27,596 bases of DNA from a virus. The notes under the pieces are model-generated. The model was given only the letters and a program-made list of their open reading frames with translations, ran no database searches and was not told the origin of the DNA. Positions 1-27,596 of the stretch are shown piece by piece. The number at the start of each line of letters is the position of its first letter. Within the stretch, counting starts at the first letter, position 1. The DNA is taken from positions 1-27,596 of the IMG/VR virus record IMGVR_UViG_3300030102_003635. One strand, 5' to 3'. The position numbers and the translations under genes are program-made.

Positions 1-111
1 GACAAAAGGCAACGCCATATCGTCTTGTGTCATATTCTCAAAACCTTTTGCTGCATCATCACCAAACAAGGCAAGTGATCCAGTGTCTTTTTTCATTACT
101 TCATTACTCAT
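1..111 (-). CDS. Hypothetical phage protein, N-terminal 37 residues (runs off the left edge)
   Basis: The open frame begins at ATG 111 and continues past the left edge, so only 37 residues are visible. The start has a GGAG Shine-Dalgarno about seven bases upstream, in the 13-base gap after the preceding gene. The visible part is polar and acidic and contains GFENMTQDDMALPFV. Many phage proteins of unknown function begin with a similar 'GFE-x-M-x-x-x-D-x-x-[IL]-PF' pattern, in genes next to replication functions. That likeness is from memory and does not establish a role. It is the third gene of a minus-strand run (1088 to 1). No function is assigned. Confidence 0.75.
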   Translation of the reverse strand, partial: MSNEVMKKDTGSLALFGDDAAKGFENMTQDDMALPFV

Positions 112-124
112 TATTTTTTCTCCA

Positions 125-688
125 TTATTTCCGAGTTATTTTAGTTTTGTCTTTAATCCAAGTATTAAAGACATCAGAAGGCATATCGAGCCCGGACTCG
201 ATACGCTCTCTGAACAGGGCAGTTAAAGTCATCCAAGCCACATCAGATTTCTGTTGTGGTTCAAATCCATTTTCTGCCGCAAGGTCCAGCAATTGCTTCG
301 CCTTGTCATCTTCTCCTTTACCAAAAGTTACAAAGATATTGTTTTTAATAATATCCCCTAACTTCTCGTTCCGAAGCCATTCATAGGCCTGCTCTCTCTT
401 CGCTTCATCTTTTGGAAGAGTGCACCTAAATTCTTTTTTAACAGATACTTTAGATCCATCAGCTAATTTTATTTCTGATAGTCCTTGCTCTGCCAGTAAT
501 TCTGGAATCACACGAGAACTGATGTCATCAGCCTCTGCTTTTTTATCTTTAAGTTGCTGTTCTAAATTAGCAATCTCATCTTCTTTTTGTTTTAGTTTTA
601 CACATTGATCAGCAACAGTTGTTACCTCAACATTATCTAGAAGATCTTTTGAATCTTCTAACATCATATCTCTTACTTCTTCACTCAT
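125..688 (-). CDS. Conserved phage protein of unknown function with N-terminal coiled coil (187 aa)
   Basis: The 187-residue product has a strongly charged helical stretch at about residues 30-60 (KLKQKEDEIANLEQQLKDKK), which should form a coiled coil. A compact domain follows, with the signature KLADGSKVSVKKEF and, further on, NNIFVTFGKGEDD. I recall this layout from uncharacterised proteins in many podo- and siphoviruses: a coiled coil, then a 'LADG' beta-hairpin, then 'VTFG'. No enzymatic motif is visible. The start is ATG 688, with GAAAGGA upstream. The stop of the preceding gene lies one base away, so the two are probably co-translated. A role in early or middle gene expression or replication is only inferred from position. 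Confidence 0.85.
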   Translation of the reverse strand: MSEEVRDMMLEDSKDLLDNVEVTTVADQCVKLKQKEDEIANLEQQLKDKKAEADDISSRVIPELLAEQGLSEIKLADGSKVSVKKEFRCTLPKDEAKREQAYEWLRNEKLGDIIKNNIFVTFGKGEDDKAKQLLDLAAENGFEPQQKSDVAWMTLTALFRERIESGLDMPSDVFNTWIKDKTKITRK

Positions 689-689
689 A

Positions 690-1088
690 TTATCCTTTCT
701 GATATCCGTCCACTTCTAATGGATAGTATCTATATTCACGTTTATCCCACTTCAACATATTAAACTGTCCGTTTGTAGTTTCACCTACTAACCAAGTTGA
801 GATACCTATTATTACAGGATCTCCTACAGCAAGTAAATAATCTTCTTTACGAAAGTCTTGTAAATTTTTTCTCATCTTTTGCACATAAGGTGCAGTAGAA
901 AATATTGCCTGATCTCTATTAGGCAAACATATTACAAGGTATCCATAATCAGATGCACTTAATATATTTATATTAGGTGGTGGTTGTTGAATTACATAAA
1001 CAAATTTTTCTTTTGGAAAAGCTTTATTAAACTGTAAAAAACTTTGCAAAGAATCTGGTTTGTATAACTCAAATATTTTATTTTTCAT
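690..1088 (-). CDS. Hypothetical phage protein (132 aa)
   Basis: The product is an aromatic-rich, probably soluble 132-residue protein. Visible features are a QQPPPNINILSASDYG segment and a C-terminal FNMLKWDKREYRYYPLEVDG segment. I do not recognise a named family, and there is no signal peptide, membrane segment or nucleotide-binding motif. It is the first gene of the leftward run and is divergent from the helicase, with 72 bases between them. The region before the start is A-rich (AAATAAGAAATG) and lacks a good Shine-Dalgarno, so initiation may be weak or leaderless-like. The next gene begins after a one-base gap, suggesting one transcript. Confidence 0.8.
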   Translation of the reverse strand: MKNKIFELYKPDSLQSFLQFNKAFPKEKFVYVIQQPPPNINILSASDYGYLVICLPNRDQAIFSTAPYVQKMRKNLQDFRKEDYLLAVGDPVIIGISTWLVGETTNGQFNMLKWDKREYRYYPLEVDGYQKG

Positions 1089-1104
1089 TTCTTATTTCTT
1101 TTAC

Positions 1105-1135
1105 TTGACAGACTTCTTACAGTAATTTATATAAT
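1105..1135 (+). promoter_or_regulatory. Sigma70-like promoter for the plus-strand helicase
   Basis: A perfect TTGACA at 1105-1110 is followed by TATAAT at 1130-1135. That spacing is 19 bases. An alternative TATATA at 1128-1133 gives the ideal 17. Either placement starts transcription about 20 bases before the helicase ATG at 1161. A second TTGACA lies on the other strand (TGTCAA at 1136-1141), so the region is bounded by mirror-image hexamers. This is the best promoter match I found in the window, and it sits where the only plus-strand transcription unit must start. Confidence 0.7.
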
Positions 1136-1160
1136 TGTCAACTAGAAAGAATAAAAAATT

Positions 1161-2627
1161 ATGAATGAAACAAAAATATTTAACAAGTTCAAACTTGATT
1201 ATAAATTTAAAACTAAACCATACGATCATCAAAAAAGTGCGTTAGAAAAATCTTGGTACAAAGATGAGTTTGCATACTTTATGGAAATGGGTACAGGTAA
1301 ATCTAAAGTGTTGGTTGATAATATTGCTGTACTTTATAATAAAGGCTCAATTGATGGGGCGTTAATTATAGCACCAAAAGGTGTATATAGAAACTGGTAT
1401 TCACAAGAAATACCAAATCATTTACCTAGCCATGTAGAAAATAAAACGGTACTATGGACTGCGACTACATCAAAAACAAAGGATAATGAGTATCAGCAAT
1501 TATTTAAAGTAGACTATGACCTTCACATCCTTGTTATGAATGTAGAAGCATTTTCGACAAAGAAAGGCCTTGAGTTTGCCACAAAGTTTCTTAATTGCCA
1601 CAAAACAATAATGGCTGTCGATGAGTCTACAACCATAAAGACTCCAACTGCAAAAAGAACTAAAGCTATTTGTGCATTAGGTAAACTTGCAAAGTATAGA
1701 CGTATTCTTACAGGATCTCCTGTAACTAAATCACCGTTAGATTTGTATACTCAATGTGAATTTTTAAATGAAAACCTGCTTGGTTTTACTTCTTATTATA
1801 CATTTAGAAATAGATACGCAGTAATGAAGAATGCAAATTTTGGTGGTCGTAGAGTTCAATTAGTTGGCGGTTATCAAAGACTCGAAGAGTTATCTAGAAT
1901 ACTAAAACCTTTTTCTGACAGAGTATTAAAAGAAAATTGCTTGGACCTACCGGAAAAAACATACATAGAAAGACAAGTAGAACTAACAGATGAACAAAAG
2001 AAAACATATGAGACTATGAAATCCGCGGCCCTCGCTCTACTAAAAGGCAAGATGGCTACCGCTCCTCATGTATTAACACAATTAATGCGTTTGCATCAGA
2101 TCACATGTGGGCATCTTAAGAATGATGATGATACAATTACAGAAATAAAAAATAATCGTATAACTTCGTTACTAGAATTGCTTGAAGAAGTAGAGGGTAA
2201 GGTAATTATCTGGGCTAACTATGTATATGATATCAAACAAATCGTAGCCGCTATATCTAAAAAGTATGGAGAAGACTCTATAGTTCAATACTATGGTGCA
2301 GTTGCTGCAGATGTCAGACAAAAAAATATAGAAAAGTTTCAGGACCCAGATTCACCTGCGCGATTCTTTGTTGGTAATCCACAAACTGGTGGTTATGGTA
2401 TTACATTAACTGCTGCTAATAATGTGGTTTATTATTCTAATGGATATGACCTAGAAAAAAGGCTGCAGTCAGAAGACAGAGCGCATAGAATAGGGCAGAA
2501 GAAGGCGGTAACATATGTTGACCTTATAGCACCAAAAACTGTTGATGAAAAGATTAGAAAAGCTTTGCGTAAGAAGATTAATATTGCAACAGAAGTTATG
2601 GGAGAGGAGTTAAGAGATTGGATTTAA
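1161..2627 (+). CDS. SNF2/DEAH-type superfamily 2 helicase (488 aa)
   Basis: This is an ATP-dependent DNA translocase or helicase of the SNF2-like branch of superfamily 2. The motifs appear in order: motif I MGTGKSK at residues 43-49, motif II as VDES at 153-156, motif III LTGSP at 183-187, a C-terminal RecA lobe beginning near KVIIWANY, motif V GGYGITLTAAN near 410-420, and motif VI QSEDRAHRIGQ at 436-446. The H-R-I-G-Q ending of motif VI is typical of SNF2 proteins. Its 488 residues are a compact, complete phage-size version. It probably acts in replication or recombination. It has its own promoter and is read opposite to everything around it. The leader carries only a weak AGAAAGAA ribosome site. 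Confidence 0.95.
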   Translation: MNETKIFNKFKLDYKFKTKPYDHQKSALEKSWYKDEFAYFMEMGTGKSKVLVDNIAVLYNKGSIDGALIIAPKGVYRNWYSQEIPNHLPSHVENKTVLWTATTSKTKDNEYQQLFKVDYDLHILVMNVEAFSTKKGLEFATKFLNCHKTIMAVDESTTIKTPTAKRTKAICALGKLAKYRRILTGSPVTKSPLDLYTQCEFLNENLLGFTSYYTFRNRYAVMKNANFGGRRVQLVGGYQRLEELSRILKPFSDRVLKENCLDLPEKTYIERQVELTDEQKKTYETMKSAALALLKGKMATAPHVLTQLMRLHQITCGHLKNDDDTITEIKNNRITSLLELLEEVEGKVIIWANYVYDIKQIVAAISKKYGEDSIVQYYGAVAADVRQKNIEKFQDPDSPARFFVGNPQTGGYGITLTAANNVVYYSNGYDLEKRLQSEDRAHRIGQKKAVTYVDLIAPKTVDEKIRKALRKKINIATEVMGEELRDWI

Positions 2628-2827
2628 TATTATTAAATGATGGTTTGTATAGTTTAGTTTCTGTAACAAAAGAAATGATGCAGGGAATTGAAATTATGGC
2701 TGAAATAGATTGCTTTGATCTATGTGACATACTTCGTTTGCATCTTACAACATACTATGATGCACCATACAATGTTCATGTAATGAATGACGGTACTGGT
2801 GATTTTTATGGTTGTATCTGTGACTAA
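2618..2827 (+). CDS. Small acidic protein of unknown function, TTG start (69 aa)
   Basis: This 69-residue frame starts at TTG 2618 inside the last codons of the helicase, a 10-base overlap. A GGAGAGGAG ribosome site lies about eight bases upstream, which supports the TTG start and translational coupling. The product (LILLNDGLYSLVSVTKEMMQ...) is acidic and Cys/Tyr-containing. It ends VHVMNDGTGDFYGCICD and shows no recognised family. Its stop overlaps the stop of the opposing M15 peptidase gene by four bases (2824-2827). It may be a small partner of the helicase, but that rests on position alone. Confidence 0.65.
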   Translation: MDLILLNDGLYSLVSVTKEMMQGIEIMAEIDCFDLCDILRLHLTTYYDAPYNVHVMNDGTGDFYGCICD

Positions 2828-3300
2828 ACTAAATCTTTAGCTTTACCTATTACAGGTTTGTATTTTGTCTTACCTTCTGATTTGTAAGCCCACAAAAATT
2901 GTTTTCTAGGTTTGTCTGTGGTGTAACTACAGTGAATCCATCCCGAGTTGGGTTCGCCAGGAGTGTAGAACTCGAGTATCAATTGATCAAATTCCAGGTT
3001 CATATAAATCCAGTCAGCTAATTCAGCATTGTCGGTTCCCATACATTCGAAATCTGCCGCTTCTGCTTTTGCATGTTGGCTATTGACCGAGCTGCCGATT
3101 GCAACACACAAATCTTCGCTACGAAATCCTGATGTCACTTTAACTCTGCCAAAATGATCACGAACTGGTTGTAAAATATTTTCACAAAGTTCTTTTAATT
3201 TTTCTATTTGACCTGAACTAGGATTATTATTGATACCTTTACGTATGGCTGTGTCTGATTTAATTAATTCTTGTAAAGAAAAGTTACGAGACAGATTCAT
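2824..3300 (-). CDS. Peptidase M15-family endolysin candidate (158 aa)
   Basis: This is a probable zinc D,D- or L,D-peptidase that cleaves peptidoglycan cross-links at lysis. The M15-type signature is visible as TSGFR near residues 56-60, SQHAKAEAADF at 74-84 (zinc ligands H76 and D83) and GWIH with H123 as the third ligand. The usual glycine in 'SxHxxGxAxD' is alanine here. Start ATG 3300 was chosen over the longer frame (3360) for two reasons. It has GGAAAGGA upstream, and it overlaps the holin candidate's stop as ATGA. The extra upstream residues (Cys-rich, from the overlapping gene) are not typical of the family. Lysis function is inferred from family and from its place at the end of the late genes. 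Confidence 0.88.
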   Translation of the reverse strand: MNLSRNFSLQELIKSDTAIRKGINNNPSSGQIEKLKELCENILQPVRDHFGRVKVTSGFRSEDLCVAIGSSVNSQHAKAEAADFECMGTDNAELADWIYMNLEFDQLILEFYTPGEPNSGWIHCSYTTDKPRKQFLWAYKSEGKTKYKPVIGKAKDLV

Positions 3301-3491
3301 CCAAACATCCTTTCCAACACAAAAACGACTGCAGTTCCCGCTACAGTCAAAAGAACCCAATAGATTTGATCTATCTTACCGCCCAACTTTTCTACGTCTT
3401 CGTGTACATGTTTTAAATTTTTCTTAACACCTGATATGTGTCCGTACAAAGATAAAATGTGTTCTCTCGTATTTTTAGGTTCTAGTGCCAT
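3297..3491 (-). CDS. Single-helix membrane protein, holin candidate (64 aa)
   Basis: The first about 40 residues are charged and helical (VKKNLKHVHEDVEKLGGKI). One hydrophobic helix follows at about residues 43-59 (IYWVLLTVAGTAVVFVL), then a short ERMFG tail. This N-terminal coil plus C-terminal membrane anchor resembles XhlA-like small lysis proteins. It directly precedes the M15 peptidase in transcription order and overlaps it by four bases (ATGA). It overlaps the preceding gene by one base (TAATG) and lacks a good Shine-Dalgarno, so translation probably depends on coupling. Holin function is inferred from size, topology and context. It could instead be a holin regulator or another small membrane protein. 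Confidence 0.75.
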   Translation of the reverse strand: MALEPKNTREHILSLYGHISGVKKNLKHVHEDVEKLGGKIDQIYWVLLTVAGTAVVFVLERMFG

Positions 3492-6400
3492 TATGTTAAT
3501 CTTGTTCTTTGGTTTTTTCTGTACCTTTGTTCTAAAGGATCTAACAATATCTCTTCTGCTGACGTAAGTCCAGTTACAGGATCAATGTTAGTATTTTGTT
3601 GTCCAACAAAACCTGGAGCTCCGGTCATTGCTGTTGTTGCAGGGTTATTACCAATTATTTGATTAGCTTGTGCTACTGCATCTGGTAATAAATTAGTTCT
3701 AAATGGATTTTGTATATCTGGAAATAAATCTCCTGTTAAATTTGTATCATATAAAACATCTTTAATTCTATCAATTACATCTTCTGCTTGTTCAAAAGGA
3801 TTTGCTACTCCTAATTCAGAAGCTTTTATTTCAAAAATATTTTTGACATCTTTTGAAATTGATAAAGGTCTAAACTCTCCTTCATTTATAAAATTAAATG
3901 CTTTTTTTTCTCCCCTGTTAATCATTCTTTCAGCTAAAGAATCTTCATTCATTCCTAAAATTTTAGCGGCTTCCATGTCTAAATACATTTCTCTATTAAT
4001 TCCATATAAAGCTCTATTTGCATTTATATATGCATCAACGATTTGTTCAGGTGTTACCACACCTCCTTTTAAAGTAGCAGATGTAAATAGATTTCTAGAA
4101 TTTCTTACTCCTTTTTTATAATCAGTAATTTTGTAATTAAAAGATTTAGTAGGATCTACATCAACTCTTCGTAGTCCTGCAATACCTGCAAGTTCATTAC
4201 CAAGATCATATTGATTACCTCTCTCATCAAACCTACCTAAACTATCTACGGGTTTAATTGCTAAACCAATTCTTTGCATTTGTTTCCAGTTTAATGGCAT
4301 TTGTGTATCTACTAAATGACTAATTGATTTTGACATTTTATCTCCAATCGCATCCTCTGGATTCCAAAGAGATCTTCCTTCTCTTGTTCTTCCTCCTCTT
4401 ACAAATATATCTGCTAGTCCTTCTGTCCAAATAGATTCACTAATAAAAGGTGAACCTAATTCTTTGGTAGATTCAAACATACCTAAAACAAAATCATCCA
4501 CTAATCCATCTTCATCAGCTCTACCAGCATTAACTTTATTTAATACAGTTTGTATTGGTCTTGTAACAGTGTCGTATGCATTTAAGTGTGAGAAATCTAC
4601 GTAAGATAATTTACCATCTTCATCTTTAAATGGCACAAGTACAGAATTTTTAGACCAGTCTGCAACATATCTTCTCATTGCATCAATTTCTTCATCTGCA
4701 ATATCATATACTGCCTGTGCTGCTGCAACTGTACCAAGCGGTAATGCAGCCGTAGTTAATGCCATACCAGTTAATCTTTGTATGCCTCTTTTTCTTAATG
4801 GGTTTACAGTTTTACCATTAATAACTGTAGAATAATTAATTTCTTTTAATGCAGTCTCAACAATGTTTGCACTTGTTCTAATAATCTCTGCAGGAAAAGC
4901 TACAAAGTTTCCAACAGGTAGTTGTCTTAAACCTTTAATAAAGTCTGATACAAAAGCATAGTTAGGTACATTATTTTTTACCATATCAGCTGCTGCTCTT
5001 TTTAAATACTGTTCGTTATATATTTGTTTAGCACCATTCATATCAATAAATTCCATACCATCTCTTAAACCTGCATTTTTAAATGAAGTATTTAATTTAG
5101 ATTTTTCTCCTAGATATGTAAATATTTTCCAGAAATCATCCTCTGCTGTGTAGTAATCTTCAGCACCTCTTTTTATTTTTTTAAGACCTTTAAGAAATCT
5201 ACCTAAACCATAATCACTATTTAATCTGTTTAAGGTTCCACCAAAATCTACATCCTCCAATAGATCAGCTACTTGTTTTAATTGTACGTTAGAGTTTACT
5301 ACTCCAAGTTCTAATAGTTCTTGATAGAATGCATTGTTTTTTCTACCTCCAATAACAGGAGCTTGTAAAGAATTCCAAGCTTTTTTAACATCATCTATAT
5401 TGCCAAAGGGTAAATGCCCGTTAGCTGCAGCAAACGCTGTAGCACTAATAAAATTTCTTGCGTGAGTAAATGGTGCAAGAATTGTTTTAGACATTTGAGA
5501 CAAACCTTTAGGATACAAAATCATACTATTATAAAGTTGTCTTGGAAAACTTTTTCCAGAATTTTGTGTGCTTTTAAATGCTTCCGCATAATCTTTTAGT
5601 GCAAACTTACCTTGTAAAGGATTAACTAGTTGTTCTATTTCTCCTTTAGCATTTGTTCTTATTATTTCGTCGTCATCTATATTTTTTATAAAAGCTTTTT
5701 CATCAGTCCATTTATCTATACTAAATGATGCACCTTTATCTGTAGACACAATTTGTTTAAAATCATCAGGAGTTCCACCTGCATATTTCATTGCATCTCT
5801 TTTGCTATTATATAAAAAAGGAATTCTAGGTTCTGTTCCAACTCTACCACCCTCTAACCACGCATCATAATCTGCTTTTAATTTATTATTTTTTAATATT
5901 AAATCATCAAAAAATTGAGCATTTCTAACTTGTGAAGATAAATTAGCTGTACCTTCTACAATAGAAGACATAGGATTTTGTGCTTTACCTAAAAGTTTTT
6001 GTATGACAGGTTTTGCAACACCACTTAATTCTTCTAAATTAGCTGTTGCTGGATCCGATATAGTTTTTTGTGTAATTTTATCTGCTAAAGATTTAGTCAT
6101 AAATGCAGGGACATTTCCTAATCTTACTTGTCCTGGAGCTCCTACTCCAAGTCTAAATCCTTTAGGCATTTCTGCCCCTTTCCAAACACTATCAACCATA
6201 TCTCTTGCAAGATCATCATTAAGTTTTAAACCTTTTTGTGCAGCAATGTCTTGAAATTCTTTTACGGCTTCTTTAATTAAAGTTTTTGTAGGTCTAATAT
6301 TATCTGCAATTGTAATAGGATTATTTCTAAATACTTCATATCCTCTATCTAACACATCATTAATATATTTAGGTAACATTGTTTCAAATGTTTTAAGAGC

Positions 6401-7555
6401 TTCAGGATTAAATCTTCTACCCATGCCTGTAAATAATTCAGCCCATTTATCTCTAACTGTATCAAACTGATCAAACATTTTTGTAATATCTTCATCACTT
6501 GCCTTGTATTTATTTTTTAAAAGTTTTCTTAAAGCTTCTTTTTTAGCAGTAGGTATTGATTCTATTTGTACGTCATACAATTGTTTACCTGTTTTAAATT
6601 CTTTTCCTTTTGCATCTAATTTAATTTCGTCTACTGTTTGAAAAATAGGTTTTAATTTACCATTTGTAGCTGTTCCGGACATCAACACATCATTCATTTC
6701 TTTAACAATACCTTTTTTAGCTTCTTGAAAAGGAATTTTATTTACCGCAACTTTTCTATAACTGTTGGTTATTTTATCGGCTATCTTATCTATATCTCTC
6801 ATAGCTATATCACCGACGTTAGTGTCTCTAGCTATTCTTCCAGCCATTGTATTTTTTGCATCAAAACCTTCCATGGTTTGAAGTCCATTAGATCTAAACC
6901 AACTATCTAGTTTATCTATTCCTTTATCTAATCCACGCTTCGCTTTATTTGTTCCACGCACCTCTCTCATTTTACTAACTAATTTACCAGCCGCGCCAAA
7001 CGCACCAGTAAATGCCATACCTTCTACACCAAATTTTAATCTGTTCATTAATTCGTTGGCAGCACTATCATCATCTCTGTCTATTTCTGTAGGACCTCCC
7101 ATAAAATCACCAAAGGTTCCTGCTTCTTGCACGTCACCAACTGTAACACCTTCAGCAACACCAGCAGCGGCTGCGCCTTGTGCAAATCTTCTAGATTTTT
7201 CACCTCTACTTAAATAAGTTCCAGCTTGTTTTGCTTTGAGTGCAGCTTTACCTAAACCACTAGCCGCTTTAAATGCTACACCACCTGGTACACCAATATT
7301 AACTATAAGTTCTGTAATTTTACCAATACCTGTTGAAGCTGCTATTTCATCAAATGGATTTATTTTGTCAAAATATTCTTCTACTGCTTCTACTCTATCT
7401 TTATCTACTCCTAAATCTAATAGCGCTGCACCAAATGTTGCAGTTCCTTCTACAATTTTTATAACACCCGAGGGTACGGCTGCTGCCATAGATAGAGCCC
7501 AATTAGGCCTGTCTTCTAAATTTTTTTTAATTCTTTCGTCAGGAATATAAACCAT
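3491..7555 (-). CDS. Very large internal virion (DNA ejection) protein candidate (1354 aa)
   Basis: At 1354 residues this is the largest product in the window. It is mostly helical, with Ala/Gly-rich amphipathic stretches near the N-terminus (VPSGVIKIVEGTATFGAALL; AQGAAAAGVAEG). A hydrophobic segment lies near residues 930-950 (GMALTTAALPLGTVAAAQAV). I see no transglycosylase, protease or nuclease motif. It is the last and longest gene of a four-gene cassette downstream of the tail genes and just before the lysis genes. In T7 the long gp15/gp16 ejection proteins are also the last large virion genes before fibre and lysis genes. Internal virion function is therefore inferred from size, composition and order. 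The start ATG 7555 has AGGAG six bases upstream. Confidence 0.7.
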   Translation of the reverse strand: MVYIPDERIKKNLEDRPNWALSMAAAVPSGVIKIVEGTATFGAALLDLGVDKDRVEAVEEYFDKINPFDEIAASTGIGKITELIVNIGVPGGVAFKAASGLGKAALKAKQAGTYLSRGEKSRRFAQGAAAAGVAEGVTVGDVQEAGTFGDFMGGPTEIDRDDDSAANELMNRLKFGVEGMAFTGAFGAAGKLVSKMREVRGTNKAKRGLDKGIDKLDSWFRSNGLQTMEGFDAKNTMAGRIARDTNVGDIAMRDIDKIADKITNSYRKVAVNKIPFQEAKKGIVKEMNDVLMSGTATNGKLKPIFQTVDEIKLDAKGKEFKTGKQLYDVQIESIPTAKKEALRKLLKNKYKASDEDITKMFDQFDTVRDKWAELFTGMGRRFNPEALKTFETMLPKYINDVLDRGYEVFRNNPITIADNIRPTKTLIKEAVKEFQDIAAQKGLKLNDDLARDMVDSVWKGAEMPKGFRLGVGAPGQVRLGNVPAFMTKSLADKITQKTISDPATANLEELSGVAKPVIQKLLGKAQNPMSSIVEGTANLSSQVRNAQFFDDLILKNNKLKADYDAWLEGGRVGTEPRIPFLYNSKRDAMKYAGGTPDDFKQIVSTDKGASFSIDKWTDEKAFIKNIDDDEIIRTNAKGEIEQLVNPLQGKFALKDYAEAFKSTQNSGKSFPRQLYNSMILYPKGLSQMSKTILAPFTHARNFISATAFAAANGHLPFGNIDDVKKAWNSLQAPVIGGRKNNAFYQELLELGVVNSNVQLKQVADLLEDVDFGGTLNRLNSDYGLGRFLKGLKKIKRGAEDYYTAEDDFWKIFTYLGEKSKLNTSFKNAGLRDGMEFIDMNGAKQIYNEQYLKRAAADMVKNNVPNYAFVSDFIKGLRQLPVGNFVAFPAEIIRTSANIVETALKEINYSTVINGKTVNPLRKRGIQRLTGMALTTAALPLGTVAAAQAVYDIADEEIDAMRRYVADWSKNSVLVPFKDEDGKLSYVDFSHLNAYDTVTRPIQTVLNKVNAGRADEDGLVDDFVLGMFESTKELGSPFISESIWTEGLADIFVRGGRTREGRSLWNPEDAIGDKMSKSISHLVDTQMPLNWKQMQRIGLAIKPVDSLGRFDERGNQYDLGNELAGIAGLRRVDVDPTKSFNYKITDYKKGVRNSRNLFTSATLKGGVVTPEQIVDAYINANRALYGINREMYLDMEAAKILGMNEDSLAERMINRGEKKAFNFINEGEFRPLSISKDVKNIFEIKASELGVANPFEQAEDVIDRIKDVLYDTNLTGDLFPDIQNPFRTNLLPDAVAQANQIIGNNPATTAMTGAPGFVGQQNTNIDPVTGLTSAEEILLDPLEQRYRKNQRTRLT

Positions 7556-7567
7556 CAGGTTCTCCTA

Positions 7568-8842
7568 CTAATATAATGTTTTCTTTAAAAATTTCCCAGG
7601 ATTATCAGGGTCCTCTACAACTTGAAAAACTTCTTTAGTTGATTTGTCTATAAATATTTGATCTTTGTTTGCCTCTACTAATAATTCTGTAGTATCAGTT
7701 ACCAGTGGAGTTGTATCATCACCTTTTATTTCTTTTGATGTAATAGATCGTGGAATAGGGAAACCTCTATAGTCTGCATATTGTCTGGTTGCACTTTCTA
7801 TTTTTTTAGATGTTGTGTCTTCGTTACTTTCACCAACTAATTTAGTTAAACTTTTTCCCTTTTCAGCAGATGTTGCAACAGCTGCAGAATAATCAATTGA
7901 ATCTAATTTATTTTTTAAATTAATATCTAATTTTTTACTTAACATATCTAGTTGTTCTTTAGATCTCTTACCTGCAACATAATCATTAATTGCTAAAGCC
8001 ATTGCTGTTTGATCTTGTTTTTCAATTCCTGCTTTTGCTCTTTCTGTTCTACTGTCTCTAGATGTTGCAAATGCTGCTACATCAGCTGCGGAAGATCCTA
8101 CCGTTGCGCCTTCTTTTTGTGAACCTTCAAAGAATTTTAACAAGTAATCTGATGCATCACCTATTCTTGCATCTTTTAATTTTTTCTCATTTGCTTCACC
8201 TAATAATTCTTTAAATAATTCTGCATTTTCTTTCATTAATGTTCTAGCATCAATGTCTGTAACTTGTTCATTATTACCTTGAGGATCATCAGGTGGTGGC
8301 ATAATTATATCATCAGTTTGTTCTCTACTTGTCATACCTAATTCTTGTGGTCCTCTTGGAACTGATGATGTATCAAATTGTTTAGATTCTTTAAGGTTTG
8401 ATAATATGTCTGATTTTAAAGCTGTTCCTAAAGCTTTAGTTCCACCAGGAGGCGGAAGAAGTGTACTTGTAGAATCTAATAATGGATCTACATTTGTAAA
8501 TATGGACTCTGGTTTTTCTGATTTTCCTGTAGCTTGTCCAAACATATTTTCATAACTATATTTGGAGTCATCATCAATTACTACTTCTCCATCTTTATTT
8601 TTTGTAAATATTGATTTGTAAAGAGCAGAATTTTTATTAAGATTATCTGCATAATTTTTTATAAATTTTGTATAGTCTTCTTTACCATATAAATCTCCAC
8701 CTAAAACCAACTTACCTTGATTATAACCAACTCTACCGCCTGTAGCATAATTAGGTGTATCCATTAATCCAGATGTAATACCTGTGCCACGGCTATCTAC
8801 CGGGCCACCTCTAAACATTGGTCTTCTTAAAATTTTACTCAT
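7568..8842 (-). CDS. Internal virion protein candidate with GGRVG motif (424 aa)
   Basis: This is a polar, Lys/Asp/Ser-rich, largely disordered-looking protein of 424 residues. Its N-terminus carries RRPMFRGGPVDSRGTGITSG at residues 6-25 and GGRVGY at 35-40. I recall related N-termini from predicted structural proteins of marine phages, but no biochemical role is known to me. GGRVG also occurs in the 392-residue neighbour. The gene starts inside the previous gene's stop (TAATG, one-base overlap at 8842). It ends 12 bases before the 1354-residue gene. It probably belongs to the ejected core proteins. A scaffold or maturation factor is the main alternative. Confidence 0.6.
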   Translation of the reverse strand: MSKILRRPMFRGGPVDSRGTGITSGLMDTPNYATGGRVGYNQGKLVLGGDLYGKEDYTKFIKNYADNLNKNSALYKSIFTKNKDGEVVIDDDSKYSYENMFGQATGKSEKPESIFTNVDPLLDSTSTLLPPPGGTKALGTALKSDILSNLKESKQFDTSSVPRGPQELGMTSREQTDDIIMPPPDDPQGNNEQVTDIDARTLMKENAELFKELLGEANEKKLKDARIGDASDYLLKFFEGSQKEGATVGSSAADVAAFATSRDSRTERAKAGIEKQDQTAMALAINDYVAGKRSKEQLDMLSKKLDINLKNKLDSIDYSAAVATSAEKGKSLTKLVGESNEDTTSKKIESATRQYADYRGFPIPRSITSKEIKGDDTTPLVTDTTELLVEANKDQIFIDKSTKEVFQVVEDPDNPGKFLKKTLY

Positions 8843-9606
8843 TAGCCGAATAATCCTAGTTTACCACCAATACCTGCGATACCTGCGGCACCTCCTAGGA
8901 ATTGTGACATAGGACTAGCCGCTGGAGCTACTGCTGCAGTACCTACAGTTTGTGTAGGGAATGCACCTGGTTGAATTTGTGCGAGTTGTTGACCGATCAA
9001 TCCTAATTGTGTGAACGGTTGGAATTCTTTTTCTTTTGCTGCGATTTGTGCTGCATCTAGTTGAGCTTGTGCAAAAGCTTGTTGCTGTTGACCTAGTTGA
9101 CTTTGATAACCACCTAAACCTTGTTGTGCTTGTAAGTCTGCTGCGGCTGCTTGTTGTGCTTGTTGAAACCCTTGGTTTAATAATTGTGCCTGTAGTTGTG
9201 CTCTACTCGCTGCTGCACCTCTTGCAGATTCTGCTGCCATAACACCTTCACGACCTCCACCATAAGCACCAGCTGCAATAGCTTGATCTCTCATTGCTGT
9301 ATCTTGAATTGCTTGGTTTCTGTCAAATTCTGCTAGTGTTGTATCAATAACCTCTTGTTGATACGGAGACATAAAAGGTTTAAACGCATCTGGACCTGTA
9401 AGTGCTCCTAATCCTGCCGCTGCCTGTGCTGCTTGTTTTTGTAAAGCATCTTGTGCTGCAACTTTTGGATCGTATTTAGATGTATCAATACCAGAAAAAG
9501 TAGAAGGTACTGCACCTTTACCTAATTTATCAATTGATTTTAAAAAGGCGGTAAGTGAACCTTCTATAATTGGTGCTGGTTTTGTTATCGTTGTTGTCGT
9601 TGACAT
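8842..9606 (-). CDS. Ala/Gln-rich internal virion protein candidate, gp14-like position (254 aa)
   Basis: The 254-residue protein has a central Ala/Gln-rich helical region (about residues 130-200, for example AQQAAAADLQAQQGLGGYQS) and a Gly-rich hydrophobic C-terminus (GGAAGIAGIGGKLGLFG). It contains FMSPYQQEVIDTTLAEF followed by GAYGGGREGV, a pattern I associate with predicted DNA-ejection or internal virion proteins of short-tailed phages. Composition and position (first half of a four-gene cassette after the tail genes) fit a T7 gp14-like role, inserting into the cell envelope during ejection. That role is inferred. Both ends overlap neighbours by one base (TAATG at 9606 and 8842), so the cassette is tightly coupled. 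Confidence 0.7.
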   Translation of the reverse strand: MSTTTTITKPAPIIEGSLTAFLKSIDKLGKGAVPSTFSGIDTSKYDPKVAAQDALQKQAAQAAAGLGALTGPDAFKPFMSPYQQEVIDTTLAEFDRNQAIQDTAMRDQAIAAGAYGGGREGVMAAESARGAAASRAQLQAQLLNQGFQQAQQAAAADLQAQQGLGGYQSQLGQQQQAFAQAQLDAAQIAAKEKEFQPFTQLGLIGQQLAQIQPGAFPTQTVGTAAVAPAASPMSQFLGGAAGIAGIGGKLGLFG

Positions 9607-10784
9607 TATACTCTTGCCTCTAATTCATTCATTGCTTTATACATTCTTTTTGCACCTTCATTAACACTGCCACCACCTGCTGCTCTTACAGCATCAGCAG
9701 TCATTACAAATTCATTCTTTGATAATCTTGCAGGTACATCGTCTGCTTTTTCTTTTTTACCAATCGGTACAAATCCTCCACCTCTTAAATCCATTTCTTT
9801 ACCACCAAGATCCATTAGTCCACCTTCAGCTGCTTTTTCTCTAAAAGATTCTTCCATTGTTTTTTTTAATTTAACATCTGCCGGACCTTTGTAGTCGTAT
9901 CTATCTTTGTAAAATTCTTTTAATTCTTCTAAACTATTTGGTTTTCTTTTAAATTGTATTTCAAATTCTTCTACTAAATCCATAATAGGTATATCCATAT
10001 CATCCATAGCAGATACAAATTTTGCTGTATCTTTCATTTCATCATCTTCTATGTTTTCTAATGCCGCCGGTATACCACCAAATTCTAATCCTACTCTACC
10101 ACCATATGCATATCCTGCTGCTGCAATTGCATCTTCAATTTCTTCATCACTAAAACCATAAGCTTCCATAGATTGTCTAATAGCTAATGCTCTTGATGCA
10201 TTAGATGCGTATTCATTTTCAGCTTCTGCAGCCATTTCATCTTCATAAGCGTCTTGATCTCTTTTAGCTTGTGCAAACATTAAGTCACCAGTTCCTTGAG
10301 CTACTGGTATTGTATATTTAGATAAACCAGGATCAGTCATAAATTTAGAAGCTTTAGATGCACCAGTTAAAATTTCTCCCATTGCACTATCGGCTCCATA
10401 TCTGTTTATTCCTTTTGCTGCAAAATCTTGAAAACCTGTAGTGGCTGGAGTGCCCTCAATCATAAAACCTTTTTCCGCTGGTCCTATAAATCTATCTGGA
10501 GTTCCAGGAGTTCCTGGTGCAGTCATTGCACCTGACAACGCTCCGAGTCCCGCTGATAATAAATTAATATCACCTTCGTTACCTTCTTGTGCAAGTTGTC
10601 CAGCAACATTTAATCCACCTGATATTAATGCTCTTTGCATAATACCACTTCCCATTAAAGCTGATGTAGGACCAAACATAGGAGCAAACGCAGCAAGGTA
10701 CGGTAATGCTGGTTTTATTTCATTAGGTATTACTTTATCTAATACTTTCGATACTGGTTTGAATATTTTTTTTAAAAATCCCAT
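9606..10784 (-). CDS. Virion-associated protein with C-terminal 'LSKNEFVMTADAV' domain (392 aa)
   Basis: The N-terminus is helical and amphipathic (MGFLKKIFKPVSKVLDKVIP), followed by Ala/Gly-rich hydrophobic stretches. An acidic middle carries YGGRVGLEFGG (GGRVG at 228-232). The C-terminus has VPARLSKNEFVMTADAVRAA near residues 350-370. I recognise this C-terminal signature from predicted structural proteins of many marine and other phages, without a known function. The gene follows the only sizeable gap in this part of the genome (10785-10883), so it probably begins a transcription or regulatory unit for the ejection cassette. The leader has AAGAGAAA before the ATG. It ends with a TAATG overlap. 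Confidence 0.65.
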   Translation of the reverse strand: MGFLKKIFKPVSKVLDKVIPNEIKPALPYLAAFAPMFGPTSALMGSGIMQRALISGGLNVAGQLAQEGNEGDINLLSAGLGALSGAMTAPGTPGTPDRFIGPAEKGFMIEGTPATTGFQDFAAKGINRYGADSAMGEILTGASKASKFMTDPGLSKYTIPVAQGTGDLMFAQAKRDQDAYEDEMAAEAENEYASNASRALAIRQSMEAYGFSDEEIEDAIAAAGYAYGGRVGLEFGGIPAALENIEDDEMKDTAKFVSAMDDMDIPIMDLVEEFEIQFKRKPNSLEELKEFYKDRYDYKGPADVKLKKTMEESFREKAAEGGLMDLGGKEMDLRGGGFVPIGKKEKADDVPARLSKNEFVMTADAVRAAGGGSVNEGAKRMYKAMNELEARV

Positions 10785-10825
10785 AGTTTCTCTTTATATT
10801 ATACGATGAAAGCAAGTTCGCAAAG

Positions 10826-10859
10826 CTTGTAAAAAGGCGAATGTATTACAATTTACAAG
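10826..10859. repeat. 8-bp perfect inverted repeat in the leader of the ejection cassette
   Basis: CTTGTAAA at 10826-10833 and TTTACAAG at 10852-10859 are perfect reverse complements separated by 18 bases. They lie in the 99-base gap upstream of the 392-residue gene and overlap the candidate -10 element. No run of T follows, so it is not a rho-independent terminator. It could be an operator for a dimeric regulator or a weak RNA hairpin. A wider pair, CGAATG/CATTCG, also brackets part of the region. Confidence 0.45.
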
Positions 10860-10878
10860 GTTTTTATTCATTCGTCAA
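10850..10878 (-). promoter_or_regulatory. Candidate sigma70-like promoter before the ejection-protein cassette
   Basis: Read on the minus strand, TTGACG (10878-10873) and TAAATT (10855-10850) are 17 bases apart. The -35 matches 5/6 and the -10 matches 4/6. They lie in the only gap near 10.8 kb. The sequence is AT-rich, so chance matches are likely. The candidate is kept because it coincides with a real intergenic space. Confidence 0.35.
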
Positions 10879-10883
10879 CGTCC

Positions 10884-11129
10884 TTAAAATATATTAGTTT
10901 GACTACCTAGTGGTATGCTTTGTACCTTAATATGAACACTTCTAGATATATCTTCTTGTTTAGTGTCTGTATTAGGGTCATCTACGTCTTGTTTTGCTTC
11001 TTCGTCTGATCCATACTCTTGGCCCGTTTTCATGTGCTTTACAGTAACCTCAACTCTAGGTTTGTATACTGTTACTTCAACACCGTCGATGGTCTGTTTT
11101 TCAAACGATTCTTCTTGTTCTACAAACAT
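10884..11129 (-). CDS. Small acidic protein of unknown function (81 aa)
   Basis: The 81-residue product is very acidic in its middle (YGSDEEAKQDVDDPNTDTKQ). It begins with a probable beta-rich segment (QTIDGVEVTVYKPRVEVTVK) and has no membrane or enzyme motif. It overlaps the preceding gene by one base (TAATG at 11129) and has GGGAGG upstream inside that gene. It is the last gene before the 99-base gap. It may be a small virion or assembly factor, judged from its neighbours only. Confidence 0.7.
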   Translation of the reverse strand: MFVEQEESFEKQTIDGVEVTVYKPRVEVTVKHMKTGQEYGSDEEAKQDVDDPNTDTKQEDISRSVHIKVQSIPLGSQTNIF

Positions 11130-11461
11130 TATCTGTCCTCCCTGTTAATTTCTAATATTGATGCAATTATATCTACTGCACCACTAGTTGCTTGAACTTT
11201 TAATATCTCACTTTCTGTCATAATTAAAGGTTCAGTCAAAATTTGTTCTTTTTCATTAGCACTTAAACTTACATTATTATCAATTACAAAAGCTGTTCCT
11301 GTTGAATTTGTTAATGTTGCCTTAACTACTGCTGCACTTCCTGCATCTTCTGCTACTAAAATAGATTTTACAATAGCACGTGAATTACTTGGTACGGTAT
11401 ATAAAGTTGTAACGTTTGTGTTAGTTAAACTTACTTTATCATTTTTATATATATTTGCCAT
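11129..11461 (-). CDS. Small beta-rich virion protein candidate (110 aa)
   Basis: The 110-residue protein begins MANIYKNDKVSLTNTNVTTL and alternates short hydrophobic strands with Thr/Ser/Asn turns, as expected of a beta-sandwich. I have seen this type ('MANIYKN...TLYTVP...IVKSILVA') among small structural proteins of marine podo- and myoviruses. The 112-residue product at 21714-22052 has a similar size and strand pattern and may be a distant relative. Start and stop both sit in TAATG junctions. A tail or capsid accessory role is inferred. Confidence 0.75.
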   Translation of the reverse strand: MANIYKNDKVSLTNTNVTTLYTVPSNSRAIVKSILVAEDAGSAAVVKATLTNSTGTAFVIDNNVSLSANEKEQILTEPLIMTESEILKVQATSGAVDIIASILEINREDR

Positions 11462-11628
11462 TATCCTAATCCTAGCCAGGTAAATCTTTCCTGGTCTTCC
11501 TTCTGTTGTGTTAGATATGTTGAGTTTAATTGTTCAATAATATTAGTTAATGCTTTATTAATTTGTCTTTGGTTATCTTCACTATATTCTTTTTTAGGTT
11601 CTGGTAATCTTACTACTACTTTTGTCAT
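11461..11628 (-). CDS. Small conserved phage protein (55 aa) after the tail nozzle gene
   Basis: The start was placed at ATG 11628 rather than at the longest in-frame start (11682). ATG 11628 overlaps the previous stop as TAATG, and AGAGGA lies just before it. The product (MTKVVVRLPEPKKEYSEDNQ...) then runs NKALTNIIEQLNSTYLTQQK and ends in a QERFTWLGLG tail. Small proteins with 'DNQRQxNKAL..IIxQLNSTYL' and a C-terminal 'ERFTWF' occur next to tail genes in marine T7-like phages, from memory. The helix is probably amphipathic. Function is unknown. Confidence 0.75.
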   Translation of the reverse strand: MTKVVVRLPEPKKEYSEDNQRQINKALTNIIEQLNSTYLTQQKEDQERFTWLGLG

Positions 11629-13829
11629 TATCCTCTTCTTCCATCTGGTTGTAAGTCTACTTGAAACGTACCAAATCTCCATGATTCGCCGGCCGCTGTG
11701 TTTTCTATTTTAATACTCGCATAACGTCCTCTGGCCCTAGTATCAACTTTTGTTGTGCTTGATGTAATAGTAAAAGGACTCAATGCACTTGTAACAGAAT
11801 TATCTGCAGGGAAATCTTTTACTGATATAGTCACTTGGTTATTGCCTACTAAAGTTTTAAAGTTTGGTAAAAATCTTCTCATGGCTAGAAATACTTCACT
11901 TTGATCTTTTTGTAAAGAAAAGCTAAAAGACTCTATAAAAGATGTTAAAGTAGTAGTGCTTCCATCTGGATTAATTTGATCATTACCTGTTTCATGTTCA
12001 AAAAATACACTTTGTCCCAAACCACTCTGACCTAAAACTTCTGGAAAACTACCATTGTTTGAACTATTGTAAGCTGTAGCATAAGGTTTTGGGTATACTA
12101 ATGAGTCAATCCAAGTTGTTCTAATAGAATTTGTATTTGTCCCTGTGTACCAATTACCCATAGGTAATTGCGCATTGTTTTGACCGTAATTGTAAACTAC
12201 ATATCTATTGTTAAAATCAGATCCTTGTGTTGGATACCACCAAACAACTTCTGTAAATAGATTATTAATACCTGCTGCAACTTGTTGTCCTTTTGTTGTA
12301 TCACAATCATCATAAACATAATCTTCAACTGAACAAGGTAGTGTATTTACTGTACCATCAAAAGAGAAAAAACCATTATTACCCATCCAATATGCAACAC
12401 CATCAATCTCGATAGCTGCATTCTTGCCAATCAATCCACAGTTAGTACCAACTTGTTCAAAACCAAATGTAAAAGGTGCACCAACAAATTTCATTGTATA
12501 TAGTGCATTATCTGTCCACACTAGAATGTTTTCTTTTGCAACTAGACCTCCCATGATTTTTGTACCATCTTGTAATCTTTGTGTACCTGCAGTATTGGTT
12601 GCTTCTGGTGTGTATTCATTTATTTTTTCGTTTGTAGAAAATCTTATAAACATATCATCTTGTGTAGTTGGATCTCCAATAGTTGTTTCTGTTCCAAGAT
12701 GAATTAAGTGACGTGTAGTCGGAGAAATTAAAGTTGTTCTTGTTGCTGTTGGATTGTTTGTAGTTTCAAAACTAGAAGTTGATGTCGATGCTCTTGTAGT
12801 TAATCTTGCTGCAATATCAGAGTTCCATGTAAAAGTTTTACCATTACCGATAGTTGCAACTAATACATCACCAAAATTACTTAATGACCAAAGACCAGGT
12901 TCAAGAATTATTGTTCCAGCATCCACTGCACTTCCATATCCAGAAAATTTTGTAGCATCAGTAACTGTAGCGCCACTTGAATGAGCTTGACCATTTGAAG
13001 TTCCAAAAGTTGCAGTACCAAAAGCTCCTCTGGTTATACCTGTTAAAGTATTTGTACCTTTTCCAGTGTAAGTAATTAATTCATTACCAACTGCTATAGT
13101 TCCTGTTGTTGGAAAACCTGTGTTTGATGTAACATTAATAACGGTCCCCGATCCACCAGTACCATTTGTGTCTGCTAACAACGCTCCGTTTAAAGTAGTT
13201 TGTTGAGCACCTTGAACTGTACCACCGTACTGACCAATACCAAAACCGTAACCATAAGATTGTGCGGCAGGGCCAACAGGTTCATAAGGAATTACATCAC
13301 ACGCTCCACCACCAGCAGCTCCTGTTGTAGTTTGAGATCCTGTTATAATTGCAATTAAAGATGATGTAACTCTAGTTACTTGAAATAGTTTATCTTCGAA
13401 TGCAGCATCAGTTAAACCAATACCAGCAGGTACAGTCACATTATCTAATAAAATAATATCACCCGATTGTAAATTATGATTAGATGAAAATGTTAGTGAT
13501 ACTTCTTGTGTTGCATCTTGAGCAGACATAACAACACTTGAAATTGTAGATTTGATAGGTGTTATATCATGAAGTTGACCTTCAAAATATACAAGTAAAA
13601 ATTTATCTGTTCCTATTGCAACGTATCTGTTTCCTTCTTTATCAACAAAAGCATGTTGTTTTCTAGCTACGCCTACAATAGTATCTGTTAAAAGAGATTG
13701 CCAACCACCAACTTTTTCTGGTAGGCCATATCTAAATCTTACATTATCTGAATCTACCCAACGACCTTCTGCTCCAACAGCAGTATCTTGTTTGTCAATT
13801 CCAGGAGCAAACTTAATTTTCGTAAGCAT
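11628..13829 (-). CDS. Tail nozzle / packaged-DNA stabilisation protein (P22 gp10 / T7 gp12-like, 733 aa)
   Basis: At 733 residues this is a beta-rich protein with the N-terminal signature DSDNVRFRYGLPEKVGGWQS (residues 27-46) and, near residue 481, WMGNNGFFSFDG followed by LPCSVEDYVYDD. The pattern is typical of the P22 gp10-like 'phage stabilisation' family and of related T7 gp12-like nozzle proteins. These form the distal tube of short-tailed phages and help retain packaged DNA. The start is ATG 13829 with AGGAGT upstream. A Thr/Gly-rich insertion (about residues 205-290, with TGTIAVGNELITYTGKGTNT) looks like an added surface domain. The exact subfamily is uncertain. Confidence 0.8.
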   Translation of the reverse strand: MLTKIKFAPGIDKQDTAVGAEGRWVDSDNVRFRYGLPEKVGGWQSLLTDTIVGVARKQHAFVDKEGNRYVAIGTDKFLLVYFEGQLHDITPIKSTISSVVMSAQDATQEVSLTFSSNHNLQSGDIILLDNVTVPAGIGLTDAAFEDKLFQVTRVTSSLIAIITGSQTTTGAAGGGACDVIPYEPVGPAAQSYGYGFGIGQYGGTVQGAQQTTLNGALLADTNGTGGSGTVINVTSNTGFPTTGTIAVGNELITYTGKGTNTLTGITRGAFGTATFGTSNGQAHSSGATVTDATKFSGYGSAVDAGTIILEPGLWSLSNFGDVLVATIGNGKTFTWNSDIAARLTTRASTSTSSFETTNNPTATRTTLISPTTRHLIHLGTETTIGDPTTQDDMFIRFSTNEKINEYTPEATNTAGTQRLQDGTKIMGGLVAKENILVWTDNALYTMKFVGAPFTFGFEQVGTNCGLIGKNAAIEIDGVAYWMGNNGFFSFDGTVNTLPCSVEDYVYDDCDTTKGQQVAAGINNLFTEVVWWYPTQGSDFNNRYVVYNYGQNNAQLPMGNWYTGTNTNSIRTTWIDSLVYPKPYATAYNSSNNGSFPEVLGQSGLGQSVFFEHETGNDQINPDGSTTTLTSFIESFSFSLQKDQSEVFLAMRRFLPNFKTLVGNNQVTISVKDFPADNSVTSALSPFTITSSTTKVDTRARGRYASIKIENTAAGESWRFGTFQVDLQPDGRRG

Positions 13830-13838
13830 CTGTTACTC

Positions 13839-14597
13839 CTATGTAGTTTGGTTGTATACGTATTGCCAACCTTTGGTTGCGTTAGTGTAGTAAAGTTTAA
13901 TCGATTGATTATTAGTGCTTAAAGTTAAATTAGAAGCAGCACCTCTTATAGGTTGACCATTTCTATTTACTGTAACATTGTTAGAACCAAATCCCCCAGC
14001 AGCCGAAGCATCCATAATACTTACTTTATCTCCAGCACTTGGTGAAGCAGGTAATGTAATTGTAACAGGGTTATTTTGTGTATCTATTAATAATACATCA
14101 CCACTTACAGCAGTATAAGCTGTAATAGAAGATGAGTTGATAGCTAAATGTCCTTCTTGTCTTAAAGCCAAAGCTGTATTTGTTCCGTCTGATCTTACTA
14201 TTAATGTTGATCCTACAGGCACTGGAACCGGACTCGATGATCCAGCTGTTTTAATATTTAATGTAAATTTATTTGCTGTAGTTCTATTTGTTGCGTCCTC
14301 TATGATATAGATTCTAGTTGCTGTACCACCTGTTGTTGATGCAGGTATGATTAAACTAATGTTGGCAGTCATTGTGCCAGTTAATTTTAGATATAGATTC
14401 TTACCATTCGCGGTCGCCGATCCGTCAGCCAAACTTAATGTAACATCAGAACCTGATGTCATAGGTACTTCTACATAACCCGATGCTGCGGCTTGTAATA
14501 TTTCTAAATTAGTATTAGTGATTGCACCCCATAGACCAGCTTTTTCACCGGTTGCTACTAGTTCTAATGATAAATCTGTTGAAAAAGTTGATGCCAT
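13839..14597 (-). CDS. Virion surface / fibre-like protein (252 aa)
   Basis: The N-terminus FSTDLSLELVATGEKAGLWG followed by TNTNLEILQAAASGYVEV is a common opening of marine phage proteins annotated as tail fibre or structural. The rest is beta-rich and Thr/Ser/Gly-rich, ending with an aromatic strand (TKGWQYVYNQTT). The gene closes the fibre module and sits between the 22-residue repeat protein and the tail nozzle. The ATG lies two bases after the preceding stop, with no clear Shine-Dalgarno, so it is probably coupled. Receptor contact is possible but not shown. Confidence 0.7.
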   Translation of the reverse strand: MASTFSTDLSLELVATGEKAGLWGAITNTNLEILQAAASGYVEVPMTSGSDVTLSLADGSATANGKNLYLKLTGTMTANISLIIPASTTGGTATRIYIIEDATNRTTANKFTLNIKTAGSSSPVPVPVGSTLIVRSDGTNTALALRQEGHLAINSSSITAYTAVSGDVLLIDTQNNPVTITLPASPSAGDKVSIMDASAAGGFGSNNVTVNRNGQPIRGAASNLTLSTNNQSIKLYYTNATKGWQYVYNQTT

Positions 14598-14598
14598 A

Positions 14599-15048
14599 TT
14601 AATAAGGTTTTATTGGTGTCCACACCATTGTTGCTCCTGGTATAATTTCATTCCAAGTTATAACTCCTGCATTTCCTGTTGCTAGCGTTAATGGAACTTT
14701 AAGGTTCGTTACATTAGCTGTACCTGTTATTGTAACAGTTCCAGTCTTAATAGTCAACGCGTTTCCAACAGATGCTACATTAGCATTACCAGAAACAGTA
14801 ACATTTCCAGTGCCTAAAACTAAAGGAACTTTTAATCCTGTAACATTAGCCGTTGTAGATAAAGTTACAGTTCCTGTACCTAATGTTAATTTAGTCGGAC
14901 TTGGATTTGCTACAGAAGAAGTTCCTGCAACAGTAAAAGGTCCTATAGTTGCAGTTAATCTATTTTTTTGTGCTATTACTGTAACGCTAGAAGCCGACGA
15001 TATTGATGATATCGCTGTTTCGGCAAATGAAGCAAATCCGAAAAGCAT
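14599..15048 (-). CDS. Beta-repeat virion protein (149 aa)
   Basis: After a hydrophobic Ser/Ala-rich N-terminus (MLFGFASFAETAISSISSAS) the protein is built from a 22-residue beta repeat, with units at residues 54-75, 76-97 and 98-119 plus a partial copy at 120-126. A degenerate unit lies at 31-53. Each unit carries 'L-x-x-x-TG-x-VT-x-x-x-x-ANV' and often ends LKVP. A small beta-solenoid or stacked fibre element is a reasonable inference. The C-terminus (WNEIIPGATMVWTPIKPY) breaks the pattern and may cap or anchor it. The ATG has AGGAG eight bases upstream, within the end of the preceding gene. Confidence 0.75.
   Translation of the reverse strand: MLFGFASFAETAISSISSASSVTVIAQKNRLTATIGPFTVAGTSSVANPSPTKLTLGTGTVTLSTTANVTGLKVPLVLGTGNVTVSGNANVASVGNALTIKTGTVTITGTANVTNLKVPLTLATGNAGVITWNEIIPGATMVWTPIKPY
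14671..14958 (-). repeat. 22-residue (66-base) tandem protein repeat
   Basis: Three clear units, one degenerate N-terminal unit and one partial C-terminal unit share the phase of 22 codons. Shared positions are Leu1, Gly6, Val8, Thr9, Asn15 and Val16. The copies are diverged in DNA, so the duplication is not recent. Confidence 0.7.
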
Positions 15049-15051
15049 GGT

Positions 15052-15324
15052 CTATGCTCCTGTCAGTGCTTTTATCTCAGCGTCGGTTAATCCTAGATCT
15101 TTTAGTTTTTGTTTGCCAGATGCTTTTTCTGTTTCTTCTGCAGCATTTTGCTCTTCAGCACTAGGATATTGAGCAATCTTAGCTTCTATGTCTGCTGCTG
15201 GTATGGGTGTTGTGTCCTCTAACCATTCAATATTTTGAATATCATTATCTCTAATCGCATATTTTGCATTAGGATTTATTTCTAAAATTGCTTTAACAAT
15301 TAAATCTATATGCTCTATTGCCAT
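15052..15324 (-). CDS. Probable tail-fibre assembly or XkdW-like protein (90 aa)
   Basis: The start was placed at ATG 15324, not 15372, because it overlaps the stop of the previous gene as TAATG and GGAGG lies upstream. The product has NPNAKYAIRDNDIQNIEWLE, then TTPIPAADIEAKIAQYPSAE, and a charged helical C-terminus (LKDLGLTDAEIKALTGA). The 'Y-x-I-x-D-x-D-x-x-x-I-x-W' strand followed by 'PI-x-x-x-[ED]-I-x-A-K' resembles XkdW-type and small chaperone-like proteins encoded after phage fibre genes. It follows the 168-residue fibre-like gene, which fits. The role is inferred. Confidence 0.7.
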   Translation of the reverse strand: MAIEHIDLIVKAILEINPNAKYAIRDNDIQNIEWLEDTTPIPAADIEAKIAQYPSAEEQNAAEETEKASGKQKLKDLGLTDAEIKALTGA

Positions 15325-15830
15325 TATTGTTCTACCTCCATAACAACTAAAGTTGTTGGAGCATTTTGCCATGAATAAGAAATATTACTTCCAAATCCAT
15401 TAGTTTGCACAGAAACTGTTTCTGCACCACTCCAACAATCGTGAAAACCAACACAAGTTATATTTCCTCTAGTATCACTTTCACTTTCTGGATAACCTTC
15501 ATTTTCAGATTTACAATTAGTTGCTGAACTACCTACATAAACTCTTATTGCAGCTGCAGAGCCAGTTCCAGCATCTGCTTTTCTAATTTGAGCGCAGTTT
15601 GCAAACAACATAACTTTGTTTGATGAGCTAGTAGGTGTAAATGATAAAGATGTAATAACAGTTGCACTAGAAGGTGTAACTACTGTTGTGCCTACAGATT
15701 GAGCTACTTGCACTATTTTACCTGCCTTAAAGCTAGTTGCACCTGTACCACCATTAGCTGCTGGCAATGTTCCTGTAACATTGCTTGCTAAATTTAATGA
15801 TTGATTTGGTCCTAGTCTAGTTATTGCCAT
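15324..15830 (-). CDS. Fibre-like virion protein (168 aa)
   Basis: The N-terminus contains NVTGTLPAANGGTGATS (residues 18-34), a motif widely seen in phage tail fibres. A beta-rich domain follows with paired cysteines and an aromatic C-terminus (ISYSWQNAPTTLVVMEVEQ). The strand order resembles a C1q-like or related jelly-roll, but it lacks the 'YRFTP..AGKY' core of the six neighbours. It follows block B of the C1q-like genes and precedes the small chaperone-like gene. The start has AGGAT upstream. Confidence 0.65.
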   Translation of the reverse strand: MAITRLGPNQSLNLASNVTGTLPAANGGTGATSFKAGKIVQVAQSVGTTVVTPSSATVITSLSFTPTSSSNKVMLFANCAQIRKADAGTGSAAAIRVYVGSSATNCKSENEGYPESESDTRGNITCVGFHDCWSGAETVSVQTNGFGSNISYSWQNAPTTLVVMEVEQ

Positions 15831-15838
15831 AATTTATC

Positions 15839-16447
15839 CTATGTTATAATTCTGTATGCTCCAAAATGTGTTGCTCTTGCATATTGACTATCACTTTCAA
15901 GAAGTTGTCCACTACCACTTGAAGTATTTATCCTTGCATAAAGTTCAACATAATCAGAAGAACCATTCATATTTATAACTATACTTCCAGTTACATAATG
16001 AAGTCTAATTTTAACGTTTGAAAAATCAGTTTGTGATTCTAAAATATTAGAACTTCCATTAAATTTAAAATACAAATAATCTTCAATTAAATCGTCATTT
16101 GATCCAGCTTCATATTGAATTGCACCATACACAAAATATTTACCAGCAGTTTGAGGAGTAAATCTATATGTGCTTGTATCGTAAGCACTATCAGTATCAT
16201 AAACTTCTGTATTTGCTTGAACTAAAGTAAGAGTATTGTCAGAAACAGATTGACCACCACTACCACCTAAATATGCTTCAAAAGCTGGAGTATTAGTTCC
16301 ACCAACAGCGGCACCATTGTTCTGTAATGTCCCTATGATATTTGTCGTGTCACCAGATGCACCGATAGTAATAGTATTACCACTTTCGTTGATAATGTTA
16401 TTACCGTCTGTGTCCTGTATCGTGTCTGCTTTTAATATACTTGTCAT
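15839..16447 (-). CDS. C1q/TNF-like fibre head protein, block B copy 3 (202 aa)
   Basis: The N-terminal stem (residues 1-45, DTIQDTDGNN...ITIGASGDT) precedes a C1q/TNF-like jelly roll with the core YRFTPQTAGKYFVYG at 94-108, NGSSDYVELYA from 161, and the closing strand FGAYRIIT at 195-202. C1q-like domains form trimers and commonly make receptor-binding tips in phage fibres. The assignment here rests on the spacing of these strands. It overlaps copy 2 by one base (TAATG at 16447). It is the most length-expanded of the six paralogues, with a longer loop after QYEAGSNDD. Confidence 0.75.
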   Translation of the reverse strand: MTSILKADTIQDTDGNNIINESGNTITIGASGDTTNIIGTLQNNGAAVGGTNTPAFEAYLGGSGGQSVSDNTLTLVQANTEVYDTDSAYDTSTYRFTPQTAGKYFVYGAIQYEAGSNDDLIEDYLYFKFNGSSNILESQTDFSNVKIRLHYVTGSIVINMNGSSDYVELYARINTSSGSGQLLESDSQYARATHFGAYRIIT

Positions 16448-16971
16448 TATGCTCCTATTTTATATGCTCCCAGATAATTATTTATACTACCACCATTTAA
16501 AGTTACATTAGAAGAATCACTTGTGTCTTGATAAACAAACAATTCTAAATAATCAGATGATCCATTCATATCAACAACACCAGTAACTTCTTTTCCTTCT
16601 TGTGCTCCTCCAGATGCATTTCCATTATGTCCTAAACTAAATAAAAGACTACCATTTTTATAAATTCTAACCGCACCAAAATTAAAAGTATTACCTGTTG
16701 AATACCATTCTGCATTTCCATAAACTAAATATTTACCAGCTTCTGTAGGTGTAAATCTGTATAAACTTGTATCATAGCAACTATCAGTATCAAAAACTTT
16801 AGTATTAATATTTAATTTTGTAGCCGTAGCGTCTGCTACAGTTTGATTAGAACCTAAATAAGCTTGAAATGCTGGTCTATTAACATTAATAGTTACACCC
16901 GATCCAATAGTAATGTTACCAGATCCTGCGCTGTTTGTTATTGTTCCTACTTTTAAAGTTCCGTCTGCCAT
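16447..16971 (-). CDS. C1q/TNF-like fibre head protein, block B copy 2 (174 aa)
   Basis: This has the same layout as its neighbours: a short stem with NITIGSGVTI, RPAFQAYLGSNQTV at about 32-45, the core YRFTPTEAGKYLVYG at 71-85, DMNGSSDYLELF near 134-145 and the closing LGAYKIGA. It is among the shorter copies. The DNA resembles copy 3 in patches, consistent with old tandem duplication. It starts four bases after the previous stop, and the ATTATGGC context is shared with several paralogues. Confidence 0.75.
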   Translation of the reverse strand: MADGTLKVGTITNSAGSGNITIGSGVTINVNRPAFQAYLGSNQTVADATATKLNINTKVFDTDSCYDTSLYRFTPTEAGKYLVYGNAEWYSTGNTFNFGAVRIYKNGSLLFSLGHNGNASGGAQEGKEVTGVVDMNGSSDYLELFVYQDTSDSSNVTLNGGSINNYLGAYKIGA

Positions 16972-16975
16972 AATA

Positions 16976-17536
16976 TTATTCTATAATTTTGTATCCACCA
17001 AAATTTGTTCCTTTATTATTACTTCCAATTTCTATTCCATATGAACCAGCATGATCTACTGCACCATATAATTCTACATAATCTCCTACTGATAAATCTA
17101 AAACTGCCTGAATTGTGTTTGTTGAAATTCTTGTTGGATTAGCTTGAAAATTCATTCTGTTTTCCAAATATATTGAACCATTTAAATAAAATGCAGCAAA
17201 GACATTGTTCAAATCAGAATTACCAAGTACTTCACCTCTAACTGAAGCATAAAGAAAGTATTTCCCCGCCTCGCCACTTGGAACTGTAAATCTTGAACTT
17301 CCAAAACAAGTACCAACATCAAATACTTCTGTTCCTAAAGTTACTTTAGTGTAAGTATTATCTGACACACCAGTTTGATCTGATGCAGAATGAGCAAAAA
17401 AAGCTGGAGTGTTAATTGGAAAGTTTGTAAGAGTAGCACCAGATTTTAATGTAATTGTAGATGTATTACTATCTCCAATTGTAAGCGTACTGCTTCCAGA
17501 TATATTATCAATTGTGTTTGTCTCTAACTTACTCAT
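16976..17536 (-). CDS. C1q/TNF-like fibre head protein, block B copy 1 (186 aa)
   Basis: A stem with TLTIGDSNTSTITLKSGATL is followed by NTPAFFAHSASDQTGVSDNT and the variant core SRFTVPSGEAGKYFLYA at 81-97. It ends FGGYKIIE. The core carries a two-residue insertion relative to block B copies 2 and 3 and matches the 'NRFVVPTNEAGLYNVSA' core of block A copy 3. This suggests two subtypes that occur in both blocks. It overlaps the MAYVG protein by one base (TAATG at 17536). Confidence 0.75.
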   Translation of the reverse strand: MSKLETNTIDNISGSSTLTIGDSNTSTITLKSGATLTNFPINTPAFFAHSASDQTGVSDNTYTKVTLGTEVFDVGTCFGSSRFTVPSGEAGKYFLYASVRGEVLGNSDLNNVFAAFYLNGSIYLENRMNFQANPTRISTNTIQAVLDLSVGDYVELYGAVDHAGSYGIEIGSNNKGTNFGGYKIIE

Positions 17537-17991
17537 TATAAAATTACGAATGTACTCCCTGACGGTATAGTCACTGTACCACTAACTGTAACAGGACCAA
17601 CTAACGCGCCGTTAGTAGAACCTGCCATCGATATACTTGTAAACGTCTGACTGTTTTTCATAAAAAATGTTGAACCTAAACTTGCTGCGGTCACCGTCGA
17701 GTCCGTCGGCGTTCCGATGTCAAACACATCACCAAGAACTGTACCAAAGAAAGTATCTGATGATGCTGGGTTTGAACTAAAAGAAATCTGCGAACCTGTT
17801 ATTGTGAATGCCGCTGGATCTTGTACGACTCCTGAAATAGAGATTATACAATTAGCTTCGTTACCTGGAGACACAGCTGTCCCGTTAACCGTTAAGTTAA
17901 ACGGTCCTGGTGTTGATCCGGTGAATGACCCTGATATGTCATCCAATATCTGATACGCTCCTGTTTGAGGAGCTTTTCCAACGTAAGCCAA
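17536..17991 (-). CDS. MAYVG-type fibre adaptor protein, block B, TTG start (151 aa)
   Basis: This 151-residue protein is a paralogue of the 147-residue product at 21262-21705. Both begin with 'MAYVG-[KN]-AP', continue with a beta domain built around a 'VYV-G-x-x-x-DP'/'ISGVVQDP' hairpin, and end with a 'G-P-V-x-x-x-x-T-V' strand pair (GPVTVSGTVTIPSGSTFVIL here). Related N-terminal modules attach phage fibres to the tail. It starts at TTG 17991 with GGAG eight bases upstream. Three hand-counted 60-base lines are 40-47 percent GC, higher than the flanking C1q-like genes. Confidence 0.7.
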   Translation of the reverse strand: MAYVGKAPQTGAYQILDDISGSFTGSTPGPFNLTVNGTAVSPGNEANCIISISGVVQDPAAFTITGSQISFSSNPASSDTFFGTVLGDVFDIGTPTDSTVTAASLGSTFFMKNSQTFTSISMAGSTNGALVGPVTVSGTVTIPSGSTFVIL

Positions 17992-18003
17992 TTGTTAATC
18001 TCC

Positions 18004-18354
18004 TTATTCAGTTGGGATCGGGTTTGCAGTCTTAACAGCAGCTACATGGTCTTTCCATGTGCTTGTACCGTCGACAGAATCGTGGTACTGCATGTCGAGC
18101 TGTGAGCCCAGATCACCGTAGGCGTTTTTTCTTGTAGCTCTAACTGCATTTTGTCTCTCTTCGAGATCTGCAGCAGAGTCCACAGCATTCAGTTGCTCTG
18201 CAGTAGGTTGAGCTACACCTGACACATTCCATGCCTTGATGTAAGGTCCCTGACCGTTCGAGTCATCCTGAAGCAAAACGTCTGTCATGAAGTCTACATT
18301 TGCTACGCCGTTGTTAGCGCAGTAAGTTTTGACCTTGCTTGATAGTGATGCCAT
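18004..18354 (-). CDS. Hypothetical protein of atypically high GC (116 aa)
   Basis: The 116-residue product is helical and soluble, with paired segments YCANNGVANVDFMTDVLLQD and AVDSAADLEERQNAVRATRK. It ends HVAAVKTANPIPTE. I recognise no family with certainty. Small proteins of this size between fibre genes are often assembly factors, which is only inferred. Three hand-counted lines (18061-18240) total 89 of 180 G+C, about 49 percent, against roughly 17-35 percent in sampled neighbouring lines. Recent transfer is therefore likely. The ribosome site is strong (AGGAGG, seven bases before ATG 18354). Confidence 0.75.
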   Translation of the reverse strand: MASLSSKVKTYCANNGVANVDFMTDVLLQDDSNGQGPYIKAWNVSGVAQPTAEQLNAVDSAADLEERQNAVRATRKNAYGDLGSQLDMQYHDSVDGTSTWKDHVAAVKTANPIPTE

Positions 18355-18366
18355 AGTTTTTCCTCC

Positions 18367-18537
18367 TTATTCTACGTTATCTATAACAGTGTTTCCTTCT
18401 GAAATCCACTGTTGAATTTCTTGGTAATCTGTGTTTGCTTCGTCTAGTGGTACAAACCAAATCTTATTATCTGATGTAGTCATTTTATAACTTTTAAATA
18501 TTCCATCTACATAAAATTTTTCTACTGTACTAATCAT
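18367..18537 (-). CDS. Short fibre-assembly-like protein (56 aa)
   Basis: The frame runs from ATG 18537 to a TAA at 18369-18367 and fills most of the 185-base space between two annotated genes. GGAG lies eight bases upstream, overlapping the last codons of the fibre gene. The product has VPLDEANTDYQEIQQW and then ISEGNTVIDN. The pattern 'VPxDxxNxDYxxxxxWxxxGNT' is that of very common small phage proteins near fibre genes, often tied to tail fibre assembly. That link is from memory. It is easily missed because of its length. Confidence 0.8.
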   Translation of the reverse strand: MISTVEKFYVDGIFKSYKMTTSDNKIWFVPLDEANTDYQEIQQWISEGNTVIDNVE

Positions 18538-18539
18538 AA

Positions 18540-19643
18540 TTATAACTCCGAATTTAATTCTATTTTACTACTAGTTGTATTAAATCTCATATACAAAGCA
18601 TCACTAGCTGAACCACTTGCAGAAAAAGCATTAAAATAAAATAAACTACTTTGAGTTCTTTGAGTGTCAAAATACATGGTAGTTGTTGTTCTATTTCCAG
18701 GATCAACTCTTACTGTTCCTGTAAATGAAGTGCTTGGATTAGCTCTTTTTGGATAATATTTAAGTACTGTTCTTGCATCAGTATTTGTGTCTGCACAAGC
18801 AATACCAATCCAATACATTTCACTATCAGGATCTCCAGAATTATCAAATTTTTCATAATATCTTCTGCATCTATTAAAATTCACATCATGTGGCAAGAAC
18901 TCAAAATCAGATGCTGCTGTTCCAGCTTCTAATTGTAATCCTGTAATGTACCATTCGTTTGATGTGCTATCTCCAAGATTAACTTGACCAACTGCCCTGT
19001 TTGCAGATACTTGAGAACCCCAGTCTGTTTGTAAAGTTCCAGATGTATTACTGCTTCCAGCAGCTAACCATAAATTTAATTCTAAACTAGCTCCATTGTC
19101 ATTGCTTAAGCCACCTGATGTATCTCCAGGATAAGTTATGGTTTTCTTTTCCCAAGTGTTAGCAGATGAGATTGTGTAAGATTTTGAGATATTTCTAGTG
19201 TTATCTGTATCTCTAAATTCAGCAATATAAGTTCCTGTTTTTGCAGACTTAACCCAAAAAGATAATGTTAAACTTTCAGCAGTTGATCTACCTTTATTTA
19301 GATATATTAAATTTTGACCTTCAAATCTTTGTGTTATGTGAAGATAGCCACCACTTCCTGTTGATGTGCAATCCATTTTTAAAGACTTTCCAAAACCTTG
19401 ACCAGTTGGAACATCTGTTGATTGAGATTGTGTCCAAGTTCCATTACTTCCTAGTTCAGTAACAAATCTATCTATTGTTTTATATGTGCTACTTGAAGTA
19501 AGAGAAGAAACCGAAGTCGATCTTTGAGCAATGCTCATATCTCCATTGATGATGATGTTTCTGAAGTTGATATTATCAGCAATCAAACTTTGAGGCATTT
19601 GATTCTCTACCATATTTGCTAAATCTATTTTACTTAATGCCAT
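18540..19643 (-). CDS. Tail fibre with carbohydrate-binding-like domain (367 aa)
   Basis: The N-terminus holds RNIIINGDMSIAQRSTS (from residue 28), the usual start of marine phage fibres with a carbohydrate-binding-module-like jelly roll. The domain runs through LTLSFWVKSAKTGTYIAEFR (from residue 125) to WYITGLQLEAGTAASDFEFL (231-250). A second beta domain follows after the NRCRRYYEKF linker. 'LTLSFWVKS' and 'ITGLQLE' are typical of CBM-type folds. A surface-glycan binding role is inferred from the fold. It sits between block A of the C1q-like genes and the 56-residue assembly-like gene, as expected of a fibre with its helper. Confidence 0.8.
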   Translation of the reverse strand: MALSKIDLANMVENQMPQSLIADNINFRNIIINGDMSIAQRSTSVSSLTSSSTYKTIDRFVTELGSNGTWTQSQSTDVPTGQGFGKSLKMDCTSTGSGGYLHITQRFEGQNLIYLNKGRSTAESLTLSFWVKSAKTGTYIAEFRDTDNTRNISKSYTISSANTWEKKTITYPGDTSGGLSNDNGASLELNLWLAAGSSNTSGTLQTDWGSQVSANRAVGQVNLGDSTSNEWYITGLQLEAGTAASDFEFLPHDVNFNRCRRYYEKFDNSGDPDSEMYWIGIACADTNTDARTVLKYYPKRANPSTSFTGTVRVDPGNRTTTTMYFDTQRTQSSLFYFNAFSASGSASDALYMRFNTTSSKIELNSEL

Positions 19644-19646
19644 AAT

Positions 19647-20186
19647 CTATGATCCTATTAATTTGTGTCCTGTTAAATATGTACAAAAGTTACTTCCCCC
19701 AGAACCTGTACCATCGATGTCTAAATTTCCACCACTTCCATTGTAACAAAATACTTCTAAATAATCTCCTACTACAAGATTAACCACCGCAGTTATACTT
19801 GTTGTTTCCCTAAACTCACTTCTTATTCCATTAAATAAGAAATCAGAACCATTTTTTTTAATGTAAAGATAAAAACTATCAAAGTCAGTTGATGACATAT
19901 TTCTTATTGAAGCAGAAACATTATACAAACCCGCCTCATTGGTCGGAACCACAAATCTATTATTACTTGTATCAAAAGCATTATTTGTATCAACAAGTGT
20001 ATTATCTAATGTTATTTTAGTTGAAGCAGCATTTGAAATCGTTTGGTCTGCTGATAAATTAGCAAAAAAAGCTGGAGTATTTTTTAACCCAACAGCATTA
20101 GGAGTCACAACACCCGCACCATCAGACGTTAAAATGCTGTTACCGCCAAAGTCCTGTAGTTGATTTGCTTTTATAATTGATGCCAT
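19647..20186 (-). CDS. C1q/TNF-like fibre head protein, block A copy 3 (179 aa)
   Basis: The stem (ANQLQDFGGNSILTSDGAGV) is followed by NTPAFFANLSADQTISNAAS and the core NRFVVPTNEAGLYNVSA at 76-92. VVNLVVGDYLEVF lies near 134-146, and the C-terminus is GHKLIGS. The core subtype (two-residue insertion, 'VVP') and the 'LVVGDYLEVF' strand pair it with block B copy 1 (LSVGDYVELY) rather than with its direct neighbours. The stop/start linker GGATCATAGATTATGGC resembles that of the next copy. Confidence 0.75.
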   Translation of the reverse strand: MASIIKANQLQDFGGNSILTSDGAGVVTPNAVGLKNTPAFFANLSADQTISNAASTKITLDNTLVDTNNAFDTSNNRFVVPTNEAGLYNVSASIRNMSSTDFDSFYLYIKKNGSDFLFNGIRSEFRETTSITAVVNLVVGDYLEVFCYNGSGGNLDIDGTGSGGSNFCTYLTGHKLIGS

Positions 20187-20188
20187 AA

Positions 20189-20707
20189 TTATGATCCTAA
20201 CCTAAATGCTGAAAAAAATGTTCTGTAATTATTACTTAAAATACCCATGTTTGATCCAGCTTTTGCACCTAATTCAAAATAATCTGAACCATTTGCTTCT
20301 TCTACTGCATGAACAGGCGACCTACCAGCCCAAGTGCCAGAGTTTAATTCAATTATATTTTCACTAACTCTTGAACCATTTTTTAAAATAGAAACTTCTA
20401 AATATGTTTCATATTCCCCATTACCAAGATTACCAATAAAACAATACTTACCTGCAGGTGGTGTAAATCTATAAGTGCTTGTATCAAAATGTCCGCCAAT
20501 ATCAAAAACCTCACTGTTTATTTGAACAACAGTTAATGTATTTGCAGTAATAGTTTGACCACTAGACATTATTGCTTTAAAAGCAGGGTAGTTTTGACCT
20601 GTCATCGTAGCACCACTTGACACTGATATAGTATCTCCAGAACTACCCAGGGTTACTGTGCCGTTGTTAGCGATTGGTTCTATATTTGTTGTTTTAATTG
20701 TTCCCAT
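20189..20707 (-). CDS. C1q/TNF-like fibre head protein, block A copy 2 (172 aa)
   Basis: The stem contains GTVTLGSSGDTISVSSGATM, then YPAFKAIMSSGQTITANTLT and a shortened core YRFTPPAGKYCFIG at 79-92. NGSDYFELGA is near 140-149 and the end is FSAFRLGS. It is the shortest of the six paralogues and lacks one residue in the core turn. The fold assignment is as for its neighbours. The start ATG 20707 lies four bases after the preceding stop, with only a weak ribosome site. Confidence 0.75.
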   Translation of the reverse strand: MGTIKTTNIEPIANNGTVTLGSSGDTISVSSGATMTGQNYPAFKAIMSSGQTITANTLTVVQINSEVFDIGGHFDTSTYRFTPPAGKYCFIGNLGNGEYETYLEVSILKNGSRVSENIIELNSGTWAGRSPVHAVEEANGSDYFELGAKAGSNMGILSNNYRTFFSAFRLGS

Positions 20708-20711
20708 AATT

Positions 20712-21260
20712 TTATGTTAATATTCTGTAAGCTCCCCAAATTGTTCTAGTTCCTTTTATGTTTCCTGAATTACCACTAGCTTGATATGCATTTACAGTTA
20801 AATAATCACTTGAACCATTCATATCTACAATACCGTGGTATGTTAAAAAAATACCTTCAATACTATCATCTGAACTAGATAAATTTTCGAATATATTTAA
20901 AATTCTTGCACTAGGAAGAGTAGATCCATTTTTTAAAACTTCTGATGATGCATAATAAAAACCTGCGCTAACATCTATATTACAAGTAACATAAACAAAA
21001 TATTTTCCAGCTACGCTAGGTGTGAATCTGTAATTAGATGTATCAAAATCTGAATCTGAATCAAAAGTTTCACCATCCCAAGCTATTACTGTTGTAGTAT
21101 CGTGACTTAAAGTTTGATCACCAGATAAAAACGCTTGAAAAGATGGATTTAAAAAACTTGGTTTAGCTCCTGTTGCAGTAGTAATGGTATCTCCAGAACT
21201 ACCTATCTCTAAACTTGTTCCTGATTGTGGGTCTACTTTATCTACAAATAATGTTGCCAT
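20712..21260 (-). CDS. C1q/TNF-like fibre head protein, block A copy 1 (182 aa)
   Basis: The stem has SLEIGSSGDTITTATGA, followed by PSFQAFLSGDQTLSHDTTTV, the core YRFTPSVAGKYFVY at 77-90, VDMNGSSDYLTVNAY near 147-161 and the closing WGAYRILT. By core and closing strand it groups with block B copies 2 and 3. It starts one base after the stop of the MAYVG protein (TAATATG), so the block is probably translated as a coupled unit. Confidence 0.75.
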   Translation of the reverse strand: MATLFVDKVDPQSGTSLEIGSSGDTITTATGAKPSFLNPSFQAFLSGDQTLSHDTTTVIAWDGETFDSDSDFDTSNYRFTPSVAGKYFVYVTCNIDVSAGFYYASSEVLKNGSTLPSARILNIFENLSSSDDSIEGIFLTYHGIVDMNGSSDYLTVNAYQASGNSGNIKGTRTIWGAYRILT

Positions 21261-21261
21261 A

Positions 21262-21705
21262 TTATACTACCGTTAATGTTCCATTCACTGTGACTGTTGC
21301 TGTAAATGATACTGGACCACATAACATCATGTTATCTGATGCGGCCACTGTTATTGATTCTGAAACTGTTGCTAGATTTTTATATCCACCGTTTATTGCA
21401 GAAATCATTCCTGCTTGAATGCTGTTTGCTCCTGGTTCAACATTACCGACTGATTTACCTTGAAACACTACATAGATATTTCCAGTTCCTGTTGGAGGGG
21501 CCGCTGTAAAAGCTAAAGTTGTACCACCAGATATTGAGTAAGCTGAAAATGGATCTTGTCTAACGTTTCCAACATAAACTTCTACTTCTGCTGTGTTGGC
21601 CACACTTTGTGAAAGTGTAAAATTTGTTTGTGAATTATCACCGTTGAACTGTTGAGAGTTCATGGTGTTTAAATTTTGTTTCGGTGCATTTCCTACATAC
21701 GCCAT
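21262..21705 (-). CDS. MAYVG-type fibre adaptor protein, block A (147 aa)
   Basis: The 147-residue protein begins MAYVGNAP and has QFNGDNSQTNFTLSQSVANT and EVYVGNVRQDPFSAYSISGG. This is the common phage fibre/tail-attachment beta module ('FNGDGSxTxFTL...VxVxGVxQxPxxxYxxxG'). The C-terminus (MMLCGPVSFTATVTVNGTLT) is a beta hairpin shared with the 151-residue paralogue and with other marine phage surface proteins. It precedes three C1q-like genes exactly as its paralogue does. AGGAG stands seven bases before ATG 21705. A role as a base for the C1q-like heads is inferred. Confidence 0.75.
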   Translation of the reverse strand: MAYVGNAPKQNLNTMNSQQFNGDNSQTNFTLSQSVANTAEVEVYVGNVRQDPFSAYSISGGTTLAFTAAPPTGTGNIYVVFQGKSVGNVEPGANSIQAGMISAINGGYKNLATVSESITVAASDNMMLCGPVSFTATVTVNGTLTVV

Positions 21706-21713
21706 GATTACTC

Positions 21714-22052
21714 CTATGAACTTATTGCATCAACTGTAGACATCCAGACACTTAATGAACTTGGAGTATCTGATTGTGCCTTAACTACGTCTCCGTTTTG
21801 CATTACTAATTTACTTCCGCCGTCAATTAATTCTAAAGATCCGCCACTAACTATCGGCGCATTTTTGATTATGTAGTGGTTTTGAGAACCACCTGTTACT
21901 GAAGATGTTATAAATACGTCTGCATTTATTGTTGATGTTGTTATATTTGCAAGACGAATAGAAATTATAGCATCGTTAGAATTACTAGTATGAATAGTGA
22001 CTGCTGATGTTCCTACGTCTTGATCTCCGAATCTTTTAAAATCTTGTGCCAT
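21714..22052 (-). CDS. Small beta-rich structural protein candidate (112 aa)
   Basis: This is a 112-residue, Ser/Thr/Ile-rich protein with alternating strands (SAVTIHTSNSNDAIISIRLA; INADVFITSSVTGGSQNHYI). It ends with a LSVWMSTVDAISS strand. Size and layout recall the 110-residue product at 11129-11461, though I cannot align them convincingly by eye. It lies just upstream of block A in transcription order. AAGGAAT lies before the ATG. Probably a virion accessory protein. Confidence 0.65.
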   Translation of the reverse strand: MAQDFKRFGDQDVGTSAVTIHTSNSNDAIISIRLANITTSTINADVFITSSVTGGSQNHYIIKNAPIVSGGSLELIDGGSKLVMQNGDVVKAQSDTPSSLSVWMSTVDAISS

Positions 22053-22067
22053 AATTTATTCCTTATA

Positions 22068-23075
22068 CTATAACGCGATTGCCATTGCAACGGCAAAACC
22101 CGCTGAAGCTCCCGCTGTTCCATTAGATGCTGCTGTTACTCTACCTTTTGCATCTACTGTAATTGATGAATTTGTATAACTAGCTGCTGTTACTCCAGAG
22201 TTAGCTAGTGTTAGCGCTCCACCAGATGCTATTGTTGCATCACCCGATACTGCTGATTCTTGATAACTTGTACCATCTGCAACTAATATTTTAGCAGACG
22301 TATTGTCTGGCATTCTTAACTGTGATCCAACTGTTAAATTTCCATTTACATTATTAGATACCGTGTTTGCAAAGTTACCCATGTAGCCATGAGAAGAACA
22401 TTGATAATATAAAACATTTGGTGTGTTAACATCAACGGCTATTTGTGTATACGCACCAGATGATCCTGGCGTACCATTAGTAGTTACACCTGTTGTATAA
22501 GCTGTAGATTTATCTGCTTCTAAATAAAATCTTAATGGGTGTCCACTATTTGTAGAATCTGATTGATCAAATCTATAGTAATATTTATAAGATGCATCTG
22601 CTCCTGTAAAAGTAATCGCAGGAGATTCAAGACCTCCTAAATAATAAGCATTTGAAGAACCTTGACCTGAATAAGGATGAGTAGATGTTTTGCTTGCAAC
22701 TGTAACAGTAATTAATTCTGGTGCAGATGAAGAACCATATTCAACTGGACTAGGTAAATTAGCAATAGTTGCAGGCAATGTACAAAATACATCTAGTGTA
22801 CTTGAACCACCTGAATTAAAATTTATTTTTGAAGTGGTACCTGCAGAGTTACTTAAAACTATTGTTCTTTCTAAAGTTGTAGAACCTGAAAGAGTTCCTA
22901 ACCCTACTTCAAAATTTGCTGTGCCTTGTTCAGAGATAGTGTAATAAGTTGTGTTAGAAGTTGCAATACCACTATTAAAAGTTATAAAACCCTGTACTGC
23001 ACCTGCAAGAGTTATATTACCCGTGCCTTGTGATGTACTAGTTTCTCTTACTCTATCATTTAAAACCAAAGCCAT
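22068..23075 (-). CDS. Virion protein with cupredoxin-like domain and possible copper ligands (335 aa)
   Basis: Three parts are visible. An N-terminal beta module (about 1-105) begins ALVLNDRVRETSTSQGTGNI and is frequent in marine phage structural proteins. A middle domain (about 119-245) has YYRFDQSDSTNSGHPLRFYL, YTTGVTTNGTPGSSGAY and VLYYQCSSHGYMGNF. A C-terminal fibre-type segment contains SITVDAKGRVTAASNG. The middle domain follows a cupredoxin pattern. H179 precedes the last strands, and C226, H229 and M232 sit in a 'C-x2-H-x2-M' loop like the copper loop of plastocyanin-type proteins. Metal binding is inferred, not shown. It lies upstream of the fibre blocks, so it may be part of the tail or fibre base. 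Confidence 0.7.
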   Translation of the reverse strand: MALVLNDRVRETSTSQGTGNITLAGAVQGFITFNSGIATSNTTYYTISEQGTANFEVGLGTLSGSTTLERTIVLSNSAGTTSKINFNSGGSSTLDVFCTLPATIANLPSPVEYGSSSAPELITVTVASKTSTHPYSGQGSSNAYYLGGLESPAITFTGADASYKYYYRFDQSDSTNSGHPLRFYLEADKSTAYTTGVTTNGTPGSSGAYTQIAVDVNTPNVLYYQCSSHGYMGNFANTVSNNVNGNLTVGSQLRMPDNTSAKILVADGTSYQESAVSGDATIASGGALTLANSGVTAASYTNSSITVDAKGRVTAASNGTAGASAGFAVAMAIAL

Positions 23076-23087
23076 TTAATTTTCCTA

Positions 23088-23567
23088 TTACGAAGTTATA
23101 CTAATAATCGCATCAGAACCAGCAGGTGTTCCAGAAGCTGGATTCGGGAATGTAATTGTAAAAGTTCCGTTAGAACAAGATTTAGTTCCACCAAAATCTA
23201 AAACAACAACTAGTCTATTAGCTGTACTATCAACTGTGCTACTATTGTAAATTACTCCATACGCTGCACTAAAAGTTGCAGGTGTAGGGCTTCCCCAAAC
23301 TGTATCTGCAAAGTCTACAGTTGCTACATTAGTTTGATTAGCTACTGCTTGTGATGTTAGAGTATTTCCACCAGTTGAATATTGACTTCCACTTCCTGTT
23401 CCGACTTCATTAGCAACTCCTGAAGAATACACCGTGCTTGAAGTAGTGTAAGGTGCACCTGAACCTGCTGTGTATAAAGCAAGTTTAAAAGTATTTCCTC
23501 CGTTTGCAAAATCATGATGACCAGAAAGTAGTGATGTTCCAAAACTAAAAGGTACTACATTTGCCAT
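23088..23567 (-). CDS. Conserved virion structural protein (159 aa)
   Basis: The 159-residue protein contains HHDFANGGNTFKLALYTAGS, a strand signature I recognise from a widespread phage structural family. That family runs 'GxHxF..DTFKxALYT', followed by 'YTxxGE..GxGYxxGGxTL' and 'DFxDxxWxxxTxxxxGAxIYN', and ends 'GTFTITFP'. Matching elements here are TVDFADTVWGSPTPATFSAA, YGVIYNSS, VVVLDFGG and NGTFTITFPNP. Function in other phages is not known to me beyond virion association. The start has AAGGAG upstream. Confidence 0.75.
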   Translation of the reverse strand: MANVVPFSFGTSLLSGHHDFANGGNTFKLALYTAGSGAPYTTSSTVYSSGVANEVGTGSGSQYSTGGNTLTSQAVANQTNVATVDFADTVWGSPTPATFSAAYGVIYNSSTVDSTANRLVVVLDFGGTKSCSNGTFTITFPNPASGTPAGSDAIISITS

Positions 23568-23584
23568 ATTATTTTATCTCCTTA

Positions 23585-24283
23585 TTAACTTGATGGTGAT
23601 TTAACATTGAGTTGAACACGAACTTCACCATCTTGATATTCGTCTCTACGTCTGATGCCGATTTGTTCGACAGCATACGATTCTATAGCTTCACTATATG
23701 CTTTTGTGTAGTATTGTAACATATCTTGCGGACCTTTCAAGTATCCATATGCATTTACTAGACAAGCATATAAAAGCAAATCTTGATATTTATTTGATAA
23801 ATAAGTTCCATTTGTAGCGGCTGGCGCTGCTGTTGGTTGTGTTGTATCAGTTATGCTTATAGGTTCTTTGTCGTAAGCAAGTGTAATAGCATAAGTTTTA
23901 TCGGGTGTTGGTGCTACAACCCAAAAAGTTTCATCCCAATTTGCATAATATTTTGGAATATCTACAGCATTTGTATCAGGCGTAGAATAATATTCTGCTA
24001 TAAAACTTGTATCTCTTTGTTCTAAATAATATTGATTACCTTCTTGATCAGTTAGTTGAACATATCTAATTGCTCTTAAATCATCAGGAATAGTTACATA
24101 TCTATTTCCAACAATTAAATTAGATGTTGCATAGAATACATTTTGATCAGTATCTATTGCTCTTGTAATTTTATTTTCTGCATTGACTATAATTCTTTCT
24201 AAAACAGAATCACTTAATACATTACTACTTACCTCTGTATAGTTTCTAATATCAGTTCTTAAGTTATCTAAAGTGTATGCCAT
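23585..24283 (-). CDS. Head-tail adaptor, T7 gp11-like (tail tubular protein A) (232 aa)
   Basis: The 232-residue protein has an N-terminal helical region (NLRTDIRNYTEVSSNVLSDS), a central beta part with YYANWDETFWVVAPTPDKTY, and a helical C-terminal part with LLLYACLVNAYGYLKGP (169-185) and RRRDEYQDGE (211-220). This combination is characteristic of the gp11-like adaptor family of short-tailed phages. The adaptor forms the ring between portal and nozzle and closes the head. It overlaps the preceding gene by one base (TAATG at 24283). The family assignment is from remembered motifs. Confidence 0.8.
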   Translation of the reverse strand: MAYTLDNLRTDIRNYTEVSSNVLSDSVLERIIVNAENKITRAIDTDQNVFYATSNLIVGNRYVTIPDDLRAIRYVQLTDQEGNQYYLEQRDTSFIAEYYSTPDTNAVDIPKYYANWDETFWVVAPTPDKTYAITLAYDKEPISITDTTQPTAAPAATNGTYLSNKYQDLLLYACLVNAYGYLKGPQDMLQYYTKAYSEAIESYAVEQIGIRRRDEYQDGEVRVQLNVKSPSS

Positions 24284-24921
24284 TATCCGTTTACTACCTC
24301 AAGTGTTACAGGTCCTGCTGAACAATTTGTTCCTCCACCTTTTATATTACCTGATGTTGCATTACTAGTGCTAGTTATATGAAAAAAATTTATTGGATTA
24401 GTTATTGGATCAGATGTTGTTGCTCCAGTAATATTACCAGCAGCATCTATTTGTCCTAATGCAATTGTAAAACCATTTGCATTATTTAAATCACTTACAT
24501 TATCAAAAGTTGGAATGTTAGCAAATGATTGTAAATTTCTTAAGTCAGCTGGATCAGAACCTCCAGGTCCAGAACTTGTTACTTGTGGTGGTCCTCTAAA
24601 TCTTACAATAGAACCGGCAGCTCTTTGATGATTTTCTGAAAAAACATTTACATAAGTTACACCACCAGAAATAATAGATGTAAATGGATTATTATCTAAA
24701 AGTATTAAACTTGTTTTTGATGAAGGTTGTGGTCTTGGATTATATAAAGCTTGAGGATCTGAACCTACAGGTTTAGGACTTAACTGTGGTTGTTTCGCTT
24801 CAAACTCTGAAGTGTGAACTAAAGATCCATTCCATTCTCTAACCATTTCAGAATATGGATATACCATTCCTGATCTGTCAGAAATTGCTAATGCATGTTT
24901 ACCAGAAGCATACTTACCCAT
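24283..24921 (-). CDS. Conserved head/tail structural protein 'ISDRSG...EWNG' family (212 aa)
   Basis: The N-terminal region GKHALAISDRSGMVYPYSEM, then VREWNGSLVHTSEFEAKQPQ and DPQALYNPRPQPS, is a well-conserved signature of small phage virion proteins found beside connector genes. The family has no function known to me. The C-terminal half is Ser/Gly/Asn-rich and beta-like, with a possible surface role. Both ends use TAATG overlaps, placing it between the two connector candidates in one coupled cluster. Confidence 0.75.
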   Translation of the reverse strand: MGKYASGKHALAISDRSGMVYPYSEMVREWNGSLVHTSEFEAKQPQLSPKPVGSDPQALYNPRPQPSSKTSLILLDNNPFTSIISGGVTYVNVFSENHQRAAGSIVRFRGPPQVTSSGPGGSDPADLRNLQSFANIPTFDNVSDLNNANGFTIALGQIDAAGNITGATTSDPITNPINFFHITSTSNATSGNIKGGGTNCSAGPVTLEVVNG

Positions 24922-26024
24922 TATACTCCATCTCCATAAAATGTTTGTGGTGAAATGAAAGTAGATGTACCTTGATTGTCTGCATCAAGTGCTCTTAATA
25001 ATTCACTTTCATATCTTCGCTCTAATTCTTGACTCAATTCTGGTGAATATTTCATACTTAAGTAATAAGCTAAACCAGACATCATACAAGGATAGAATCT
25101 ATTTACTACATCTGATGTATTATTATATGCACCTACATCTTGAATTTTAGATAAATAATAAAAACAAAATTGAAAATTACTTGGTGTAGTTGTACTAGAT
25201 ACACTTGAACTTGGTGTTGTATATAAAAATATACTTGGGTTTAATTTTCTTTCTACATAGTATTGTGATGGTGTGCCTTTAGCTAATTTGTTTGGAGTTT
25301 GTGAATATGTAGATCTATCTATTTTAGTTAATGCAATATCTTGAGTGTCTGTAGTTGTAGTATTATTTCTGTAGTATGCTTCTAATACATCACTAATGTC
25401 ACTTGGAAAATTTTCTGAATCTGATGCAAAATTATATTCTGCTTGTCCTTCAACTAAAGGAACTTTAGCTAGTTTTACTTTCCATAAATGAACACCTCTA
25501 TTTCCCCATTCTTGAAACATAATATTTAAAGAACGTCTTGCTGATCTTAATTGATAACCAGTTCTAGTTCCTCTTACACCAGTTCTTTCAAATGCTTCTT
25601 CTATAATTTCATCTATTTGTGGATTAAATTCAGTAGTTTCAGAAGTAGGAGAAATAGTTTGAGCAGTATTACCCATGCCAGATGTAGTTGTAGCTCCCGA
25701 ATTATAATAAAATAATAAAGGTGCTCCGACTGTTCTTACAGGTGCAACATTAATTGTTGTTTTTGCTCCTGTAGATCCCGGAGTTCCTGTGTGAGTAACT
25801 CCTGTTGTATATTCTGTTCCACCAGTTGTAAAAGTTCCATCTTTAGTTGCAGAAAAAGAAAATTTAAAATTAGTATTAGAACTATCAGAGGTATCAAATA
25901 TAACAGTATCACCCTCTTGTAAAAATAATACAGGACTTACTTCTCCGTTAATAAAAAATTTATTAGCAGTTCCAAAAGCGTTTGTTCCCGATGCTACGGT
26001 TACTGTATAAGTTAGTGTAGCCAC
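24921..26024 (-). CDS. Connector/adaptor protein with N-terminal degenerate cupredoxin-like domain, GTG start (367 aa)
   Basis: Residues 1-123 form a beta domain (VLFLQEGDTVIFDTSDSSNT; EYTTGVTHTGTPGSTGAKTT; LLFYYNSGATTTSGMGNTA) that clearly parallels the cupredoxin-like domain of the 335-residue protein. The histidine position is Phe53, and the Cys and loop His are absent. Residues about 130-367 are a connector-like domain (EIIEEAFERTGVRGTRTGYQ, LRSARRSLNIMFQEWGNRGV, PCMMSGLAYYLSMKYSPELS) of the kind found in head-tail adaptor or tail accessory proteins (P22 gp4-like, from memory). The frame starts at GTG 26024 with AGGAG six bases upstream. Confidence 0.75.
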   Translation of the reverse strand: MATLTYTVTVASGTNAFGTANKFFINGEVSPVLFLQEGDTVIFDTSDSSNTNFKFSFSATKDGTFTTGGTEYTTGVTHTGTPGSTGAKTTINVAPVRTVGAPLLFYYNSGATTTSGMGNTAQTISPTSETTEFNPQIDEIIEEAFERTGVRGTRTGYQLRSARRSLNIMFQEWGNRGVHLWKVKLAKVPLVEGQAEYNFASDSENFPSDISDVLEAYYRNNTTTTDTQDIALTKIDRSTYSQTPNKLAKGTPSQYYVERKLNPSIFLYTTPSSSVSSTTTPSNFQFCFYYLSKIQDVGAYNNTSDVVNRFYPCMMSGLAYYLSMKYSPELSQELERRYESELLRALDADNQGTSTFISPQTFYGDGV

Positions 26025-26033
26025 AATTTACTC

Positions 26034-26324
26034 CTACGTAAATGTTATAGTAACACCAGTTACATTTGCACTAATATCTACGAAAACTCCGTCTTCAAAT
26101 AAAATTCCAGAACCTGGAACATAAAAATCTATTCCTTCAGTTCCAAAAACAAATTTAGCTATCAATGGTGCAGTGTTAGCTGTTCCATTGTGAAAAGCAA
26201 TAGATTGACTAGCTGCAGATGCAGAAGCTTGAATACCAGTTATTCTAGCTCTTTGTGTAGCTGGAACCATTTGTCCATCTGCTGTAGCGTGAGCTACGAG
26301 TTGATCACTTGAGTATGATGCCAT
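26034..26324 (-). CDS. Small virion protein candidate (96 aa)
   Basis: The 96-residue, beta-rich product contains ARITGIQASASAASQSIAFH and FVFGTEGIDFYVPGSGILFE. It ends VFVDISANVTGVTITFT. The pattern (IxGIxxxxxxA...FxxGxxxxxYxPGxGILF) occurs in small structural proteins near the capsid gene of marine phages, function unknown. It has AAGGAG before ATG 26324 and is separated from the upstream gene by 52 bases holding a UUCG hairpin. It may be a head decoration or connector accessory protein. Confidence 0.7.
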   Translation of the reverse strand: MASYSSDQLVAHATADGQMVPATQRARITGIQASASAASQSIAFHNGTANTAPLIAKFVFGTEGIDFYVPGSGILFEDGVFVDISANVTGVTITFT

Positions 26325-26344
26325 TTTTTCTCCTTAAAATTTAT

Positions 26345-26366
26345 ATGTGGGGCCGAAGCCCCACAT
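26345..26366 (-). terminator. UUCG-tetraloop hairpin between two head genes (terminator/attenuator or processing signal)
   Basis: On the minus strand, ATGTGGGGC and GCCCCACAT form a 9-bp GC-rich stem closed by the loop TTCG in a C(UUCG)G context, an exceptionally stable tetraloop. The downstream bases are ATAAATTTTA, so the T-tract is weak (TTTT only). Termination would be partial, or the hairpin may protect the upstream mRNA end. The loop orientation supports leftward transcription. It lies 11 bases downstream of the 153-residue gene's stop (26377). Confidence 0.65.
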
Positions 26367-26376
26367 TAATTATTTA

Positions 26377-26838
26377 TTATGCAAAGTTTGTATTTTGCTG
26401 ATACAGAACTGTAATTCTAACTTCACCTGCGTTTGTTGCTGCAGAGTTAGTAAAATTAAGTCTTTGATCAGAAGTTCCAATGTCTTCCCAAGCTAATGCT
26501 CCACCAGCTTTTGTTTCAGGGTATTGTCTACCCGCAGTTGTTCCGATTGTATAAGCATTTACAAGAGCAGTAGCTGCGCCACCAACAAAACCAACACTAA
26601 TATTAGTAGAAGTGTTTGCTGCTGTAATAATATCAAAAACACAATCAATGATTTGTGAGTTTGCTGGAATTATTACGTCTGATGCTTGAGCTGCGATTGC
26701 TCCGCCTGAAAGATCAATTGCAAAGCTTTGAGCCATTACAACTTGACCTGTGTTTTTCATGTCAGTTCCAACTGTAGTACCAGTAGTATTTTTAATAGTA
26801 CCAGCTAATATTGGTCCTGAAAATGTAGTGTTTGCCAT
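26377..26838 (-). CDS. Probable head-associated virion protein (153 aa)
   Basis: The 153-residue, Ala/Thr/Gly-rich beta protein begins MANTTFSGPILAGTIKNTTG and has FAIDLSGGAIAAQASDVIIP, a possible Ig-like or jelly-roll layout. It ends GEVRITVLYQQNTNFA. Homologous-looking 'MANTTFSGPV' proteins occur beside the capsid gene in marine phages and are often abundant virion proteins. A decoration or head-fibre role is inferred. It has the strongest expression signals in the window: a 158-base leader with a candidate promoter, and AGGAGG nine bases before the ATG. Confidence 0.75.
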   Translation of the reverse strand: MANTTFSGPILAGTIKNTTGTTVGTDMKNTGQVVMAQSFAIDLSGGAIAAQASDVIIPANSQIIDCVFDIITAANTSTNISVGFVGGAATALVNAYTIGTTAGRQYPETKAGGALAWEDIGTSDQRLNFTNSAATNAGEVRITVLYQQNTNFA

Positions 26839-26908
26839 AATTATATCCTCCTAGTTTTCCGAATGCTGTCTCTAGGCCGTCGACTATACTCGTCAGTATT
26901 CTAATTAA

Positions 26909-26934
26909 ATTGTATAGTGTGTCTTTTATACAAT
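26909..26934. repeat. Perfect 8-bp inverted repeat overlapping the candidate promoter
   Basis: ATTGTATA at 26909-26916 and TATACAAT at 26927-26934 are exact reverse complements with a 10-base spacer. The right arm overlaps the proposed -10 element (26925-26930). It could be an operator or a hairpin at the 5' end of the transcript. It is AT-rich and has no following T-tract, so a terminator is unlikely. Confidence 0.5.
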
Positions 26935-26953
26935 ACATTTTAATAGAGCGCAA
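26925..26953 (-). promoter_or_regulatory. Candidate promoter in the 158-base leader of the 153-aa virion gene
   Basis: On the minus strand TTGCGC (26953-26948) and TATAAA (26930-26925) are separated by 17 bases. The -10 matches 5/6 and the -35 matches 3/6. The region 26839-26996 has no gene. It also holds a 6-bp GTAGCT/AGCTAC hairpin over the upstream gene's stop (26987-27008), the inverted repeat at 26909-26934, a small ATACT-GACG-AGTAT stem at 26886-26899 and an AGGAGG ribosome site. Confidence 0.4.
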
Positions 26954-26996
26954 GAGAGCCTACGGATTATATGTGATTTTTTAAATGTAGCTTTTA

Positions 26997-27206
26997 TTAA
27001 GTAGCTACTGAAACTTGTGGAGCAGAACCTTCAACAGTATTCTGTCTGTGAGCAATGGCTGCTTCTTCTAATTTAATCTTTGTGATGATTTCTTTAACTT
27101 TGTCATCGATTCTTACCATTTCAAGAGTGTATCTGTTATTATCCAGATGCTCCTGTTCCCACTTCAACTCCAAGGACCTTTTTCGTTTGTATAGGTCTTG
27201 TATCAT
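26997..27206 (-). CDS. Small helical protein of unknown function (69 aa), overlapping start
   Basis: ATG 27206 was chosen over 27221 because AGGAGG (27218-27213) stands six bases before it. The longer start would place that site inside the gene. The product (MIQDLYKRKRSLELKWEQEH...) is a charged, almost entirely helical protein with likely coiled coil (VRIDDKVKEIITKIKLEEAA). It ends in a Ser/Val/Ala-rich tail. It shares 68 bases with the 83-residue gene in another frame. A scaffold-like or capsid accessory helper is possible, but I do not recognise it. Confidence 0.75.
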   Translation of the reverse strand: MIQDLYKRKRSLELKWEQEHLDNNRYTLEMVRIDDKVKEIITKIKLEEAAIAHRQNTVEGSAPQVSVAT

Positions 27207-27390
27207 AAGTAACCTCCTCATAGGTTATTCTGTTTAACGGGGCGAACATTCCCGTTGTTTCCCAGATAATATCATTTTCTCCTAGTTTGTCAACTATTGC
27301 TTTTTCCAATGAGGTTGGATTATCTTCAGATTCCACTTCAAATTTACCGTGGTAATCATAAGCCCATATATTTACTAGGAATTTCTTCAT
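27139..27390 (-). CDS. Small protein of unknown function downstream of the capsid gene (83 aa)
   Basis: The 83-residue product has an N-terminal beta-alpha segment (FLVNIWAYDYHGKFEVESED; SLEKAIVDKLGENDIIWETT) and a flexible C-terminus (VLGVEVGTGASG) that lies inside the overlap with the next gene. AAGGTG lies about five bases before ATG 27390. It begins 17 bases past the terminator's T-tract, so its transcription requires read-through or a promoter hidden in or near the hairpin. It shows no family I can name. Confidence 0.7.
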   Translation of the reverse strand: MKKFLVNIWAYDYHGKFEVESEDNPTSLEKAIVDKLGENDIIWETTGMFAPLNRITYEEVTYDTRPIQTKKVLGVEVGTGASG

Positions 27391-27406
27391 TTTTACACCT
27401 TATATT

Positions 27407-27438
27407 AAAAAAGGGGCCGAATTGTGATCGGCCCCTTT
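27407..27438 (-). terminator. Rho-independent terminator after the capsid gene
   Basis: An 11-bp perfect stem, AAAGGGGCCGA (27410-27420) and TCGGCCCCTTT (27428-27438), encloses a 7-base loop. On the minus strand the stem's distal end runs into six T (27412-27407). It is 11 bases downstream of the capsid stop and has all the features of an intrinsic terminator for leftward transcription. It probably ends or strongly attenuates the capsid mRNA. Confidence 0.9.
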
Positions 27439-27449
27439 AAAATTATTGA

Positions 27450-27596
27450 TTACGTTGCGTTTGAACCAAAGATACCTCTTGGATCAGAGAATCCAAATAC
27501 ATATCTTTCTCTCGCTTTGTATCTAACGTTGCCTGTATCAAAGTCACCTTCCATTGAAGTTTTGATAGGTGATCTGTTGAAGTGTTTCAGACCATT
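27450..27596 (-). CDS. Probable major capsid protein, C-terminal 48 residues (runs off the right edge)
   Basis: The open frame enters from the right edge and stops at TAA 27452-27450. The visible C-terminus includes TGNVRYKARERYVFGFSDPR and ends GIFGSNAT. The string 'NVRYKARERYVFGFSDPRGIFGS' with a preceding 'GDFDTG' is like the C-terminal strand of HK97-fold capsid proteins of marine podoviruses. The gene is followed by a strong terminator and head genes, as expected for a capsid gene. Without the N-terminal part, identity remains an inference. Confidence 0.75.
   Translation of the reverse strand, partial: NGLKHFNRSPIKTSMEGDFDTGNVRYKARERYVFGFSDPRGIFGSNAT

Follow-up and report, generated by a model that had tools for sequence, protein, structure and literature searches.

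Between positions 14599 and 21705 of the window, as we call the whole 27,596-nt stretch of viral DNA analyzed here (IMG/VR record IMGVR_UViG_3300030102_003635), the minus strand carries two series of genes, each led by an adaptor of the MAYVG type and continuing with head genes (Table 1). The genes named in an earlier, sequence-only reading of this DNA were all found where it had placed them, on the minus strand; however, the repeat unit is not an adaptor plus three heads but an adaptor plus four, twice. The two fiber-like genes (18540-19643 and 15324-15830) that had been placed after the blocks each turn out to be the fourth member of an array, with a slot address of its own, so that head-type genes number 4+4, eight in all, rather than six. 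The phage is an ocean virus, its host probably being SAR11 bacteria, and the FA/small-gene region of the window is 90.8% identical in DNA to HTVC100P. We consider it likely that the window belongs to an HTVC023P-type pelagiphage-like podovirus with two homologous slot-addressed receptor-binding arrays, the heads of which have been swapped.

Table 1. Genes and slot addresses of the two arrays in the window.
Feature	Position	Strand	Remarks
Adaptor A, MAYVG protein, 147 aa, leads array A	21262..21705	-	phrog_18673 tail fiber, E 1.4e-11
Head A1, C1q-like, 182 aa, slot 1 of array A	20712..21260	-	phrog_15750, E 1.4e-8; conserved slot address
Slot address A1 MATLFVDKVDPQSGTSLEIGSS	21195..21260	-	Common to slot-A1 heads of other phages
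Head A2, C1q-like, 172 aa, slot 2 of array A	20189..20707	-	phrog_15750, E 1.2e-11
Slot address A2 MGTIKTTNIEPIANNGTVTLGS	20642-20707	-	Within head A2
Head A3, C1q-like, 179 aa, slot 3 of array A	19647..20186	-	PF00386, at cut-off
Slot address A3 MASIIKANQLQDFGGNSILTSD	20121-20186	-	Within head A3
Head A4, fiber-type FA, 367 aa, address MALSKIDLANM..., slot 4	18540..19643	-	phrog_4492 tail fiber, E 7.1e-51
Small gene cA1, 56 aa	18367..18537	-	Goes with FA-type heads
XkdW-like protein, 116 aa	18004..18354	-	PF09636, E 1.8e-12; phrog_9114, E 1.4e-30
Adaptor B, MAYVG protein, 151 aa, TTG start, leads array B	17536..17991	-	phrog_18673, E 6.3e-53
Head B1, C1q-like, 186 aa, slot 1 of array B	16976..17536	-	phrog_15750, E 1.4e-4
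Slot address B1 MSKLETNTIDNISGSSTLTIGD	17471-17536	-	Within head B1
Head B2, C1q-like, 174 aa, slot 2 of array B	16447..16971	-	AF2 model, C1q fold
Slot address B2 MADGTLKVGTITNSAGSGNITI	16906-16971	-	Within head B2
Head B3, C1q-like, 202 aa, slot 3 of array B	15839..16447	-	Body 92% identical to L260 slot-B1 head
Slot address B3 MTSILKADTIQDTDGNNIINES	16382-16447	-	Within head B3
Head B4, FB-type, 168 aa, slot 4 of array B	15324..15830	-	Slot-4 address
Slot address B4 MAITRLGPNQSLNLASNVTGTL	15765-15830	-	Within head B4
Small gene cB, 90 aa	15052..15324	-	Partner of FB-type heads; phrog_9114, E 6.8e-7
U149, conserved gene closing array B	14599..15048	-	End marker of complete B blocks in relatives

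The XkdW-like gene between both blocks, omitted from the layout as first read, is conserved directly upstream of adaptor B. A small chaperone-like gene had been assigned to each block. Such genes do exist, but they trail the head type and not the block: cA1 follows FA in 30 of 31 cases, whether FA sits in slot A4 or B4, and cB follows 65 of 92 FB heads. The cA1 product is probably an assembly helper for FA-type heads. Weak Pfam matches of the PF15218/SRP68 type to FB and cB were dismissed as chance. The cassette contains no strong inverted repeats indicative of phase variation by inversion (best 29 nt at 72%).

All six C1q-like heads match phrog_15750 (E 1.4e-4 to 1.2e-11) and are mutually related, as had been proposed (15/15 pairs, 27-39% identity, E 1.7e-7 to 6.7e-25). 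The cut-off of PF00386 is reached by A3 alone (23.7 bits in a genome search, 23.2 in another search), the other five heads lying below it or having no match. B2 has no Pfam match, yet its AlphaFold model (AF2 pLDDT 88.8) superimposes on C1QL1/C1QL3 with Z 16.8 and 2.1 A over 127-128 residues, which bears out the C1q-like fold claimed from the sequence; address and stalk are modeled with lower confidence (64-70) and without secondary structure. For the remaining five heads, the same fold is suggested by their sequence kinship to B2. The heads, of 172-202 aa, consist of an address of about 22 residues directly followed by stalk and head, which leaves no space for XD domains; such domains, found in two of the four Ackermannviridae tailspikes (TSPs), are absent from the window heads.

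The two MAYVG proteins are paralogs, again in line with the sequence-only reading (28% over 157 aa, E 1.8e-7). Adaptor A has 147 relatives in IMG/VR, the best 80 of which are 76-99% identical, and adaptor B is conserved at 74-99% among its best 80 loci. At the sequence level, adaptor A matches the T7 tail-fiber N-terminus (PF03906) weakly and below cut-off (E 0.022), and an adaptor match is observed to the cyanophage P-SCSP1u fiber gp28 (E 2.7e-13). In the AF2 model of adaptor B, residues 11-87 resemble residues 187-250 of CBA120 TSP4 (Z 8.2), residues 157-249 of a 602-residue T4 baseplate chain, the size of T4 gp10 (Z 6.1), and the T7 gp17 N-terminus (Z 5.3-6.5). The model is only moderate (pLDDT 76.5) and the fold matches are borderline (Foldseek E 0.07 or worse, Z about 8); as modeled, the adaptor domain looks similar to the fold by which fibers are anchored or docked in T7, T4 gp10 and CBA120 TSP4.

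What defines a slot is the N-terminal stretch of about 22 residues, which is constant for each slot whichever head is attached. Among IMG/VR relatives, which are related to one another and hence non-independent samples, the number of heads in complete blocks is four without exception (26/26 for A, 56/56 for B). The first 22 residues name the slot in 495 of 499 heads when scored against neighbors with unrelated bodies, whereas head bodies alone do so in 149 of 499 (best of 1000 label permutations, 166 of 499). A rival head count in L114 and odd N-termini in L090 and L139 were traced to interrupted or truncated head ORFs, with the addresses present upstream. In array A, the distance between adaptors is correlated with that between addresses 2 and 3 (r 0.70 and 0.77) but not with that between bodies 1-3 (r 0.03-0.09); in array B, correlations between adaptor and address distances are weak (0.09-0.27). 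The rule extends to cultured phages of other lineages: HTVC115P and Lederberg each have an adaptor and four heads and, when their own rows were taken out of the reference set for scoring, all eight addresses were assigned to the slot expected, with a unanimous call for seven. In HMO-2011, slot 4 of one array is clearly recognized in place and the other addresses are ambiguous. It is thus probable that the window holds two receptor-binding arrays, each combining one adaptor with exactly four head genes, of which some are accompanied by a small helper.

In 38 pairs, heads that are nearly identical carry different addresses; their DNA becomes homologous at codon 7-53 (median 34) and remains so until at most 21 nt from the stop codon (median 0). 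Head B3 of the window is a case in point, its DNA homology with the L260 slot-B1 head beginning at codon 51. In a sister contig (L086), the main flanking genes, T1-T5 and U149, and the adaptors are 93-100% identical to the window, while seven of eight heads are replaced: addresses A1-A3 and B1-B3 are 91-100% identical there, as against 30-52% for the bodies. The suggestion that copies had been shuffled is borne out by these pairs and by the head tree, in which slot labels are spread near-randomly (64 changes versus a shuffled mean of 69.5).

We may also hypothesize that slots 1-3 encode one obligate heterotrimeric fiber, like chains A, B and C of C1q, and slot 4 a separate fiber, a long adaptor with fused head and no slots 1-3 being the homotrimer version. 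Each array indeed has three similar addresses and a different one; in 27 of 29 blocks led by a long adaptor (about 310 aa), just a single separate head comes after it, as if the fused gene replaced slots 1-3; and heads of the same block resemble one another a little more than expected by chance (0.196 v 0.184, p 0.022; 0.164 v 0.148, p 0.011). Nevertheless we deem this unlikely. Head types mix in slots 1-3, with 40 of 65 B blocks not all C1q, and near-identical heads move between slots. Slot 1 is unassociated with slots 2 or 3 (Fisher p 0.67 and 0.26), slots 2 and 3 giving an uncorrected p of 0.019. Types in the three slots thus vary largely independently, and this test does not favor the heteromeric trimers envisaged as one option in the sequence-only reading. 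Much less probable still is that the conserved 5' ends serve mainly as DNA recombination handles or translation-start features, with interchangeable heads lacking a fixed place. Swaps do set in immediately after the conserved 5' end, but synonymous sites diverge in the addresses while amino acids hold (pN/pS 0.26-0.44, pS 0.22-0.54), and a shared handle would neither differ among eight slots nor fix the number at four.

Each A address best matches the B address of the same rank (hhalign E 1.5e-7, 1.2e-6, 4.6e-12 and 1.5e-6 for slots 1 to 4, the diagonal being best in every row). This comparison left out one locus, L171, where A1 precedes B2-, B3- and B4-type addresses and which could reflect either an in-register deletion in nature or a chimera created during assembly. 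Since addresses match in register and adaptors are paralogous, an old duplication of the adaptor plus four-slot array is likely. Bodies do not pair between blocks (A1 with B1 and so on), either by scores or in the head tree, and instead of being each other's nearest kin, as a tree was expected to show, the window heads each have 17 to 91 heads that outscore the best one from the same window. Judged from their sequences, the heads do not share the duplication history of the array and have been replaced independently many times. The old segmental duplication proposed earlier is therefore supported for adaptor and addresses but not for the head bodies. A recent duplication of adaptor and three heads as units, the units being those pictured in that reading, accounts for paralogous adaptors and a gene order found twice, but is scarcely credible given heads that are nearer to those of other phages and adaptors only about 30% alike, though each is conserved in dozens of phages, which makes the duplication old.

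In the slot-addressed arrangement that we favor, the N-terminal domain of the adaptor would bind the tail, and each head would be docked by its address peptide in a single fixed position, either on the adaptor or on the neighboring head. Docking on a T7-gp17/T4-gp10-like adaptor would parallel the K1-5, KP34 and Ackermannviridae systems. All eight heads may be made together and shown on the virion; tightly packed same-strand genes with no convincing terminator in between argue for joint production. Recombination just behind the address would swap the recognition domain and leave assembly undisturbed, the heads of a long-duplicated adaptor and four slots having presumably been exchanged in this way. 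A wider generalization, which we hold with about equal belief and doubt, is that several families of SAR11-type phages share an addressable receptor-display platform, with four non-equivalent docking positions per short adaptor, eight different heads shown at defined places on each virion, and a common pool that supplies the phage population with heads through recombination downstream of the address. By the address rule, sequence would tell which genes are receptor heads, the place of each and the part that is replaceable, and hypervariable islands would become finite sets of exchangeable heads, open to counting and to matching with hosts.

In the literature searched, we found no description of a slot-addressed double array of this kind, no paper on HMO-2011 with C1q and tail fiber, and nothing on C1q in SAR11 phage receptor binding beyond Mizuno 2014. 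The K1-5/SP6 adaptor gp37 and the anchor-branched receptor-binding proteins (RBPs) of Klebsiella phages KP32/KP34 (PMC6872550) involve an adaptor or anchor with a T7-gp17/T4-gp10-like domain, which the adaptors of the window may share. For K1-5/SP6 and KP34, docking on adaptors of this sort by short N-terminal peptides has been published (PMC6872550); a conserved peptide of 7-29 residues docks RBPs with exchanged C-terminal recognition domains, as we infer for the window. However, those phages have two (rarely more) large enzymatic RBPs, whereas the window has two arrays of four small, mostly C1q-like heads with eight distinct addresses. Ackermannviridae TSP1-TSP4 (CBA120, S117; PMC11414711, PMC8432352) likewise form a set of four receptor proteins whose N-termini are specific to a position and whose C-termini are swapped, and adding a fifth protein to the complex proved unstable. 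There, XD/TD domains inside the tailspikes determine position, as opposed to peptides of about 22 residues, a separate adaptor, two homologous arrays and C1q-like heads in the window. HTVC010P-like pelagiphage islands (Mizuno 2014, PMC3909814) share C1q-like hypervariable proteins, proposed to bind receptors, beside tail fiber genes, and a better-conserved N-terminus of the C1q genes was noted; these genes were described singly, and neither a slot code nor a fixed number, paired arrays or head swapping formed part of the description. Three cultured phages offer further parallels, in genes annotated mostly as hypothetical or putative tail fiber. In Puniceispirillum phage HMO-2011, four heads seem to accompany each of two MAY-like adaptors, but the addresses are diverged. 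HTVC115P (cultured on HTCC7211) and Lederberg EXVC029P (on HTCC1062) have adaptor B and four heads with the same four addresses, in only one such array versus two in the window, and make the address rule testable in culture.

The two arrays, each led by a MAYVG-type adaptor, lie where the sequence-only reading had placed them, and adaptors A and B are paralogues (E 1.8e-7). The six C1q-like heads are related by sequence in every pairing. The proposed fold was recovered in the model of head B2, which lacks any Pfam match yet is predicted to be a C1q fold (pLDDT 88.8; Z 16.8 to C1QL1 and C1QL3). That account did not include an XkdW-like gene (see table), and it had the fibre-like genes following blocks of one adaptor and three heads. 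On this last point the gene order of relatives says otherwise. We collected relatives of both adaptors and of one backbone gene, called ORFs, assigned families, tabulated gene order and deduplicated complete blocks by their first head. Among the relatives surveyed, exactly four head genes were present in every complete block, both with the short adaptor A (26/26) and with adaptor B (56/56). The repeat unit is an adaptor plus four heads. Head types in these blocks vary: C1q, the fibre types FB (often with the small gene cB) and FA (with the small gene cA1), and others.

Each slot is readable from the head N-termini compared column by column (see table). Using no chosen motifs, we assigned heads by nearest neighbour on their first 22 residues, the slot 'address', with only unrelated bodies from other loci as reference. 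The correct slot, one of eight, was obtained for 495 of 499 heads; at most 166 were correct when labels were shuffled within blocks, and 149 when the head body was used. Three apparent exceptions with odd N-termini (L090, L114, L139) come down to head ORFs that are broken or cut short, and the expected address is present upstream. The cultured phages HTVC115P and Lederberg, from other lineages, follow the same code; HMO-2011 has two MAY-like adaptors, apparently with four heads behind each, and its addresses have diverged. Addresses are constrained at the protein level (pN/pS 0.26-0.44 at pS 0.22-0.54) and so are more than DNA handles.

Positions of features and N-termini of slot addresses
Feature	Coordinates	N-terminus
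Address A1		MATLFVD
Address A2		MGTIKTTN
Address A3		MASIIKANQLQDF
Address A4		MALSKID
Address B1		MSKLETN
Address B2		MA(D/N)GTLKV
Address B3		M(T/S)(S/A)ILK(V/A)D
Address B4		MA(I/L)TR(L/I)G
XkdW-like gene	window 18004-18354	
FA head and small gene, segment shared with HTVC100P	window 18395-19565	
T6, small gene just before adaptor A	window 21714-22052	
SNF2-type helicase	window 1161-2627	
Upstream structural genes	window 22068-23075; 24921-26024	
A1 head, then directly heads with B2, B3, B4 addresses	L171 4264-7065	
Array-equivalent interval, 023Pt_psg01	L002 9472-17095	

Behind the addresses, heads are exchanged. In 38 head pairs carrying different addresses (score ratio > 0.75), DNA homology sets in between codons 7 and 53 (median 34) and runs up to the stop or close to it; the window B3 head, for example, is 92% identical to the B1 head of another locus, L260. 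The sister contig L086 matches the window at 93-100% in flanking genes T1-T5, both adaptors, the XkdW-like gene and U149, which closes array B. In slots 1-3 of both arrays the addresses are 91-100% identical and the six bodies 30-52%; B4 is of another type, and A4 alone among the eight heads is the same. T6 is 53% identical to its L086 counterpart, against 93-98% for its neighbours, and seems to have been exchanged like the heads. Furthermore, FA heads move between unrelated phages: over the FA head and its small gene the window shows 90.8% DNA identity to one part (gp37-gp38) of Pelagibacter phage HTVC100P, a different, 34.6-kb pelagiphage, as expected from recent transfer of a head with its probable helper gene.

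The idea of a duplicated block is supported for the adaptor and the four addresses but not for the head bodies, since window heads are scattered on a tree of 110 heads (64 slot-label changes versus 69.5 for shuffled labels). In profile comparisons each A address matches best the B address of the same slot (E 1.5e-7, 1.2e-6, 4.6e-12 and 1.5e-6 for slots 1-4), and this pairing is the best of 24. Such in-register homology, together with the paralogous adaptors, supports an old duplication covering adaptor and four slots.

Other arrangements occur. Adaptor A has two allelic forms in IMG/VR relatives (for example, L096, L104 and L118): a short one of 147 aa, accompanied by slots 1-3, and a long one of about 310 aa with its own fused head, followed in 27/29 blocks by one separate head whose address usually starts MAIDK or MAISK. 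Adaptor and heads may here have been split apart or fused. The L171 arrangement is either a deletion that joined the two arrays in register or a product of chimeric assembly. In L141, a 471-aa gene starting VNVVIVGGGTAGWSTALAFSQ, presumably flavin-dependent halogenase-like by its motif, is inserted in the receptor region between a single head and the XkdW-like gene.

The window, an IMG/VR virus record (27.6 kb, G+C 34.7%), is very probably a fragment of an HTVC023P-type pelagiphage, with the host inferred, because its structural genes are closest to phage 023Pt_psg01 (79% for a 733-aa protein) and to pelagiphages HTVC027P (47%) and HTVC023P (45%). In the close relative 023Pt_psg01, three structural proteins of about 460-473 aa occupy the interval that corresponds to the arrays, along with genes for endonuclease V and a 2OG-Fe(II) oxygenase; this place in the genome can carry entirely different contents. 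The SNF2-type helicase is similar to phrog_62 and to the helicase domains of ZorD/DpdE (E 1.8e-41 against the ZorD model), and is probably a phage replication helicase rather than a defence system. A domain of about 130 aa (37%, E 1e-10) is common to the two upstream structural genes, each of which has a match to phrog_27200; they form a further internal paralogue pair.

The array genes follow one another closely, all on the same strand, and no convincing terminator was found between them in the window, so all eight heads are probably produced jointly. Slots 1-3 might form one heterotrimer, though mixed head types speak against it. In array A, co-variation links the adaptor to addresses 2 and 3 but to none of the bodies 1-3; for array B the adaptor-address signal is weak. 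In a moderate model, adaptor residues 11-87 show borderline likeness to CBA120 TSP4 187-250 (Z 8.2), to residues 157-249 of a 602-residue T4 baseplate chain, which by its length we take to be gp10 (Z 6.1), and to the T7 gp17 N-terminus (Z 5.3-6.5). In those proteins the matched domains anchor or dock fibres.

C1q-domain receptor candidates are already known in pelagiphages (PMC3909814). A study of 80 HTVC023P-type genomes mentions neither tail fibres, C1q nor receptors (PMC9599517), and the literature searched, whose coverage is incomplete, yielded no description of a fixed four-slot code, of arrays in pairs, or of heads being exchanged while their addresses stay in place. Receptor complexes of four parts were known before, as were docking peptides. 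Given the adaptor's domain likeness, the receptor proteins docked on such adaptors by short N-terminal peptides in K1-5/SP6 and KP34-type phages (PMC6872550), and the four tailspikes of Ackermannviridae, held via position-specific N-termini and not easily extended to five (PMC11414711), we suggest that each head is probably docked likewise by its 22-residue address, at a single position either of the adaptor or of a neighbouring head.
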